Part shown: positions 1 to 64,000 of the stretch, piece by piece | How positions within the stretch are numbered: the stretch's first letter is position 1 | Layout of the letters: the number at the start of each line of letters is the position of its first letter | From: an uncultured Duodenibacillus sp. | GTDB taxonomy: Bacteria; Pseudomonadota; Gammaproteobacteria; Burkholderiales; Burkholderiaceae_F | Assembly: GCA_944390715.1 (NCBI GenBank) | Contig: CALXQS010000006.1 | Location: 1-64,000 of the forward strand | DNA: 64,000 nucleotides | Reading direction: 5' to 3' | The notes under the pieces: model-generated | The model's input: only the letters and a program-made list of their open reading frames with translations | Told to the model about the DNA's origin: nothing | Databases searched by the model: none | Program-made: the position numbers and the translations under genes

Positions 1-245
1 AAGACATCGTCAATGACAACGGACTTGGCCGCAGCTTCGCCGATCGGACGAAGACGTCTCATTGTCTTGACGAGTCCATCGGGTGTAATGACGCCTAGAC
101 ATTTGCCGGAAATCTTGCGGCTGCGCTTGATCGCAGGATCGTACTTGCTGGAACACTCATACAAGTACCATCCACCGCCGATGTGTTTGATTTCCGTTTT
201 AGCGGGCTTCTGGAATGCCTTGACGTAGTCTGGTTTTTCGGTCAT
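1..245 (-). CDS. Transposase, N-terminal part (runs off the left edge)
   Basis: Open reading frame of 81 codons on the minus strand that begins at an ATG at 245 and stays open to the window edge, so the C-terminal part, including any DDE catalytic core, lies outside. The N-terminus begins MTEKPDYVKAF and carries a short GGGWYLYE stretch, followed by KYDPAIKRSRKISGK and a glycine turn. I associate this pattern with the N-terminal region of IS1634/IS4-type DDE transposases in gut bacteria. Family assignment is from memory of that pattern, without alignment. No catalytic residues can be checked. It is the only mobile-element gene in the window and lies beyond the terminator of a tRNA-Leu gene. 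Whether the element is intact cannot be judged here. Confidence 0.6.
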   Translation of the reverse strand, partial: MTEKPDYVKAFQKPAKTEIKHIGGGWYLYECSSKYDPAIKRSRKISGKCLGVITPDGLVKTMRRLRPIGEAAAKSVVIDDV

Positions 246-292
246 TTTGGGCTAGATGCAAAATCCCCTATTAGGTAATGTAATTATAACAA

Positions 293-313
293 AACCCCAA
301 GGCTTTTGGGGTT
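293..313. terminator. Short hairpin AACCCCAA / TTGGGGTT
   Basis: Perfect 8-bp arms around a 4-5 nt loop, followed on the plus strand by gaattttta. It could be a weak terminator or part of the end of the insertion element. No gene on the plus strand points into it, which makes an element-end role equally possible. Confidence 0.35.
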
Positions 314-341
314 GAATTTTTAATAAAAATCAGTTGATTAC

Positions 342-378
342 GCAGTTTTAGAGAAGCCTGTAACTTCCCTAAAACTGC
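342..378. repeat. Inverted repeat GCAGTTTTAG / CTAAAACTGC
   Basis: Ten-base perfect arms (342-351 and 369-378) with an inner GAAG/CTTC pairing (353-356 and 364-367) give a long stem with a small internal loop. There is no T-run, so it is not a standard terminator. It sits about 100 bp from the transposase start and may belong to the element's left end. The remainder of 246-459 shows no gene. Confidence 0.45.
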
Positions 379-459
379 AGAGAAACAGTCTAGAATCTCG
401 TCCCGAGCATCTTCTCCACGCAAGCTGCAGAGATTTTTCCATTTCAAAAATCAGGCAAG

Positions 460-496
460 AAAAAAGCCTTGGATCCTTTAAGACCAAGGCTTTTTT
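460..496 (-). terminator. Terminator of tRNA-Leu
   Basis: Arms AAAAAAGCCTTGG (460-472) and CCAAGGCTTTTTT (484-496) pair perfectly and end in a T-run on either strand, so it can act bidirectionally. It lies directly after the 3' CCA of tRNA-Leu on the minus strand. Confidence 0.85.
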
Positions 497-528
497 GGCG
501 TTTCCCATCCAGATGCCGTCAATGCAAA

Positions 529-613
529 TGGTGCCCGAGGAGAGACTCGAACTCTCACGCTTACTAGGCGGAGGATTTTGAATCCTCTGCGTCTACCATT
601 CCGCCACTCGGGC
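529..613 (-). tRNA. tRNA-Leu (anticodon CAA)
   Basis: Read on the minus strand the sequence starts GCCCGAG and ends CTCGGGC ACCA, giving a perfect 7-bp acceptor stem with an encoded CCA tail. The anticodon stem GAGGA/TCCTC encloses the loop TTCAAAA, anticodon CAA, which reads UUG. A long variable arm (CGCCTAGTAAGCG) and the T arm GAGAG TTCGAGT CTCTC identify a class II leucine tRNA of 85 nt. A promoter lies just upstream and a strong terminator just downstream, so it is a single-gene unit between modC and the transposase fragment. Confidence 0.96.
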
Positions 614-640
614 TGAGGCACACCAACATTGAAGCTCGCA

Positions 641-669
641 ATTATGCCGAGATTGCAGAAAATTTGCAA
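641..669 (-). promoter_or_regulatory. Sigma-70 promoter of tRNA-Leu
   Basis: On the minus strand a -35 hexamer TTGCAA (669-664) is followed after exactly 17 bp by a -10 hexamer CATAAT (646-641, five of six consensus bases). The next bases GCGAGC form a GC-rich discriminator, as expected for a stringently controlled stable-RNA promoter. The start would fall near 634, about 20 nt before the mature tRNA. Confidence 0.7.
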
Positions 670-698
670 AGTCCAAAACAGATATTTCCGACTTGAGC

Positions 699-1784
699 TC
701 AATGCACCGAGACTGATTTGATTTGCGCCCAAATGCGCATGCCGGGAGAAATTCCCATTTCGTATATGGCTCGAGCCGTGACTTCTGCAAGGATCTCGCA
801 GCCCCCGCCAGCATCGAGCTCAACAAAGCGTCTGGCGGCATCACTTCCCGCAAAGATATCCGCCGCACGGCACTCAAATACATTTTGAATGCTCGTCTGC
901 GAAGGTTTATGCACGGATATGGACACGTCGTCGGCATCTATCAGCAACCGCAGCCGATCTCCTATCGCAAAGCCCTCATCGCGCACCCAAAAACAAGCAC
1001 CTCCTGCAAGCACCTTGAGCAGTCCCCATTCGGCATCACGCTCTGCAACGACGGCTTGCACCATGCTCGATTTCTTCACTCCTCCCGAGCTCTGACGACT
1101 GACCTGATGCCAGACCTCCGCCACCCCTCCCTCAAGAACAACTCGACCGTTTTTCATGACCACGAGCGTATCGGCAAGTCTGAGCACTTCTTCTTCAGAG
1201 TGCGTGACATAAACCACGGGAATATTGAGTTCTCGCTTGATGCGCTCAAGCCAAGGCATGATCTCCAGCCGCCGGGCATGATCCAAAGCCGCCAGCGGTT
1301 CATCCATAAACAGCGCCGCCGGGCAAATGACGAGAGATCGGGCAATTGCGCAGCGCTGTCTTTCACCGCCGGAGAGTTCATTGACGCGCCGTCCCAGCAA
1401 ATGTCCGATGCCCAAAAGCTCTACCGCCTCATCAAGCCTTTTCTGCCCGCCGGCATCACGTGCGCGCTTGAGCCCATAATGGAGATTTTGCTCAACATTC
1501 AAATGGGCAAACAGGCTCGCCTCCTGAAAGACATAACCCAATCGTCTTTCGCAAGTCGGCACAAAAATGCCCTTTTCATCGTCTTGCCAGACTTTCCCGG
1601 CTATGCGCACATAGCCCTGCGCACGCTCAAGACCTGCGGCACTTCTCAGAACCGTCGTCTTGCCGCACCCCGAAGGACCGAAAAGGGCCGTAACGCCGCC
1701 TGCTCGCACACCGATATCCACATCAAGCTCAAAGCCTGCCAAACGGCGCAGCTTGACGCGAATGCGATCCTCCTCGAATTTCAT
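699..1784 (-). CDS. modC: Molybdate ABC transporter ATP-binding protein ModC
   Basis: ATPase that powers molybdate import with ModB and ModA at the inner membrane. The 361-residue protein has Walker A GPSGCGKT at residues 36-43, the ABC signature LSGGERQR at 137-144, Walker B ending MDEP at 160-163 and the switch histidine in VTHS. The C-terminal 130 residues are shorter and more divergent than the ATPase part and fit the regulatory TOBE/Mop domain typical of ModC. It is the last gene of modA-modB-modC, starting 21 nt after modB, and ends about 55 bp before the tRNA-Leu promoter. Molybdenum supply would support molybdoenzymes, fitting the anaerobic-respiration genes elsewhere in the window. 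Confidence 0.93.
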   Translation of the reverse strand: MKFEEDRIRVKLRRLAGFELDVDIGVRAGGVTALFGPSGCGKTTVLRSAAGLERAQGYVRIAGKVWQDDEKGIFVPTCERRLGYVFQEASLFAHLNVEQNLHYGLKRARDAGGQKRLDEAVELLGIGHLLGRRVNELSGGERQRCAIARSLVICPAALFMDEPLAALDHARRLEIMPWLERIKRELNIPVVYVTHSEEEVLRLADTLVVMKNGRVVLEGGVAEVWHQVSRQSSGGVKKSSMVQAVVAERDAEWGLLKVLAGGACFWVRDEGFAIGDRLRLLIDADDVSISVHKPSQTSIQNVFECRAADIFAGSDAARRFVELDAGGGCEILAEVTARAIYEMGISPGMRIWAQIKSVSVH

Positions 1785-1805
1785 TGCTTGCCGCCTCCCT
1801 GTCGA

Positions 1806-2498
1806 CTACATAGGCGTTGCGGAAATAGGTCCGCGTTGGGATCGACGGTTGAACAGCGTGACGGCCAGCAGCACGATGAAGGAAAAAACAAGCATGCCTC
1901 CGGCGAGCCAATGCGCCTTGTCGTACTCCATGGCCTCGACGAATGTATAAATTTCAGTAGAGACAACCTGCGTCTTGCCGGGAATGTTGCCGCCAATCAT
2001 CAGCACCACGCCGAACTCGCCGATGGTATGCGCAAAAGTCAATACTGCCGCTGTAAAAAAACCCGGTCTCGCCAGCGGCATCACAACGGAAAAAAAAGCG
2101 TCCAGAGGTTTGGCCCCAAGCGTAGCGGCAACCTCCATCGGGCGTGGACCGATGGACTCAAAAGCCGCCTGAAGAGGCTGCACGGCAAAGGGCAGAGAGT
2201 AAATGATGGATCCCACCACCAAGCCTGGAAACGTAAATGTCAAAAGTCCCCAGCCTAGAGATTGCGTGAGCTGTCCCAAGGGGCCGTGCGGCCCCAGTGC
2301 AACGAGAATATAAAAGCCCAGCACGGACGGCGGCAGCACCAATGGCAGCGTGACAAGCGCCGTAATGGGAGCACGAAGCGAACTTTGCGTACGTGCCAGC
2401 CACCATGACAACGGCGTGGCGACAATAAGCAGAAAAACCGTCGTCACGCCGGCGAGCTCCAAACTCAGCCAGACTGGTTCAAGGGAAATGTCCGACAT
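1806..2498 (-). CDS. modB: Molybdate ABC transporter permease ModB
   Basis: Inner-membrane permease of 230 residues, a normal ModB length, with about five hydrophobic segments. It has the N-terminal pattern [24 protein letters not shown] and the EAA-type loop around [26 protein letters not shown], which couples to the ATPase, then a [19 protein letters not shown] segment characteristic of ModB. It lies 39 nt after modA and 21 nt before modC on the same strand and is surely co-transcribed. GAGG a few bases upstream of the ATG supports the chosen start. Confidence 0.94.
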
Positions 2499-2537
2499 TG
2501 AGCCTCATTGATATTTTTACAAGCATCAGCCGCAAGC

Positions 2538-3293
2538 TTAGCCTGCGCCATACCCATAGGCTTGCTTAATCTTGGCCGCCTCCGGTCCTTTTAAGAATTC
2601 AAGAAACGCTTTTGCCGCTTCTGCATTCTTTCCGTTTTTAAGCAAAACGGCATCCTGCCGGATCGGATTGTAGTACTGCTCCGGGACCACCCAGCCAGAA
2701 CCCGATGTGAGCTTTCCATTCTTAGAAACCTGGCTTAAGGCAACAAAGCCGACGTCGGCATTGCCCGTCTTCACAAAATTAAACGTCTTGCCGATGTTGT
2801 CGCCTTCAACGAACTTGGGCTGCACTTTTTCAAAAATCTTCATCGCCTTTAAGGCTTCGTATGCCGCAAGTCCATAAGGTGCGAGCTTAGGATTGGCTAC
2901 TGCACACTTATTGAAGTCGCCTGAATTCAAAAGCGCCTGGCCGTCGGTAATTTGCTTAGCATCCGAACTCCACAGCACCAGCTTGCCCACAGCGTAGGTA
3001 AAAGACGTGCCGGCCACAGCATAGCCCTCGTCTATGGCTTTTTTCGGCGTCTTGGCATCCGCTGCAAGCAGCACATCAAAGTCGGCTCCATTTTTGATCT
3101 GACCGTAGAACATGCCTGTGCTGCCAAAACTGAGCACAAGCTTGTGCCCCGTCTGCTTTTCGAAAATCGGTGCGAGTTCTTTAGCCTGAGCAGTAAAGTT
3201 GGCTGCAACCGCAACCAAAACATCTGCCGCCGACGCCATGCCCGCCGCAACGCCCAGCACGCCAAACATTGCCATTTTGATGGATGATTTCAT
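2538..3293 (-). CDS. modA: Molybdate-binding periplasmic protein ModA
   Basis: Periplasmic receptor that captures molybdate (or tungstate) for ModBC. A Sec signal peptide (MKSSIKMAMFGVLGVAAGMASA, cleavage before ADVLVA) is followed by a class of binding protein with VAVAANFT near the mature N-terminus, the LSFGSTGMFYGQIKNGADFDVLLAAD region and FLKGPEA near the end. I place the start at the ATG at 3293: a GGAG motif (3302-3299 on the minus strand) is five bases upstream. A GTG two codons earlier at 3299 would overlap that ribosome site. First gene of modABC, divergent from modE. Confidence 0.94.
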   Translation of the reverse strand: MKSSIKMAMFGVLGVAAGMASAADVLVAVAANFTAQAKELAPIFEKQTGHKLVLSFGSTGMFYGQIKNGADFDVLLAADAKTPKKAIDEGYAVAGTSFTYAVGKLVLWSSDAKQITDGQALLNSGDFNKCAVANPKLAPYGLAAYEALKAMKIFEKVQPKFVEGDNIGKTFNFVKTGNADVGFVALSQVSKNGKLTSGSGWVVPEQYYNPIRQDAVLLKNGKNAEAAKAFLEFLKGPEAAKIKQAYGYGAG

Positions 3294-3349
3294 ATTCACT
3301 CCGCAAAATCGTTTTTCAAAAACAGAACAGCGCCAAGCTTAACACGCAT

Positions 3350-3366
3350 TATTCATATTGTGAATA
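3350..3366. promoter_or_regulatory. Candidate ModE operator between modA and modE
   Basis: Perfect dyad TATTCA-tattg-TGAATA in the 150-bp region between the divergent modA and modE genes. ModE proteins bind AT-rich dyads that overlap the mod promoter. The sequence does not match the E. coli consensus closely, so assignment rests on position and symmetry. It lies 57 bp upstream of modA and 78 bp upstream of modE. Confidence 0.45.
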
Positions 3367-3443
3367 TCCAGAGTTCATCAACCGGCACGCATCAGTTTGT
3401 CTTAGACTAGACGTTGGTTTTCTCTTTAGCTGATGGGATTTAT

Positions 3444-4271
3444 ATGGCGAGCAACAACACTGACTCTGCTCAAGACTCTTTGCCTGCGGCAGGTGCAGAT
3501 TCCGGACCAGATCTGCTGGCCGCTCCAATAGCACTCACCCGACAGCTTGAGCAAATCGTCGACAAGCGCATCAACATCTTGCGGCGCATCCATGAAACAG
3601 GATCCATTTCAGAAGCCGCCCGTCTAGCCAAGGTATCCTACAAGGCCGCCTGGCAGGCGATCGAAACGCTGAGCAATCTGGCTGGAGCTCCGCTGGTTGA
3701 GAAAGTCGTCGGCGGCAGCCGCGGCGGCGGCACGCAGCTGACCCCCACGGGGTGCGTTGTTTTGGAACTCTCGGAACGTCTGGCTCAGGCACGCGAAGAG
3801 GTCTTTGCGCAGTTTTCCTCGCGCTCGCTGCCTGGCCTTGTCCCCGTAGGCGCCACAACGCTTCGCACATCCATGCGCAATCAGTTTCCGGCAACTGTGA
3901 CGCACATTGTCCGTGGCGCGGCCATGGTGCATCTGACGCTTGAAATAGATGCACAAAACAGCATCAAGTCCACGCTGACGCAAGAAAGCGCTCAGCTGCT
4001 GGGTATTACGCAGGGCTCTCGAGTTCTGGCGCTGTGCAAGGCCACGGCAATCGAAATTGCCCGTCATGTCCAGACCGATGCAAAAACACCTGTCATCAAA
4101 GGAAACGTCGTGCGCTCAGCGCGAAACGACAAGGGCGGCGAAGTCACCATTCGCTTGGCCGGCGGAACTTCTCTAGTGGGCTTTAGCCGCTCGGGCCACG
4201 GACTGCATTTAGGAGATGAAGCACAGGCCGTCATCGCGCCCCAGGCCGTTGTCGTTGCGCTATTCTCTTGA
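3444..4271 (+). CDS. modE: Molybdate-dependent transcriptional regulator ModE
   Basis: Regulator that binds molybdate and represses the mod operon. The N-terminal third holds the LysR-like winged helix of ModE (ILRRIHETGSISEAARLAK, then YKAAWQAIETL and GGSRGGGTQLTPTG). The C-terminal half holds two tandem Mop/TOBE oxyanion-binding repeats, recognisable from SMRNQFPATVTHI and from VIKGNVVRSARNDKGGEVTIRL. The protein is 275 residues from the ATG at 3444. A TTG ten codons earlier is possible but less likely. It is transcribed divergently from modABC across a region containing a dyad, the usual autoregulatory layout. Confidence 0.92.
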   Translation: MASNNTDSAQDSLPAAGADSGPDLLAAPIALTRQLEQIVDKRINILRRIHETGSISEAARLAKVSYKAAWQAIETLSNLAGAPLVEKVVGGSRGGGTQLTPTGCVVLELSERLAQAREEVFAQFSSRSLPGLVPVGATTLRTSMRNQFPATVTHIVRGAAMVHLTLEIDAQNSIKSTLTQESAQLLGITQGSRVLALCKATAIEIARHVQTDAKTPVIKGNVVRSARNDKGGEVTIRLAGGTSLVGFSRSGHGLHLGDEAQAVIAPQAVVVALFS

Positions 4272-4437
4272 CGGCGCCCCTTGCGCACAACCCGTGCAGG
4301 CGCCCCGTCTGAGCCATGCATGATGGTCTGCATCCTTTTGTTTTGCCAAACAGCTTTTCAAGTACACTCAAGCGCTTTAAAATTGACCCTTAACAGACTG
4401 TGCTGCTAGCGCAACTGCGATTAAGACAGCGCACAAC

Positions 4438-4453
4438 TTTGACTTCAGTCAAA
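4438..4453. promoter_or_regulatory. FNR-like dyad upstream of the tetraheme cytochrome
   Basis: TTTGAC-TTCA-GTCAAA is a perfect palindrome matching TTGAT-N4-ATCAA at all but the innermost base of each half. Class II spacing (-41.5) would put a transcription start near 4487, with AGAAAT (three of six -10 matches) at 4475-4480. The untranslated leader would be about 170 nt. Confidence 0.55.
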
Positions 4454-4454
4454 A

Positions 4455-4490
4455 AATCTTAAGGAAAAACGATCAGAAATTCTTAAGATT
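4455..4490. promoter_or_regulatory. Inverted repeat AATCTTAAG / CTTAAGATT
   Basis: Perfect 9-bp arms (4455-4463 and 4482-4490) with an 18-bp spacer, directly after the FNR-like dyad and overlapping the promoter that dyad would serve. It may be a second operator. No known regulator motif is recognised. The rest of 4272-4658 shows no gene. Confidence 0.4.
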
Positions 4491-4658
4491 CGCAAGTGCC
4501 TGCCTTTTTTGGGAACGGCAGCCATGCTCGAGCAGTCGACTGCAAGAGGCAATCGGCGCGCTTATTCTGCAGCGTGTTCGGCCGGCAGGCCAGTTGCGCG
4601 AATGCCGATAAACAGCACAAAAATAAAAGTTAAGTTTGCAATCCCAAGGAGTCTTTAA

Positions 4659-5216
4659 ATGAACAAGAACAGCAAATGGTACGCCGGCGCATTGGTGTTG
4701 GTCGGCGTTGTTGTCGGCGTAGCCCTCGTGAGCGCCGGCACGTCGGTTGTGCATTGGTCAGGTTCCACTCAGTTCTGCGGCACTTTCTGCCACTCGATGG
4801 ATGCTGCCTATGCTTCCTACCAGAAGGGTCAGCACGCTGCCACGCATTCCGGCTTTAAGGCTGAGTGCGTTGACTGCCACCTCAAGTATGAATCTGTGCA
4901 CTCCATCAGCCAGGCTCAGGTCGTCGGTCTGCTCTGGCACAAGGCTGTAAGCGGCACCAACTCGCTCATCGGCGAGATCACCGGCACGCTTGACACTCCC
5001 GAAAAGCAGATTCAGCATCGTCCCGTCATGGCTGAAAACGTAACCAACTGGATGAAGTCGGTCAATTACATCACCTGCCGCGGCTGCCACGACCTCAGCA
5101 ACTTCAAGGTCAACAAGGCCAAGCCGATGGTTGCTCAGATGCACAAGGCCATGGCTGAGAATCCGGCAACCGACTGCGTTGCCTGCCATAGCGAAGCTGG
5201 TCACAAGTACGACTAA
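4659..5216 (+). CDS. NapC/NrfH-family membrane-anchored tetraheme cytochrome c
   Basis: Quinol-oxidising cytochrome that passes electrons from the menaquinol pool to a periplasmic reductase. The 185-residue protein has one N-terminal membrane anchor (about residues 8-30) and four haem sites on the periplasmic side: C40-C44-H45, C70-C73-H74, C140-C143-H144 and C173-C176-H177. The last three are CX2CH. The first is CGTFCH, that is CX3CH, followed by S-M, and the methionine matches the CHxM haem-1 arrangement of NrfH. AGGAG precedes the ATG. No terminal reductase is adjacent, so the partner is unknown. It is a single-gene unit with an FNR-like dyad upstream and a terminator downstream. Confidence 0.88.
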   Translation: MNKNSKWYAGALVLVGVVVGVALVSAGTSVVHWSGSTQFCGTFCHSMDAAYASYQKGQHAATHSGFKAECVDCHLKYESVHSISQAQVVGLLWHKAVSGTNSLIGEITGTLDTPEKQIQHRPVMAENVTNWMKSVNYITCRGCHDLSNFKVNKAKPMVAQMHKAMAENPATDCVACHSEAGHKYD

Positions 5217-5238
5217 TCTTCGCAGCCGCAAGCTTGCC

Positions 5239-5273
5239 AAGCCCGTGTCAGGATTTTCCCCACGGGCTTTTTT
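5239..5273 (+). terminator. Terminator after the tetraheme cytochrome
   Basis: Stem AAGCCCGTG (5239-5247) / CACGGGCTT (5261-5269) followed by a T-run, 23 bp after the stop codon. Confidence 0.85.
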
Positions 5274-5432
5274 CTTGCTTCTTTTGCAGTCGGCGCAGAC
5301 CTGCAGCAGCATTCTTGGGCAATCCTTTTTTCGACAGCATCCGAACTCAGGAAGCGGCATGCATTCGCGCTAAAATGAGTCGATTCTGACATTTTGTCTG
5401 TCTTTTCTGCCAACCGTATACGAAGCGCGTTC

Positions 5433-8105
5433 ATGCAAACCAACAAAGAACACAACACGGTCTATCGCAAAGACTACCGTCCGTTTACCCATACGATCGA
5501 AAAGGTCGACCTTGATTTCGATCTTGATCCCGAGTCCACGCGTGTAACCTCCACCATGGTCGTTTCGCCGCGACCCGGAGCGCACACGACCGATCTGGTG
5601 CTCAACGGAGAGGATCTTTTCTTTGAAAAAATTCTGATCGACGGCAAGACGGCTCCCAATGATCGCTGGGAGGTCGGCGTCAACTCCATTACGATCCGCA
5701 ATGTGAGTGCTGCGCAAACGCGCATTACGATTGTCAATACGTTCAGTCCGCAGGCCAACTCCGCACTGTCGGGCATCTACATGAGCAACGGCGCATTCAT
5801 GAGCCAATGCGAGGCGGAGGGTTTTCGCCGCATCACGTATTGGCCGGATCGTCCGGACTGCATGAGCCGCTTCACGGTGACGATGCACGCCGACAAAACC
5901 CTCTATCCGGTGCTGCTCAGCAACGGAAATCTCGCAGGACAGGGCGATGAGGAAAACAACCGCCACTGGGCGCGTTGGGAAGATCCCTTCTTTAAGCCCA
6001 GCTACTTGTTTGCTCTGGTTGCGGGAAACTTCGCCTGCCGGCAGCAGACGGTCACGCTTGCCGACGGCCGCCAGGCGCTGCTTGAAATCTGGACCGAGCC
6101 CGAGAATCAGCCTCGCAGCGAGTGGGCGCTTGAGTGCTTGAAGCGGGCCATCGCCTGGGATGAAAAGCGTTTTGGGCTCATCCTGGACCTTGATCGGTTC
6201 ATGATCGTAGCGACGAACGACTTCAACTTCGGCGCCATGGAAAACAAGGGGCTCAACATCTTCAATGCACGCTACGTCATGGCCTCGCCCGACATCGCCA
6301 CCGATGCAGACTACTTCGCCATTGAGTCCGTTGTGGGACATGAATACTTCCACAATTGGACGGGAGATCGCGTCACGTTGCGAGACTGGTTCCAGCTCAC
6401 GCTCAAGGAAGGCCTGACGGTATTTCGCGATCAGGAATTTTCGATGGACATGGCGCCCGACGAATCGAGCCGAGCAGTCAAGCGCATCCAGGATGTTCGC
6501 GCGCTGCGCAACGCGCAGTTTGCCGAAGACGCCGGCCCCATGGCTCATCCGATCCGGCCTGAGAGCTACCAGGAGATCAACAATTTCTACACGATGACTG
6601 TCTACGAAAAAGGCGCTGAAGTCATCCGAATGCTGCAGACCATGCTTGGCCGAGAAGGCTTCAGGAAAGGGTTGGATCTTTATATTTCCCGCTTTGACTG
6701 CAAGGCTGTTACCTGCAACGACTTCATCCGTGCGATGGCCAATGCCAATGAAGCCGACTTGTCGCAGTTTTCGCTGTGGTGGTCCCAGGCCGGCACGCCG
6801 CGCGTCACAATTGAAACGGCCTATGATCCGGCCGAACACACCTTTACGGTACACGCTTCGCAAACGACGCCTCCCACGCCGGGACAAAGCAAAAAGTTCC
6901 CGCTTGTCATTCCGATTTGCGTAGGTCTTCTTGACCGCAACGGAGCCGACATGCCGCTGCGTCTTCAGGGCGAAGCCTGCGAGCCCGTCTCCACCTACAA
7001 CCTGATTCTTTCGAATGAATCGGATTCCTGGGTATTTGAAAACATTTACGAAAACCCAGTGATTTCCATCGGACGCGGCTTCTCGGCTCCCGTTATTTTT
7101 GAATACGGCTATACGACAGACGAGCTTGCATTCCTGGCGCTCCACGACTCCGACGCCTTTAACCGCGCCGAAGCTTTTGAGCGTCTAGCGCTTCTGGCTT
7201 TGAACGAAGTCACCGATCAGATTGAGACAGGCGTCGAACCCGATGTTCCCGAAGTGTTTCTTAATGCTTTCGGCGGCATCTTCAACGACGACAGACTCTC
7301 GCCGGAGTACCGTGCCGCCGTGCTTACGCTGCCCTCGGAAAAAGCGATTGCCCGCCGCAGAGCCCTCATCAACCCCGATGCCATTCGACGCGCTGTTGTA
7401 TTCGTTACCGAAACCATCGGCAAGCGCTACAGCGGCGACATCAACGCCTCCGAAGTCAAGCTGCTCACGCTTGACTATGAGCCGACGCACCGCGATGCAG
7501 GCAAGCGCGCCCTTAAAAACCTGGCTCTGTCTTATTGGCTGGCAGGCGGCAACGCCAAAGCTCTTTTGTCTGCCCGCGACCAGTTCGAGCACGCCGACAA
7601 CCTCACCGATCGCCTGGCTGCGCTCAAAATGATTGTCAACAGCCAGAGCCCGGCCAAGATCGACGTTCTCAATGCAGCCGGTCAAATGTGGGCCGATGAA
7701 CCCTTGCTCATCAACAAGTGGTTCACGGTGCAGGCCACCGCCATGAGCTTCCCCGGCGAAGCTCCTGTTGTTGACCGCATCCGCACTCTGATGCAGTTTG
7801 ACATCTTCTCGGAGAAAAACCCCAACAATGTCTACTCGCTGGTGACGGCCTTTATGACGAACAATGAGGCTGAATTTCACCGCACGGACGGATCGGGCTA
7901 CGACTTCTGGGTTGAAATGGTGCTGCGCCTTGACAAGGTCAACCCGCACGTGGCTGCGCGCTGTGCACGAGCCCTTGACAACTGGCGTCGCTACACGCCT
8001 GAGCGGGCTCAGCTTATGCATGCCGCCTTGAAAAAGGTCGCTGAAACGCCTGAGATTTCCAAGGCCGTGCGTGAAATCGTCGCCAAAGCGCTCAACAACA
8101 ACTAA
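5433..8105 (+). CDS. pepN: Aminopeptidase N (M1 family)
   Basis: Cytosolic zinc aminopeptidase that removes N-terminal residues from peptides in protein turnover. The 890-residue length is normal for PepN of proteobacteria. The substrate-binding GAMEN motif is at about residues 267-271, the zinc site HEYFH at 303-307 and the third ligand glutamate in LTLKEGLT at about 326. The N-terminal beta domain and C-terminal helical domain are both complete. I chose the ATG at 5433. A TTG 13 codons upstream gives an unlikely extension. fbp starts 33 bp downstream on the same strand, so the two are probably co-transcribed. Confidence 0.96.
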   Translation: MQTNKEHNTVYRKDYRPFTHTIEKVDLDFDLDPESTRVTSTMVVSPRPGAHTTDLVLNGEDLFFEKILIDGKTAPNDRWEVGVNSITIRNVSAAQTRITIVNTFSPQANSALSGIYMSNGAFMSQCEAEGFRRITYWPDRPDCMSRFTVTMHADKTLYPVLLSNGNLAGQGDEENNRHWARWEDPFFKPSYLFALVAGNFACRQQTVTLADGRQALLEIWTEPENQPRSEWALECLKRAIAWDEKRFGLILDLDRFMIVATNDFNFGAMENKGLNIFNARYVMASPDIATDADYFAIESVVGHEYFHNWTGDRVTLRDWFQLTLKEGLTVFRDQEFSMDMAPDESSRAVKRIQDVRALRNAQFAEDAGPMAHPIRPESYQEINNFYTMTVYEKGAEVIRMLQTMLGREGFRKGLDLYISRFDCKAVTCNDFIRAMANANEADLSQFSLWWSQAGTPRVTIETAYDPAEHTFTVHASQTTPPTPGQSKKFPLVIPICVGLLDRNGADMPLRLQGEACEPVSTYNLILSNESDSWVFENIYENPVISIGRGFSAPVIFEYGYTTDELAFLALHDSDAFNRAEAFERLALLALNEVTDQIETGVEPDVPEVFLNAFGGIFNDDRLSPEYRAAVLTLPSEKAIARRRALINPDAIRRAVVFVTETIGKRYSGDINASEVKLLTLDYEPTHRDAGKRALKNLALSYWLAGGNAKALLSARDQFEHADNLTDRLAALKMIVNSQSPAKIDVLNAAGQMWADEPLLINKWFTVQATAMSFPGEAPVVDRIRTLMQFDIFSEKNPNNVYSLVTAFMTNNEAEFHRTDGSGYDFWVEMVLRLDKVNPHVAARCARALDNWRRYTPERAQLMHAALKKVAETPEISKAVREIVAKALNNN

Positions 8106-8138
8106 TGCTTTTTATTGCATCCAATCAGAGATTTGAAA

Positions 8139-9149
8139 ATGCAGGAACTTACGCTTGAAAGCTGGCTCGAAGGCGAGCAGCGCAATTACGGTCTCTCGGC
8201 GGATCTGGCCTTGCTCGTGGCCGGTGTTGCCAAGGTTTCGCGCGACATCAGCCGGCAGGTTGAATGCGGCGCTCTTGCTGGAGTGCTGGGGCTTCACGGC
8301 ACGGAAAACATTCAAGGCGAAGAACAAAAAGAGCTCGATGTCATCAGCAACGAGATGATGCTCAAAGCTGTTTTTGAAACAGGCGTCGTGGCTGCAGCCG
8401 CCAGCGAAGAAATGGATCATGCCGTGGCCTGTCCTGCCGAAGAGAAAAAGCCCTACCTGATCTGCTTTGACCCTCTTGACGGCTCGAGCAACATCGACAT
8501 CAACGTTTCCATCGGCACGATCTTTTCAGTGCTGCCCAATCCGCGCGCAGATGCATCAGCTCCCGAGGACAAAGACTTCCTGCAGCCCGGCCAGCGCCAG
8601 CTCGCCGCCGGCTACGTGATCTACGGACCGCAAACGCAAATGGTCTTTACGCTCGGCCGCGGCGTTGTCATGTTTACGCTCGATCCCCGCTCAGATCGAT
8701 ACATCCTCACGACAAGCAACGTGCAGGTTCCTGAGGCTGCCAAGGAATTTGCCATCAACTGCTCGAACATGCGCCACTGGGAAGGCCCCGTCAAGCGGTA
8801 TGTCGCCGAACTTCTCGAAGGCACGACAGGCGTTCGCGGCAAGGACTTCAACATGCGCTGGGTTGCCGCCATGGTCGCTGAAGTGCACCGCATCCTGTGC
8901 CGCGGCGGCATCTTCATGTATCCCCGCGACGACCGCGATCCGTCGCGCCCCGGCAAGCTCCGTCTGATGTACGAAGCCAATCCCATGAGCTGGCTTATGG
9001 AACAGGCAGGCGGTCGCGCGACTAACGGTCATGAACGCATTCTGGGCATTAAGCCCGAAAAGCTGCATCAGCGCGTCGCAGTCTTTCTTGGCGCAAAAGA
9101 AGAAGTTGAACGCGTCACTGACTATCACGCCAAGAATCTCACCCTCTAG
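8139..9149 (+). CDS. fbp: Fructose-1,6-bisphosphatase class I
   Basis: Gluconeogenic enzyme that hydrolyses fructose 1,6-bisphosphate to fructose 6-phosphate with Mg2+. The 336-residue protein has the metal-binding signature [12 protein letters not shown], the GTIFSVLP loop and the late active-site region [21 protein letters not shown]. The ATG at 8139 is preceded by a purine-rich stretch. An upstream TTG adds eight residues not typical of the family. It follows pepN closely and is followed by a strong terminator. Confidence 0.96.
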
Positions 9150-9170
9150 AGGCGCTTAGGGGCCTACGCA

Positions 9171-9216
9171 AAAAAAAGCGGACAACACCTCTTTTCAGAG
9201 ATTTGTCCGCTTTTTT
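9171..9216. terminator. Bidirectional terminator between fbp and the LapA-like gene
   Basis: AAAAAAAGCGGACAA pairs with TTGTCCGCTTTTTT around a 17-nt loop, leaving a T-run on both strands. It serves fbp (plus) and the convergent gene at 9236-9964 (minus). Confidence 0.88.
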
Positions 9217-9235
9217 GCTGTTTACCGGATTTAGT

Positions 9236-9964
9236 TTAGTGGAAGAATTTCCCAAAGAGTCCCTTTTTCGGTTCTCCCCCATCTGCATTCGATGAAGCGG
9301 CAGGCGCCTGATCCGTCGTTTTTTGATCCTTCGTCTCAGAGGCCGGAACCGAGAGCTCAGGGGATGCTGCAGGCGCAGGCGGCGGCAGCACTTTAGATTC
9401 AGACTTTGCTTCGAGCTTGGGTTCCTTAGAGCCGCCTAGAAAACCGAAAATGCCCTTTTTTTGTTCAACCGGCGCTGGTGGGTTGAGGTCAATGCCCGCT
9501 TCCTTGGCAAGCTTATCGAATCGAGCCGTGAGAACTTCAATGGATTTTTCAAGCGCTGCAAGACGCTCGTCGTTGTGCGAAGCCGCTGCCGCCGAGGTTT
9601 GCGTGCTTGCCTTGAGTTCCGCGACCAGCTGCGTCTGCATGCGGTTCATCTCTTCTTGCAGCGTTTTTTTCATCTGCTCGGTGCGAGACAGCTCGGCGTG
9701 GTTGGCCAGCGACTTGTTGGCATTTGCTTCCTTATAAGCGCGACGAATCTCAAGCAGCGTCGAGGCCTGCGTCATCAGCGACCAGGCGATGCCCACAATC
9801 CAGAGCACACCCAAGACCACCAGCAGAATCAAGCCCAGAGGAGCCTCGATCTGGCCGAAAATGAAATTGACCGGCACAGGAGCCACAATGCCCTGCCAGT
9901 TGAGAATAAGAAAGATCGCCGCAAGGATGCTCAAAAGAACAAGCACAACGGAACGCACGGTCAT
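9236..9964 (-). CDS. LapA-like (DUF1049-type) inner-membrane protein with coiled coil
   Basis: The 242-residue protein has two N-terminal membrane helices (about residues 5-25 and 41-62) separated by a short loop NWQGIVAPVPVNFIFGQIE. The loop pattern resembles LapA/YciS-type proteins that act in lipopolysaccharide assembly. A charged coiled coil (about 70-160, rich in E, K, Q, M) follows, then a proline/alanine/lysine tail of low complexity. Two copies of a small motif occur in the tail, KKGIFGF near residue 170 and KKGLFGK at the very end. A GAGGAG ribosome site precedes the ATG. The LapA link is moderate; the tail function is unknown. Convergent with fbp, divergent from upp. Confidence 0.6.
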   Translation of the reverse strand: MTVRSVVLVLLSILAAIFLILNWQGIVAPVPVNFIFGQIEAPLGLILLVVLGVLWIVGIAWSLMTQASTLLEIRRAYKEANANKSLANHAELSRTEQMKKTLQEEMNRMQTQLVAELKASTQTSAAAASHNDERLAALEKSIEVLTARFDKLAKEAGIDLNPPAPVEQKKGIFGFLGGSKEPKLEAKSESKVLPPPAPAASPELSVPASETKDQKTTDQAPAASSNADGGEPKKGLFGKFFH

Positions 9965-10101
9965 AAAGAAGAGCTCCTCAAGTCAAAATCACTGCACATC
10001 AGTGCTGATTGTATCCGCCTCAAGACAAAAAGGGGAGCCTTGGACGAGTGTGATGGTTGCCAAGATTATAGGCTACGTCCTGCCTGGCAAAGTGGTAAGA
10101 T

Positions 10102-10119
10102 GAAGGCGTTTCGGCCTTC
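10102..10119 (+). other. Small hairpin in the upp leader
   Basis: GAAGGC (10102-10107) and GCCTTC (10114-10119) form a 6-bp stem with a 6-nt loop about 190 bp before upp. It may be part of a structured leader with the next hairpin. Confidence 0.3.
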
Positions 10120-10171
10120 CAGGCTCTCTGGGAGAACCTGCTTTCCAGCAGACTTTCATTTTCCCTTAGCA

Positions 10172-10197
10172 GCGTTGAAGCAGCTCAGCTTCAACGC
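10172..10197 (+). other. Perfect 10-bp hairpin in the upp leader
   Basis: GCGTTGAAGC (10172-10181) and GCTTCAACGC (10188-10197) pair perfectly around AGCTCA. No T-run follows, so it is not a standard terminator. It could be a leader RNA structure or a protein-binding dyad. The rest of the 326-bp gap 9965-10290 shows no gene. Confidence 0.45.
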
Positions 10198-10290
10198 ATC
10201 ATTCGGCTTGGGCACAACCTTGTTTTATTTGCAAAGGATCGAGCGCATCCTTGCGGGCACCATCGACCGTGAGGTTCGCGCCGAAATTCT

Positions 10291-10938
10291 ATGAAGACAG
10301 ATCCCCGATTCCCCCGACTTCACATCGTCGATCACCCGCTCATTCAGCACAAGCTCACCATCATGCGCCAGAAGGAAACCAGCACGAACGTGTTTCGTCA
10401 GCTGCTGCGCGAAATCACCGTGCTGATGGGCTATGAACTCACACGCGATCTGCCGCTTACGGAAAGACGCATTGAAACTCCGATTGCCAGCATGCTCGCA
10501 CCGACGCTGGCAGGCAAAAAGCAGGTTATCGTTCCCGTACTGCGCGCCGGGCTTGGCATGTGCGACGGTCTTCTTGAACTGATGCCTTCTGCTCGCGTAG
10601 GCCATATCGGCATGTACAGAGACAGCAACAAGCGCCCGGTCGAATATCTCGTGCGCCTGCCCAACGTCACCGATCGACTTTTCATCATCTGCGACCCGAT
10701 GCTTGCCACTGGGTATTCTGCAGCTCACGCCGTCGACGTGCTTAAAAAACGCGGCGTCAGCGGCGAATCCATTCGATTCCTGGCACTTGTCTCGGCTCCG
10801 GAGGGCATTGCCGTCATGCAGCAGCTGCACCCTGATATTGAGATTTACGTCGCCTCACTCGATGAAAAGCTCGATGAAAACGCCTACATTGTGCCGGGCC
10901 TGGGAGATGCAGGCGATCGGCTCTTCGGAACAAAGTGA
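10291..10938 (+). CDS. upp: Uracil phosphoribosyltransferase
   Basis: Salvage enzyme making UMP from uracil and PRPP in the cytosol. The 215-residue protein is close to the usual 208-residue length. It carries the N-terminal [15 protein letters not shown] segment, the [19 protein letters not shown] loop, and the PRPP-binding motif [23 protein letters not shown], followed by the C-terminal uracil-binding [14 protein letters not shown]. It is a single-gene unit with a structured leader upstream and a terminator downstream; the nearby DASS gene is convergent. Confidence 0.96.
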
Positions 10939-11021
10939 CCTCCTGACTTCAAGCTGGGAAAACGCTCGTTGATGCCGTGCTTGCGGGCACGCATGCAAAA
11001 CGAAGTTGTTCCTTCTATGAG

Positions 11022-11068
11022 AAAGGACGACGGCTGCTGTGAAAATGCCGTCGTCCTTTCGTTTTTTC
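11022..11068 (+). terminator. Terminator after upp
   Basis: AAAGGACGACGGC (11022-11034) pairs perfectly with GCCGTCGTCCTTT (11047-11059), followed by cgtttttt on the plus strand. Confidence 0.88.
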
Positions 11069-11110
11069 CCTTCCGAGTTATTGCAGGAGCCCCGGGTCAG
11101 GAAACAGGTG

Positions 11111-12664
11111 CTATCCCAACGGAACCTTGAGCGAAGAAATAAGTCCCGGAGAGAAGAAGTAGGCCGTTACCGTGATGATCACAATGCCGATGACGTTGAG
11201 CCAGAATCCAGCACGGATCATGTCGGAGATCTTCAGTCTGCCCGTGCCGAAGACCATGGCGTTGGGCGGCGTGCCTACAGGCATCATGAATGCGCAGCTC
11301 GTACCCATGGTGGCGCAGATCAAAAGCGCTTCGGGATGCATGTCAAGCGACTGTGCCACAGCTGCAATCAAAGGCATGAGCGTAGCAGCCAGAGCCGTAT
11401 TCGAAGTGAATTCCGAGACAAACACCGACAAAGTGGTCACGCCAGTGAGGATGCCCCATTCGGGCAGAGAACCCAGCGCCACGGCGGCAGCGCCCACAGC
11501 ATCAGCCGCACCGGTCTTCTGAATAGCCGCGGCCATCGTCAAGCCGCCGCCAAAGAGCAGGAGCACGTCCCAAGCCACGCCCTTGGAAGCAGACGACCAG
11601 TCAAGCGCGTGAATGCCTTTCTTTATATCCACAGGGATGATGAAGAGCACGATGCCGGCAGCCATTGCGATAACAGTATCGCTCAGGGGCTTGAAGGGCT
11701 TCGTTCCGCCGATTTCCATGCTGCGCAGCACCGGGCCAAACGTCCAGAGCAAGGCTGCAACAACGAAGACAATGAGAACGATCCATTCGCCGCGGGTCAA
11801 TTTCCCCATTCCGTGCAGTTCATTGACCACCCACTCCTTGCCGCCGGGCAGTTCGTCAGGCTGATTGCGATAGAGCACATTCACCAAAAGAACATACGTG
11901 GCGATAAAAAGCAGACCCATGGCTGGCACAGAAATCTTGAGCCAATCAAGAAAGCTCACGGTGTCGCCGTACTGCTGTTCAACGAAACGCACGAAGATGC
12001 CGTTGGGGGGCGTGCCGATCAAGGTGAGCACGCCGCCCACGCTCGCACCATAGGCAATCGACAGCAGCAGGCAGATGCCGAAGTTGCGTTCAGCCTGATC
12101 CATCGGCTGATCGGATCGAACGGAGCGCACCACGCCCATCAATGCCAGAGCGATCGGAAGCATCATGGCTGCAGTAGCCGTATTGCTCACCCAAGCCGAC
12201 ACCAGCGTCGTTGCCAGCATGATGCCCAAAATGATCTGCTTGGGCTTGGTGCCCACGATGCGGATCATCACAAGCGCGATGCGGCGGTCAAGCCCCCAGC
12301 GAGCAATGCCGGCGGCAATCAAAAAGCCGCCCAAGAAGAGAAAGATCGTACCGTTAGCATAGTTTTTGAGCGTATCGGCCGGCGTTGCGATGCCCAAAAT
12401 CGGGTACATCACAATCGGCAGCAAAGCCGTGACGGCAATAGGCACAGGTTCAGTGAACCACCATATGCCCATCCACAACACCATCGCCGTACAGGCACGC
12501 GCTGCGTCAGAGAACTGCACCACATCGCCTTCAGTTCCCACATAGGAAGTCGGCAGAACAAAGTACAGGCACAAGGCAAGAATCGGTCCAAGAAAAAGCG
12601 GTATGAGCTTTGAGCGCTCGCTCAGACCTTCCTCAAGACTGGTTTCATGTTCACGATTCGGCAT
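11111..12664 (-). CDS. DASS-family (SLC13) sodium:dicarboxylate/anion transporter
   Basis: Inner-membrane carrier of 517 residues with about 12-13 hydrophobic segments. The two substrate/sodium signature loops are present: SNTATAAMMLPI in the first half and TSNTALAATLMPL in the second, with the GTPPNG and GTPPNAM turns of the two repeats. The family moves succinate, fumarate, malate, citrate or sulfate; sequence alone does not settle the substrate. A perfect FNR dyad about 185 bp upstream and a fumarate reductase subunit gene as the next gene favour a C4-dicarboxylate. The start ATG has GGAGG seven bases upstream. Confidence 0.88.
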   Translation of the reverse strand: MPNREHETSLEEGLSERSKLIPLFLGPILALCLYFVLPTSYVGTEGDVVQFSDAARACTAMVLWMGIWWFTEPVPIAVTALLPIVMYPILGIATPADTLKNYANGTIFLFLGGFLIAAGIARWGLDRRIALVMIRIVGTKPKQIILGIMLATTLVSAWVSNTATAAMMLPIALALMGVVRSVRSDQPMDQAERNFGICLLLSIAYGASVGGVLTLIGTPPNGIFVRFVEQQYGDTVSFLDWLKISVPAMGLLFIATYVLLVNVLYRNQPDELPGGKEWVVNELHGMGKLTRGEWIVLIVFVVAALLWTFGPVLRSMEIGGTKPFKPLSDTVIAMAAGIVLFIIPVDIKKGIHALDWSSASKGVAWDVLLLFGGGLTMAAAIQKTGAADAVGAAAVALGSLPEWGILTGVTTLSVFVSEFTSNTALAATLMPLIAAVAQSLDMHPEALLICATMGTSCAFMMPVGTPPNAMVFGTGRLKISDMIRAGFWLNVIGIVIITVTAYFFSPGLISSLKVPLG

Positions 12665-12849
12665 GGGGATGCCTCCATTTCAGCTGTTCTAGATCCTTAC
12701 CTCAACACACGGCAGTTTTGCTCAGAGCAGTCATGGCTGGACCAGAGGTTTCTTCAATCAAAAAAATCTGTCGCCCGTTCTTGTCATTTGCATTCCCCTT
12801 CGGAAACTTTTCCGTCGAATGCCAATCTCTGTTAAGACAACAGTCGCGA

Positions 12850-12863
12850 TTGATGTTAATCAA
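12850..12863. promoter_or_regulatory. Perfect FNR box upstream of the DASS transporter
   Basis: TTGAT-GTTA-ATCAA matches the FNR/Anr consensus at all ten defined positions. It lies 186 bp upstream of the DASS start on the minus strand; no plus-strand gene begins within 2 kb. No convincing -10 is seen at class II spacing (GATTGG there). The rest of 12665-13060 has no gene. Confidence 0.7.
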
Positions 12864-13060
12864 GTTCATTTGGTTGGTAAAGTCCGTTTTCTGAGTGTTA
12901 TCCCTTGTAATTTTTAGTATCTTTTCGTCATGCAAAATGACTTCTTATTTATCTGGGTTATTCGTTACAGCAGATCGCCTATGGTTAAGCAATTTTCCTG
13001 ATGGAAAAATCTCATCCTTCATCAGCAGAACAGGTTGATCAGCGCGCCTTGTCAAGGCAT

Positions 13061-13092
13061 AAAAAAAGATCTCCTACATCAAGCAGGAGACC
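13061..13092 (-). terminator. Terminator after frdC
   Basis: On the minus strand GGTCTCCT pairs with AGGAGATC (one G-T wobble) around a nine-base loop and is followed by TTTTTTT. It closes the frdC transcript. Confidence 0.8.
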
Positions 13093-13148
13093 TCTTGTCT
13101 TAGGCTTCTGCGCCCATCCTCCAAAGATAGGCGCAAGTGCTTTACTGA

Positions 13149-13937
13149 TTACTTGGCAAACCAGTTGTCCTGGGGAACATAGCGCGTTGCAGCCTGGTCG
13201 CTTTCGACGAGCTGCTGGCCGTTGCTCCAGAATGTGTAGGCCGTCAGAGAACCGCAGCAGATCATCAGGAAGGCGATGACAACCATGGTCTTGCGGAAGC
13301 CGTGAGCACGACCCTTGATGACGTCCCACTTCACGCCCAGACGATACAGACCGATCATGCCGTGAATCTCAGTGGCCACCAGGAAGATGAACGTCCAGAT
13401 CAGGCCGTTGTGATAGGTGTGCACGGACGACAGGTTGGGGTCAATCTGCGAAGGAGCCGTGAGCATGCCCATCACGTGCGGGAACACCATGCCGGTAAGG
13501 ATGATGGCCGTCACAAACTGGAAGAACCACAGCGTCGTGTCAGCGTGATGCACAACGGTCACGTGAGCGCGGATGTCGCGGAACTGCTTGTAGGAGGTCG
13601 GGAAGCGGCGCAGGGCGCACAGAGCGTGGATGATCACGCAGAGCGTGATGAAGCCCACGAAGACAAAGTGCAGCCAAACCTGTTCATGGCCGAAAATCGG
13701 GGTGCCGCCGGAAATCTGAATCAGATTCCAGAAGAGATCCTTGCCAACCTGAATCGAACTCGTGAAGGCCATGTGGCAGAAGAGGAAAAGGCCGAGGATC
13801 AGGCCGGTAACGGACTGAGCCACGTCCACATAAGCAGGCCACTTGCTGGCGCGCTTAGCATCCTTCAACGTCACGCCGGCGATCACTTCGGGACCAGTCG
13901 GAGTATGAGCAAACTTGATTTGTTCAGGAGTCGTCAT
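13149..13937 (-). CDS. frdC: Fumarate reductase dihaem cytochrome b subunit (Wolinella type)
   Basis: Membrane anchor that oxidises menaquinol and delivers electrons to the FrdAB flavoprotein and iron-sulfur subunits. The 262-residue protein has five membrane segments. Candidate haem ligands H55, H104, H154 and H192 have spacings 49-50-38, almost identical to the 49-50-39 spacing of the four haem ligands of Wolinella succinogenes FrdC. It is a single-gene unit: frdA and frdB are not adjacent on either side, although the three genes usually form one operon. AAGGA precedes the ATG. An FNR-like box at class II spacing lies upstream. Confidence 0.9.
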   Translation of the reverse strand: MTTPEQIKFAHTPTGPEVIAGVTLKDAKRASKWPAYVDVAQSVTGLILGLFLFCHMAFTSSIQVGKDLFWNLIQISGGTPIFGHEQVWLHFVFVGFITLCVIIHALCALRRFPTSYKQFRDIRAHVTVVHHADTTLWFFQFVTAIILTGMVFPHVMGMLTAPSQIDPNLSSVHTYHNGLIWTFIFLVATEIHGMIGLYRLGVKWDVIKGRAHGFRKTMVVIAFLMICCGSLTAYTFWSNGQQLVESDQAATRYVPQDNWFAK

Positions 13938-14036
13938 GACTTTCTTCCTTGTTGGGAAACGAATGAGTTGGGGTCGCGCCGTCCAATTTTTTGGTCTTTC
14001 TGTAAACGGAAAAACGGCGCTCGTTTTCTTGGCGTA

Positions 14037-14078
14037 ATCATGCTCCTTTCAGACTGGTTTAATATTGATTTTCGTCAA
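14037..14078 (-). promoter_or_regulatory. FNR-class II promoter of frdC
   Basis: Dyad TTGAT-TTTC-GTCAA (14065-14078) matches the FNR consensus in nine of ten positions. Counting 41.5 bp from its centre predicts a start near 14030, and the hexamer at the corresponding -10 position (14042-14037) is CATGAT, four of six matches to TATAAT. This is the layout of a directly FNR-activated promoter. The leader would be about 93 nt. Confidence 0.65.
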
Positions 14079-14245
14079 ACTTCTTTTTGTTACATCGTAG
14101 AAGATTTTTCTAAAACAGTCGGAATTCAAGGGTTATCCCGCATAAAAAAAGCTAAAACAAGATAGTTTTTGCTCATTGTCCAAGGGTTTACCCTTTCTTT
14201 TTGCAAAAAAAGTCGTTGGCTCTGATGCTCGCCAGGACTTCGCTT

Positions 14246-14431
14246 TTATGTCAGAGGAAGCTCGACGAGTTTCGCAGTGCCCAATTCTTTTTTTGCTGAC
14301 TTTTTCAGTGCGTCATACTGAGCACCCGCAATATCCTCCAGCAGCTCGTTTGCAATGTCTTCGCTGTCGAGCTCAGCGATCAGATGCGCAAAACCGCAGC
14401 TGGAGGTTTTTCTTTTGAGCCGTCGAGGCAT
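14246..14431 (-). CDS. Hypothetical 61-residue small protein
   Basis: Short frame starting MPRRLKRKT and continuing with an acidic, helix-like stretch (HLIAELDSEDIANELLEDIAG) and a lysine-rich end. It follows the MBL hydrolase on the same strand after 28 bp. The amino-acid make-up looks protein-like, but I recognise no family and see no strong ribosome site. It may be a genuine small gene or the tail of a decayed one. The frame also continues upstream, overlapping the hydrolase, but that part looks random. Confidence 0.35.
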   Translation of the reverse strand: MPRRLKRKTSSCGFAHLIAELDSEDIANELLEDIAGAQYDALKKSAKKELGTAKLVELPLT

Positions 14432-14459
14432 GCTTAGAGCGATCCGCGGCTCATAGCGC

Positions 14460-15245
14460 TCAGAACACAAGTGTTTGACCGTCATCGGGAATCCACAGCC
14501 GGTCAAGCTCTTTTTGGGCTGCAAATTCACGCAGCATCCCTCGCGTGACCGTTGCATGAGAAACGCCCTCGACATGCGTTGCAATGACTTCAACCTGTGG
14601 GAATCGTCTCATCATAGCGAGTACGTCATACTGATTCATGATCAGCAGGTGCCCAAGCGGAAATTGGGCGCCAGCGGCATTAACGGCGACGATGCCGGGC
14701 CTGTATTTTTCAACGGCATCAATCACGTGCTGACAGAAGATGGTGTCGCCGGCAAGGTAAAAGGGCGATTTTACCTCGGTGCTTAAGAAAACGACGCCGC
14801 TTGCTTTTTCGCTCAAACCTCCTTGCTGATAGCCGTAAAGCGTAACCAGACTGCTCGAGCCGTGATCGCACTCGGTACGGTGAAGCCTGACGCCGTCAAA
14901 GTCGCACCCTTCACTTAAAAGTATGCGAACGTCTTTGAATCCGAATCCGGCAAGCACTTGAGCTTCTTGCTCGCTTTGCGAAAAGATTGGAAGATGCTTG
15001 GGCAAAAGCCGGGCTGCGACATCATCGAAATGATCAAAATGCAGGTGCGTGGCAATAACTGCATCGACTTCAAAGAGCTCTTCGATCTTGCACGGAAGAC
15101 TGCAGTCAGGATTGCCGCGCCCCGTGTTGGTGGTATCGGGTACAGATGGATAGGCGCCCTGCTCGGCAAGCATCGGATCAATCAAAAACCGTTTGCCTGC
15201 AAACGTCACGATGCTTGTGGCGCTTCGAATTTGCTGAAACTTCAT
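14460..15245 (-). CDS. MBL-fold metal-dependent hydrolase (UlaG-like)
   Basis: The 261-residue protein has the metallo-beta-lactamase-fold motif THLHFDHFDD (HxHxDH), the N-terminal TSIVTFAGKRFLIDPML strand, a second metal site near ECDHGSSS, FYLAGDTIF with the bridging aspartate, and a late histidine in VIATHVEGVSHATV. These are the landmarks of UlaG/YcbL-type MBL hydrolases; the substrate is unknown. It is transcribed away from a MerR regulator across about 100 bp holding a MerR-like dyad, so it is probably the regulator's target. Confidence 0.82.
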   Translation of the reverse strand: MKFQQIRSATSIVTFAGKRFLIDPMLAEQGAYPSVPDTTNTGRGNPDCSLPCKIEELFEVDAVIATHLHFDHFDDVAARLLPKHLPIFSQSEQEAQVLAGFGFKDVRILLSEGCDFDGVRLHRTECDHGSSSLVTLYGYQQGGLSEKASGVVFLSTEVKSPFYLAGDTIFCQHVIDAVEKYRPGIVAVNAAGAQFPLGHLLIMNQYDVLAMMRRFPQVEVIATHVEGVSHATVTRGMLREFAAQKELDRLWIPDDGQTLVF

Positions 15246-15303
15246 GATTCGGCCTTGTGAAAAAATTAAGAAGAAAAGGAAATTGATCTGCAGGGATCAT
15301 AAA

Positions 15304-15322
15304 AGCTATAGTTGCTGTAGGT
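15304..15322. promoter_or_regulatory. Candidate MerR operator
   Basis: AGCTATAG-TTG-CTGTAGGT is an imperfect 19-bp dyad (six of eight bases symmetric in each arm), the size and look of MerR-family operators. It lies midway between the divergent MBL hydrolase and MerR genes. Confidence 0.5.
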
Positions 15323-15346
15323 TCAAGTTTAAATTTGGGGACAATT

Positions 15347-15721
15347 GTGAAAATTGGTGAATTGGCAAGCAAGACGGGCTGCCCCGTTTCAAGAATTCGC
15401 TTTTACGAGCAAAAGGGCCTTCTGCCCGAACCCGCCCGCAGCATTGGAGGACAACGCATCTATTCTCAGAGTGCCGTCGAAAGGCTTGATTTCATTGCGA
15501 CCTGCCGCGCCAACGGAATGAAGCTCGAATGCATTGAGCGCTTCATTGAGTTTGAAAAAGATCCTTCTCGAGGCACCCAATGGCTGCTTGAAAAAATTGA
15601 TGGCTATCTGCAGCAGGTTGAGCTTTGCCGCGCCCAAATCAACAAAGCCGAAGCCTATCTCAAGCAGCTGCGCGAAAAGTTTCCCGCTGACGTTCTTGCA
15701 AGATCCGGAAAAGACAGCTGA
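15347..15721 (+). CDS. MerR-family transcriptional regulator
   Basis: DNA-binding regulator of 124 residues: an N-terminal MerR helix-turn-helix (KIGELASKTGCPVSRIRFYEQKGLLPEP, then GGQRIYSQSAVERL) and a C-terminal dimerisation helix (about residues 75-112). Starting at GTG 15347 gives a normal MerR N-terminus with GGGGA at 15337-15341 as ribosome site; a TTG four codons earlier is less likely. Three cysteines outside the helix-turn-helix do not match the metal-binding pattern of MerR, CueR or SoxR, so the inducer is unknown. Divergent from the MBL hydrolase. Confidence 0.85.
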   Translation: MKIGELASKTGCPVSRIRFYEQKGLLPEPARSIGGQRIYSQSAVERLDFIATCRANGMKLECIERFIEFEKDPSRGTQWLLEKIDGYLQQVELCRAQINKAEAYLKQLREKFPADVLARSGKDS

Positions 15722-15770
15722 AGCGACGAGCTTGCCATACTGGAAAATTCAACAGGCTCCAGCAGCAAGC

Positions 15771-15926
15771 TCAACCAAAGCATTGAGTGCTGCGGCAAGT
15801 TGGGATTGATTCTGATGCGCAGGCAGCTGCGCCTTTATGCTTGTTTTTCAACAAGAGCTTGCGTTTGGAGACGGCGGCGACGTGCAATGCGCAATAATTG
15901 CGAGCGAGAGGCTTAGAAATCGTCAT
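15771..15926 (-). CDS. Possible 51-residue small protein with a strong ribosome site
   Basis: The ATG at 15926 is preceded by AAGGAGG at ideal distance, the strongest ribosome-binding sequence in this part of the window. The frame encodes a basic peptide (MTISKPLARNY, then KRKLLLKNKHKG) ending after 51 codons. The downstream bases in a shifted frame encode a plausible helical peptide (QLAAALNALVELAAGAC) that stops near 15748, so this may be a gene broken by a frameshift rather than an intact small gene. No family recognised. Otherwise 15722-16190 holds no gene. Confidence 0.35.
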   Translation of the reverse strand: MTISKPLARNYCALHVAAVSKRKLLLKNKHKGAAACASESIPTCRSTQCFG

Positions 15927-16190
15927 GGATCCTCCTTGCCCACGAGTGGCCCCGCGAAGTCTTGGCGGCATCATTTGCAACCGGAAGATGAAACATAAAG
16001 TCGTCAGCATCCGCTGATAGTCATTTTTTACACGCCTGACAGCAAGCCAGAACAATATAAGGTACGAAACCCGGGAAGCTGCAATTATTTAAGCTGGGAA
16101 AACGCTTTCATGGCAGAAGGTGCACGACGCGTTTCAAAGCGCTCACTTTCATTTCTGACCACATGTCATACCTCGCGGAGGCTTCTCGTT

Positions 16191-17285
16191 ATGGATTTCG
16201 TCTGCACAAAGTGCGGCAAGCGCACTTCTACAACAACTCACGCCCCGTGCTGCTCCTGCGGCGGTCTTTTTGAGCTTAACTTCACGCCGCCCAAGTGGGA
16301 CCCCTCGCTCATCGACCAAAATGAATGGAGTCTGTTTCGCTATCGCCGATTCATGGCGCTTGAAGGCGACTCCTGGCGCGAGGTGACCATGGGCGAAGGC
16401 CGCACGCCGATCATCTCGCTTGATGACGACGTGATGCTCAAAATGGACTACATGATGCCCACGCTTTCCTTTAAGGATCGCGGCGCTGCAACTTTGGTGG
16501 CGCACATGAAGGCCATCGGCGTGAAGACCTGCGTTCAGGACTCAAGCGGAAATGCGGGCAATGCCGTAGCAGCCTATGCGGCACGCGCAGGCATCAGCTG
16601 TGAAATTTTTGTTCCTGAAGGAACGAGCCCCTCGAAGATCCGCATGATCGAGTCGCACGGCGCCAAGGCAAACGTTGTTCCCGGCACGCGCGACCACTGT
16701 GCAGACGTTTGCCGTGCCAAAGTGCGCGACGAAGGCGCCTACTATGCCAATCATGTCTACAACCCGTTTTTCTACGAAGGCATGAAGGCCTACATCTATG
16801 AAACCTTTGAAGAACTAGGCCGGATCCCCGCCAATATTGTGATTCCCGTCGGCAACGGCACGCTTTTCATCGGCGCCATCAAGGCGCTCGAACACCTGCT
16901 GGCCTCCGGCGCCATCGAAAAATTCCCGCAGATCATCGCCCTGCAAAGCGCGCACTGCGATCCTCTCTACCAGGCCTGGCTTGCCAAATCTCCAAATCCT
17001 GCACATGTCTCCCCTGCGCCCACCATGGCCGAAGGCATCGCCATCGGCGTACCCATGAGAGGCAAAGAGCTGCTTGACATGGCCCGCCGACACAATGTTC
17101 GCTTTGTCCTCGCTCCCGAAGAGACGATTCTTGCCGCTCGAGCAGCCATCGCCGCACGGGGCGTGTACTGCGAACACACCACGGCGGCCAACTATGCCGC
17201 CTACCTCAACTACTGCCGCATTTACGGACCGACCCCGGACACGCTCATCGCCATGTGCGGTGCGGGCATCAAGTCTGATCATTGA
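16191..17285 (+). CDS. Threonine-synthase-like PLP-dependent enzyme with zinc ribbon
   Basis: The 364-residue enzyme starts with a zinc ribbon (C5, C8, C20/C21, C23), then a fold-type II PLP domain. The Schiff-base lysine is K95 in PTLSFKDRG, phosphate-binding and substrate loops are SSGNAGNA and PVGNGTLFIG, and the late glycine turn is MCGAGIK. This matches the group of archaeal/bacterial threonine synthases that carry an N-terminal zinc finger, which make threonine from O-phosphohomoserine. No other threonine genes are near, so a related lyase is possible. The ATG at 16191 has GGAGG upstream. The stop codon overlaps the convergent uvrA stop by seven bases. Confidence 0.78.
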   Translation: MDFVCTKCGKRTSTTTHAPCCSCGGLFELNFTPPKWDPSLIDQNEWSLFRYRRFMALEGDSWREVTMGEGRTPIISLDDDVMLKMDYMMPTLSFKDRGAATLVAHMKAIGVKTCVQDSSGNAGNAVAAYAARAGISCEIFVPEGTSPSKIRMIESHGAKANVVPGTRDHCADVCRAKVRDEGAYYANHVYNPFFYEGMKAYIYETFEELGRIPANIVIPVGNGTLFIGAIKALEHLLASGAIEKFPQIIALQSAHCDPLYQAWLAKSPNPAHVSPAPTMAEGIAIGVPMRGKELLDMARRHNVRFVLAPEETILAARAAIAARGVYCEHTTAANYAAYLNYCRIYGPTPDTLIAMCGAGIKSDH

Positions 17286-20131
17286 AGCTCATTCGGACTG
17301 CGGCGGCGTTTGGCCGCCGCAAAGTGCGTCTTCAAAAAACGCCCCGTTCGGCTCTCTCGGCATCTGGCAAGCTCCTCGGGCCTGCCCTCAAACACAAGCT
17401 CTCCGCCTTCGCTGCCTCCCTCTGGACCGATGTCGACCACCCAGTCCGAGAGCGCGATCACATCAAGGTTGTGCTCGATCACGATCACGGTGTTGCCCAA
17501 ATCCGTGAGTTTTCTCAACACGCGCATCAAAGCGGCCACATCGTCAAAATGAAGTCCCGTCGTGGGTTCATCAAGAATGTAGAGCGTGCGGCCCGTATCT
17601 CGCCGCGCCAACTCCTGAGCGAGCTTGATGCGCTGCGCCTCGCCGCCGGAAAACGTCATGGCGCTCTGTCCAAGCCCGACATACCCCAGGCCAACCTCGG
17701 AGAGCACCGCCAGGCGCCTTTCGATGGCCGGATAAGCGCTGAAAAATTCCAGAGCCTCGTCCACCGTCATGTCCAGTACATCGGCAATCGACTTGCCCTT
17801 GTACTTCACTTCAAGAGTTTCACGGTTGTAGCGCTTGCCGTGACACGTCGGACATGTGACGTACACCGGCGGCAAAAAACCCATTTCAAACTTGATCTGC
17901 CCCTCGCCTTGACAAGCTTCACAGCAGCCGCCCTCGCTGTTAAACGTAAACCGCCCTGGGCCATAGCCGCGCTCAAGCGCGGCGGGAGTCTGTGCAAACA
18001 CATCCCGAATGGCGGTCATCAGACCGGTATAGGTCGCAGGGTTTGATCGCGGCGTCTTGCCGATTGGACTTTGGTCGACCTCGATGACTTTGTCGAAATA
18101 GTCAAGCCCTTCCATCATCTCGAACTCCAAAGGCGATGTCTTTGCTCTGTGAAGACGCCTTTTGAGAAAGCTCGCCAGCGTATCGTTGACAAGAGTCGAC
18201 TTGCCTGATCCGGACACGCCGGTCACGACCGAAAGAGCTCCCACCGGGAATCGGCAGGTGATATGTTTGAGATTGTGGCCGCTGGCGCCGCAGACAACGA
18301 GCGCAGGATCTTCCTCAGTGAATTCGCCTACAGCCCGTTCAAGTCCTTTGAGCGAATCTGATTTTCCTGCGATATAGCGACCTGTACGCGACTCATGGTT
18401 TTGGGCAACCTCCTTGGGCGTTCCTGCACATACGACGGAACCACCCTCGACGCCTGCCCCGGGGCCCATGTCTATCAAAAAGTCGGCCGCTTTGATGACT
18501 TCCGGGTCATGCTCAACCACGACCACGGTATTGCCGGCTTTTACCAGACGCTTGAGCATGTCGATCACCTTCTCGGTGTCACGCTGGTGCAGCCCAATTG
18601 TCGGCTCATCGAGCACATACGTCACGCCCGTGAGCCCTGCCCCAATCTGGCCGGCAAGCCTGATGCGCTGAATTTCCCCGCCCGAGAGCGTGGCCGCAGA
18701 ACGCGACAGCGTCAGGTAGGAAAGTCCCACATCCTTCAGAAAGCCCACTCGCTTTAGGACCTCATCAAGAAGGGGACGGGCTACCGGCTCACGCAGAGGA
18801 TCAAATTTAAGCTGAGGCAGCTTCTGCGCAAGCTCTGCGAGCGTCATCGACTGAATTTCGATCAAGTTGAGTCGATTGTCGGGCGTGCCCACGTAAACAT
18901 GCTGGACCTCAGAACGATGTCGGGAGCCGCCGCATGCAGGACACGGCATTGTGCGGCGCAGCACGCGCATGCCGACTTTGACAGCTTCGCTGCGTGCCCT
19001 TTTCCATTGTCTTTCGAGCTCTGTGATGATGCCCGCAAACGGAGGCTCGACGCCTGCCCTAGTGCCGTACAGGATAACGTCCTTGACTTGCTCGGAGAGC
19101 TCCTGGTATGGAACATCAAGCGAGAAGTCCATCGCTTTGGCCAATGCTGAAAGCGCCGCAAAGTTTGTTCGATTTTGCGGCGTGCAGCCGCAAACTGCAC
19201 CTTGCCGCAGCGTGAGCGCAGCATCGCGTACGACAAGATCCGGATCAAAGCGTTCAATGCGGCCGGCTCCCTCGCACAACGGGCAGGCACCGAGCGCATT
19301 GTTGAAAGAAAACATAGCCGGCGTCATTTCGGGCATCGTGCGCTCGCACACAGGACAGGCATAGCGGCTTGAGAACTTGAGCTCCTCGCCGCTGTCAAGA
19401 TCACAGACAACAGCTCTGCCCTCCGAGAGCTTTAATGCCGTTTCGAAACTCTCGGCCAGACGCGTGCGGTTTTTATCATCGGCCTTGAGGCGGTCCACGA
19501 CGACCTCAATCGTGTGGTGCATGACGACATCTTCTGCAAGCTTCGGGGCAATATCTTCGACAGGAAAGACCTCGCCGTCAATGCGCAGCCGAAGAAAGCC
19601 TTTTTTCTGCAGACCCTGGGCGCATTTGTCGATGCTGACTGCCGCGCCGGAAGCATCGGCGCAAACAATCGGCGAGAGAATCATCAACCTCGTTCCCTGC
19701 GGACGAGAAAGGGCCGCATCGACCATGTCGTGGATGCCTGACTTCACCAGCGCCACATCGTGCTCAGGGCAATACGGCGTCCCCGCACGTGAAAACAACA
19801 GCCGCAAATAATCATTGATTTCCGTCGTTGTTCCCACCGTCGAGCGAGAGCTTGCAGGACTAGCGTGCTGCTCAATGGCAATGGAGGGCGACAGCCCCTC
19901 AATGGCATCCACGTCAGGCTTATCCATCACATCCATAAAGCGGCGGGCATAGCTTGAGACGCTCTCAGCATAGCGGCGCTGTCCTTCGGCATAAAGCGTA
20001 TCGAACGCAAGCGAACTTTTGCCCGAACCAGACAACCCGGTTACAACCACGAACTTGTTGCGCGGAATGTCTATATCGACATTTTTCAGATTGTGCGTGC
20101 GCGCACCGCGAATGCTGATGCAGTTAGGCAT
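17279..20131 (-). CDS. uvrA: Excinuclease ABC subunit UvrA
   Basis: Damage-recognition ATPase of nucleotide excision repair, acting as a dimer with UvrB. The 950-residue protein has two ABC ATPase modules: Walker A GLSGSGKS at residues 32-39 and GVSGSGKST in the second half. Two signature motifs LSGGE(I/A)QRI and zinc-finger cysteines (CPVCERTMPEM and CEACQGEG...CPTCHGKRYN) complete the fold. I start at the ATG at 20131 (AAGG just upstream) because the extra 17 residues from an upstream TTG are not family-like. Neighbours MFS and ssb on the opposite strand form a classic betaproteobacterial arrangement. No LexA box is visible. Confidence 0.96.
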   Translation of the reverse strand: MPNCISIRGARTHNLKNVDIDIPRNKFVVVTGLSGSGKSSLAFDTLYAEGQRRYAESVSSYARRFMDVMDKPDVDAIEGLSPSIAIEQHASPASSRSTVGTTTEINDYLRLLFSRAGTPYCPEHDVALVKSGIHDMVDAALSRPQGTRLMILSPIVCADASGAAVSIDKCAQGLQKKGFLRLRIDGEVFPVEDIAPKLAEDVVMHHTIEVVVDRLKADDKNRTRLAESFETALKLSEGRAVVCDLDSGEELKFSSRYACPVCERTMPEMTPAMFSFNNALGACPLCEGAGRIERFDPDLVVRDAALTLRQGAVCGCTPQNRTNFAALSALAKAMDFSLDVPYQELSEQVKDVILYGTRAGVEPPFAGIITELERQWKRARSEAVKVGMRVLRRTMPCPACGGSRHRSEVQHVYVGTPDNRLNLIEIQSMTLAELAQKLPQLKFDPLREPVARPLLDEVLKRVGFLKDVGLSYLTLSRSAATLSGGEIQRIRLAGQIGAGLTGVTYVLDEPTIGLHQRDTEKVIDMLKRLVKAGNTVVVVEHDPEVIKAADFLIDMGPGAGVEGGSVVCAGTPKEVAQNHESRTGRYIAGKSDSLKGLERAVGEFTEEDPALVVCGASGHNLKHITCRFPVGALSVVTGVSGSGKSTLVNDTLASFLKRRLHRAKTSPLEFEMMEGLDYFDKVIEVDQSPIGKTPRSNPATYTGLMTAIRDVFAQTPAALERGYGPGRFTFNSEGGCCEACQGEGQIKFEMGFLPPVYVTCPTCHGKRYNRETLEVKYKGKSIADVLDMTVDEALEFFSAYPAIERRLAVLSEVGLGYVGLGQSAMTFSGGEAQRIKLAQELARRDTGRTLYILDEPTTGLHFDDVAALMRVLRKLTDLGNTVIVIEHNLDVIALSDWVVDIGPEGGSEGGELVFEGRPEELARCRESRTGRFLKTHFAAAKRRRSPNELQ

Positions 20132-20279
20132 AAAAACCTTTTGCGGAAAATGTGCGTTTCCGGCTCTTAAGACAAGGATCAAACGAACTGACTAATATAG
20201 CGCAGCCTTGAGCGCCCCCTGAGCGCGGCTTTGAGCAAAAAACAACAACATCAAATTTTCTCATCTGCGGCCTTGTTCC

Positions 20280-21542
20280 ATGAGCACAAAATCTTTGCCC
20301 TGCATGACCTCTCGCGAACGCGTCTCTTCGCTTTCGCTCGGGAGCATCTTTGCTCTTCGCATGCTGGGACTCTTTCTCATCCTGCCGGTTTTCTCGGTTT
20401 GGGCGCAGAATCTGCCTGACGGCGGAGACCCCTTTCTGTCCGGACTTGCATTAGGCATCTACGGGCTTACGCAAGGCATCTTGCAAATTCCCTTCGGCGC
20501 GGCAAGCGATCGATTCGGACGCAAGCCCGTCATTGCCTTCGGACTTCTTGTGTTTGCCGCAGGCAGCGCACTGGCCGCACTTGCCACAAGCATTGAAATG
20601 GTGATTGCCGGTCGCGCGCTGCAGGGAGCGGGCGCCGTTTCAGCCGCCGTCACGGCCATGATTGCCGATTCGGTGCGCGACGTGGTGCTCACACGCGCCA
20701 TGGCCTTTGTCGGCGCCTCGATCGGTCTGACATTTGCGGCCTCCCTTGTATTTTCCCCCATGCTTGCCGCCTGGATCGGCGTGCCCGGCATCTTCTGGCT
20801 GACGGCCGTGCTTGCCGTCTGCGCCGTCGGCGTCATCATTTTCATCGTTCCTTCGGTGCCGACACCCTCACCAGCACAACCTCGTCCGAATCAGCTCAAG
20901 TCAGCGGCCTCGCCTGCGGCCGAGGTCTCCCTTGGCGCTGTCTTTTTCAACAAGGAGCTTTTGCGGCTTAATCTAGGCATCTTCATCCTTCACATGGCGC
21001 AGATGACGCTTTTTGTCGTCGTCCCGCTAAAGCTCTGCGCGCTTGACTTCGCTGTCGAACGCCACTGGATGGCTTACCTGCCGGCCGTGCTGATTGCGTT
21101 TGCCGGATTGATGCCCATTTTGCGCTTTGCTGAACGCCGCAGTCTGTTCAAAGAGCTCTTCGTGTGCTCCATCGCGCTTTTGCTGATCGTCTTTGCCGCT
21201 TTTGAATTTCTTGATCGGACAGTACTTGGAATTGCCTTTTTGCTGTTAGTATTCTTCTTCGGCTTTAATATTCTCGAAGCTTCTTTACCAAGTTTGGTGT
21301 CCAGAACAGCCCCTCTCGGGGCCCGCGGTCTTGCGCTTGGCGTCTACAACACAACTCAGTCCATCGGACTTTTTGTAGGAGGCGCCGCAGGCGGATGGCT
21401 TGCCGGACGCTGGGGGTCGGCGGCTGCATATGCCTTCTGCGCGCTCTTGATGCTCGTCTGGATTGCAGCTGCGCGGGGCATGAAGCTGCCGCGCACGCAT
21501 GAGCCTGGTGAAGAACTTGATTTGAATACAGCTCACTCGTAG
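20280..21542 (+). CDS. MFS transporter (YajR-like) between uvrA and ssb
   Basis: Major facilitator of 420 residues with about 12 membrane helices. The first-half signature GAASDRFGRKPVI follows helix 2, and RALQGAGAVSAAVTAMIAD marks helices 4-5, typical of drug:H+ antiporters. A hydrophilic linker around residues 200-220 separates the halves. This gene sits between uvrA and ssb in many betaproteobacteria, where it is annotated as a putative drug or sugar efflux permease; the substrate is unknown. ssb starts 28 bp after its stop, so the two may share a transcript. Confidence 0.85.
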   Translation: MSTKSLPCMTSRERVSSLSLGSIFALRMLGLFLILPVFSVWAQNLPDGGDPFLSGLALGIYGLTQGILQIPFGAASDRFGRKPVIAFGLLVFAAGSALAALATSIEMVIAGRALQGAGAVSAAVTAMIADSVRDVVLTRAMAFVGASIGLTFAASLVFSPMLAAWIGVPGIFWLTAVLAVCAVGVIIFIVPSVPTPSPAQPRPNQLKSAASPAAEVSLGAVFFNKELLRLNLGIFILHMAQMTLFVVVPLKLCALDFAVERHWMAYLPAVLIAFAGLMPILRFAERRSLFKELFVCSIALLLIVFAAFEFLDRTVLGIAFLLLVFFFGFNILEASLPSLVSRTAPLGARGLALGVYNTTQSIGLFVGGAAGGWLAGRWGSAAAYAFCALLMLVWIAAARGMKLPRTHEPGEELDLNTAHS

Positions 21543-21570
21543 TGTTTTTTAAGTAATTTGAGATTTAGTC

Positions 21571-22059
21571 ATGGCTTCTGTCAACAAAGTCATTTTGATC
21601 GGCAACCTCGGCCGAGAACCTGAAACCCGCTACACCGCCGACGGCGGCACGGCGATCTGCAACATCGTCATCGCCACCTCGCGCCGCTACAAAAACAGCC
21701 AGGGCGAACTGCAGGAAGAAACCGAATGGCACCGCATCGTCTTCTTCGGCCGTCAGGCAGAGGTTGCTCAGCAGTACCTGCACAAAGGCAGCCCTGTTTA
21801 CATTGAAGGCCGCCTGCGTACCCGTCGCTACACCGACAAGGACGGCATCGAGCGCTACGCCACCGAAATCGTCTGCGAAACGATGCAGCTTTTGCCGAAC
21901 GCCCGCAGTCAGTCCGGCCAGCAGCATCGCGACGAATCTTTTGAAACGGCCTATCAGCCTGCTCGCCAGTCGGCTCAGCGCCCCGCCGCGCCGCGTCCCC
22001 AGACGCAGTCCGAAAGCGTCACGCCCGATACGCTCAACGAAGACGACATTCCGTTCTAA
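21571..22059 (+). CDS. ssb: Single-stranded DNA-binding protein
   Basis: Essential replication and repair protein, tetrameric, binding ssDNA. The 162-residue chain has an OB-fold domain (MASVNKVILIGNLGREPE through ATEIVCETMQLLP, residues 1-110), a low-complexity Q/R/P linker and the acidic partner-binding tail ending EDDIPF, the usual end of SSB. Located just after the MFS gene and followed by a strong terminator. Confidence 0.97.
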   Translation: MASVNKVILIGNLGREPETRYTADGGTAICNIVIATSRRYKNSQGELQEETEWHRIVFFGRQAEVAQQYLHKGSPVYIEGRLRTRRYTDKDGIERYATEIVCETMQLLPNARSQSGQQHRDESFETAYQPARQSAQRPAAPRPQTQSESVTPDTLNEDDIPF

Positions 22060-22091
22060 CGAACGCCTTCGGCACCCTTTTGCTCAATCAC

Positions 22092-22146
22092 AAATCCCCG
22101 CAGGGCCTGAACTGTCCCCAGAAGGCGCCGCTGCGGGGATTTTTTT
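22092..22146. terminator. Terminator after ssb
   Basis: AAATCCCCGCAG (22092-22103) pairs perfectly with CTGCGGGGATTT (22131-22142), followed by TTTT. The efflux operon converges on it from the other side. Confidence 0.85.
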
Positions 22147-22159
22147 CCCATCGAACTCC

Positions 22160-23368
22160 TTACTCGTGCCTTACCGCCTCAATAGGATCCAGACTTGCAG
22201 CTCTTCGTGCTGGGAAAAAGCCAAAGATGATGCCTGTGAGAGCAGCAAACACGAAGCTGACGAAGTTGATGACCGGATCAAACTCGTAGGGAACTCCCAT
22301 GAAGTGGGTAAATCCCCAGGAAGCGCCGATGGCAATGAGCATTCCCAGCAGTCCTCCCATGCATCCAAGCACGACGGCTTCGATCAAAAACTGCAGCAGC
22401 ACCTCTCGGGCCGTTGCGCCGATGGCCAGACGCACGCCGATTTCACGCGTACGCTCGGTCACCGACACCAGCATGATGTTCATGATGCCGATGCCGCCCA
22501 CAAGCAGGCTTACTGCAGCCACCGCGCCCAAAAGAGCCGTCATGATCTGCGTTGTTGAAGCCACGCGCTCGGCAACCTCTGCCGTATCGAGAATCACAAA
22601 ATTGTCATCGTCGCCCTCAGACAGCGACCGCCGTTCCCGCATAAGATCCTTGATGGCGTTCTTCAGATGTTCGCGGTCGCTGTTGGTGTCGATATTGATG
22701 AGAATATTGTTGACGCGGTTGTTGCCGACAAGCCGTCGGGCCGCCGTATTAAAGGGCAGCACCACCAGATCATCCTGATCGTTGCCCATGGCCGCAGTAC
22801 CCTTTTCATCAAGCAGGCCGATAATGCGGCAGGAAAATGCATTGATGCGCAGCATTTCTCCCAAAACAGGAGCTCCGGCGCCGAACAATTCGCGCTGAAT
22901 CGTCGTGCCGATGACGCACACGGCCGCCCCGGAAATCTCTTCGGCCTCTTCAAAATACCGGCCCTCGGCAAGCGAGCGGTTTTCTGTTGCAAAATAATCA
23001 ACGCTTGAGCCCACGACGCTTGTCGTCCAGTTCCTGCCGTTGGCAACGACAATGGTGCTGCGGTTGATCTGAGGCGCGGCGCTGATCACGCCCGCAATCT
23101 GATCTTCGAGCGCATTGATGTCTTCGATCTTAAAGCTCGGAGCGCCGGCCGCACCGCCTGGTCCAAGCCGCTGACCGCGGCGCAGCATGAGCTGATTGCT
23201 GCCGAAGCTTTCAATCTGTTCGCGCACGGCCACCGTGGCGCCGTTGCCTACCGTCACCATGGTGATCACCGAAGCCACGCCGATCACGATGCCAAGCACC
23301 GTCAGAAGCGATCGCATGGGGTTGCGCAAAATTTGACGGAAAGCCAGCAAGAAAGCATTGCCCAACAT
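22160..23368 (-). CDS. MacB-type ABC permease (FtsX domain protein)
   Basis: Membrane half of a split MacB. The 402-residue protein starts LGNAFLLAFRQILRNPMRSLLTVLGIVIGVASVI, a standard MacB_PCD start with helix 1. A large periplasmic domain follows (about residues 45-270), then three membrane helices near the C-terminus with the FtsX pattern TEIMTALLGAV...GIGIMNIMLVSVTERTREIG and a final FFPARRAASLDPIEAVRHE. The MacB of E. coli fuses ATPase and permease; here they are separate, adjacent genes with a 1-bp gap. The start at 23368 avoids 30 upstream residues of random look. Likely role: tripartite export of a drug, peptide or envelope compound. Confidence 0.9.
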   Translation of the reverse strand: MLGNAFLLAFRQILRNPMRSLLTVLGIVIGVASVITMVTVGNGATVAVREQIESFGSNQLMLRRGQRLGPGGAAGAPSFKIEDINALEDQIAGVISAAPQINRSTIVVANGRNWTTSVVGSSVDYFATENRSLAEGRYFEEAEEISGAAVCVIGTTIQRELFGAGAPVLGEMLRINAFSCRIIGLLDEKGTAAMGNDQDDLVVLPFNTAARRLVGNNRVNNILINIDTNSDREHLKNAIKDLMRERRSLSEGDDDNFVILDTAEVAERVASTTQIMTALLGAVAAVSLLVGGIGIMNIMLVSVTERTREIGVRLAIGATAREVLLQFLIEAVVLGCMGGLLGMLIAIGASWGFTHFMGVPYEFDPVINFVSFVFAALTGIIFGFFPARRAASLDPIEAVRHE

Positions 23369-23369
23369 C

Positions 23370-24068
23370 TCAGCGCCCCTCCTGCGGCGTATCCGAAGCG
23401 ATCGAACCATCGACGCACCGCACGCAGCGGCGGGCGTACACCGCCATGTCCGGCTCATGCGTGACGAGCACGACGGTAATGTTTTCGGACTTGTTCAAAT
23501 CGGTCAAAAGCTCCATGATCTCCACGCTGCGGTGACTGTCAAGGCTGCCCGTAGGCTCGTCGGCAAGCAGCAGCAAGGGCTTGGTGACAATGGCTCTGGC
23601 AATGGCCACGCGCTGCTGCTGACCGCCCGAGAGTTCCGCAGGCGTGTGCTTTTCCCACGGCAGCAGCCCCACGCGCTCGAGCGCCGCACGAGCCATCTCG
23701 TGTCTTTTGGCTGTCGGCACGCCGCGGTACAAAAGCGGCATTTCCACGTTTTCAAGCGCCGTTGTTCTCGGCAGCAGATTAAATCCTTGAAAAACAAAGC
23801 CCATGAAGCGGCGCCGCAAAAGCGCCCGCTCGTCACGCGTGAGCGTCTCGACGTGCAGTCCCTTAAAAAGGTACTGCCCGCTGCTGGGGCTGTCAAGCGC
23901 CCCGATGATGTTCATCATCGTCGACTTGCCCGAGCCGGAAGGTCCCATAATGGCCACAAACTCGCCCTGATCGATCGAGAGATCAACATTGGTGAGCGCA
24001 TTGAAGGCCGCCTCGCCCACGCCGTAGCGCTTTCCAATGCCGCGCAATTCAATGAGCCGCTCGGTCAT
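23370..24068 (-). CDS. MacB-type ABC ATPase
   Basis: Cytosolic ATPase of 232 residues, pairing with the permease encoded one base downstream. Walker A GPSGSGKST is at about residues 42-50, the ABC signature LSGGQQQRVAIARA at about 145-158 and Walker B LLLLADEPTGSLDS after that, with the switch VTHEPDM. The sequence is of the LolD/MacB subgroup that powers mechanotransmission rather than substrate passage. It is the third gene of the four-gene efflux operon. Confidence 0.92.
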   Translation of the reverse strand: MTERLIELRGIGKRYGVGEAAFNALTNVDLSIDQGEFVAIMGPSGSGKSTMMNIIGALDSPSSGQYLFKGLHVETLTRDERALLRRRFMGFVFQGFNLLPRTTALENVEMPLLYRGVPTAKRHEMARAALERVGLLPWEKHTPAELSGGQQQRVAIARAIVTKPLLLLADEPTGSLDSHRSVEIMELLTDLNKSENITVVLVTHEPDMAVYARRCVRCVDGSIASDTPQEGR

Positions 24069-24099
24069 TTTCTGTTACCTCTGTGTACTGGATTGCCTT

Positions 24100-25377
24100 C
24101 TAGTTTTCGATCTGCCGCAGCTGATCGGTGATCACCTTGTCGCCTGCCTTGAGATCTCCCGACACAAGCTCGGTCATGCGGCCGTTGGTAAGCCCCGTTA
24201 TCACGCGCCGCGGCTGGGCCTTTCCGTCAGCGCCCACCACGTAGACGGTTTGCTCGCGCTGGGTCTGATTGAGCGTCACCTCAGAAGATTTCTTTGCAAC
24301 GCCCATGCGGTGAGGCGGTCCCATCTTGATGGAAAAGCCTTCGCTTTGCTGCTTGACCGTAGGCTTAAAGCGCAGCGCCGTATTCGGAACAAGGAGCACG
24401 TCGCGGCGGCTTGCCGTCTGAATCGTGGCCGTAGCGGTCATGCCGGGCCTGAGCTCAAGATTGGGATTGCTCACCGCAAGATAAGTTGTGTAGGTGATCA
24501 CATTGTCGGTTGACGTGGTCGAACCGAAAGCCACTTTGGTGATTTCGGCATCAAACCGCTTATTGGGATAGGCTGCCACCGTAAAGGTCGCTTTTTGCCC
24601 ATCCTTGACCTGCCCCACATCAGCTTCGTCGACGTCGACTTCAAGCTCAAGCTCGCGCAGGTCGGTTGCCACCGTCAAGAGCTCAACGGCCTGCAGACTT
24701 GCAGCCACTGCATAGCCAGGCTCGACCGTACGAGCGAGCACCACGCCGTCAACCGGGCTTTTGATCGAAGCCTTGGAGAGATCCGTCAGACGCGTCTCAA
24801 GGCTTGCCTCGGCGTCGTCTATGGCTGCCTTGGCCGACATCACGCCTGCACGAGACTTGAGCACGGTCGCGCGCTGCACGTCAAGTTCGGTTCTCGAAGG
24901 CAGTCTGCCGCCGGAGGTTTTGTTGAGCTCTTCATAGCGGCGCATCTTTGCCTCTGCTTCGACCTGCGTGGCTTGCGCCTCAGCAAGAGCAGCACGGGCG
25001 CTCGCAAGGCTTGCCTGAGCCTGATTGACCTGCGCCGTCAAGTTGGCGTCATCGAGCTCGATGAGCACATCGCCCTTTTTCACCACGCTGTTGACGTCAA
25101 CGAGAACATTTCGGACAATGCCCGACAGTTCCGAGCCGATCGAGACGGTGCGCACGGGATTGACCGTGCCGTTTGCCGTCACCGTCACCATCAGGTTTCC
25201 GCGGGCAATGTCAGCCGTCCGATAGGCAGGAGCGGCATCAGGCGCAAACACGCCGCCGTACCATGCTCCGCCTGCGGCAATTGCGGCTGCGGCCAATGCC
25301 GTCAGCAGCCACTTTCTGCGCGAAGTCTTGTTCGATCCGGTCAGATCCTGCTTTGTTAACTTCTTGTTGTCTGCCAT
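24100..25377 (-). CDS. MacA-type periplasmic adaptor (membrane fusion protein)
   Basis: Links the inner-membrane MacB complex to the outer-membrane channel. The 425-residue protein has a short cytosolic N-terminus, one membrane helix (about residues 22-45), a lipoyl/barrel-sandwich domain split around a long alpha-helical hairpin (about 105-210, heptad-rich AQASLASARAALAEAQATQVEAEAK), a beta-barrel and a membrane-proximal domain ending near DKVITDQLRQIEN. This matches HlyD/RND-type adaptors of the MacA branch. Second gene of the operon. Confidence 0.9.
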   Translation of the reverse strand: MADNKKLTKQDLTGSNKTSRRKWLLTALAAAAIAAGGAWYGGVFAPDAAPAYRTADIARGNLMVTVTANGTVNPVRTVSIGSELSGIVRNVLVDVNSVVKKGDVLIELDDANLTAQVNQAQASLASARAALAEAQATQVEAEAKMRRYEELNKTSGGRLPSRTELDVQRATVLKSRAGVMSAKAAIDDAEASLETRLTDLSKASIKSPVDGVVLARTVEPGYAVAASLQAVELLTVATDLRELELEVDVDEADVGQVKDGQKATFTVAAYPNKRFDAEITKVAFGSTTSTDNVITYTTYLAVSNPNLELRPGMTATATIQTASRRDVLLVPNTALRFKPTVKQQSEGFSIKMGPPHRMGVAKKSSEVTLNQTQREQTVYVVGADGKAQPRRVITGLTNGRMTELVSGDLKAGDKVITDQLRQIEN

Positions 25378-25423
25378 TTTTCAAATCCTTTTCGAAGATT
25401 GCCTTCGTTCAGAAAACCACGCT

Positions 25424-26899
25424 CTAGGATGCGCTTTGCGCCTGTGGCTGAGCAGCGCTGCGCGCCTCAAGCTCGCGATCGAGCTGCTTGACTGCCTCAG
25501 AAGGCTGCCAGCCGCCGCCCATGGCCCGATACAAAGCTATGAGCTGCGTGGCCAGATCGGCCTTGTTGCTTTGCAGCGTTTCTCGGGCGTTGTAAAGACT
25601 GCGTTGGGTATTGAGAATCGTCTGATAGTCGGTGAGCCCCGCCTTGTATTGCTGCATGGCAAGATCGGCCGCCGATTCAGCGGCATCAAGCGCGCGCTGC
25701 AAAGCATGCTCGCGGCGCTGTGCGGTCGTAATGCCCGTGAGCGCATTCTCAGTTTCTTCAAGCGCCTCGAGCAGCACCGCCGAGTACGCGGCGCGGGCGC
25801 GGTCAAGCTCTGCCAACGCCTGTTCCGAGGCTGTAACCTGCGCACCCCAGTCGAAAATGGGCACGGAAAGCGCGCCGATCAAAGCCGCAACGCCGGTGCC
25901 GGAGGCACCCAGAGCACTGATGGTTGCCGCCTGCGTGCCGAGATTGCCTGTGAGCGACAAATTTGGAAACCACTGCGAGCGGGCCTCATAAACGCGGTCG
26001 GAAGCAGCCGCAAGCGCGTAAAAAGCCGAACGCATATCAGGGCGCTGCTTCAGTGTTTCAGCCGGCAGCGATACGGCAAGAGCATCGGGAGCCTGCGGCA
26101 CGACCTCTTCATCGCTGACCTGAAGCGTTTCTGCCGCCTGACCGGTCAGGCGTGCAAGCGCATTGCGGTACTCGACGATGGACGATTCCGTCAGAGGAAT
26201 TTGCGCCCGAGCTCCTTCGACATTGCTGATGGCCTGATCGAGCTCGGTCCTGTCAGACAAGCCGGCGTCGTAATTCCACCGAGCGATGTCGCGGGCCTGC
26301 TTGTAATTTTCAAACGTCATCACGGCAATGCGCTTGCGCACATAAGCCAGCCTTAGATTGACGTAAGTCTGCGCAACCTCAGAGGCAACCATGATGCGCG
26401 TGTCTTCGAGCGTCATGGCGCTTGCCATTGCCTCAAGCTTGGCGGCGCGTCTGGCGGCGATGTTCCCGCCGGCAAGAGAAAACGACCAAGCCGCCGAGCC
26501 CTCTAGTCCCCAGCTTTCCGTCGTATCCCCCGTGCTGCGGCGCTGTCCGCTGGCGTTCATGCCTGCAGACAGACTCGGAAAGAGATCAGCCGTTGCCTTG
26601 TCAGCAAGCGCCGCAGCATTTCTCAGGTTGGCGACAGCCGTGAGCACGTCGGTGTTGGCGCGAGCCGCCGCCTCAAGCAGTCCATTGAGCTCTGGATTGT
26701 CCCAAGCCTGCCACCAGTGCGCATTCTGTTCGAGAGAAGCCGCCGCGAGCCTCGGCATGCGCGCCGACCACTCAGCGGGCTCAATGTCGCGCTGCGACTG
26801 AAGAAACTCAGCGTTGCTGGCGCACCCAGCAAGAAGCATTGCCGCCAGAGCAGCTGCCGCTGCAGCACGAATGGTCGTCTTTATTCTTGTCTTTTTCAT
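25424..26899 (-). CDS. Outer-membrane efflux lipoprotein (NodT/TolC family)
   Basis: Outer-membrane channel for the MacAB-type pump encoded downstream. The 491-residue precursor has a type II signal peptide with lipobox LLAGC (cysteine near residue 26) and two OEP repeats with long alanine/glutamine-rich helices, e.g. TDVLTAVANLRNAAALADKATADLFPSLS and its second-half partner DYQTILNTQRSLYNARETLQSNKADL. This organisation is typical of the NodT family. It is the first gene of the operon, giving the pump its own channel rather than a shared TolC. Confidence 0.9.
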   Translation of the reverse strand: MKKTRIKTTIRAAAAAALAAMLLAGCASNAEFLQSQRDIEPAEWSARMPRLAAASLEQNAHWWQAWDNPELNGLLEAAARANTDVLTAVANLRNAAALADKATADLFPSLSAGMNASGQRRSTGDTTESWGLEGSAAWSFSLAGGNIAARRAAKLEAMASAMTLEDTRIMVASEVAQTYVNLRLAYVRKRIAVMTFENYKQARDIARWNYDAGLSDRTELDQAISNVEGARAQIPLTESSIVEYRNALARLTGQAAETLQVSDEEVVPQAPDALAVSLPAETLKQRPDMRSAFYALAAASDRVYEARSQWFPNLSLTGNLGTQAATISALGASGTGVAALIGALSVPIFDWGAQVTASEQALAELDRARAAYSAVLLEALEETENALTGITTAQRREHALQRALDAAESAADLAMQQYKAGLTDYQTILNTQRSLYNARETLQSNKADLATQLIALYRAMGGGWQPSEAVKQLDRELEARSAAQPQAQSAS

Positions 26900-27092
26900 A
26901 TCTGGTCTCTCTTTTTTCTTTTCAGGCCTTGCAAAGAAAAAAGCTTGCTCGAAAAAACGGGGGACTCCGACTGTAGCCGCTGCAGTTTAGGAAAAACTGA
27001 AGCCGCTGAAGTCCGCTGATGCTTATTTGGATTCTATTTATTTCCGTCTGTGAATATTTTCGATGCAGCAACCGTAAACTTTTCCCTTGTCA

Positions 27093-27110
27093 ATGCAAAG
27101 TTATGCAAAG
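27093..27110. promoter_or_regulatory. Direct repeat ATGCAAAG x2 in the efflux/two-component intergenic region
   Basis: ATGCAAAG at 27093-27100 and again at 27103-27110, exactly 10 bp apart. Same-face tandem repeats are how OmpR-family regulators bind. The site lies between the divergent efflux operon and the response-regulator gene. The rest of 26900-27378 shows no gene. Confidence 0.45.
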
Positions 27111-27378
27111 AACAATGCCTAAACCGTGCATCTTGCACAAGCTCCATGCAAAAATGAGTCAGCTCTTGCTAGGCTTGATCCGCAAAGAATTTGGCTGCAC
27201 AGGCAAGCAGCTCGTCGAGCATCGTCGTTTTCCATAATCTCAGACGTCTGTTTGCAGAGAATCGCCGTCATTAAAATTTGCCCCCCGCCAGCTTGACTTG
27301 GCGCGCCGCTGCTGTGTCCATCTTCCGGCACTCAGGCTTCAAAACGCTTCAAAACCTGTTTCTTACTTGAGCAAGCTT

Positions 27379-28086
27379 ATGTATACACGTCCGCAAAAAA
27401 TCCTCATCATCGACGACGACGTTGAGCTCGCCACGCTTCTTACCGACTACCTTACGCTCGAAGGGTTTGAGGCTCGCTCGGCTCAAAATGGTCTTGACGG
27501 CCTTACGATGCTCGCCGGCGACGAATTTGACTTGGTCGTGCTTGACGTCATGATGCCCGGCATGTCGGGCACCGAAACGCTCACCAAAATTCGAGAAAAA
27601 TACAAAATCCCCGTATTGATGCTCACGGCTCGCGGCGACCCGGTCGACCGCATTCTTGGACTCGAGCTCGGAGCCGACGACTATGTGCCGAAGCCATGCA
27701 CGCCGCGCGAGCTCGTAGCTCGCATGCGCGCCATTTTGCGCCGCACCGCTTCCGGAGAAAACTCCAACGGCCCCGTGCAGGTCGGCAAGCTTGCCGTTGA
27801 CCTTTCTCAGCGACGCGTCACTTACGACGGTCAGCCGATCGCCTTTACGGGAACCGAGCTTGCGCTCGTTGAAATGCTCGCTCGTCACGCTGGCAAGCCT
27901 GTTGCCAAAGCCGACATCTACCCGCGCATTCTCGGCCGCCCGATGGGGCGCTATGACCGCGCCATCGACGTGCACATTTCGTCTATCCGTCACAAGCTGC
28001 AGGAGTTTGCTCACGACGACCTCGCCATTGAAAGCGTGCGCGGCGTCGGCTATCAGCTCATTGCCAGGGGCGATTCCCATCAATAG
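27379..28086 (+). CDS. CpxR-like OmpR-family response regulator
   Basis: DNA-binding regulator of 235 residues: receiver domain (residues 1-118) with acidic pocket IDDD, phospho-acceptor D56 in LVVLDVMMP and conserved K in VPKPCTPREL, and a C-terminal winged helix with the recognition region YDRAIDVHISSIRHKL. The winged-helix sequence (ELALVEMLARHAGKPVAKADIYPRILGR) resembles CpxR/RstA-type envelope-stress regulators. The ATG at 27379 is preferred over upstream non-ATG starts. The sensor kinase gene starts 23 bp downstream; the efflux operon is divergent and a likely target. Confidence 0.9.
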   Translation: MYTRPQKILIIDDDVELATLLTDYLTLEGFEARSAQNGLDGLTMLAGDEFDLVVLDVMMPGMSGTETLTKIREKYKIPVLMLTARGDPVDRILGLELGADDYVPKPCTPRELVARMRAILRRTASGENSNGPVQVGKLAVDLSQRRVTYDGQPIAFTGTELALVEMLARHAGKPVAKADIYPRILGRPMGRYDRAIDVHISSIRHKLQEFAHDDLAIESVRGVGYQLIARGDSHQ

Positions 28087-28109
28087 GCCTTCGTCACGGA
28101 TATCAGGCA

Positions 28110-29513
28110 ATGCAGGACAAATTCAAAGGGGCGGCCGGCGGCATTTTTCTAAAGTTTTTTTTAGGTCTTTGGATCGCGATTCTTCTCGTAGCTGGTCTAG
28201 CCTGGACTTTGAGCGCAGACCGCAGGGACGCTCCGCAAAATTACGGCTCCATTGAGCGCGGCCCGGGCGTATGCCGCGCCATTGACGTTGCCCGAAACAT
28301 GCAGCGCTGGGGCGGAACCGAGGCCATGCTCAATTGGCTGCGCGACAAATCCTCAAACACCAAGCCTGAGGTTTTCGTGCTTGATGCACAAGGACGGGAA
28401 ATCAGCGGCCGCGCAGCTCCTGCCATGGCTCTCGAGGAACTTAAATCCATGGATCCGCGGATGTTCTCGCGCGGCCACCGACACCGGCACTGCGGCCGCG
28501 TCGGCGTTGTTGTTGCACCGGTAGATGGCTTTGGCGAATGCACCTTTTTCACCGTCCGCACCGATCCGCCGCCGCCTCGTCCATGGCTCGGAACCTTGTG
28601 GCGGCTGCCGCTTTGGGTCTGGGTCGTGATGCTTGCCTTCGTTACGACGCTCGTTTCCGGGGCTCTTGCTTGGAATCAGGCCCGACCTGTGCGAAAACTG
28701 CACTGGGCCATGCAGAAGGCCGCCGAGGGCAATCTGGATGTGCGCATCGCCGGCGAGGTCGGCAACAGACACGATGAGATCGGCGCCCTGGCACGCCAGT
28801 TTGACGAAATGGCCGAGCGCATTACCGGACTGCTCAAACGGCAAAAGCGCCTGTTTCACGACGTCAGCCATGAGCTCAGAAGCCCGCTTGCCCGCATCAG
28901 CATTGCCATTGCGCTTGCGCAGAAAAATCCCCAAAAGACCGACGAGCTGCTCGAGCGCATTGAGCGCGACGTCCAGTCGCTTGATGCTCTTGTCGATGAG
29001 CTGCTGACCTATGCACGGCTCGACGACAATGCTCCAATGAATTTTGAGGTGCTCAACATCGTTGCACTGATTGAAGGCGTGGTTGACGACGCCAACTTTG
29101 AAGGCAGCGCCAAAAACGTTGCGGTGCGCCTGAATGCTCCCAAGCAGTGTCTTGTCAACACGCACGTCGATACGCTGCTGCGCGCCGTTGAAAATCTTAT
29201 TCGCAACGCCATTCGCTATTCACCCCCGCAAAGCACTATCGACGTCGATGTCGCAACGACTCAAAGCCAAGCAGTCATCACGGTCGCCGACCACGGACCT
29301 GGCATGCCTGAAGATGAAATCGAGCGCATGTTCGACCCGTTCGTGCGAGGAAAAAATCAGGCCACAGGCAACGGCTTCGGTCTGGGACTTGCCATCGCCA
29401 AACGCGCTGTTGAGCGCCACGGCGGCTCTCTGTCGGCGGCCAACCGTCCTGAAGGAGGCCTGATGATGACGATCACCTTGCCGCTCGCACAGAAAAAACC
29501 TGCCGGCAGTTAG
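28110..29513 (+). CDS. CpxA-like sensor histidine kinase with His/Cys-rich sensor domain
   Basis: Inner-membrane sensor of 467 residues: helix 1 (about 13-34), a periplasmic domain of about 130 residues, helix 2 (about 166-188), HAMP linker (190-240), H-box FHDVSHELRSPLARI with phospho-accepting H254, then N (NLIRNAIRYSP), G1 (DHGPGMP) and G2 (NGFGLGLAIAK) boxes of the ATPase domain. The periplasmic part holds HRHRHC at 123-128 plus C55 and C144, residues that could bind a metal or sense redox state. It follows its cognate regulator directly and is ended by a strong terminator. Confidence 0.9.
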   Translation: MQDKFKGAAGGIFLKFFLGLWIAILLVAGLAWTLSADRRDAPQNYGSIERGPGVCRAIDVARNMQRWGGTEAMLNWLRDKSSNTKPEVFVLDAQGREISGRAAPAMALEELKSMDPRMFSRGHRHRHCGRVGVVVAPVDGFGECTFFTVRTDPPPPRPWLGTLWRLPLWVWVVMLAFVTTLVSGALAWNQARPVRKLHWAMQKAAEGNLDVRIAGEVGNRHDEIGALARQFDEMAERITGLLKRQKRLFHDVSHELRSPLARISIAIALAQKNPQKTDELLERIERDVQSLDALVDELLTYARLDDNAPMNFEVLNIVALIEGVVDDANFEGSAKNVAVRLNAPKQCLVNTHVDTLLRAVENLIRNAIRYSPPQSTIDVDVATTQSQAVITVADHGPGMPEDEIERMFDPFVRGKNQATGNGFGLGLAIAKRAVERHGGSLSAANRPEGGLMMTITLPLAQKKPAGS

Positions 29514-29534
29514 AAAAAAAGATGCAGGGCTCCC

Positions 29535-29580
29535 AGCACCCGGCCTTGAGTTGTTCCTCAGCCGGGTGCTTTTAATTTTT
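29535..29580 (+). terminator. Terminator after the two-component operon
   Basis: AGCACCCGGC (29535-29544) pairs with GCCGGGTGCT (29561-29570), followed by TTTTaattttt. Confidence 0.88.
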
Positions 29581-29586
29581 CCTTGT

Positions 29587-30435
29587 TCAGGCAAGCAGCC
29601 TCAGCACTTCCTCGTGCAGCGCACCGCCAGCGGTGCACACCGCCGAGAGTTCCGCAAGCGGATTGCCGCCCGTCATGGACGTCACAACGCCGCCGGCGCC
29701 TTCAACAACCGGCAGCAGCGCCGCCAGATCCCAGTAGCACAAGTCCGGATCAATCATGATGTCGGCGCCTGCACTTGCCACAGCAAAATATCCGAAGCAG
29801 TCGCCCATCGTGCGGTAGAGCTTTGCCCGGTCAATGAGTTTTTGCATGCGCGAATCGCCCTTTTGCTCGGACGTCGTCCAATGGCTTGTCGTCAGCAGCG
29901 TTGCCTGCGACAGACTTGCACAAGGCCGCACTTTAAGAACGCGCTCGAAGCTTCTTGAGGCCGTGGCTACCCGCATGGTCGTCTGCTCAAGCGTGCCGAT
30001 CGTGCGCACGCCGGCCGCTGCATGGCTGATCGAAGAAATAATCGGCCGAAACCCTTGGCCATCATCGCGTTCAAGCGCAATGAGCGTGCCGAAGAGAAAG
30101 CTGTTGGTGATGAAGCTGCGGGTGCCGTCGACAGGATCCAAAATCCAGCGATAGCGCACGCCGCCGCAGACTGCCTCGTCTGCCTCTTTGACGCCGAACT
30201 CTTCGCCGAAAATGCCGTGCGCGGGAAACCGCTTTTCAATGAGCCTGCGCATGGCGAGCTCGGCCCCCTTGTCGGCTTCGGTCACGGGAGTGCCGTTGTA
30301 TTTGTCGTCGACATGAATGCCGGTGAGAAATTTTTCCCCAATCACGGCAAAAGCCGCATCGATGAGCTCATGAAAAAATGGAATGAATTCTTCTTTTTCC
30401 TGCGCCGTTGCAGGCATTGTGTAGGTCTGCCGCAT
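29587..30435 (-). CDS. Inositol-monophosphatase-family phosphatase (HisN-like)
   Basis: Mg2+-dependent phosphatase of 282 residues with the family metal sites: GEEFG, the motif WILDPVDGTRSF and the second site YWDLAALLPVVEGAGG. The sequence around the DPVDGT motif (FITNSFLFGTLIAL) is of the group including histidinol-phosphate phosphatase HisN; a general inositol or sugar phosphatase role is equally possible. No histidine genes are nearby. The ATG at 30435 has GGAG eight bases upstream; a second ATG six codons later is less favoured. Converges with the two-component operon. Confidence 0.82.
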   Translation of the reverse strand: MRQTYTMPATAQEKEEFIPFFHELIDAAFAVIGEKFLTGIHVDDKYNGTPVTEADKGAELAMRRLIEKRFPAHGIFGEEFGVKEADEAVCGGVRYRWILDPVDGTRSFITNSFLFGTLIALERDDGQGFRPIISSISHAAAGVRTIGTLEQTTMRVATASRSFERVLKVRPCASLSQATLLTTSHWTTSEQKGDSRMQKLIDRAKLYRTMGDCFGYFAVASAGADIMIDPDLCYWDLAALLPVVEGAGGVVTSMTGGNPLAELSAVCTAGGALHEEVLRLLA

Positions 30436-30596
30436 TCAATATGCTCCGATGATTTTTTCCCTGATAAAACTTCAAAAAACTGACCGCCCACTAAAGGCTT
30501 CAGAGGGACAACTGATCATAGCGCGCGATTTTTTCAATTTGATTTTGTCCGCTTCAAGCACGATTTCCTCAAGCGCCCCGGAGCACATTTGCCTTG

Positions 30597-30633
30597 ATTG
30601 CATACACCTATGGGAGTCATAGGCATTGCTTGG
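30597..30633. promoter_or_regulatory. OxyR-like dyad upstream of ahpC
   Basis: ATTG-N7-CTAT-N7-ATAG-N7-TTGG: both inner quarter-sites match the OxyR pattern ATAG-N7-CTAT-N7-ATAG-N7-CTAT perfectly, the left outer site three of four, the right one poorly. The centre is also a perfect CCTATG-ggagt-CATAGG dyad. It lies about 225 bp upstream of the start codon. Confidence 0.45.
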
Positions 30634-30809
30634 TCAAACGCACGAAAAAACACGGTGTGCAGCAGGCAATTTTTTCTTGAATATCAATGAACTAGATCAA
30701 ATTTCTCCAACCAGCGCGACAAGCTTTCGAATCATTCGCATTTTGTTTCATTTGCCGAGAGAAAATGGCGCGCGCAGGCGTGTTAAAGTTCATCGCATCC
30801 AAAATCAAT

Positions 30810-30824
30810 TGAGAATGATTTTCA
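30810..30824. promoter_or_regulatory. Fur-like box upstream of ahpC
   Basis: TGAGAAT-G-ATTTTCA matches the 7-1-7 Fur consensus TGATAAT-N-ATTATCA in 12 of 14 defined positions. It ends 32 bp before the start codon, where it would cover the promoter or transcription start. The rest of 30436-30856 has no gene. Confidence 0.55.
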
Positions 30825-30856
30825 TAAACATTTTCGCTTATTGGGAGATTTTCACC

Positions 30857-31420
30857 ATGTCGATTCTTCGCACCGAAGTGCTTCCGTTTTCCGCCAAAGC
30901 CTTTAAGGACGGCGACTTCATCAACGTTTCCGAAGCTGATCTGCACGGCAAGTGGTCGGTTGTTTTCTTCTATCCGGCTGACTTCACGTTTGTGTGCCCG
31001 ACCGAACTTGAAGACCTTGCCGAGACCTATGACGAATTTCAGAAACTCGGCGTTGAAGTCTATGCGGTCTCGACCGACACGCACTTTACGCACATGGCCT
31101 GGCACGGTTCGAGCCCTGCCGTCGGCAAAGTCCGCTTCCCGATGGTCGGCGACCCCACCGGCACGATCTGCCGCAACTTCGGCGTCATGATTGAAGCTGA
31201 CGGTCTGGCAGAACGCGGCACCTTCGTCGTCAACCCGCAGGGACGCGTCGTGGTGGCTGAACTGCACGACGGCAACATCGGCCGCGATGCCCGTGAACTG
31301 CTGCGCAAGGTGCAGGCCGCGCAGTATGTTGCAGCCAACCCCTCTGAGGTTTGCCCTGCCAAGTGGCGTCCGGGCGAAAAGACGCTCACCCCGTCGGCTG
31401 AACTTGTCGGCAAGCTCTAA
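30857..31420 (+). CDS. ahpC: Peroxiredoxin AhpC (2-Cys, typical)
   Basis: Reduces hydrogen peroxide and organic hydroperoxides in the cytosol. The 187-residue protein has the E. coli AhpC length. The peroxidatic cysteine is C47 in FTFVCPTELEDL and the resolving cysteine C166 in EVCPAKW. The catalytic threonine/proline pair sits in TFVCP, and the dimer region FGVMIEADGLAERGTFVVNP is intact. The ATG at 30857 follows a GGGAG site. ahpF, usually next to ahpC, is not in the window, so the reductase is encoded elsewhere or another donor is used. OxyR-like and Fur-like sites lie upstream and a terminator follows. Confidence 0.95.
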   Translation: MSILRTEVLPFSAKAFKDGDFINVSEADLHGKWSVVFFYPADFTFVCPTELEDLAETYDEFQKLGVEVYAVSTDTHFTHMAWHGSSPAVGKVRFPMVGDPTGTICRNFGVMIEADGLAERGTFVVNPQGRVVVAELHDGNIGRDARELLRKVQAAQYVAANPSEVCPAKWRPGEKTLTPSAELVGKL

Positions 31421-31444
31421 ATCAAACTTCTAGAGCTTTTTCCG

Positions 31445-31476
31445 AGGCCTTTGCAGCAACTCTGCGAAGGCCTTTT
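31445..31476 (+). terminator. Terminator after ahpC
   Basis: AGGCCTTTGCAG pairs with CTGCGAAGGCC (one mismatch) around CAACT, followed by TTTT. Confidence 0.82.
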
Positions 31477-31619
31477 GTCTTCCGCGAAATTGAAAAAGAT
31501 CCTTCTTTTGAGTGACGGTTGTCAAAAGGCCTACTGTTCAAAGATTTCTATGTTTGGCTTTCTGTGCGGCTTAGGTGCAGAATGAAGCATTATTCTTGAG
31601 ACTATATCGGAGGATTGGT

Positions 31620-33671
31620 ATGTCGAATTTTCCCACTGAAAACCTTCGTACTGTAGCGTTGGTCGGGCACGGCGCCAGCGGCAAAACGAGCCTGATTGAA
31701 GCCATGCTGATGCGCTCAGGAGCGATTGCTGAAGTCGGCAGCGTTGAACGCGGCACCACTGTTTGCGACAACGATCCCCAGGAAAAAGCCGTCGGCCATT
31801 CTCTGCGCATGGCTGTCGCGCATCTGGAAACGGCCATGCCCGACCTGACCCCCGTACGCATTCACGTCCTCGACACGCCGGGCAACCCTGACTACGTCGG
31901 CCAGGCACTTTCGGCACTTGATGCCGTCAAGTCGGTCGCAGTCGTCGTCGACGCCACCAAGGGCATCGAACTGATGACGCGCCGCATGATGCAGTGGGCT
32001 GAAGAACGCGGTCTGTGCCGCGTGATCGTCATCAACAAGATTGATGCGCCGGACGTAGATCTCGCCGGTCTGCTCAAAGAACTTCAGGAAACTTTCGGCA
32101 ACGCCGTCCTTCCGATCAACCTGCCTACCAAGGGCGCCACGCGCGTGATCGACTGCTTTGACCGCGATCATGGCGACGCCGACATCATGAGTGTGCACGA
32201 CGTTCACCGCGCCTTCATTGAGCGCGTTGTGGAAGTCGACGACGAAACGATGGAGCGCTATCTTGAAGAAGGCGACGCGGATCCTGCCACGCTGCATGCA
32301 CCCATTACGAAGGCTCTGCGTGAAGGGCACATCATTCCGGTTTGCTTTACGAGCGCTAAAAAGCTCATCGGCATTCGCGACTTCATGAAGGTGATCATTC
32401 GCCATCTGCCCTCTCCGGCAGAGGCCAACGACGCACAGTTCATCGACAAGGACGGCAATCCGTTCGTCACCACGCCCGACAGCTCCAAACCCATCATCGC
32501 CCACGTCTTCAAGGTCGTCAGCGATCCCTTTGTCGGCAAGATCGGCGTCTTCCGCGTCCATCAAGGCCGCATCACCCCGGGCTCGACGCTTTACGTCAAC
32601 GACAACAAAAAGCCCATCAAGGTTGCTCGCCCGCTGCTGCTGCAGGGCAAAAACGCCTCTGAAACCGATGAGCTGCACCCGGGCGACATCGGCGCGCTCA
32701 ACAAAATTGACGAGCTCACCTACGGCTGCATCCTGCATTCTGATCCAGCCGACGACGGCATCCGCATGCGTCCTCTTCCCTTCCCCAAGCCCATGTTCGG
32801 CTTGGCTATCGCTCCGGCGCGCCGTGGAGATGAAGGCCGCATGAGCGAAGTATTGAACAAGATGCTCGCCGAAGATCCGACGTTGTCGGTCGATCATGAC
32901 GTTGTTCTCAACGAAACCGTATTGCGCGGCCTGACCGAAATGCATGTCCGCACGGTGCTCGAACGCATGAAGGATCAATTCAAGCTCGAAGTCGTCACCA
33001 GCAATCCCTCGGTTCCGTATCGTGAAACCATCGGCGCTTCGGCAGAGGGGCACGCACGTCACAAGAAGCAGACGGGCGGCGCCGGCCAGTTCGGCGAGGT
33101 GTATCTGCGCGTTGAACCGCTTCCGCGCGGATCCGGCTTTGAATTCGTCGATCAGGTCAAGGGCGGCGTCATTCCCTACAACCTGATTCCTGCCGTTGAG
33201 AAGGGTGTTCGCGAAGTGCTCGCCACGGGCTACGTCGCCGGCTATCCGATCGAGGACATCCGTGTGGTTGTCTATGACGGCAAGTCGCACCCCGTTGATT
33301 CCAAGGAAGTTGCCTTCGTTGCCGCCGGCCGCAAGGCCATGCTTGACGCTCTGGCAAAAGCTTCGCCGCAAGTGCTCGAGCCGATCGTCTCGATTCTGAT
33401 CACGGCGCCCGACAACTTCATGGGCGACATCACGGGCGATCTTGCAAGCCGCAGAGGACAGATCGTAGGCACCGACAATCTGCCCGGCGGTCTGATGGAA
33501 ATTCGCGCCACGGCGCCGCTTTCCGAACTTGACGGCTATGCCACGCGCCTGCACGCGCTCACTCAGGGCGCCGGCGCCTTCACGATGGATTTGGCGGGCT
33601 ATCAGCCTGTTCCGGCTCAAAAGCAGGCTGAACTTGCAAGCAAGTTCAGCCGCAAGGCCGAAGAAGACTAA
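31620..33671 (+). CDS. Elongation factor G-like GTPase (EF-G2 type)
   Basis: Translational GTPase paralogue of 683 residues. The P-loop is GHGASGKTS (about residues 16-24), DTPG is in HVLDTPGNPDY and NKID in VIVINKIDAPD. The switch I region (SVERGTTVCDNDPQEKAVGHS) lacks the EF-G sequence with MDWMEQERERGIT, as is usual in the EF-G2/FusA2-like group of uncertain function. Domains II-V are complete to the LxxYATRLHALTQGAGAFTM end of EF-G. It stands alone, away from the str ribosomal operon. GGAGG precedes the ATG at 31620. Possible roles are ribosome recycling or stress-related translation; not testable from sequence. Confidence 0.88.
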   Translation: MSNFPTENLRTVALVGHGASGKTSLIEAMLMRSGAIAEVGSVERGTTVCDNDPQEKAVGHSLRMAVAHLETAMPDLTPVRIHVLDTPGNPDYVGQALSALDAVKSVAVVVDATKGIELMTRRMMQWAEERGLCRVIVINKIDAPDVDLAGLLKELQETFGNAVLPINLPTKGATRVIDCFDRDHGDADIMSVHDVHRAFIERVVEVDDETMERYLEEGDADPATLHAPITKALREGHIIPVCFTSAKKLIGIRDFMKVIIRHLPSPAEANDAQFIDKDGNPFVTTPDSSKPIIAHVFKVVSDPFVGKIGVFRVHQGRITPGSTLYVNDNKKPIKVARPLLLQGKNASETDELHPGDIGALNKIDELTYGCILHSDPADDGIRMRPLPFPKPMFGLAIAPARRGDEGRMSEVLNKMLAEDPTLSVDHDVVLNETVLRGLTEMHVRTVLERMKDQFKLEVVTSNPSVPYRETIGASAEGHARHKKQTGGAGQFGEVYLRVEPLPRGSGFEFVDQVKGGVIPYNLIPAVEKGVREVLATGYVAGYPIEDIRVVVYDGKSHPVDSKEVAFVAAGRKAMLDALAKASPQVLEPIVSILITAPDNFMGDITGDLASRRGQIVGTDNLPGGLMEIRATAPLSELDGYATRLHALTQGAGAFTMDLAGYQPVPAQKQAELASKFSRKAEED

Positions 33672-33721
33672 TCCAGCATCCGTCCGCACTGCCGGCAGTC
33701 GCTGCCGGCAGCTGCCGGATG

Positions 33722-33765
33722 GACGAAAAGCCGACAGCGCATTTTGCGTCTGTCGGCTTTTCGTC
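33722..33765. terminator. Bidirectional terminator between EF-G2 and dtd
   Basis: GACGAAAAGCCGACAG (33722-33737) pairs perfectly with CTGTCGGCTTTTCGTC (33750-33765). It closes both convergent genes. Two short CTGCCGGCAG palindromes lie just before it. Confidence 0.85.
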
Positions 33766-33791
33766 TGCAAGGCTGCTGTCGAGAGCTCGGC

Positions 33792-34229
33792 TTAATTTGA
33801 CAACGTAATCGTGACCGGCCCGTCGTTGACTAGCCGCACGGCCATGTGAGCGCCGAATTCTCCCGTTGCCACCTTCAAGCCTCCTGCCGCGCACTCCCGG
33901 ACAAAGAGCTCATAGAGCGCACGCCCCGTCGCTGGGTCGGCCGCCGGAGTAAAGCTCGGCCGATTGCCGCTGCGCGTGTCGGCCGCAAGCGTAAACTGAG
34001 AAACCACGAGAATTTCTCCGCCGACATCGGTCACCGAACGATTCATTTTGCCTGCATCATCTTCAAATATCCGGTAGCGCAGGACTCGAGAGGCAAGTGC
34101 GCGTGCCTTGTCCTCATCGTCGCCCTTGACGGCGCAAACCAAAATCATCAGTCCGCGCCCAATGCAGCCGATCGTTTTGGAATCTACCGTCACGTCGGCC
34201 ATCGACACACGCTGCAACAAAGCAATCAT
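33792..34229 (-). CDS. dtd: D-aminoacyl-tRNA deacylase
   Basis: Removes D-amino acids (and glycine mischarged on tRNA-Ala) from tRNAs. The 145-residue protein is the usual length and holds the two active-site loops: [20 protein letters not shown] and the C-terminal [15 protein letters not shown] (the Gly-cisPro element). AAGGAG precedes the start. It follows tyrS by 15 bp, so the two are co-transcribed; the pairing makes sense since Dtd clears D-Tyr-tRNA made by TyrRS. Confidence 0.96.
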
Positions 34230-34244
34230 GACAAAGCTGCTCCT

Positions 34245-35501
34245 TTAGGCGACCGTCACCTTGGCCCAACGGCGCTTTCCCACCTGAACCGTCAACACTT
34301 CGCCCTTTTTGATCTGCAGCTTCTTGTCAGAGACCTTCTCGCCGTTGATGCGCACGCCGCCCTGATCGATGTTGCGATTGGCATCCGTCGTGCTTGTCAC
34401 AAGACCAGCTTCCTTGAGCATGCGGCCAATGCCGATGATGCCGTCGGTGCTCTGCACGGTCACCTCGGCGATGTCCGAGGGCACGGCGCCGGCTCTAAAA
34501 CGGGCATTAAACTCAGCCTCTGCCGCCTCAGCCGACTGGGCGTCATGGAATCGAGCAATGATTTCCTTGGCAAGCAAAACCTTAGCCTCGCGAGGATTGC
34601 GTCCCTGCGCGCACTGCTTTTTAAGTTCGGCAATTTCAGCATTTGACTTGAGACTTACCAAGTCGTACCAGTTCCACATCAGCTCATCGGAGATGCTCAT
34701 CACCTTGCCGAACATCTGATCGGGCGTATCCGTGATGCCGATGTAGTTGTTCTTCGACTTGCTCATTTTGTTGACGCCGTCAAGACCAACCAAAAGCGGC
34801 ATCGTCAAAATGCACTGCGCCTCCTGTCCGTACTGACGCTGCAGTTCGCGGCCGACAAGCAGGTTAAAGCGCTGATCCGAGCCGCCCAGCTCAAGATCGG
34901 CCTGCAGAGCAACCGAGTCGTAGCCCTGCATCAGCGGATAGATCAATTCATGCATGGCAATCGGAGCCTGCTCGGCATAGCGTTTGGCAAAATCGTCTCG
35001 CTCCAGAAGTCGAGCCAGCGTATAGCGGCTGGCCAGCTTGATGAGCCCCTCGGCGCCGAGCTTGTTGCACCACTCGGAGTTGTAGCGGACCTCTGTTTTA
35101 TCAAGATCAAGCACGAGTCCGGCCTGGGCCAGATATGTCTCGGCATTCACGCGGATCTGCTCGTTGGAAAGCGGCGGGCGCGTCACATTTCGTCCGGAAG
35201 GATCACCAATGGCAGCCGTAAAGTCGCCGATCAAAAAAATCACCTTGTGCCCGAGATCCTGCAGCTGGCGCAGCTTGTTGAGCACCACCGTGTGGCCAAT
35301 GTGAATGTCGGGGGCGGTCGGGTCAAGGCCGAGCTTGCAGCGCAGCTGCGTGCCCTGCGCTTTTGCTCGGGCAAGCTTCTGCTCGAGTTCGCTTTCGATC
35401 AGAAGCGTATCGACGCCGCGGCGGATGGTGTCCATCGCCTCGACAATGTCGGGGGTTACTTCATACTTAGGTTCGTTGCGTTCAATGATTTCTTCCGACA
35501 T
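34245..35501 (-). CDS. tyrS: Tyrosyl-tRNA synthetase
   Basis: Class I synthetase charging tRNA-Tyr. The 418-residue enzyme has HIGH at residues 67-70 in [15 protein letters not shown] and KMSKS at 245-249, with a C-terminal S4 RNA-binding domain ([35 protein letters not shown]). The motif spacing fits the TyrRS form common in betaproteobacteria. Co-transcribed with dtd and divergent from the M23 peptidase gene, the usual neighbourhood. Confidence 0.97.
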
Positions 35502-35772
35502 CGGTGTGAATATCCGAAAAATGCTGTTTTTTAGTACAAGTTCAGGTGCAGGACTGATCGTCCCGCAGGGTTCGTTATTTTAGCAAGCATGCATTTTTTC
35601 TCCTGCATTCAGCCTGCTGGGCAGAAACCGTACCGGCAAAGGCGCAAATCTTCGTTATGCGGTTCGCAAGACATTACAATGTGCACTTGCAAAAGTCTCG
35701 CGAAACTTGGATCTGCCTTCGGTTGCCCTCTGGCGGTCGGCATCCCCCGGCAGCAAAATCCCTTCAACGTCA

Positions 35773-37215
35773 ATGTCTTCACAGTATCTGATTGGTAAAG
35801 AGCTCTGCCGCATCGGCCGCGCAGTCTTGGATCTTGTGCGCTCTCGGCATCTTTCGAGCGTCGGTGCGGGCGGCTTCACGCGCTCCTCGCTTGTCGCGCT
35901 CGGCATCTTCTGCGCGCTGCCCGTAGCCGCCACAGCCGCTCTTTACCTGTCGATCCCGGATGAGACGCTGACGGCCGCCCCCAATCAAGTGCTCACCACC
36001 GAGGTGGTGCGCCTGCCTGATCTGCGAGGGCAAATCGCAGCCATTGAAGCCATTCCCGACCCTATTTCGCACGACATCTTTGTGCGCCCGGCTGAAACGC
36101 TCTCTTCGCTTTTAGCCCGCCTGTCGATTCGCGATCCTCAAGCCGCCGACTTCATCGCCAGGCACCATGAGGCCGGTCCATTGATTTATCCTCATGCCGG
36201 TCAGTTCGTCTCGGCCACTGCAAACGAAGACGGCCTGCTGCAGGATCTCAAGCTCTATCTCGACAGCAACGTCACCGACCAAGGCAGCCTCGTGCATGTC
36301 TGGCGCGACGGACAAGGAAAGCTCTCGCTTGAAGTCGCTCCTTATGAGTACGAAGTTGAGCTCACCTTGGTCAACGGCTTTGTGGGCAATTCCGTCGACG
36401 AGAGTCTGCATCAGAGTAAAGTTCCTCAGCCCATTGTCAGGCAGATGCATTCGGCCTTCGACTACGACCTTGATCTTGTCAGTCAACTGAAAAAGGGCGA
36501 TGCGTATCGCCTCATTTACGAAACCAAGTTTGCCGAAGGCAGTTTCGTGCGCTACGGCAGGCTTCTGGCCATGCAGCTCGACCACAACGGCCAAACCACT
36601 GAGCTTTTCTGGTTTGGGGGCGACGGCATCGGCGGAAACTATTACGACGCCAAGGGAAATATCGCCAAGCGCATCTTCATGCGCGTGCCGCTTGATGTTA
36701 AAAGCGTCAGTTCCGAATTCTCTCCGCTGCGGCGCCATCCGATCACAGGCGTCGTTCGTCCGCACTGGGGCACCGACTTCAGGGCTCCGTGGGGCGCCAT
36801 CGTGCGCGCGGCTGCCGACGGCGTCGTCACTTTTGCGGGCGTAGGCACGGGATACGGCAAGTACATCCGCATCAACCACGGTCCAGACATTCAGACGCTT
36901 TATGCGCATCTCTCGTCAATTGATCCCGACATCAAGAAAGGTTCAGTCGTCAAGCACGGCCAGATCATCGGCCGCGTCGGGCAAACGGGACTTGCCACCG
37001 GTCCGCACCTGCACTACGAACTCAAGATGGACGGCGTGCAGATCAACCCGATGACTGTGCGTCTGCCGGATGAAAAAACGCTTTCTCCCTATCGGTATGC
37101 GCAGATGGAAGTGCTCATTGCCCCTCTGCGCGCACGTTTATCGCTGCTCAAAAAGGTTCAGACCGTCGGCTTGTCTCGGCTCGCAACAGAAGACAAGCAA
37201 AAGCCGGCGCATTGA
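35773..37215 (+). CDS. M23-family murein endopeptidase
   Basis: Periplasmic, membrane-anchored zinc peptidase acting on peptidoglycan cross-links. The 480-residue protein has one N-terminal membrane segment (about residues 40-60), an OapA/LysM-like middle part and the M23 catalytic domain with HWGTDFRAPWG (H and D zinc ligands) and GPHLHYEL (HxH). The start is uncertain: ATG 35773 has no good ribosome site and a TTG at 35707 is also possible. anmK follows on the same strand; the pair fits envelope recycling. Divergent from tyrS. Confidence 0.9.
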   Translation: MSSQYLIGKELCRIGRAVLDLVRSRHLSSVGAGGFTRSSLVALGIFCALPVAATAALYLSIPDETLTAAPNQVLTTEVVRLPDLRGQIAAIEAIPDPISHDIFVRPAETLSSLLARLSIRDPQAADFIARHHEAGPLIYPHAGQFVSATANEDGLLQDLKLYLDSNVTDQGSLVHVWRDGQGKLSLEVAPYEYEVELTLVNGFVGNSVDESLHQSKVPQPIVRQMHSAFDYDLDLVSQLKKGDAYRLIYETKFAEGSFVRYGRLLAMQLDHNGQTTELFWFGGDGIGGNYYDAKGNIAKRIFMRVPLDVKSVSSEFSPLRRHPITGVVRPHWGTDFRAPWGAIVRAAADGVVTFAGVGTGYGKYIRINHGPDIQTLYAHLSSIDPDIKKGSVVKHGQIIGRVGQTGLATGPHLHYELKMDGVQINPMTVRLPDEKTLSPYRYAQMEVLIAPLRARLSLLKKVQTVGLSRLATEDKQKPAH

Positions 37216-37344
37216 CCTCTGCGAAAAATGCGCCTATCGATCGGAATGCTGCCAAAATCAAAGCCTTGGAGAATCGACCCAGCGCCGATATTCTGAGACC
37301 AACCAAAGAGAAAAGAAGACTGACGAAAACTGCGGAGTTCAGAC

Positions 37345-38445
37345 ATGCAAAAAACCATCACTCTGGGCCTGATGTCCGGCACGAGTCTCGACGGCGTGGA
37401 TTCGGTTGCCGTGGACTTTTCCGGCGTCACGCCCCGGCTCATCGGACACCATCACACATCCTTTGATCCTGATTTAAAGCGCAAGCTCTATGCGCTTTGC
37501 AAGCCCGGCGACAACGAGATCGACGAAATGGGCCGCACCTCGGTTGAGCTCGGCCGCTTTTACGTCAAAGCCATTGACGAGCTGCTTGACTTCGCCGACA
37601 TCGGCCGCAAGGATGTTGCGGCCGTCGGCATTCACGGACAGACGATCCGCCACCGTCCGGAACAGGGATGGACGCTGCAGCTCAACAACCCCGCGCTTGT
37701 GTCCGAACTCTCCGGACTTGATGTCGTCAGCGACTTCAGAACCCGCGACATCGCCGCCGGCGGCGAAGGTGCTCCTCTCGTTCCGGCATTTCACCGTCAA
37801 GTCTTCATGGGCGAAGTCGCCCGCAGCGTCGTCAACATCGGCGGCATTGCCAACATCACCTTCCTTCCGGCACGCCGCAGCTATGGGAAGATCATCGGCT
37901 TTGACTGCGGCCCGGGCAACATTCTGCTTGATGCCTGGTGCAGAAAGCACTTGCAGCGAGATTTCGACGCCAACGGCGCCTGGGGCGCCACAGGGCATGT
38001 CGTGCCCGAGCTGCTCGACAAGCTTCTTGCCGACCCGTACTTCGATCGCGAACCGCCCAAGAGCACGGGACGCGAACACTTCAACATCGAATGGCTCGAG
38101 TCGATGCTCACCAACGAGGAGCCCGTCGACGTGCAGGCCACTCTCATGATGCTCACGGCCCGCACGATTACCGATGCGGTCAAGAAGTTTGCCCGTCAAA
38201 CTCAGGAAATATACCTGTGCGGCGGCGGCGCCCTGAACGGCGCTCTGGCGCAGATGATCCGTCAGGCCGCTGGAGACGACATGTACGTACGTTCGACTTC
38301 CGTCTTGGGTGTCGATCCCATGCACGTTGAGGCCATGGCCTTTGCCTGGCTCGCCTGGGCTTTTCTCAATCGCATCCCCGGCAATTTGCCGGAAGTCACA
38401 AACGCGACCGGCTCCCGCATCCTCGGCGCGCTCTACCCGCACTGA
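37345..38445 (+). CDS. anmK: Anhydro-N-acetylmuramic acid kinase
   Basis: Phosphorylates 1,6-anhydroMurNAc from cell-wall turnover to MurNAc-6-phosphate in the cytosol. The 366-residue protein starts with the family motif LGLMSGTSLDGVDSVAVDF and has GIHGQTIRHRPEQGWTLQL, VNIGGIANIT and FDCGPGNILLDAW, the sugar-kinase ATP and substrate motifs with the catalytic aspartate early on. Placed after the M23 peptidase, a logical partner in peptidoglycan recycling. Confidence 0.96.
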   Translation: MQKTITLGLMSGTSLDGVDSVAVDFSGVTPRLIGHHHTSFDPDLKRKLYALCKPGDNEIDEMGRTSVELGRFYVKAIDELLDFADIGRKDVAAVGIHGQTIRHRPEQGWTLQLNNPALVSELSGLDVVSDFRTRDIAAGGEGAPLVPAFHRQVFMGEVARSVVNIGGIANITFLPARRSYGKIIGFDCGPGNILLDAWCRKHLQRDFDANGAWGATGHVVPELLDKLLADPYFDREPPKSTGREHFNIEWLESMLTNEEPVDVQATLMMLTARTITDAVKKFARQTQEIYLCGGGALNGALAQMIRQAAGDDMYVRSTSVLGVDPMHVEAMAFAWLAWAFLNRIPGNLPEVTNATGSRILGALYPH

Positions 38446-38509
38446 GATCTTTTTGAAAGGCTTTGCGCTCAATTTTTTGTTGCGCAAAGTCTTCTTCAGA
38501 GCTTCCATC

Positions 38510-38540
38510 AAAAGCCGCCTGCGGGCGGCTTTTCTTTTTG
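38510..38540 (+). terminator. Terminator after anmK
   Basis: AAAAGCCGCC pairs with GGCGGCTTTT around a 4-nt loop, followed by a T-rich run. A second hairpin, CTTTGCGC / GCGCAAAG, lies at 38461-38489. The rest of 38446-38795 shows no gene. Confidence 0.82.
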
Positions 38541-38795
38541 CCCTTAATCTGCATCAAGACTCAGTGCAAAAAAACCAACGCTGCGCCGCGAAGTTCTTGA
38601 AAAAAAAGACTTTTCGTTAAGCCTCCTTTAAAATTCCCGCTTTTCTTGTGCATCCTCGTCCGATGCATTTTCCAACGATAAAAGACGACGCCCGCACCGC
38701 CTCGTTCCTGAGATTGCTTCCCGGAACCCGCATGCCTGTCCGCCGCCTTTTGCAACGGCAACTTTCAGCATCATCCAAAGCCCCGTAACTCAGTC

Positions 38796-40532
38796 ATGTC
38801 GCGAGCCTCGTCACTTAAAGCAGCCCTGAAGAATCTTCCGCTGCAAAAGTTTCACCCCGTCACGATCGACGCTCTAAAGAACTACAACTCCCGTCATTTC
38901 GCCCGCGACGTCAGCGCCGGCCTTACCGTCGGCATGGTTGCTCTGCCCCTTGCCATGGCCTTCGGCATTGCCTCGGGCGTACCGCCCGAAGCCGGCATCT
39001 ACACGGCAATCATCGCCGGCTTTCTGATTTCGCTTTTGGGCGGCTGCCGCGTGCAGATCGGCGGCCCCGCCGGAGCCTTCATCGTCATCATCTACGGCAT
39101 CATCGCCAATTACGGTCTGGGCAATCTGCTGCTGGCGACCATCGGCTCGGGCGTGATTCTCTTTCTCATGGGGCTTTTCAAGCTGGGCAGCTTCATTCGC
39201 TTTATTCCCGTCTCGATTGTCATCGGCTTTACCAACGGCATTGCCGTGCTCATTGGGCTCAGTCAGGTCAAAGACTTCTTGGGTCTGACGATCGAGAAAA
39301 TGCCGGCCGACTTCTTTCATCAAATCGAAGCGCTCGCCGCACACATCTCCACCTTCAATCCCTGGGCGTTCGGCTTGGCGCTGGTGAGCTTTCTGGTGGT
39401 GAAGTTCTGGCCCAAGGGCTACGCCATGGGAGGAGCCGCATGGAAGCGGTGGCTTGCGCACTTGCCTGGAACCGTCGTTGTGCTTGCAGGCTCGACAATT
39501 GCCGTGACGGCCTTTAATCTGCCCGTGGAAACCATCGGCACAAAATTCGGCGGCATTCCCCAGAAACTGCCTGAGCTGATGCTGCCCGATTTTTCCTGGG
39601 GCGCTCTCAAAAACCTCATCGGCCCGATGATCACCATCGCACTTCTCGGCGCCATTGAAAGTCTTCTGTGCGCGCGCGTCGCTGATGCCATGACAGATGA
39701 CCGTCACGACCCCAATCAGGAACTGATGGGACAGGGCATTGCCAACTTCATCGTGCCCTTTTTCGGCGGCATTCCGGCTACCGGAACCATCGCTCGAACC
39801 GTCACCAACATCAAAAGCGGAGCAGCCAGCCCCGTGGCAGGTCTTGTGCATGCAGTCACGCTTTTAGTGGTGATTCTTGCCGCCGCGCCTTTGGCATCGA
39901 ACATTCCGCTTGCCGCACTGGCGGCCATCTTGATGTTCGTCGCCTGGAACATGGGCAACTGGAGAGAGTTTCTGCGGCTGCGCCACATGACGATGAGCTA
40001 CAAGGCCACTCTTGTCACCACCTTCATTCTTACCGTCGTCTTTGATTTGACGGTTGCCGTGGAAGTCGGTCTCATCGTCTCGAGCATCTTCTTTATTTAC
40101 CGCATGAACACGCTCACGCGCGTTGTGCCGCAGACGCTCTCTTTTAATATGCCCGAAGGCGTTGAGTGCTGGAAGCTCACAGGCGCACTCTTTTTCGGTT
40201 CCGTAAGCAAGCTTGAGTCTGTTACCGACCCCAAGCGCATCACTGCGCACGATGCCGCAAAGGTCGTCATTCTCGACTTTACCGATCTGCTCAACATCGA
40301 CAACTCTGCCATGGATATTCTGGCCGGCTTCATCCGTGCGCTCAAGCGCCGCAACCATGAGCTCATCGTCGCCGGCGCCAGCGGTCACCCCCTGGCTCAG
40401 CTGCAGCGCACGGGCATTGCCGCGGCGCTGGGAAAAAACATGGTTCCCGACATGGTTTTTGCCGAGCACCGCGCCAGGGAGCTCATGACGGAAATCGCCA
40501 CCCGCGAAACTAGCGGGAAGCCGCTCGTATAA
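38796..40532 (+). CDS. SulP-family anion transporter with STAS domain
   Basis: Inner-membrane carrier of 578 residues: about 12-14 membrane helices (residues 35-440) and a cytosolic STAS domain (about 455-565). SulP landmarks are GLTVGMVALPLAMAFGIASGVPPEAGIYTAIIAG in helix 1-2, GGPAGAFIVIIYGI in helix 3 and GGIPATGTIARTVTNIKSGA near helix 10. The family transports sulfate, bicarbonate or dicarboxylates. Substrate cannot be read from the sequence. It stands alone with a terminator after it. Confidence 0.9.
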   Translation: MSRASSLKAALKNLPLQKFHPVTIDALKNYNSRHFARDVSAGLTVGMVALPLAMAFGIASGVPPEAGIYTAIIAGFLISLLGGCRVQIGGPAGAFIVIIYGIIANYGLGNLLLATIGSGVILFLMGLFKLGSFIRFIPVSIVIGFTNGIAVLIGLSQVKDFLGLTIEKMPADFFHQIEALAAHISTFNPWAFGLALVSFLVVKFWPKGYAMGGAAWKRWLAHLPGTVVVLAGSTIAVTAFNLPVETIGTKFGGIPQKLPELMLPDFSWGALKNLIGPMITIALLGAIESLLCARVADAMTDDRHDPNQELMGQGIANFIVPFFGGIPATGTIARTVTNIKSGAASPVAGLVHAVTLLVVILAAAPLASNIPLAALAAILMFVAWNMGNWREFLRLRHMTMSYKATLVTTFILTVVFDLTVAVEVGLIVSSIFFIYRMNTLTRVVPQTLSFNMPEGVECWKLTGALFFGSVSKLESVTDPKRITAHDAAKVVILDFTDLLNIDNSAMDILAGFIRALKRRNHELIVAGASGHPLAQLQRTGIAAALGKNMVPDMVFAEHRARELMTEIATRETSGKPLV

Positions 40533-40549
40533 GGCGATTGTCCACGCAA

Positions 40550-40603
40550 CTACCGAGCCCGGCCTGCGCAGCAAAACTGCGAAGCTGGACTCGGTTGTTT
40601 TTT
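40550..40603 (+). terminator. Terminator after the SulP gene
   Basis: ACCGAG (40552-40557) pairs with CTCGGT (40590-40595) in a longer imperfect stem with a GCGCAG/CTGCG top, followed by tgtttttt. Confidence 0.75.
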
Positions 40604-40604
40604 C

Positions 40605-40871
40605 TCAAGCGGCCTCTGCAGAGGTCGACGTCAAACGAATTCCAGCGCTGCCGCACGCAGTCAGCAAAACGCCCTGATCCTTGAAAGCCGCCGGATGCTG
40701 CTCGGATGCCTGCTTGCCTGCAAGCATCAAAAGCGGCACGCCTTCAATCTCACTTTTGCCTCACATTGGATCTGCGCGCGCATCAAGCACAATGACGAAG
40801 CCCTCTGCAAAAGCACTTGCGCCCAGCCGCTCAAGCAGGCGCGCATTGAAGTCTGACGCACGAACAACTCG
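40605..40871 (-). pseudogene. Decayed gene remnant next to the AEP operon
   Basis: A minus-strand frame of protein-like composition (FNARLLERLGASAFAEGF, VIVLDARADPM, then after a stop EGVPLLMLAGKQASEQH and GVLLTACGSAGIRL) runs to a natural stop at 40607-40605. It is interrupted by an in-frame TGA at 40763-40761 and by another TGA at 40874-40872, and has no usable start codon. The residue pattern (hydrophobic strands separated by small loops) argues against chance. The parent family is not recognised. It overlaps the region where the AEP operon regulator might be expected. Confidence 0.5.
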
Positions 40872-40890
40872 TCATCAAACTGTCACCAAA
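40869..40890 (+). promoter_or_regulatory. Pho box upstream of the AEP operon
   Basis: TCGTCATCAAACTGTCAC (40869-40886) matches the E. coli Pho-box CTGTCATAWAWCTGTCAY in 15 of 18 positions. The GTCA units repeat every 11 bp and a third, weaker one (TTCAC) follows. It is about 100 bp upstream of the first operon gene. Confidence 0.6.
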
Positions 40891-40985
40891 GCTTCACGCT
40901 TTCTTCTCCATTCCTGCATTGAACTGACACATGAGCCACTCATAATGCGCACCCATAACCAACCGCACATTCAGGCCATAAACTC

Positions 40986-41792
40986 ATGTTAAAGCTCAGC
41001 CATATCTGCAAACGCTACGGAGACCGGGACATTCTCTCCGACATCTCTCTATCCATCCGCAAAGGCGAAATCGTCTCCATCCTCGGCCCTTCGGGCTGCG
41101 GCAAAACCACTTTGCTCAACCTGATCCTCGGCCTCACGCTGCCCACCTCGGGCAAGATCATGTTCGATGGCGAAGACCTCACGAACGTCCCCATGCAAAA
41201 GCGCGGCTTCAACATCGCGTTTCAGGACTTCGCGCTTTTTCCCAACCTCAATGCTTGGGAAAACATCGTCTACGGTCTGAGAAACAATCCCCAAGCCTCG
41301 ACGCGCGAAGAAGTCGAAGAATTGATCGACCTGCTTGGTCTCAGAAAGCACCTCCATCAGAGCATCTCGGAACTGTCCGGCGGCCAGAAGCAGCGCGTCG
41401 CCATTGCCCGAACGCTTGTGCTCAAGCCCCGCATCCTGCTACTCGATGAGCCGCTCTCGGCTCTCGACGGCCTCATCAAAGAATCGATCAAGGAGCGCAT
41501 CCGCACCATCGCGCGCCAGTTCGAGCTCACCACGCTCATCGTCACGCACGATCCCGAAGAAGCGCTCACGCTCTCGGATCGCGTCCTCATCATCAACAAC
41601 GGACAGATTGCGCAATTTGCAGATCCCTTGAGCATCATCCGCGAGCCTGCGGGCGACTTCATCCGCAATTTCATCATTTCGCAGCTCATGGTCAAGCGCA
41701 CCAACATCCTCAAGCTTTTCAGCGACTGCCTACCTAAATCTCAGGCTTTTGGCGATTCAGCTTCTGATCCCTACGCTGCTGCAGTCTCCTAA
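40986..41792 (+). CDS. phnT: AEP ABC transporter ATP-binding protein (PhnT-like)
   Basis: ATPase of 268 residues energising uptake of 2-aminoethylphosphonate. Walker A GPSGCGKTT is at about residues 36-44, the signature LSGGQKQRVAIAR at about 133-145, Walker B LLLDEPLSALDG after that, and the switch VTHDPEEAL. The rest of the protein is of the spermidine/iron/phosphonate-importer subgroup. Assignment as AEP importer rests on the operon: permease, binding protein, PhnW and PhnX follow. It begins the operon. Confidence 0.82.
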   Translation: MLKLSHICKRYGDRDILSDISLSIRKGEIVSILGPSGCGKTTLLNLILGLTLPTSGKIMFDGEDLTNVPMQKRGFNIAFQDFALFPNLNAWENIVYGLRNNPQASTREEVEELIDLLGLRKHLHQSISELSGGQKQRVAIARTLVLKPRILLLDEPLSALDGLIKESIKERIRTIARQFELTTLIVTHDPEEALTLSDRVLIINNGQIAQFADPLSIIREPAGDFIRNFIISQLMVKRTNILKLFSDCLPKSQAFGDSASDPYAAAVS

Positions 41793-41861
41793 GGCGCTTG
41801 GCATTTGCCTGCGTTTTGCCTGCTTGCTGTTTGATTTTTCTTTTTTTAGTTTTTCTTAGGC

Positions 41862-43592
41862 ATGTCCTCGCTAACAGATCGTTTCCTGGGCCACGAGCGC
41901 TTTGAGCTCAAACTCAGCTTCATTCTGGTCGTGCTCACGCTGGCGGCCATTTTGATATACCCGCTCGGCTGCGTGCTTCTGCAGTCGGTGGTTGATGCCG
42001 ACGGAGCTCTGACGGGTTCGAACTACTCTGCGGTATTAAACGAACCGCGCTTTTGGAAAGCTCTCGGCAACAGCTTCACAGTGTCCGGAATTTCTGCGCT
42101 GATTGCCGCATTTTTGGCTTTTTGGTGCGCTTGGGGTCTGCATTTTTCACGCATCCATCCGACAGTGAAGAAGTTTGTGCAGATCATCGTGCTGCTGCCG
42201 CTGTTTCTGCCTTCGATCACCTACGGCTTTGCCGTGATCTACTCGTTCGGCCGCCTGGGGCTGGTGAGCCAGATCTTCGGCGTTCTTCCCTTTTCCATTT
42301 ATGGCTTCTGGGGCTTGCTGATTTCGGACGTCATCTATACGCTGCCGCCGGCGTTTCTCATTCTCATGAACGCCTTTCACTACGTCGACAGAAACGTCAT
42401 TACGGTGAGCCGCCTGATGGGAGACAGCCCGCTTAAGACTTTCTACATGAGTTCGCTGCGCCCGATTGCCGGCGCTTTGTGCGCAGCCTTCATCCTGAGC
42501 TTTTTCCTGTCGTTTACCGACTTCGGCATCCCGGTGTCGATTGCCGGCCAGTATGAGGTGATCGCCACCGAGCTCTACACCACCATGATGGGTGCAGTGC
42601 CCGATTTCGGCCGCGGAGCGGTGATTGCCATGGCCATGCTCGTGCCCAGCGTCGCTTCCGTGTTGCTGCTTAAGTTTGCCGAACGCTTCAATTTCCGCTA
42701 CAGCCGCATCAACTACCGCGCACCTGACCGCAATCACCTGCGCGACGGTCTGCTGCTTGCCTACTATGGCCTCATCGCCCTGGCGCTGCTGGCCGTCTTT
42801 GCGGTGATGTTCGTCGTGCCCTTTGTCGAGCAGTGGCCCTACAAGCCTGTCTTTACGCTTGAAGTGCTCAAGCGCATTCTCTCGGACAGCTCAATTTGGG
42901 CAGTCTACGGACATTCTGTCGGCGTTGCCCTGGCAACGGCCGTCCTCGGCACCATGTTCTGCTACGTTGCCGCCCTTGTAAATGCCCGCTCTCAGCTCAA
43001 GGGCTGGTGCCGCACGACGATGGACAGCTTCGCCATGCTCACCAACACGATCCCCGGCATGGTGCTGGGCATCGGCTTTCTGTTTGCCATGAGCGGCACG
43101 CCGCTTGCCAATACATTCCTCATCATCGTGCTGGTCAACATCGTGCACTTTTTCACTTCGCCCTATCTCATGGCCGCCTCGGCGCTCTCGAAGATGAACG
43201 CCGGCTGGGAAACCACCGGCGCGCTGATGGGCGACACATGGGCGCAGACCGTGCGCCGCGTCGTGATCCCCAACTCGGCTCCCACGCTCTGGCAAATGTT
43301 TGAATACATGTTTGTGAGCGCCATGGTGACCATCAGCGCCGTGGTCTTCCTGTCGGGCGCCCGCACGATGCTCATCACCACCAAGATCAAGGAACTGCAG
43401 TACTTCGAAAAGTTTGAAGAAATCTTCGTTCTTTCGCTTTTGATCTTCTTTACCAATGCGGCCGTCAAGCTCATCTGCGATGCGCTCGCCGCACGCGCCA
43501 AGAATCCTTCTCAGGGCAGCCTGATTAAGAAAACGCTTGCCCGCCTCGGACTGGCACGCAACACCTTTTCACCCATCTCCACTGGAGCTTAA
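41862..43592 (+). CDS. AEP ABC transporter permease, two fused permease domains
   Basis: Inner-membrane permease of 576 residues made of two tandem domains of about 280 residues, each with six helices and an EAA-type coupling loop (SRLMGDSPLKTFYMSSLRP in the first, TGALMGDTWAQTVRRVVIPN in the second). A fused double permease replaces the separate PhnU and PhnV of Salmonella; this form is known for a second class of AEP importer. It is also the form of FbpB/SfuB iron importers, so substrate depends on context. Genes for ATPase and binding protein flank it. Confidence 0.85.
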   Translation: MSSLTDRFLGHERFELKLSFILVVLTLAAILIYPLGCVLLQSVVDADGALTGSNYSAVLNEPRFWKALGNSFTVSGISALIAAFLAFWCAWGLHFSRIHPTVKKFVQIIVLLPLFLPSITYGFAVIYSFGRLGLVSQIFGVLPFSIYGFWGLLISDVIYTLPPAFLILMNAFHYVDRNVITVSRLMGDSPLKTFYMSSLRPIAGALCAAFILSFFLSFTDFGIPVSIAGQYEVIATELYTTMMGAVPDFGRGAVIAMAMLVPSVASVLLLKFAERFNFRYSRINYRAPDRNHLRDGLLLAYYGLIALALLAVFAVMFVVPFVEQWPYKPVFTLEVLKRILSDSSIWAVYGHSVGVALATAVLGTMFCYVAALVNARSQLKGWCRTTMDSFAMLTNTIPGMVLGIGFLFAMSGTPLANTFLIIVLVNIVHFFTSPYLMAASALSKMNAGWETTGALMGDTWAQTVRRVVIPNSAPTLWQMFEYMFVSAMVTISAVVFLSGARTMLITTKIKELQYFEKFEEIFVLSLLIFFTNAAVKLICDALAARAKNPSQGSLIKKTLARLGLARNTFSPISTGA

Positions 43593-43596
43593 GACA

Positions 43597-44628
43597 ATGC
43601 AAACGACTACTCTGCTTAAAATGACCCTTGCCGCCTGCGCCTGCGCCGCCCTCGTCGGCTGCGGCGACAGCGGTTCCTCTGCCAAGGCCGACTCTTCCAA
43701 AACGGCCGCTGCTCCGGCCAAGGCCGCCGAAGTCATCATCTACACCAATGCCGACGAAGAGGCTCAGACCGCAATGAAGAATGCGCTCGATGCCAACGGC
43801 ATGAAGGGCGCCTACCTGATGCAGTCCTTCGGGACGTCCGAACTGGGCGGCAAGCTCGCGGCAGAAGGCAAGAACATCGAAGCCGACGTCGTCACCATCA
43901 GCACCTACTACATCGACAGCTTCCAGAAAAAGCAAAAGCTCTTTGCCGACCTGCAGGACAAGATGAAGACCATCTCCCCGTCTCCTTCCTACTGGACGCC
44001 GATTCTTGGCAACATGGGGGCGCTGTTTGTCAATACCGAAGTTCTGAAGTCCACCAATCTGCCCGCTCCCAAGGCGATCGCAGATCTCGCCAAGCCTGAA
44101 TATGCCGGACACATCTCCGTGCCCGACATCATGGGCAGCTCCACTTCGTGGCTGATGACCCAAGCCGTTCTCAGCGCCGAAGGCGAACAAGCCGGCGCCA
44201 AGACCATTGCCGCCATTGAAAGGAATGCCGGCGCCCATCTTGAAAAGTCCGGTTCTGCTCCCTTGAAGAAGCTGCGCGCCGGTGAAGCCGCCGTAGGCTT
44301 CGGTCTGCGCCATCAGGCTGTTGCCGACAAGGCACGCGGGCTGCCGATCGACTACATCGATCCGGTTGAAGGCAACTTCCAGCTGCAGGAAGCCGCCGCA
44401 GTCATCGACAAGGGCGACAAGACCAATCCCAACGCTCAGAAAGTTGTTCAGATCATCGTCAAGCACGGCCGCGCTGAACTGCTGAAGAACTACCCGGTTG
44501 CTCTCTATGAAGGCGAGACGGTGACGGCTGAAAACAAGCCCGCTCGTCCGAGCCTGTACAAGGAGCCCCTGACGGTTGAGCTGCTGCAAAAGCATCAGAA
44601 GCTCGTCAAGGACGCCGGCAAGCAATAA
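43597..44628 (+). CDS. phnS: AEP-binding lipoprotein (PhnS-like)
   Basis: Substrate-binding protein of 343 residues, anchored by a lipobox (AALVGC with the cysteine at 22), followed by a short Ser/Lys/Ala linker. The mature fold is of the iron/phosphonate-type binding proteins (VIIYTNADEEAQTAMKNAL, LGNMGALFVN, RAGEAAVGFGLRHQA). The upstream permease stop is 4 bp away and GGAG precedes the ATG. Placed between permease and phnW. Confidence 0.85.
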   Translation: MQTTTLLKMTLAACACAALVGCGDSGSSAKADSSKTAAAPAKAAEVIIYTNADEEAQTAMKNALDANGMKGAYLMQSFGTSELGGKLAAEGKNIEADVVTISTYYIDSFQKKQKLFADLQDKMKTISPSPSYWTPILGNMGALFVNTEVLKSTNLPAPKAIADLAKPEYAGHISVPDIMGSSTSWLMTQAVLSAEGEQAGAKTIAAIERNAGAHLEKSGSAPLKKLRAGEAAVGFGLRHQAVADKARGLPIDYIDPVEGNFQLQEAAAVIDKGDKTNPNAQKVVQIIVKHGRAELLKNYPVALYEGETVTAENKPARPSLYKEPLTVELLQKHQKLVKDAGKQ

Positions 44629-44652
44629 AGACTTTTTGCAAAAGCTTTCTCC

Positions 44653-44685
44653 TGCCGGCTGCGCGTGAAAAGCGCGCTGCCGGCA
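44653..44685 (+). other. Intercistronic hairpin between phnS and phnW
   Basis: TGCCGGC-T-GCGC pairs with GCGC-GCT-GCCGGCA with a small asymmetric bulge. There is no T-run, so it is not a terminator. It is in the 88-bp gap between the transport and catabolic genes and may set their relative mRNA levels. Confidence 0.45.
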
Positions 44686-44716
44686 TAAAAATTAAAAACT
44701 TAATCAACACCCGATC

Positions 44717-45832
44717 ATGACCATCACAGATCCAAACACCTACAAGCTGCTCACGCCAGGGCCTCTGACGACCTCGCTTACCGTTCGCAGCGAAATGCTC
44801 GTCGACCGCTGCACGTGGGACGACGACTACAAGCAGATGACGCAGTTCGTACGTCGCGAGCTTTTGAAGCTCGCGCACGCCGACGATTCAGCCTACAGCA
44901 CCGTTCTGATGCAGGGCTCGGGAACTTTCGGCGTCGAATGCGTGCTCAGCTCCGCCGCAGGCAAAGACGACTGCGTGCTCGTGCCTGTCAACGGCGCCTA
45001 CTCCGAGCGCATGTGCCAAATTCTGGAGCGCCACGGAATTGCCTACGTGCGCGAAGACTTCGGCTGGGATGAGCGCGTGGATGCCGCACGTCTGCAAAAC
45101 GTGCTTGCCGCTCACCCCGAAGTCACCATTTTGTCGATTGTGCACAATGAAACGACCTCCGGCCTCATCAACGACCTGCAGAGCGTCTCGCGCGTTGCGC
45201 ACGAACACAACCTGATGTTCATTGTTGATGCGATGAGCTCCTTTGGCGCGGTTGACGTCGACGTCCCTGCACTGGGCATCGATTTTCTGATTTCCTCAGC
45301 CAACAAGTGCATTCAGGGCGTGCCCGGCTTTTCCTTCATCATTGCCCGCCGTGCGACGCTTGAAGCAACCGAAGGCAATGCCCGCACCATTTCCCTGGAC
45401 CTGCAGGCACAGTGGCGCACCATGGAAAAAGACGACGGCAAGTGGCGCTTTACCTCTCCGACGCACGTTGTCGCCGCCTTTGCGCAGGCACTGAAGGAAC
45501 TTCAAGCCGAAGGCGGCGTGACGGCACGCGGCAAGCGCTACGGTCAATGCAACAAGAAGCTGCGCGAGGGCATGCGCGCTTTGGGTTTTGAGCCTTTCGT
45601 CTCAGAAGCCTTCCAGGGTCCCATCATCACGACCTTCCTTTACCCCCAGGGACAGACGCTGGACTTTCATCACATGCACGGCTGGCTCAAAGAACACGGC
45701 TATGTAATCTACCCGGGCAAGCTCACCGATCGCGACACCTTCCGCATCGGCAACATCGGTGAAATCTACGACAGCGATGTAGAAAAGATCCTCGCCTTTT
45801 TTGCTCAGTACACCAAGGAATTCTTGAAATGA
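44717..45832 (+). CDS. phnW: 2-aminoethylphosphonate:pyruvate transaminase
   Basis: PLP enzyme converting AEP and pyruvate to phosphonoacetaldehyde and alanine, first step of AEP degradation. The 371-residue protein begins with the LLTPGPLTTSLTVR motif, has the PLP lysine K197 in SSANKCIQGVPGF, DAMSSFGAVDVDV and the late FRIGNIGEIY. These are PhnW family landmarks. Its stop overlaps the phnX start (ATGA, 4 bp), so the two are translationally coupled. Confidence 0.97.
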   Translation: MTITDPNTYKLLTPGPLTTSLTVRSEMLVDRCTWDDDYKQMTQFVRRELLKLAHADDSAYSTVLMQGSGTFGVECVLSSAAGKDDCVLVPVNGAYSERMCQILERHGIAYVREDFGWDERVDAARLQNVLAAHPEVTILSIVHNETTSGLINDLQSVSRVAHEHNLMFIVDAMSSFGAVDVDVPALGIDFLISSANKCIQGVPGFSFIIARRATLEATEGNARTISLDLQAQWRTMEKDDGKWRFTSPTHVVAAFAQALKELQAEGGVTARGKRYGQCNKKLREGMRALGFEPFVSEAFQGPIITTFLYPQGQTLDFHHMHGWLKEHGYVIYPGKLTDRDTFRIGNIGEIYDSDVEKILAFFAQYTKEFLK

Positions 45833-46626
45833 AATTCATTAAAGGCGTAATTTTTGACTGGGCCGGCACGACCGTCGACTTCGGCAGCACGAGCCCTGTT
45901 TCAGCGTTTAAAGAAGCATTCCGCCGTGCCGGCCTCGACGTCACCGACGAGGAAGTTCGCGCACCGATGGGACTTTTGAAGCGCGATCACATCAAAACCA
46001 TGCTTGCCATGCCGCGCATCAACCAGGCTTGGATTGATGCACACGGCAAAGCTCCGGATGCCGACGATGCCGAGCGCATCTACTCAGACTTTGAACCTGC
46101 ACTGATGGCCGTGCTTGATCGTCACTGCGATCTGCTGCCGGGAGTTGTGGATACGGTTGCCTATCTGCGCGCCAACGACATTCGCATCGGCTCGACGACG
46201 GGATTTACCCGGGCCATGATGGCGGTTGTAACCGCCGGAGCCCGTCAGGAAGGCTACGCTCCCGATATGCTGCAGACGGCAGACGATACCGGCGGCTTCG
46301 GCCGTCCGTGGCCTTTCATGATTTTCGGCAACATGAAGCAGCTTGGGCTGCTCAATGTGCGCACCGTGATCAAGGTAGGCGACACGGCCTCCGACATGGC
46401 CGAGGCCCGCAACGCCGGCGTCATCGCTGTGGGCGTATGCGAAGGCAGTTCAATGATCGGTCTTGACAAGGCCTCTTGGTGCGCCCTTGAAGAGAGCAAG
46501 CGCCAGGCGCTTTTGAAGGATGCCCGCAGCAGCTTTTATGCTGCCGGAGCAGATTTCGTCATCAACCGCATGAGCGAGCTGCCCTCTCTCATTGAGGATC
46601 TCGAGGCCAGAGGCCACACGCTCTAA
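45829..46626 (+). CDS. phnX: Phosphonoacetaldehyde hydrolase (phosphonatase)
   Basis: HAD-superfamily enzyme cleaving the carbon-phosphorus bond of phosphonoacetaldehyde to acetaldehyde and phosphate. The 265-residue protein has the nucleophile D10 in VIFDWAGTT, the cap lysine K51 in MGLLKRDH that forms the Schiff base, and the late aspartates KVGDTASDM. It completes the AEP pathway, freeing phosphate and two-carbon units. No PhnR-type regulator is present in the operon. Confidence 0.96.
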   Translation: MKFIKGVIFDWAGTTVDFGSTSPVSAFKEAFRRAGLDVTDEEVRAPMGLLKRDHIKTMLAMPRINQAWIDAHGKAPDADDAERIYSDFEPALMAVLDRHCDLLPGVVDTVAYLRANDIRIGSTTGFTRAMMAVVTAGARQEGYAPDMLQTADDTGGFGRPWPFMIFGNMKQLGLLNVRTVIKVGDTASDMAEARNAGVIAVGVCEGSSMIGLDKASWCALEESKRQALLKDARSSFYAAGADFVINRMSELPSLIEDLEARGHTL

Positions 46627-46642
46627 ACTGCACCAGTCAGCC

Positions 46643-46669
46643 TTGGACAGAAGCTTTGCTTCTGTCCAA
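46643..46669. terminator. Hairpin after phnX
   Basis: TTGGACAGAAGC (46643-46654) pairs perfectly with GCTTCTGTCCAA around TTT. It is followed by aaacggc on the plus strand and TTTT on the minus side is short, so termination strength is uncertain. Confidence 0.6.
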
Positions 46670-46755
46670 AACGGCGCCCCGGGCACGTCGCCGCAAAGGC
46701 AAACTGCACCTTTGCCGTCGAATCCGCCTGCGGCGCCTTTGTCTTTTATGAGACA

Positions 46756-48249
46756 TCAGACCGTGCGGCTGCGCGCAAGCTCAACCACCACAAGAAGACC
46801 CTTTTGCTTGCTGGGCTCAGCCCAGTCAAGCTTGATCGAGCCAGCGGCTTTGTCCACGATTGCTCGGCAGATCGCAAGCCCGAGTCCCGTTCCTGGAGCG
46901 TCATTTCCCAAAATGCGATAGAAGGGATCAAATACGCGCTCGCGCTCGGCCGGAGCGATTCCAGGGCCCGTATCGGCAACCGAAATGCGCACTTTGTCGT
47001 CGTCGCTCTCCACTCGCACCGTCACCGAACCGTTTTGCTGCGTGTAGTTAACGGCATTGTGCACAAGATTCCTGACGACCGCAGAAAGGTCCGCCTCGGA
47101 AACGGCAGCCTTCAGCTCCGAGGCATCAGGCGCTTCCAGCCCTTCGACATTGAGCACAATTTGCTTTTGCTCGGCCACCCAATACAAATCTGCAATCACC
47201 GTCGAAATCACTTTGAGGCACTCGGCGCCGTCTTCGCTGCGGTGTTCTTCGTTTTGCGCCTGCGCGCGCTTTAAGGCGAGCAGCTGCGAGATGAGATTCG
47301 ACGTGCGTGCGATGGCATTTTTGATATCTTCAACGCGTGCCTTGACGTCGTCGGCAAGCGGCATCTCCGAGAGTCTGTCGACCTGCAGGCTTAAGGCCGT
47401 CATCGGACTTCTGAGCTCATGGGCGGCATCGGCCACAAAACGCGCTTCGCGCCGCCTCATGTCTCCCACGCGCTCAAGCAGCCCGTTGGTTGCCTCAACC
47501 AGGCGCTGTATTTCCTGCGGAACGCCGCGGATGTCGATGGGATTGAGGTCTTCGGCTCGTCGCTCATCGAGCTCGCCGGCAAGACTCTTTAAAGGTTTGA
47601 GCGCCTTCCAGAGCACGAAAAGAAGCACCAAAAGCATCACTGGAGCAAGAATGAGGATGGGCGCGGCCGATGTGAGTGCGGAAAACAAAATGGCTCGGTT
47701 GCGCTCGGTCAGAAGCTGGCCGGCAGCCACATGAGTGCCGCCAGAGAGCGTGCGCAGAAAAATGCGGTACTGTTCGCCGAAAAGCTCCACCGTATGCGGG
47801 CCGTCCCAGTAAGAGCGGCTGAAGGTCACCGACATTGCGCGTCCGCGCTTGTGCAGCATGCGAACGAGCACCGTTTCTCCGGCCTGCACCATGGCCTTGG
47901 GGCTGTCGTCGTCAAGTTCAAAGCTGTCTTCAAACACCGAATCGTCCATGGTCAGCACTTCAGCGTTGGACGCTTCAACGCTTTCGCCGAGCATCGAGCC
48001 TGGTCCGTAAAATCCGCCGCGGGTCAGTTCGACGAGTCTGTCTCGATAGCGCTCCTGCACGATGTCGCGCGAGAGCATGCCGACCACCTCCTTGAGCAGC
48101 CGGTCCTGCCGCGACTTGGCCGCGTCATAGCCGACAGCAAAGCTGCCGAGCGCAGTGATCACCATAAAAACGATCAGCACAAGCGAACAGCCGACGACGG
48201 CTCGCCGGATGATCGAAGATGAGTGCAAAACGTTGGTAAGAATTCTCAT
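46756..48249 (-). CDS. Sensor histidine kinase (QseC/TctE-like)
   Basis: Inner-membrane sensor of 497 residues: helix 1 (about 18-40), a periplasmic domain of about 150 residues, helix 2 (190-213), a HAMP-type linker, the H-box FVADAAHELRSPMTA with H277, N box VRNLVHNAVNYTQQ, G1 DTGPGIA and G2 GTGLGLAI. The signal is unknown. Its start overlaps the stop of the regulator gene (ATGA), so it is the second gene of a two-gene operon. It converges with the AEP operon. Confidence 0.9.
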   Translation of the reverse strand: MRILTNVLHSSSIIRRAVVGCSLVLIVFMVITALGSFAVGYDAAKSRQDRLLKEVVGMLSRDIVQERYRDRLVELTRGGFYGPGSMLGESVEASNAEVLTMDDSVFEDSFELDDDSPKAMVQAGETVLVRMLHKRGRAMSVTFSRSYWDGPHTVELFGEQYRIFLRTLSGGTHVAAGQLLTERNRAILFSALTSAAPILILAPVMLLVLLFVLWKALKPLKSLAGELDERRAEDLNPIDIRGVPQEIQRLVEATNGLLERVGDMRRREARFVADAAHELRSPMTALSLQVDRLSEMPLADDVKARVEDIKNAIARTSNLISQLLALKRAQAQNEEHRSEDGAECLKVISTVIADLYWVAEQKQIVLNVEGLEAPDASELKAAVSEADLSAVVRNLVHNAVNYTQQNGSVTVRVESDDDKVRISVADTGPGIAPAERERVFDPFYRILGNDAPGTGLGLAICRAIVDKAAGSIKLDWAEPSKQKGLLVVVELARSRTV

Positions 48250-48947
48250 GACTTGGCGCGCTGCACCATCCAGCCCAGTCCGCGCACGTTGCCGATCGCG
48301 GAGCTGCCGAGCTTTTTGCGCAGTCCGTGAATAATGAACTCAATGGCATTGCTCTCCGGCAGTTCGCCGTCAACATACACGCGATCTTCGAGCGCCGAGC
48401 GGCTCAGTATCGCCCCCGGCCTCTGCAGAAGCGCTTCGAGCACATCGTATTCTCGCCGAGAAAGCGCCACCTCCTTGCTTTGTCCGTCGCGGCGCACTCT
48501 CACGGTCTTCATCTCGCAGTCAAGCGTCAGTTCCCCGTTGGTGAGCGTTTTTGAACCAACGCCATTGTGCTCGAGGCCCGCTCCTCTGCGCCTTAAAACA
48601 GCCCTCATGCGCGCGAGCACTTCGCTCATGTGAAAAGGCTTGAGCACATAATCGTCGGCTCCTGCGTCAAGTCCCGCCAGCCTGTCCTCAAGGCCGTCGC
48701 GCGCAGTAAGAATAATGACGGGCGTCAGATTGCCTTTGGCGCGCATGTCGCGAAGCACGCTCATGCCGTCGCGTCCGGGCAATCCCAAATCCAAAAGCAC
48801 GAGACCAAAAGAGTCTTCGGCAAGAAAGCCCATCGCCTCCCAGCCGCTTTTGGCCCACTGCGCGTCAATGTGCGCCTCGGAAAGCGCCCCGCATACAGCC
48901 TCTCCGATCATCGGATCGTCTTCAACAAGCAAAACCTTTTGCGTCAT
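48246..48947 (-). CDS. OmpR-family response regulator (QseB/PhoP-like)
   Basis: DNA-binding regulator of 233 residues: receiver domain with phospho-acceptor D53 in LVLLDLGLPG and the conserved K in DDYVLKPFHMSEV, then a C-terminal winged helix with the motif SNAIEFIIHGLRKKLG. The ATG at 48947 has an AGGA site; an upstream TTG is less likely. Cognate kinase follows with a 4-bp overlap. A TGCAAAG direct repeat lies about 37 bp upstream. Confidence 0.92.
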   Translation of the reverse strand: MTQKVLLVEDDPMIGEAVCGALSEAHIDAQWAKSGWEAMGFLAEDSFGLVLLDLGLPGRDGMSVLRDMRAKGNLTPVIILTARDGLEDRLAGLDAGADDYVLKPFHMSEVLARMRAVLRRRGAGLEHNGVGSKTLTNGELTLDCEMKTVRVRRDGQSKEVALSRREYDVLEALLQRPGAILSRSALEDRVYVDGELPESNAIEFIIHGLRKKLGSSAIGNVRGLGWMVQRAKS

Positions 48948-48983
48948 CGCATCCTGCTGCAACTGCTCAATGTTCAATCGTTA

Positions 48984-48999
48984 TGCAAAGCCTGCAAAG
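48984..48999. promoter_or_regulatory. TGCAAAG direct repeat upstream of the response regulator
   Basis: TGCAAAG at 48984-48990 and 48993-48999 (9-bp period). It resembles the repeat upstream of the other response regulator (27093-27110). Also in 48948-49426: a 9-bp CGGCTTGTC direct repeat (49061, 49076). No gene is seen in that gap. Confidence 0.35.
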
Positions 49000-49426
49000 A
49001 AGTCGGCGCGTCGCCCGCGCTCGAAAGCATCATTTTGCCTCACAGACCAATGCTCATGCGCGGCTTGTCCCGATGCGGCTTGTCTGGCGGTTCTTCTAAA
49101 CAAAGAATCCAAGAATGCACAAAGCCAGCCCTGCCTCAAAAGTTTGGGACAAGCACTCCTTTTTATCTTTTCCTGCCGGACAGTCTAAAAAAAACAAAAT
49201 TAGGTGCGGCATAGCTCAAAGATCAAGTCTAGGATTTTGTCGGCTCTTTTTTCACCCGTCGAATGCCTTAACGTGCTGCATCAAGGCTTGGCGCCGCCCT
49301 CTGCAGCCATCAGCTTTTTCCTCCGTCTTGCCCCAAAGCGCATGTGCGGCAAGCGCATCGGCTACACTTGCGCTCGCGAACCCTGATTTGTTTTTTGACC
49401 TCTAACAGAAGGAATTCTTTTCACTC

Positions 49427-50131
49427 ATGCGAAAAGTACTTTTCGGCATTGCTGCGGCTGCCGCAGTCTGCCTTGCCGCCCCGGCCTCGGCCGCCGACAA
49501 CACCGAGCAGCAGATCTCGGCCCGTGTCTATTCCGTCACCAGCATGAAGCCCGACAGCGTGCAGCCCTCGCCCATCAAAGGGTTGTGGGAAGTGGTCGTC
49601 AACCGCAGAGTTTTTTATGTGGACGAAAAAGTGACCCACCTGCTCGTAGGCCGCATCTTTGACGCCGTCACCGAAACAGACCTGACGGCCGCACGCATTG
49701 AAGAGCTTTCGCGCATCCAGTGGAAGGACCTGCCGCTTGATGACGCCATCAAGATCGTTTACGGCAACGGCGAGCGCAAAGTCGTCGTCTTTACCGATGC
49801 GCGCTGCACTTACTGCCAAATGCTTGAAAAGAACTTGCGTGAAGCCGGCAACGTCACCGTCTACAACTTCCTGTACCCCATCCTCAACTCTCGAGAAATT
49901 GCCCGCAACATCGTTTGCGCAAAAAATCCTGCCAAGGCTCTGCAGGAGCACATGCTCAATGGAACGGAACCGCCTCCGGCAAAGTGCGACGACTCGGTTT
50001 TGGATCGCAACATTGCACTGGGACAGAAGTACGAAATCACCGGCACGCCGCTCATTGTCTTTGCAAACGGAGCGCGTGTTACTGGGGCTTTACCTAGCGA
50101 TCAACTCAATCGCGGTTTGAATATGAAATAA
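49427..50131 (+). CDS. dsbC: Periplasmic thiol:disulfide isomerase DsbC
   Basis: Isomerase that repairs wrong disulfides in the periplasm. The 234-residue precursor has a Sec signal (MRKVLFGIAAAAAVCLAAPASA), an N-terminal dimerisation domain, and a thioredoxin domain with the active site C127-T-Y-C130. C164 and C187 likely form the structural disulfide known from E. coli DsbC. The cis-proline loop is TGTPLIVFANG. A DsbD-like reductant is encoded 5 kb away on the same strand (55253). Confidence 0.92.
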   Translation: MRKVLFGIAAAAAVCLAAPASAADNTEQQISARVYSVTSMKPDSVQPSPIKGLWEVVVNRRVFYVDEKVTHLLVGRIFDAVTETDLTAARIEELSRIQWKDLPLDDAIKIVYGNGERKVVVFTDARCTYCQMLEKNLREAGNVTVYNFLYPILNSREIARNIVCAKNPAKALQEHMLNGTEPPPAKCDDSVLDRNIALGQKYEITGTPLIVFANGARVTGALPSDQLNRGLNMK

Positions 50132-50140
50132 TTAGGTTGT

Positions 50141-50159
50141 TTATGGGGAATTTCCATAA
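50141..50159. promoter_or_regulatory. Dyad upstream of the acetyl-CoA synthetase gene
   Basis: TTATGG-ggaattt-CCATAA is a perfect 6-bp dyad with a 7-bp centre, 88 bp before the start codon. A regulator site is possible; no family motif recognised. Confidence 0.35.
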
Positions 50160-50246
50160 CTATTGCCCGGGATGTGTCAGTGGATGCAATTTCTTGTGCA
50201 GGCGATTCCCCTTTTTGCAGGTGTTTTCAACGAGGAGAACAGAACC

Positions 50247-52352
50247 ATGCATTCCCTTGACAAAATCATGCGCCCCAAGAGCGTTGCAGTGATCGGCGCT
50301 TCCACCAAAGCCCACACCATCGGCTCGGACATCATGAAGCGTCTGCAGGAATATCACTTCGCAGGCAAGATTTATCCGGTCAACCCCAAGGGCGGCGTCA
50401 TCGAAGGCCTTCCTGCCGTGAAGACGGTGCTCGAGATTGAAGGTCCCGTCGACATGGCCATCATCGTGGTCAATGCCAAGTTTGTGCTCTCGACGATTGA
50501 TCAGTGCCACGAAAAGGGCATCACGGGCATCGTTGTGATTTCTGCCGGCTTCAAGGAATCCGGCGCCGAAGGTGCTGCTCTGGAAAAGGCACTGCTCGAG
50601 AAAGTGCGCAGCTACGGCATGCGCTGCGTCGGCCCCAACTGCCTGGGCGTCGTCAACACCCATCCTGACATCAGCATGGACGGCTGCTTTGCTGAGTCGC
50701 TCCCGGTGCGCGGCGACATCGGCTTCGTTTCGCAGTCCGGCGCTCTGGGCGGCGGCATTCTCAACATTCTGAAGGATCTCAACATCGGCTTTGCCCAGTT
50801 CATTTCCATCGGCAATCAGGCCGACGTCAACGCCGAAGATGCCATCGAGTACTGGGAAGATCAAGACGACGTGCATCAGATTCTGCTTTACATGGAATCC
50901 ATTCAGAATCCTGCCAACTTCAGAAAGCTCGCCACCCGCATCACTCGCCGCAAGCCCATCATCGCACTGAAGGCCGGCCGTTCGGCTGCCGGCGCCTCTG
51001 CCGCTAGCTCTCACACCGGATCTCTTGCCGGTTCCGACAAAGCCGCAGAAGCTCTTTTGCGTCAGTCCGGCGTGATCCGCGAATACTCCCTTAAGTCGCT
51101 CTTTTCGACAGCCAAAGTCTTTAGAAACTGCCCGATCCCCAAGGGCGACCGCGTCTGCATCATCACCAACTCGGGCGGCCCCGGCATTATGGCCACCGAC
51201 GCCATTTGCGACTACGGCATGCAGATGGCTCAGCTCTCGGACGAAACCAAGGCCAAGCTCAGAAGCTTCCTGCCGGCAGCCGCCTCGGTCAAGAACCCTG
51301 TCGACATGATTGCTTCGGCTCCGCTTGAGCACTATCAGCAGACGCTCACCACCGTGCTTGCCGATCCCGGCGTCGACATGGTGATCTCGATCTATCTGCC
51401 CTTCCTCGGCCTGCGCGACATCGATGTTGCCAAGGCCCTGATGGAAATCAAGGCTCAACACCCCGAAAAGCCCATCGTCGGCGTGTTCATGACCAAAAAC
51501 GAGTTCTTCTCGACGATTTCCGACATGGACGTCAACATCCCCTTCTTCCAGTTTGCCGAAGAAGCCGTCGACGGTCTGGCTCGACTCAACATGCAGCGCA
51601 AGTGGCTCGCTCGTCCTGAAGGCAAGACGCCAGTCTTTGACGTAGCCCGTGACAAGGTCGATGCGCTGTTTGCCGCCGCCCGCAGCGAAGGCCGCGCAGA
51701 GCTCACCACGCGTGAGAGTCTTGACGTGCTCGATGCCTACGGCGTGCGCGTGTGCAAGGCCGGTTTTGCCCGCACCGAAGATGAGGCCGTAGCCATTGCC
51801 GAATCGATCGGCTGGCCCGTCGTGATGAAGATGACTTCCAAGACCACCTCTCACAAGACTGACGTGGGCGGCGTTCGCGTGAACCTCGGCTCGGCCGAAG
51901 AGCTGCGCGCCAACTATCAGGACCTCGTCGCTAAGCTCAAGGAAAAGGGGCTTCTCGAAGGTCTCGAAGGCGTCATCATTCAGGAAATGGTCAAGAGCAG
52001 CCGCGAACTCGTTTGCGGCGTTGCCTGCGACCCGCAGTACGGCCCGATGGTGATGTTCGGTCTGGGCGGCGTGTTCGTCGAGGTGATGAAGGACGTCTCC
52101 TTTAGCCTTGCCCCGCTCACCGATCAGGATGCGCACGATCTGATCCGCTCCGTAAAGGCCTTCAAGCTGCTTGAGGGCGCTCGCGGAACCAAGCCTGCGG
52201 ACATCGCCAAGGTTGAAGAAATCGTTCTGCGGCTCTCGCAGCTTGTCACCGACTACCCCGAAGTGATCGAGCTCGACATCAATCCGCTCATGATTTCGGA
52301 CAAGACCGGCGAAGCGATTGCCGTTGACGGCCGCATCAAGATCAAGCTCTAA
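50247..52352 (+). CDS. Acetate-CoA ligase (ADP-forming), fused subunits
   Basis: Converts acyl-CoA, ADP and phosphate to acid, CoA and ATP (energy conservation) or the reverse. The 701-residue protein has an N-terminal CoA-binding Rossmann domain (MRPKSVAVIGASTKAHTIGSDIMKRL), two ligase domains with the phospho-relay histidine in SSHTGSLAGSD, and a C-terminal ATP-grasp domain (TTSHKTDVGGVRVNL, then ELDINPLMIS). Alpha and beta subunits are fused. The ATG at 50247 has GAGGAG upstream. It may make ATP from acetyl-CoA in fermentation; substrate preference cannot be read. Followed by a terminator. Confidence 0.88.
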   Translation: MHSLDKIMRPKSVAVIGASTKAHTIGSDIMKRLQEYHFAGKIYPVNPKGGVIEGLPAVKTVLEIEGPVDMAIIVVNAKFVLSTIDQCHEKGITGIVVISAGFKESGAEGAALEKALLEKVRSYGMRCVGPNCLGVVNTHPDISMDGCFAESLPVRGDIGFVSQSGALGGGILNILKDLNIGFAQFISIGNQADVNAEDAIEYWEDQDDVHQILLYMESIQNPANFRKLATRITRRKPIIALKAGRSAAGASAASSHTGSLAGSDKAAEALLRQSGVIREYSLKSLFSTAKVFRNCPIPKGDRVCIITNSGGPGIMATDAICDYGMQMAQLSDETKAKLRSFLPAAASVKNPVDMIASAPLEHYQQTLTTVLADPGVDMVISIYLPFLGLRDIDVAKALMEIKAQHPEKPIVGVFMTKNEFFSTISDMDVNIPFFQFAEEAVDGLARLNMQRKWLARPEGKTPVFDVARDKVDALFAAARSEGRAELTTRESLDVLDAYGVRVCKAGFARTEDEAVAIAESIGWPVVMKMTSKTTSHKTDVGGVRVNLGSAEELRANYQDLVAKLKEKGLLEGLEGVIIQEMVKSSRELVCGVACDPQYGPMVMFGLGGVFVEVMKDVSFSLAPLTDQDAHDLIRSVKAFKLLEGARGTKPADIAKVEEIVLRLSQLVTDYPEVIELDINPLMISDKTGEAIAVDGRIKIKL

Positions 52353-52376
52353 AGCTTGATTCGCCTTGCCAGGCAA

Positions 52377-52404
52377 GAAAAACAGCCCTTCGGGGCTGTT
52401 TTTC
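52377..52404 (+). terminator. Terminator after the ADP-forming ligase
   Basis: GAAAAACAGCCC pairs perfectly with GGGCTGTTTTTC around a TTCG tetraloop, leaving a T-run. Confidence 0.9.
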
Positions 52405-52448
52405 TTTAGGCTCAGCTTTGCTCATCGAAAAAACATCACCTTGCAGCC

Positions 52449-53366
52449 TTATGCATTTGTGCTTTTCTTTTTGGACAGCTTTCCTTGAGCTGTCACGATG
52501 ACGACGGCGGCAAGCACAAAGCCGGCGCCGAAAATTTCTGCCTGAGAGATGTGCGTTTCAAGAAAGAACACAGACAGCAAATACGCGCTCAACGGTTCAG
52601 AGCAGATCAAAAGTCCGACGATCACAGGCGAAATCAGCCGCACAGCCAACAGATAGCACCAAAATGCCGCAACGGTGCCGATGGTGACCACAAACAAGAC
52701 CAAAAGCGAGGTCTTCATCGACCAATCATAGGATATCGTCCACGGCGGGCTGAAAAGCGAAGCGATCACCCCGCCAAAGAGCATCGCCCAGCCCATGACG
52801 ACGACAACCGGAGCTCTCATCAGCAGCGCTCGAGGCTGAATCGTGTATCCCGTCGTCGCAAAAGCCGAAGCCAGCCCCCAAGCAACGCCTCTGGCGTCAA
52901 AGCTCAGACTGGAGAAGTCTCCGTGCGTAACGATGAGCGCAACGCCCGTCATAGCCAGCACGAAGCAGACGACTTCCACCTTTGCCGGAACCTTTTTTTG
53001 CGCCACAGCCTGCCAGAAGGCCACCCAAAACGGTACGGTCATCAGGATAATTGCCGCCGTGCCTGCATTGACGTACAAAAGCGCCTGCATGAAGCAAAAC
53101 TGCCCGAGAAAGACAAAAAGGCCGGCGATCACCATGTCGAGCGCATTGCGCCGGGTGAGAAGCACGCCGATGGCCGAAGGACCGGCAGTGATCAGCAGAA
53201 AGAGACCTGCAAAAAGCAGCCTCAGCGTGACCAAATCAATGGGCATCATCCCATCGGGTTCTGAAAATATCACCTGCGAGCACACGCCCATGCCGCCCCA
53301 GCATACGCCGGCGCATAAGGAAAGCACGACTCCTTTGGAAAATGCAGAACCTGGAATTTGCAGCAT
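52449..53366 (-). CDS. DMT-superfamily (EamA) exporter
   Basis: Inner-membrane protein of 305 residues with about ten helices in two EamA repeats. The first repeat starts GVVLSLCAGVCWGGMGVCSQVI and the second VAWGLASAFATTGYTIQPRAL. Family members export amino acids or metabolites; the substrate is unknown. ATG 53366 has GGTGA at eight bases. Converges with the preceding ligase; RNase P RNA lies upstream on the same strand and ends about 100 bp before this start. Confidence 0.82.
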   Translation of the reverse strand: MLQIPGSAFSKGVVLSLCAGVCWGGMGVCSQVIFSEPDGMMPIDLVTLRLLFAGLFLLITAGPSAIGVLLTRRNALDMVIAGLFVFLGQFCFMQALLYVNAGTAAIILMTVPFWVAFWQAVAQKKVPAKVEVVCFVLAMTGVALIVTHGDFSSLSFDARGVAWGLASAFATTGYTIQPRALLMRAPVVVVMGWAMLFGGVIASLFSPPWTISYDWSMKTSLLVLFVVTIGTVAAFWCYLLAVRLISPVIVGLLICSEPLSAYLLSVFFLETHISQAEIFGAGFVLAAVVIVTAQGKLSKKKSTNA

Positions 53367-53467
53367 GGTTTGTTCACCCCATGACGCACACGCGGACAAA
53401 TGGAAAATGCGCGACTCGGACTGAGTTCATCTGCGCGCTCAATCACGTCGCAGGCACAAGAGAAGAT

Positions 53468-53797
53468 ATCACGCAGAAGGCTGCGCCTGTAAGCCGGATT
53501 ATGTTTCTGCAGAAAACATTCTGCAGACGACGATCATTCATCTAGGACGGCGCTCGCGCGACGCCTCAAGCTACCTACCCGCAGTCATCCTTCGGGCCGA
53601 AGTCTGGCGACTGCCTATTTGGTATTGCTCCCCGTAGAGATTGCCCGTTTCACCCGGACTAAACCGGCTCGTCTCTGTTGCTCTAATCCTCGCCTTGCGG
53701 CGGGCAGGCGTTACCTGCTACGGCGCCCTGCGGAGTCCGGACTTTCCTCGTCAGAACAAAGTCTGCCGCGATCGTCCGTCGCACCCGTCTGCGTGAA
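53468..53797 (-). ncRNA. rnpB: RNase P RNA (class A)
   Basis: Catalytic RNA that matures tRNA 5' ends. On the minus strand it holds the conserved core GAGGAAAGTCCGG, the GCAACAGAGA region, the GGGTGAAACGG stretch, AATACCAAATAGG, GGGTAGG and the 3' CCTAGATGAATGA ... AATCCGGCTTAC. The 5' CACGCAGAcGGGTGCG pairs with the 3' CGCAGCCttCTGCGTG to form stem P1, which fixes the ends at about 53797 and 53468. GGACGATC and GATCGTC form P2. It is transcribed toward the DMT gene. Confidence 0.96.
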
Positions 53798-53803
53798 CGG
53801 CAG

Positions 53804-53832
53804 ACTTTACGCGCAAAGCCGCCGCGACGCAA
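53804..53832 (-). promoter_or_regulatory. Promoter of rnpB
   Basis: On the minus strand TTGCGT (53832-53827) and TAAAGT (53809-53804) are spaced by exactly 17 bp. The start falls seven bases after the -10, at about 53797, coinciding with the 5' end predicted from stem P1. Confidence 0.55.
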
Positions 53833-53962
53833 GAGAACAAGTCAGCGAGCACTCGACTTCTTAAGCAAAAACAACAGTTGCACGTGATAAATTTGCATGT
53901 TTGCGCATAAAAGAGATTTGCGCTTTTTGCTATGGACTTACATCAGAGAAGGATTTTTAAAA

Positions 53963-55240
53963 ATGGGCATCAATGAATCGCTTTTTGAACGTGCACAAAA
54001 AACCATTCCGGGCGGCGTCAACTCCCCGGTGCGCGCTTTTAAGAGTGTCGGCGGTGCGCCCCGCTTCATTGAACGCGCCAAAGGCGCCTACATGTGGGAT
54101 GCAGAAGGCAAGCGGTTCATCGACTACATCGGCAGCTGGGGGCCGATGATTCTCGGCCACAACCATCCGGCCGTCATTGAGGCCGTGCATCAGGCCGTTG
54201 ACAACGGCTTGTCGTTTGGCGCGGTCACCGAGGGCGAAATCGCCATTGCCGAGGAAGTCGTCAAGATCATGCCCAACATCGATGAAGTGCGTCTGGTGAG
54301 TTCCGGCACCGAAGCCGGCATGAGCGCCATTCGTCTTGCACGCGGCTTTACCGGCAGAAACAAGATCATCAAATTTGAAGGCTGCTATCACGGCCACTCC
54401 GACAGCCTGCTTGTGAAGGCGGGCTCCGGCATGCTCACCTTCGGCAATCCCTCTTCGGCCGGCGTTCCTGCAGGCACCACTGAGCACACGCTGGTGCTCG
54501 AGTACAACAACCCTCAGGCTCTGGTCGATGCTTTCAAACAGTGGGGCGAGGACATTGCCTGCGTCATCGTTGAAGCCGTTGCCGGCAACATGAACATGGT
54601 GCCCGCTACGCAGGAATTCATGGACACGATGCGCGCTCTTTGCACCAAGCACGGCGCTCTTCTCATCGTCGACGAAGTGATGACCGGCTTTCGCGTGGCG
54701 CTGCACGGCGCACAGTCCCTCTACAACGTCGTGCCCGACATCACGATGCTCGGCAAAGTCATCGGCGGCGGCATGCCTGTGGCCGCCTTCGGCGGCCGCC
54801 GCGACGTCATGCAGAAGATCGCACCGCTGGGCCCCGTCTATCAGGCAGGTACTCTTTCGGGCAATCCGGTTGCTGTCGCCTGCGGTCTTGCCACGCTCAA
54901 GGAAATCCAAAAACCGGGCTTCTACGAAGCGCTCTCGGCCAAAACCTCGCGCCTGGTGAGCGGTCTTCAGGCCGCGGCGCAGGACGCCGACGTGGACTTC
55001 TGCGCCCGCAGTCTCGGGGGCATGATGGGGCTTTTCTTCCTCAAGAGCCTGCCCAACGGCTTCAACGACGTCATGAAGGCCGATCCGGCCGTCTTTGCCC
55101 GGTTCTTCAACGGCATGCTCGAGCGCGGCGTCTATCTGGCGCCCTCCATCTTCGAAGCCGGCTTTGTATCTGCCGCGCACAGCGACGAAGATATTGAGCA
55201 GACGATTGCAGCTGCACGCGAATCGTTTGCGCTCATCTAA
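53963..55240 (+). CDS. hemL: Glutamate-1-semialdehyde 2,1-aminomutase
   Basis: PLP enzyme making 5-aminolevulinate for haem by the C5 pathway. The 425-residue protein has the N-terminal [31 protein letters not shown], the CYHGHSD loop, [11 protein letters not shown] and PLP lysine K265 in MLGKVIGGG. The length fits HemL. AAGGA precedes the ATG at 53963; a longer N-terminus from an upstream start is not family-like. dsbD follows 12 bp later on the same strand, so the genes are probably co-transcribed. Haem supply would suit the cytochrome genes in this window. Confidence 0.97.
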
Positions 55241-55252
55241 CCCGGACACACC

Positions 55253-57466
55253 ATGCGTTTGACTCATTTGCTGACAACTGCGCTTTGCACGGCTGCCGCC
55301 TTCAGCGGCGCCGCGCTGGCCGCCCCGGGCGACTTTGCCAAGGCCGCTGCCGGTCAAGGGGCTCCTTTTGCCGCAGGCGCTCCCAAGACCGTCACGGTTG
55401 ATATTGTTGCCAACCGCACGGCAGGCACGCCGCGCTCGGACTATGAGATCGGCATCAGGCTGCGTCATGAGCCGGGCTGGCATACGTACTGGCGCTTTGC
55501 CGGCGACACAGGCTACTCGCCTTCGGTCGTCTGGAACCTGCCCCGACGCTGGAGCGCCGAGCCTTTGGGCTGGCCGATTCCTCAAAAGCACAAGACGGGA
55601 ACGCTCACCAACTTCATCTATTCGGGCGAAGTGCTCTTGCCCTACAAGCTTGACATCCCCTGGGGCACAGCTTACGGGACCTCGGCCACGGTCAAGGCCA
55701 AAGTCGAGTGGCTTGCCTGCAAGGACGTCTGCATTCCGGGCGAGGCTGAAGTGAGTCTGCGCGTGCCCGTTGAAGTTGCAAGCAAGCCTTCAGCTGAGGC
55801 GCCGCTTTTTGATGCCGCGCATCAACGCATCCCTGAAAAGGTCATCTCCGAACACATCTCAGCCGTCATCGAAGAAGACCGCATCCGCATCGATCTGCAG
55901 CCTTTGGCGGGCAGAGTCGACAAGAGCCTCGAGTTTTTTCCGCTTGAGGCCGGGCTCATCGACTTCAAGCAGCTCGACCGCAAGCACGCGGCAGAAAAAG
56001 AAGGCGTCACGTCGCTTTACCTCAAAGCGCACGCCAACTACATGAAAGAAGCCAAAAACGGCACCCTGAAGCCCTTAACGGGCATTCTCGTTGCCGACGG
56101 CGGCCCCGGCAAGGGCGGATGGGCTATTGAAACAACGCTCACGCCGGCAGCCGGCACCGTCACGCTGCCGTGGAACACGACTGAGCCCGAGGCAGTCCCT
56201 GCGCATACAACAACCGTCACGGACCTGTCGGGAAGCGAGAAGCTCACCCAGGCAACGGCGCTTGGCTTTGCCTTTTTGGGCGGCCTGATTCTCAATCTGA
56301 TGCCCTGCGTTTTTCCCGTCCTGAGTCTAAAGATTCTGCATCTTGTCGACGGATCTCGCCGCAAGGGATCGCTTGCGATGCACGGCCTTACCTTTACGGC
56401 AGGCGTCATGCTGAGCATGATCGCCCTGGCGGGACTTCTTATTGCGCTTCGCAGCGCTGGATGGGCCATTGGATGGGGCTTTCAGCTGCAAACCCCCTGG
56501 GTAGTGGCCGTGCTGGCGCTGCTTTTCTTTACGCTAGCGCTGAACCTTTTCGGACTCTTTGAATTCACGGCCGCCTCGCACCTCGCCGACAGCCGTGCCG
56601 TCAAAAAACTTCCTGCCACTGGTCCTGCCGGGAGCTTTTTCTCCGGCGTTTTGGCTGTAATCGTTGCCAGCCCCTGCACTGCTCCCTTCATGGGCGCGGC
56701 ACTGGGCTACGCCGTGCTTCAGTCCAACCTGCAAAGCACGCTCATTTTCGCCGCCCTGGGTCTGGGCATGGCTCTGCCTTGGCTGATCCTGACGCTCGTG
56801 CCGGTTTGGGTAAAGCTGCTGCCCAAACCCGGTCCCTGGATGGTGACCTTCAAGCGTCTCATGGCCATTCCCATGGCCGCAGCTGCTTTGTGGCTGCTTT
56901 GGGTGCTTTCGCGTCAGGTCACAATTTACGGCTTGCTCACCGTTTTGCTTGCAACAGGATCGGCCGCTACCCTTTTGTGGTCCATCGGAAGAGAACAGTA
57001 CGGCCGCGGCCGCTCGCAGGTGCTCAAGCTCATCAGCGGCATCGTGACCCTTGCCTGCGTCGGACTTGTTGCCATCGGCACGTTCGACCGGCCAAGTGCG
57101 GCCGCCGGCAACGGAAATTGGCAGCCATGGAGCGAGGAAGCCGTCGCTGCGGCAGCCGCCGAAGGCAAGCCTGTCGTGGTCGACTTCACCGCAGCCTGGT
57201 GCGTCACCTGCCAGTTCAACAAGGCAGCGGCACTGCGCACCGAAGCCGCCGAAGCCGAGCTTTCTCGTCTGGGCTACGTACGGCTTGAGGCGGACTGGAC
57301 CAACAGAGATGCTCGCATCACCGAAGTGCTCAATCGCTTCGGACGCACCGGCGTGCCGCTCTACCTGCTCTACTCGGCTCAAGGCGACACCACGGTGCTG
57401 CCTGAGCTCTTGTCTGAATCAAGCTTCATCGAGGCGCTGCGCAAAAACGCTCAGCGTGCGGAGTAG
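55253..57466 (+). CDS. DsbD/ScsB-family protein-disulfide reductase
   Basis: Carries electrons from cytosolic thioredoxin to the periplasm to reduce DsbC-type partners. The 737-residue precursor has a signal peptide (MRLTHLLTTALCTAAAFSGAALA), a periplasmic N-terminal domain with the pair WLACKDVC (about residues 155-162), about eight central membrane helices with the cysteine pair in LNLMPCVFPVLSLK and VASPCTAPFMGAAL, and a C-terminal thioredoxin domain with WCVTC at 649-653. The N-terminal half is like ScsB rather than E. coli DsbD. It follows hemL closely. Confidence 0.9.
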   Translation: MRLTHLLTTALCTAAAFSGAALAAPGDFAKAAAGQGAPFAAGAPKTVTVDIVANRTAGTPRSDYEIGIRLRHEPGWHTYWRFAGDTGYSPSVVWNLPRRWSAEPLGWPIPQKHKTGTLTNFIYSGEVLLPYKLDIPWGTAYGTSATVKAKVEWLACKDVCIPGEAEVSLRVPVEVASKPSAEAPLFDAAHQRIPEKVISEHISAVIEEDRIRIDLQPLAGRVDKSLEFFPLEAGLIDFKQLDRKHAAEKEGVTSLYLKAHANYMKEAKNGTLKPLTGILVADGGPGKGGWAIETTLTPAAGTVTLPWNTTEPEAVPAHTTTVTDLSGSEKLTQATALGFAFLGGLILNLMPCVFPVLSLKILHLVDGSRRKGSLAMHGLTFTAGVMLSMIALAGLLIALRSAGWAIGWGFQLQTPWVVAVLALLFFTLALNLFGLFEFTAASHLADSRAVKKLPATGPAGSFFSGVLAVIVASPCTAPFMGAALGYAVLQSNLQSTLIFAALGLGMALPWLILTLVPVWVKLLPKPGPWMVTFKRLMAIPMAAAALWLLWVLSRQVTIYGLLTVLLATGSAATLLWSIGREQYGRGRSQVLKLISGIVTLACVGLVAIGTFDRPSAAAGNGNWQPWSEEAVAAAAAEGKPVVVDFTAAWCVTCQFNKAAALRTEAAEAELSRLGYVRLEADWTNRDARITEVLNRFGRTGVPLYLLYSAQGDTTVLPELLSESSFIEALRKNAQRAE

Positions 57467-57490
57467 TTCTGCGCGCCCGGCACACATGCT

Positions 57491-57524
57491 AAAGGAAGGA
57501 ACCTGCAGAGGTTCCTTCCTTTTT
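57491..57524. terminator. Terminator after the dsbD-like gene
   Basis: AAAGGAAGGAACC (57491-57503) pairs perfectly with GGTTCCTTCCTTT (57510-57522), followed by TT. The convergent DMT gene also ends nearby. No gene is seen in 57525-57736. Confidence 0.9.
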
Positions 57525-57736
57525 GTCATGCATTGCACGGCCAACCCGATGGTTTGCCGCAGATCAGCGCCGGCAAAGACCGCAGCACTTTCATCTGATC
57601 AAATGTCTGTCGCGGATTTTGGTTCTTGAGGCTTATGCACTCGGGATGGGAACCCAGTTTCGGCAGCAGTCAAGCCGGCTCAATGCTTTACGCCTGCGGC
57701 AATCACTCCGATCAAAGAGAACCTTTTGCCAATCGC

Positions 57737-58624
57737 CTAGCGTGCCGCCTGCTGCGAGCGCTCTGCTGCCTCCATCTTCTTGGTAGTGACGGCTGCCGTC
57801 ACGCCCGAGGCAAGAATCAGGCTCATGCCGATCAGTGAAGCCGCCTCGACGGCATCGTCAAAAAGCAAAATGCCCATCACGGCCGAAAAGGGAATGGCTG
57901 AAAAGCCCAGACACGAAGACAAAAGCATGTTTCCGTAGGCATATGAGCGCGTCGTGCAGATCTGTCCGAGCGTTGCAAAAAGCCCCATAGCCAGAATGCC
58001 GCCCAAAGCCTTCGAGTCAAGCGCATGAAAGCCGCCCGTGAACATAGTGCCGACTGCAGCAAAGACGATGCCCAAAACAGAAAAATAAAAAACAATGCGC
58101 CAGCTGGGCTCCTTGAGCTGCCCCATCTGCTTCATCTGCCAGTAGGTTGCCAAATCGATGAGTGAAACCCCGAGGCAGACCAATGCCGGAATGAATTCAT
58201 CGTTGTTGAAATTGGGCTTGAGCATGCAGATGATGCCGACAAAGCCCACAAGAATGCTCGCCGTCATCAGCCAGGGAGCTCGGGTGGACTTCAGCCGCGC
58301 AAGAATGATGAAATTGAGCGCCATGAAAAGCGGCGTCGTGTAAATGAGCGTCATGCAGGTGCCGAACTGCATGCGTCCCAGAGCGTAAAACCAAGGCACG
58401 ATCGAGAGCACCCCTAAAAACGAGCGCACCACATGCATGCCGAAGTGCTTTGTCTTGAGCGTCTGCCCGCGCGTAAAAACAAAAAAAGCAATAAAAAGAG
58501 CGCCAAAAACCGAGCGATAAAACACAAGCTCAAACGATCCCAGATCGGCCGCACATACCTTCACAAAAGCCGCCATGATGGAAAAGCAGGCCGCAGCGGC
58601 AATCGCCCAAAATGACTGCATCAT
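57737..58624 (-). CDS. DMT-superfamily (EamA) transporter
   Basis: Inner-membrane protein of 295 residues with about ten helices. The first repeat carries FELVFYRSVFGALFIAFFVF and the second VCLGVSLIDLATYWQMKQM, typical of EamA drug/metabolite transporters. Substrate unknown. The start codon overlaps the stop of dacB by four bases (ATGA), so it is translationally coupled to dacB. Confidence 0.82.
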   Translation of the reverse strand: MMQSFWAIAAAACFSIMAAFVKVCAADLGSFELVFYRSVFGALFIAFFVFTRGQTLKTKHFGMHVVRSFLGVLSIVPWFYALGRMQFGTCMTLIYTTPLFMALNFIILARLKSTRAPWLMTASILVGFVGIICMLKPNFNNDEFIPALVCLGVSLIDLATYWQMKQMGQLKEPSWRIVFYFSVLGIVFAAVGTMFTGGFHALDSKALGGILAMGLFATLGQICTTRSYAYGNMLLSSCLGFSAIPFSAVMGILLFDDAVEAASLIGMSLILASGVTAAVTTKKMEAAERSQQAAR

Positions 58625-60141
58625 GAAAGTGCGCCTCTTTGTTTGTCAGCATTTTTGACGCCCCTCTCGGCACGCAGCGCTGCGGCCTCTTTCGAGAGCA
58701 TCGCTTGCGCTCGTCCTGAGGCACACCACTCAAGAACGGCATCGGTGAAGGCATTTTCACGGCCATTGAATTTGGCGCTGTTGAGCATGACGACCACGCT
58801 CCAGCGTCTGCCCTCGTCGTCAAGCACGTAGCCTGCTGCCGAACGCACATTTGACAGCAACCCTGTCTTGATATGGCCCACGCCCTTTTTCAGCGGCCGC
58901 TTGCGCATCGTTCCATCTTCGCCCGTGACCGGAAGACTCGACATGAACTCCGGCATGACGGCGCTGCGCCAGCCGTAATTCAAAAGTCGGCCGAGCGACT
59001 CGGCGCTTGCCCGCGTCTTTCTCGAAAGTCCTGAACCATTGTCAACCGATATCGTTGCGGCCTGCACGCCTGCGCGCTGCTCAAGCCACGTCTGAAGCAC
59101 TTTACGGCTGCGGTTGAGCGCCGCAGGCTTTTGCAGGCCGTCTGCGTCAGCAAAGGAAAGTGCGAGAAAGATTTGCCTTGCCATGGGATTGTTGGAAAAT
59201 TTATTGGTCCAGTTCACCATCAGCGGCAACGGTTCAGAGGTTTCGCTCAGCAATGTCTGGGCCTTCTGCGGCACATTTCCAGAAACCGCACGACCGTTCC
59301 AAGCAATTGAGGCCTCGCTGAGAACATGCTTGAAGACGCGCGTGAAATACTCGTTTCGTTCCCAAAAAGAAACGTGCAGCGCTCGTTCGCCGCAAGCTTC
59401 GGGATAGCGGCCCAAAAAGCGAAGCCGCGCGGGATTTGAAAAATCAACCCTGATCTGTTCGCGCCAGGCGCCGCAAGGACCGGACTTCATGGCGATGCGG
59501 GCGGGAAAGGATACGCCCTGCATCTGCGGAATGGCCGCAACTCTCGCCCATTTTCCATTGGACTCCGGCGTAAAGGTCAGCGATACGGCCGAAAGGTTGA
59601 TCATCGCCGCATCGGGACCGACGTTGTAGGTGCGCCAGGCCGCTCCGTCAAATGCTCCGGGTTCTTCTGCCGGCACATCGAACATGCTGCGGTCAATGAC
59701 AATATTGCCGTCAATCTTTCTCACGCCCAAACTCTTTAGCCGCTGCACCGTCACCCAAAGACGCTCAATCATGTAGTGAGGATCACCGCCGCCGCGCACC
59801 CCCAGGCCCTTGAGCGTACCTGTTTTGTGCTCAAAGCTTCTGGCCGTGAAGTCCGTTTTCCAGACAAAGCCGGGCCCGAGCAGATCCAAAGCCGCCAGCG
59901 TCGTCACCGTCTTGATGATGCTGGCGGGCTGCATGGATTTTTTCTCGTTGAAGGCAAGCACAGGCCGATCGCTGCCGGCAGGCGACACCCATACCGCAGC
60001 CGCAGACTCGGGCAAACCCGCACGCATCAAAGCCGCTCTCAGTTCTTCTGGAAGCTCTCCGGTCAGAGCAAAGGCACAGCTTGCAGCAACAGAAAAAATT
60101 ACTGCAATGCATTGTTTTATAAGGAGTTTTCTCTTTTGCAC
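58621..60141 (-). CDS. dacB: D-alanyl-D-alanine carboxypeptidase/endopeptidase (PBP4 type)
   Basis: Periplasmic penicillin-binding protein trimming or cutting peptidoglycan cross-links. The 506-residue precursor has a signal peptide, then the catalytic SxxK serine in PASIIKTVTTLAAL, SxN as SVDNGSGLSR and KTG in HIKTGLLSNVRS, in the order of PBP4 (DacB). The large insertion between SxxK and SxN is typical. The only in-frame start at the N-terminus is GTG at 60141. It precedes the DMT gene. Confidence 0.92.
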   Translation of the reverse strand: MQKRKLLIKQCIAVIFSVAASCAFALTGELPEELRAALMRAGLPESAAAVWVSPAGSDRPVLAFNEKKSMQPASIIKTVTTLAALDLLGPGFVWKTDFTARSFEHKTGTLKGLGVRGGGDPHYMIERLWVTVQRLKSLGVRKIDGNIVIDRSMFDVPAEEPGAFDGAAWRTYNVGPDAAMINLSAVSLTFTPESNGKWARVAAIPQMQGVSFPARIAMKSGPCGAWREQIRVDFSNPARLRFLGRYPEACGERALHVSFWERNEYFTRVFKHVLSEASIAWNGRAVSGNVPQKAQTLLSETSEPLPLMVNWTNKFSNNPMARQIFLALSFADADGLQKPAALNRSRKVLQTWLEQRAGVQAATISVDNGSGLSRKTRASAESLGRLLNYGWRSAVMPEFMSSLPVTGEDGTMRKRPLKKGVGHIKTGLLSNVRSAAGYVLDDEGRRWSVVVMLNSAKFNGRENAFTDAVLEWCASGRAQAMLSKEAAALRAERGVKNADKQRGALS

Positions 60142-60195
60142 GATGGCGACGTAAAAAGAGTTTGTAAAAATTTTTGATTAGTTTAGCGATCAGGG

Positions 60196-60223
60196 CTTGA
60201 AATTTGAAAGGGCAACCCCATAT
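60196..60223 (+). promoter_or_regulatory. Sigma-32 (RpoH) promoter of groESL
   Basis: CTTGAAA (60196-60202), 13 bp and CCCCATAT (60216-60223): matches the E. coli sigma-32 consensus at the -35 and -10 elements. No CIRCE (HrcA) element is present. Confidence 0.9.
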
Positions 60224-60353
60224 TACGTTTTGTCGGCACCGTCACGAGCGTTGTCTTGTTCGGTGCAGTGATTTTTTCTCATGATGCCGGCGCGAAGTGC
60301 ATGCTGACGGCCGGCAGCAAAACATTATTTAGAAACTGTTTGGAGTTTGAAAA

Positions 60354-60641
60354 ATGCAGATTCGTCCGTTGCATGACCGCGTGATTGTCAAGCGTCTCGA
60401 AGCCGAGCGCACCACCGCCAGCGGCATCGTTCTTCCTGATACGGCCGGCGAAAAGCCCGATCAGGGCGAAGTGATTGCCGTCGGTCCGGGCAAGCGCGAC
60501 GATGCCGGCAAGCTCATCCCGATGGATGTCAAGGTCGGCGACCGCGTTCTCTTCGGCAAGTATTCCGGCCAGACCGTCAAGGTCGACGGGGAGGAATTCC
60601 TCGTGATGCGCGAAGAAGACATCATGGGCGTGGTTGCCTAA
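60354..60641 (+). CDS. groES: Co-chaperonin GroES
   Basis: Forms the lid of the GroEL folding chamber. The 95-residue protein starts [35 protein letters not shown], contains the mobile loop, the [31 protein letters not shown] core and ends EEDIMGVVA. groEL follows after 67 bp; a heat-shock promoter lies 130-158 bp upstream. Confidence 0.98.
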
Positions 60642-60687
60642 TAGGTTTGAACCGCCTGATACGTCAACAACGAATTTATCGATCTAA

Positions 60688-62343
<1,656 letters not shown>

Positions 62344-62397
62344 TCGGCCTCTGATGCTTCAAACTGCGGGCGCTCAATCCGCCCGCACAAAACACTG

Positions 62398-62434
62398 CGG
62401 CTCAGTCAACCCACACGGGGACTGAGCCGTTTTC
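62398..62434 (+). terminator. Terminator after groEL
   Basis: CGGCTCAGT (62398-62406) pairs with ACTGAGCCG (62421-62429), followed by TTTT. A second hairpin TGCGGGC / GCCCGCA lies at 62365-62387. Confidence 0.85.
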
Positions 62435-62451
62435 TTAGCGCTGTCGACGCA

Positions 62452-63708
62452 TCAGTCCGCCAAGGAAGACTCTCGCGGCTCCATCACGTAGAGCCTGTCG
62501 TTTTCACGCACCTTGCAGGAAAGTCCGATCGTAATGTCGTCGCCCTTGGCGCAGGCATCCACTTTCTGGTCATCCTTCATGATGCTCTCGGCAACAAACT
62601 CAACAGCCCCTGTCGTCGGGCCAGTGACGAGCAGCCGAGCGCCCTTTTTAAAGCCTTCGGCCTGAATCAGAAACTGCGCAGCCTGTGCACGGCCAAAGTA
62701 CTTCAAGCACTTTCCGACAAAGCGCTTTTTGAGTTTTGCCTGCGAACCGTAGCCGCCGGATAGTTCCACAGTGGACGCCCCAAGATAGTAGCCGTCCCAA
62801 AATCCTCGGTTGAACACCTCGGCAAGCCGCCTGTCCCAGTCGGCAACGCGCTCAGCGCTGAAGCTTGCGTCGGCAATCGAGCAAAGCGCTTCGTTGTAGC
62901 AAGAAACCACCGCATGCACATATTCCGGCCCCCGGGCACGGCCTTCGATCTTGAAAACCGATACGCCCGCAGCGACCATCTTGTCGAGAAAGCCGATCGT
63001 CTTTAGATCCTTGGGACTAAGCAGATAGCCGTTGTCGAGCTCTAGTTCGATGTCGCGTTCGGCATCCTTGATGACGTACGATCTGCGGCACGTCTGCAGG
63101 CAGGCGCCCCGATTAGCGCTCTTGCCTCTGGTGTGCAGGCTCATGTAGCACTTGCCGCTCACCGCCATGCACAGAGCCCCATGGCAGAACATCTCCAGCC
63201 TGATGGGAGCTCCTGATGGACCGCAAATGTTTTCGGCTTTGACGGCTTGGGCAATATGCGCAACCTGCTCAAGGGTGAGCTCGCGGGCAAGCACGGCCAC
63301 ATCAGCCCATTGGGCATAAAAGCGAAGCGCCTCTACATTGGCAATGTTGAGCTGCGTTGACAGATGCACTTCAATGCCGGCACGGCGACAGGCTTCAATC
63401 ACGGCAACATCTGATGCGATGACGGCATCAATGCCCGCCTGCGCAGCACTTTGAACAATGTCATGCATGCTGCGCATGTCCTCATCAAAAATCACCGTAT
63501 TGACCGTCAGATAGGACTTCACGCCGGCCGCGCGGCAAATGTCAGCGATCTGTGCAAGATCATTCACCGAAAAAGCGCTTGAAGCCAAAGCGCGCATATT
63601 GAGTTCTCCGACGCCGAAATAGACGGCGTCGGCCTTGGCATCTATGGCGGCGGCAAGCGCCTCGCGCGAGCCCGCAGGCGCCATCAGTTCGAAATCGCTT
63701 CGCTGCAT
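62452..63708 (-). CDS. U32 peptidase-family protein (TrhP/YegQ-like)
   Basis: The 418-residue protein starts ELMAPAGSREALAAAIDAKADAVYFGVGELNMRA, the first strand of the U32 barrel. It carries the U32 signature EMFCHGALCMAVSGKCYMS with further cysteines GACLQTC that bind an iron-sulfur cluster in characterised relatives. YegQ/TrhP members hydroxylate uridine-34 of tRNA using prephenate; others are called collagenase-like peptidases. A tRNA or rRNA modification role is the most likely. The stop of the next gene upstream lies nine bases away. Confidence 0.85.
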   Translation of the reverse strand: MQRSDFELMAPAGSREALAAAIDAKADAVYFGVGELNMRALASSAFSVNDLAQIADICRAAGVKSYLTVNTVIFDEDMRSMHDIVQSAAQAGIDAVIASDVAVIEACRRAGIEVHLSTQLNIANVEALRFYAQWADVAVLARELTLEQVAHIAQAVKAENICGPSGAPIRLEMFCHGALCMAVSGKCYMSLHTRGKSANRGACLQTCRRSYVIKDAERDIELELDNGYLLSPKDLKTIGFLDKMVAAGVSVFKIEGRARGPEYVHAVVSCYNEALCSIADASFSAERVADWDRRLAEVFNRGFWDGYYLGASTVELSGGYGSQAKLKKRFVGKCLKYFGRAQAAQFLIQAEGFKKGARLLVTGPTTGAVEFVAESIMKDDQKVDACAKGDDITIGLSCKVRENDRLYVMEPRESSLAD

Positions 63709-63717
63709 GATGTTTTG

Positions 63718-64000
63718 CTAGAGATTGTTCGAGGCATCTTCAGAGACAGTCTTGCGCATGCCGAGCTTGGTCGAGAAGAAATTCACGACGCGGGCAATTA
63801 CAGCAGGCTGATACCAAGGCAAATCTCCATGCCCGGCTCCGCGCACAAGAACATACTCAACGTCGCTTTTTGCCGCTTTCAGCGCTTCATACATGTGCGC
63901 ACTTTGCAAAGGACTGACAACCTTGTCGGCAGAACCGTGCAGCAGCAGAAACGGCGGTTCGCTTCCATCAACATGGCCGATGGGACTTGCGCCTATTGCC
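63718..64000 (-). CDS. Alpha/beta hydrolase, C-terminal part (runs off the right edge)
   Basis: A frame that enters from beyond the right edge and ends at 63718, giving the last 93 codons. It contains PPFLLLHGSADKVVSPLQS, with the acid residue (D) of the triad, and RGAGHGDLPWY, with the catalytic histidine. These are typical of prolyl-oligopeptidase/esterase-type alpha/beta hydrolases. The nucleophile serine and N-terminal part are outside the window. It lies nine bases before the U32 start on the same strand, so the two are likely co-transcribed. Confidence 0.82.
   Translation of the reverse strand, partial: AIGASPIGHVDGSEPPFLLLHGSADKVVSPLQSAHMYEALKAAKSDVEYVLVRGAGHGDLPWYQPAVIARVVNFFSTKLGMRKTVSEDASNNL

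Follow-up and report, generated by a model that had tools for sequence, protein, structure and literature searches.

The FNR-type box TTGATGTTAATCAA at 12850-12863 (TTGATTAACATCAA when read towards the gene that it precedes) is best explained as a genuine site, predicted from its sequence and its conservation, of the single canonical FNR encoded in the genome of this gut bacterium. The data support it as a candidate switch which, as far as visible, would serve one gene alone, that of a carrier of the DASS family. In a dyad scan of the window (the whole stretch of DNA that was analysed, 64 kb), it was the only TTGAT-N4-ATCAA with zero mismatches, which confirms the full consensus match (with GTTA as the spacer) reported in the earlier note. 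The box is separated by 185 bp from the ATG of the DASS gene on the minus strand. To its right lie the 3′ end of frdC (minus strand) and, behind frdC, a 14-bp hairpin with a U run; thus, the box belongs to a separate intergenic promoter region. No other candidate gene was seen around it, in agreement with the initial view that no gene other than the DASS gene can be served by it.

11111-12664, minus strand: gene for a DASS-family anion:Na+ symporter of 517 aa, proposed to carry C4-dicarboxylates (TIGR00785, PF00939)
12850-12863, no strand assigned: FNR-type box before the DASS gene (dyad scan and genus conservation)
13061-13096, minus strand: hairpin with U run downstream of frdC, a probable intrinsic terminator that sets frdC apart from the DASS gene (fold calculation)

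For the hairpin (at about 13061-13096), a 71-nt fold of −26 kcal/mol (z −3.6) was calculated; it was not among the matches of a simple terminator scan, and no family reached its gathering score in an Rfam scan of 10000-16500.

Of 41 genomes, 28 contained relatives of the carrier (distant paralogues included), and matches of at least 48% identity yielded an orthologue set of 17 upstream regions (the window and 16 others; G001, where the DASS gene is cut off at its contig end, was left out of the counts). Eleven of the 17 had a box with one mismatch or none (the window, G005, G008, G004, G009, G006, G007, G002, G003, G019, and G010), including all nine Duodenibacillus genomes with readable upstream DNA. 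It was absent from the other six (G024, G022, G013, G029, and two loci of G014), from four more distant relatives (37-40% identity), and from the Sutterellaceae-type loci L067, L068, and L072, of which L068 resembles one of the G014 loci. Nor did the second DASS gene of the genome, a distant PF00939 match on contig 29, have a box better than two mismatches. Dinucleotide shuffles of 10 of the 11 positive regions reached at most one mismatch in 10-59 of 1,000 cases. As an outside control, 80 relatives in named genome records were inspected, 78 of which had enough upstream DNA; three were box-positive, two of them being G004 and G007, which leaves a box with at most one mismatch before 1 of 76 other carrier relatives. 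In an alignment of ten positive upstream regions, nine of the ten consensus positions were invariant, the surrounding DNA having mostly diverged; the usual form of the box in the relatives is TTGAC-N4-ATCAA. It is therefore the conservation before the same gene across the genus, and not the frequency of the dyad, that places the DASS box beyond chance.

From the site, its conservation, the FNR gene, the family and motifs of the carrier, and a second site common to the DASS and frdC promoters, all of which were observed directly, we infer FNR binding, the sign of control, the substrate, and a second regulator. Without oxygen, the [4Fe-4S] FNR dimer would bind the dyad at 12850-12863 and control the one-gene DASS transcript, most likely by activation, as at frdC. 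The carrier would most likely move C4-dicarboxylates (fumarate, malate, and succinate) with sodium and thereby feed fumarate respiration. A second regulator probably binds a palindrome about four helical turns upstream of the DASS box, and together with FNR it would provide control by oxygen plus substrate or respiratory state. The scheme as a whole, i.e., FNR on the dyad controlling a C4 carrier for fumarate respiration with a second regulator alongside, is considered probable; such a switch would probably tie fumarate/succinate traffic to anaerobic life.

The carrier and its substrate

The DASS gene product scored 304.2 bits against TIGR00785 (cut-off 198.6) and also matched PF00939, which assigns it to the DASS family. 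Its best solved relatives in a single-sequence search were NaDC1 (250.6 bits), NaDC3, and VcINDY, followed by the citrate carrier (201.6 bits) and SLC13A1 (198.1 bits); in a profile search, the order was NaDC1, NaDC3 (340.2 bits), the citrate carrier (339.2 bits), the sulfate carrier SLC13A1 (302.6 bits), and VcINDY (293.9 bits). Both halves of the carrier contain SNT, and its late loop contains TPPN; this matches NaDC3 and VcINDY, whereas SLC13A1 has SNP and NPPN at the corresponding places; it thus has the features of the carboxylate branch (SNT-type plus TPPN, not SNP/NPPN). The threonine of TPPN would touch the substrate. NaDC1, NaDC3 (SLC13A2/A3, human), and VcINDY share the family and the TPPN loop with the carrier, and VcINDY and NaDC3 also share SNT in both halves, NaDC1 having SNV in the second; unlike these three, the carrier stands in a bacterial respiratory context and its substrate is a predicted one. 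Motifs and matches together favor a carboxylate and disfavor sulfate, without telling C4 acids, citrate, and alpha-ketoglutarate apart. The original proposal of a C4-dicarboxylate rather than sulfate is thus upheld by the motifs as to carboxylate over sulfate, but not as to C4 acids over citrate or alpha-ketoglutarate.

That the carrier is under FNR control but transports citrate, alpha-ketoglutarate, tartrate, or another anion is an alternative that we consider unlikely. The DASS family is broad, the human citrate carrier came within about one bit of NaDC3 in the profile search, and the FNR-induced DASS carrier C5038 of uropathogenic Escherichia coli serves alpha-ketoglutarate (PMC5318444). 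On the other hand, NaDC1, NaDC3, and VcINDY ranked ahead of the citrate carrier in the single-sequence search, and the carrier gene has frdC as its neighbor, both of which favor C4-dicarboxylates. C5038 resembles the carrier in its family and in its anaerobic, FNR-dependent expression, but differs in its substrate and in having SAT for SNT; RpoN and ArcA control it as well, and its promoter contains a KguR site (PMC5318444). In the rumen succinate producer Actinobacillus succinogenes, Asuc_0304, Asuc_1568, and Asuc_1482 are likewise DASS carriers and transport C4-dicarboxylates, but Asuc_0304 is constitutive and the other two are raised in aerobic growth on fumarate; FNR does not occur in the text of that paper (PMC6011838).

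The frdC promoter and the sign of FNR control

The gene to the right of the carrier, frdC, has an FNR-type box of its own, as the earlier note had already seen.

13149-13937, minus strand: frdC, encoding the cytochrome b anchor (dihaem type) of a quinol:fumarate reductase of the Wolinella type (PDB match and NCBIfam)
14065-14078, minus strand: FNR-type box before frdC, TTGACGAAAATCAA, one mismatch (scan and alignment)
14037-14042, minus strand: CATGAT, class II −10 element for frdC at offsets 23-28 past the box (offset scoring)
12830-12837, minus strand: TCTTAACA element, possible −10 or half-site, offsets 13-20 after the DASS box (alignment and offset scoring)

The best PDB match of FrdC was the FrdC of W. 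succinogenes (1qlb chain C, E 6e-31), and its score against NCBIfam PRK13553 was 179.6 bits, slightly below the cut-off of 187; by this overall match, it can be assigned to the dihaem type. The gene is next to the DASS gene in 7 of the 17 orthologue loci. Its box was kept with zero or one mismatch in seven of seven aligned loci (the distances for G009, whose frdC start was placed some codons late, are approximate) and was also found in G001 and G003. When −10 elements were scored with a −10 table, offset 23 had the best mean among 49 offsets over seven loci, which corresponds exactly to class II spacing.

In Wolinella-type fumarate reductases, frdC, frdA, and frdB form one operon. Here, by contrast, frdC is in the window; its partners frdA and frdB map to contig 12, where they precede aspA-dcu in a frdA-frdB-aspA-dcu cluster (L166:262-6776). 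Despite this separation, it is frdC to which the FNR site belongs among the subunit genes; a box with up to two mismatches, sought within 600 bp of frdA, was not found. Of the oxygen-controlled dicarboxylate/fumarate module envisaged in the earlier note, the frdC box, the DASS box, and a true FNR are thus in place, but frdA and frdB lie elsewhere, with no such box within 600 bp. The sdhA/frdA flavoprotein model gave 53 matching stretches in the genome, one of them above the cut-off and several genes giving two stretches; by these matches, the genome appears to hold a large set of fumarate-reductase-like flavoproteins.

At the DASS promoter, none of the class II offsets (22-24) stood out for a −10 element in the eight orthologues scored. 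The best of 49 offsets was 16, within the conserved TCTTAACA, with a weak mean score (0.11). Offset scoring therefore speaks provisionally against a box center at about −41.5; if offset 16 holds the −10 element, the center would be near −34.5. TCTTAACA is identical in six of the eight scored orthologues, related forms (CGTTTACA/CGTTTACG) occur in G007 and G019, and it is absent in G002 and G003, both outside the scored set. For comparison, 19 of 23 FNR-activated promoters of E. coli have the box at −41.5 ± 4, and repressing sites are spread from −125.5 to +1 (PMC3688515). Because no −10 element stood out at class II spacing, FNR activation of the DASS gene is likely, but not fixed.

The opposite sign is rather improbable. 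FNR would then bind the box but repress the DASS gene, the box covering the −35 region and the conserved TAACA element serving as the −10. This would fit the geometry implied by offset 16 and the wide range of repressing sites (PMC3688515), and there is a precedent in kgtP, the gene for the alpha-ketoglutarate carrier of E. coli, which is repressed by FNR from a site between −10 and −35 (PMC5318444). Against it stand the weakness of the −10 score at offset 16 and the activating geometry of the partner frdC, with which the DASS promoter has the second site in common; furthermore, anaerobic shut-off of the carrier would make little sense for a respiratory anaerobe. Activation of the DASS gene by FNR is thus the preferred reading.

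In E. coli, fumarate reductase and C4 carriers are established targets of FNR (PMC3688515), and the FNR part of the present scheme is mechanistically ordinary, in a group that has received little study. As here, FNR controls both fumarate reductase (frdABCD) and a dicarboxylate carrier (dcuC) in E. coli, and the class II spacing seen at frdC is the rule at FNR-activated promoters of that organism (PMC3688515). Differences are that the carrier here is of the DASS family and not a Dcu protein, that frdC is split from frdAB, that the DASS box departs from class II spacing, and that a second palindrome accompanies the box. Among the matches listed for literature on Duodenibacillus, Parasutterella, and Sutterellaceae, there was no FNR study, as judged by title. 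In a rumen study in which red seaweed suppressed methane, transcripts of hydrogen-uptake hydrogenase rose, predominantly from a Duodenibacillus genome, for which the authors suggested H2/fumarate respiration with Dcu carriers; FNR does not occur in that text (PMC12613782). The sites described here offer a testable regulatory map for this H2/fumarate trait, comprising a fumarate reductase anchor and a DASS carrier beside Dcu, both under predicted FNR control, and a second regulator.

FNR and the dyad in the whole genome

The genome (2.21 Mb, 46 contigs) encodes one true FNR, which, when aligned to the solved FNR, has the C-x2-C-x5-C cluster, the fourth cysteine, and the ETVSR motif of the recognition helix, and which passes NCBIfam PRK11161 (237 bits, cut-off 228). 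The gene adjoins hemN. FNR was found in nine genomes of the genus but not in the tenth, G001, which is 84% complete. Two further genes match HTH_Crp_2, and in principle the box might be used by one of these CRP/FNR-family proteins and not by the oxygen-sensing FNR. This is very unlikely: the one inspected in full (L008) has VQVTR for ETVSR, lacks the N-terminal cysteine cluster, and reaches only 24 bits against the FNR model, and the other (L009) is a partial match (28.8 bits).

Perfect TTGAT-N4-ATCAA dyads occur six times in the whole genome, compared with 6.4 expected from half-site frequency and 2.7-7.3 from Markov models (orders 1-4; training set of 128.5 kb from the genome, including stretches chosen because of their dyads). 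The perfect dyad as such is thus not enriched but present at chance level, and for this reason its perfection alone proves little; the notion that a full consensus match is telling by itself had to be abandoned, and the dyad was rejected as stand-alone evidence. Three of the six precede the DASS gene, a multihaem cytochrome (C3:47779), and a Tim44-like gene (C1:93651), respectively; one is inside an AAA ATPase ORF (C3:101509), and the other two are in a contig-end repeat (C4:34 and C16:45482). The one within the ATPase ORF was rejected as an FNR site, as were the two repeat copies, which represent one 77-bp contig-end repeat with the dyad inside a longer hairpin; the one at the Tim44-like gene was kept as a possible site. 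These identical contig ends of ∼77 bp (L013:1-77 and L014:4953-5029) are probably a repeat end; a tRNA search on L013 found none, and the C4 copy of the dyad lies 137 bp before an aldo/keto-reductase-like ORF. Three of the five distinct perfect sites (AAA ATPase ORF, contig-end hairpin, and Tim44-like gene) are therefore away from anaerobic promoters, so that the outcome which the earlier note had named as speaking against the site, i.e., such dyads being common at genes without an anaerobic role, was in part what the scan returned. That the dyad at 12850-12863 is a chance palindrome without function is nevertheless the least credible reading, because the chance-level count and the perfect dyads inside genes or in the repeat are set against its conservation before one gene in nine of nine genus genomes (chance per region 1.0-5.9%) and its presence before just 1 of 76 other relatives of the carrier.

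Dyads with one mismatch number 134 in the genome, and the subset TTGAYN4ATCAA, which was the one examined, occurs at 15 places. Seven are upstream of genes (hemN/fnr, frdC, the DASS gene, aspA-dcu, a flavocytochrome c, the multihaem cytochrome, and the Tim44-like gene; eight if the C4 contig-end copy before the aldo/keto-reductase-like ORF is counted), and six of these seven precede genes of anaerobic respiration, of haem synthesis together with fnr itself, or of fumarate metabolism. Five of the remaining eight are inside ORFs, one is between convergent genes, and two are in the contig-end repeat. The site of aspA-dcu is 358 bp before aspA, which is followed by dcu.

Two cytochrome loci were noted on the way. 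A set on contig 3 (L011:741-6578), comprising genes for a flavocytochrome c, a 684-aa multihaem cytochrome, and a rhodanese, contains two FNR-type sites and one perfect copy of the second palindrome and possibly encodes a sulfur-compound reductase. In the window, 4659-5216 encodes a small cytochrome of the NapC/NirT/NrfH type with four haem-binding motifs, and the neighboring ORFs inspected included no obvious reductase partner for it.

A second palindrome at the frdC and DASS promoters

Both promoters contain, in addition to the FNR-type box, copies of a rare AGGGTWWACCCT-like palindrome, which the earlier note had missed, and this is the part of the system that may be new; among the matches listed for its letter strings in the literature, none was relevant by title.

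12894-12905, minus strand: second palindrome, DASS copy AGGGATAACACT, a 12-mer starting 42 bp before the start of the box (frdC-trained matrix)
14129-14140, minus strand: second palindrome, proximal frdC copy, starting 62 bp before the start of the frdC box (alignment and matrix)
14183-14194, minus strand: second palindrome, distal frdC copy AGGGTAAACCCT, starting 116 bp before the start of the frdC box (genome scan)

Two copies with zero to three mismatches are found upstream of the frdC FNR box in seven of seven loci, one starting 62 bp and the other 116 bp (115 bp in G009 and 105 bp in G007) ahead of the start of the box. When a matrix was built from the frdC copies alone, the DASS copy, which was not part of the training, ranked second in the window; the scores were 17.9, 16.8, and 16.7, followed by 8.5, the first and third being the frdC training copies. 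The best site within 100 bp was at −42 or −43 in 7 of 10 DASS promoters, some with weak scores (those of G006 and G007 were matched by 19 and 32 of 500 shuffles, respectively), and three promoters (G005, G002, and G003) had no copy at this position. An interpretation of the palindrome as a terminator was rejected: 14182-14195 is terminator-like on the plus strand, but no plus-strand gene precedes it.

Perfect copies are limited to two in the genome, the distal one before frdC and one before the multihaem cytochrome, where it starts 30 bp from a perfect FNR box. Across the genus, 14 perfect copies were found in 6 of 10 genomes (none in the other four) and none for a reversed control. They are associated with frdC (four), the multihaem cytochrome (two), Dcu carriers (two), a CitMHS_2 carrier (one), a propeller-repeat protein with a repeat of the nitrous-oxide-reductase type (one), and others (four); for 6 of the 14, there is an FNR box within 250 bp that deviates at no more than one position.

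The distances between the centers of palindrome and FNR site (31, 43, 63, 106, and 117 bp) are near whole helical turns, with a coherence of 0.91 at a 10.5-bp repeat compared with 0.27 at 10.0. Random sets were equally coherent in 674 of 100,000 cases, or 2,992 when the G007 spacing was omitted; the phasing was noticed before it was tested, and spacings varying by 1-2 bp (G009, G019, G001, and G003) were left out. Whether these sites form a two-part promoter code for the fumarate respiration of Duodenibacillus, in which FNR and an undescribed regulator on the AGGGTWWACCCT-like palindrome would act from the same face of the DNA at frdC, the DASS gene, the multihaem cytochrome, and Dcu genes of sister species, is in our estimation evenly balanced. 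At one mismatch, the palindrome was not enriched in the genome (four copies, nine for the reversed control). One-mismatch copies lie 153 bp before gltA (citrate synthase; L181, contig 32) and 217 bp before recA (L180, contig 2).
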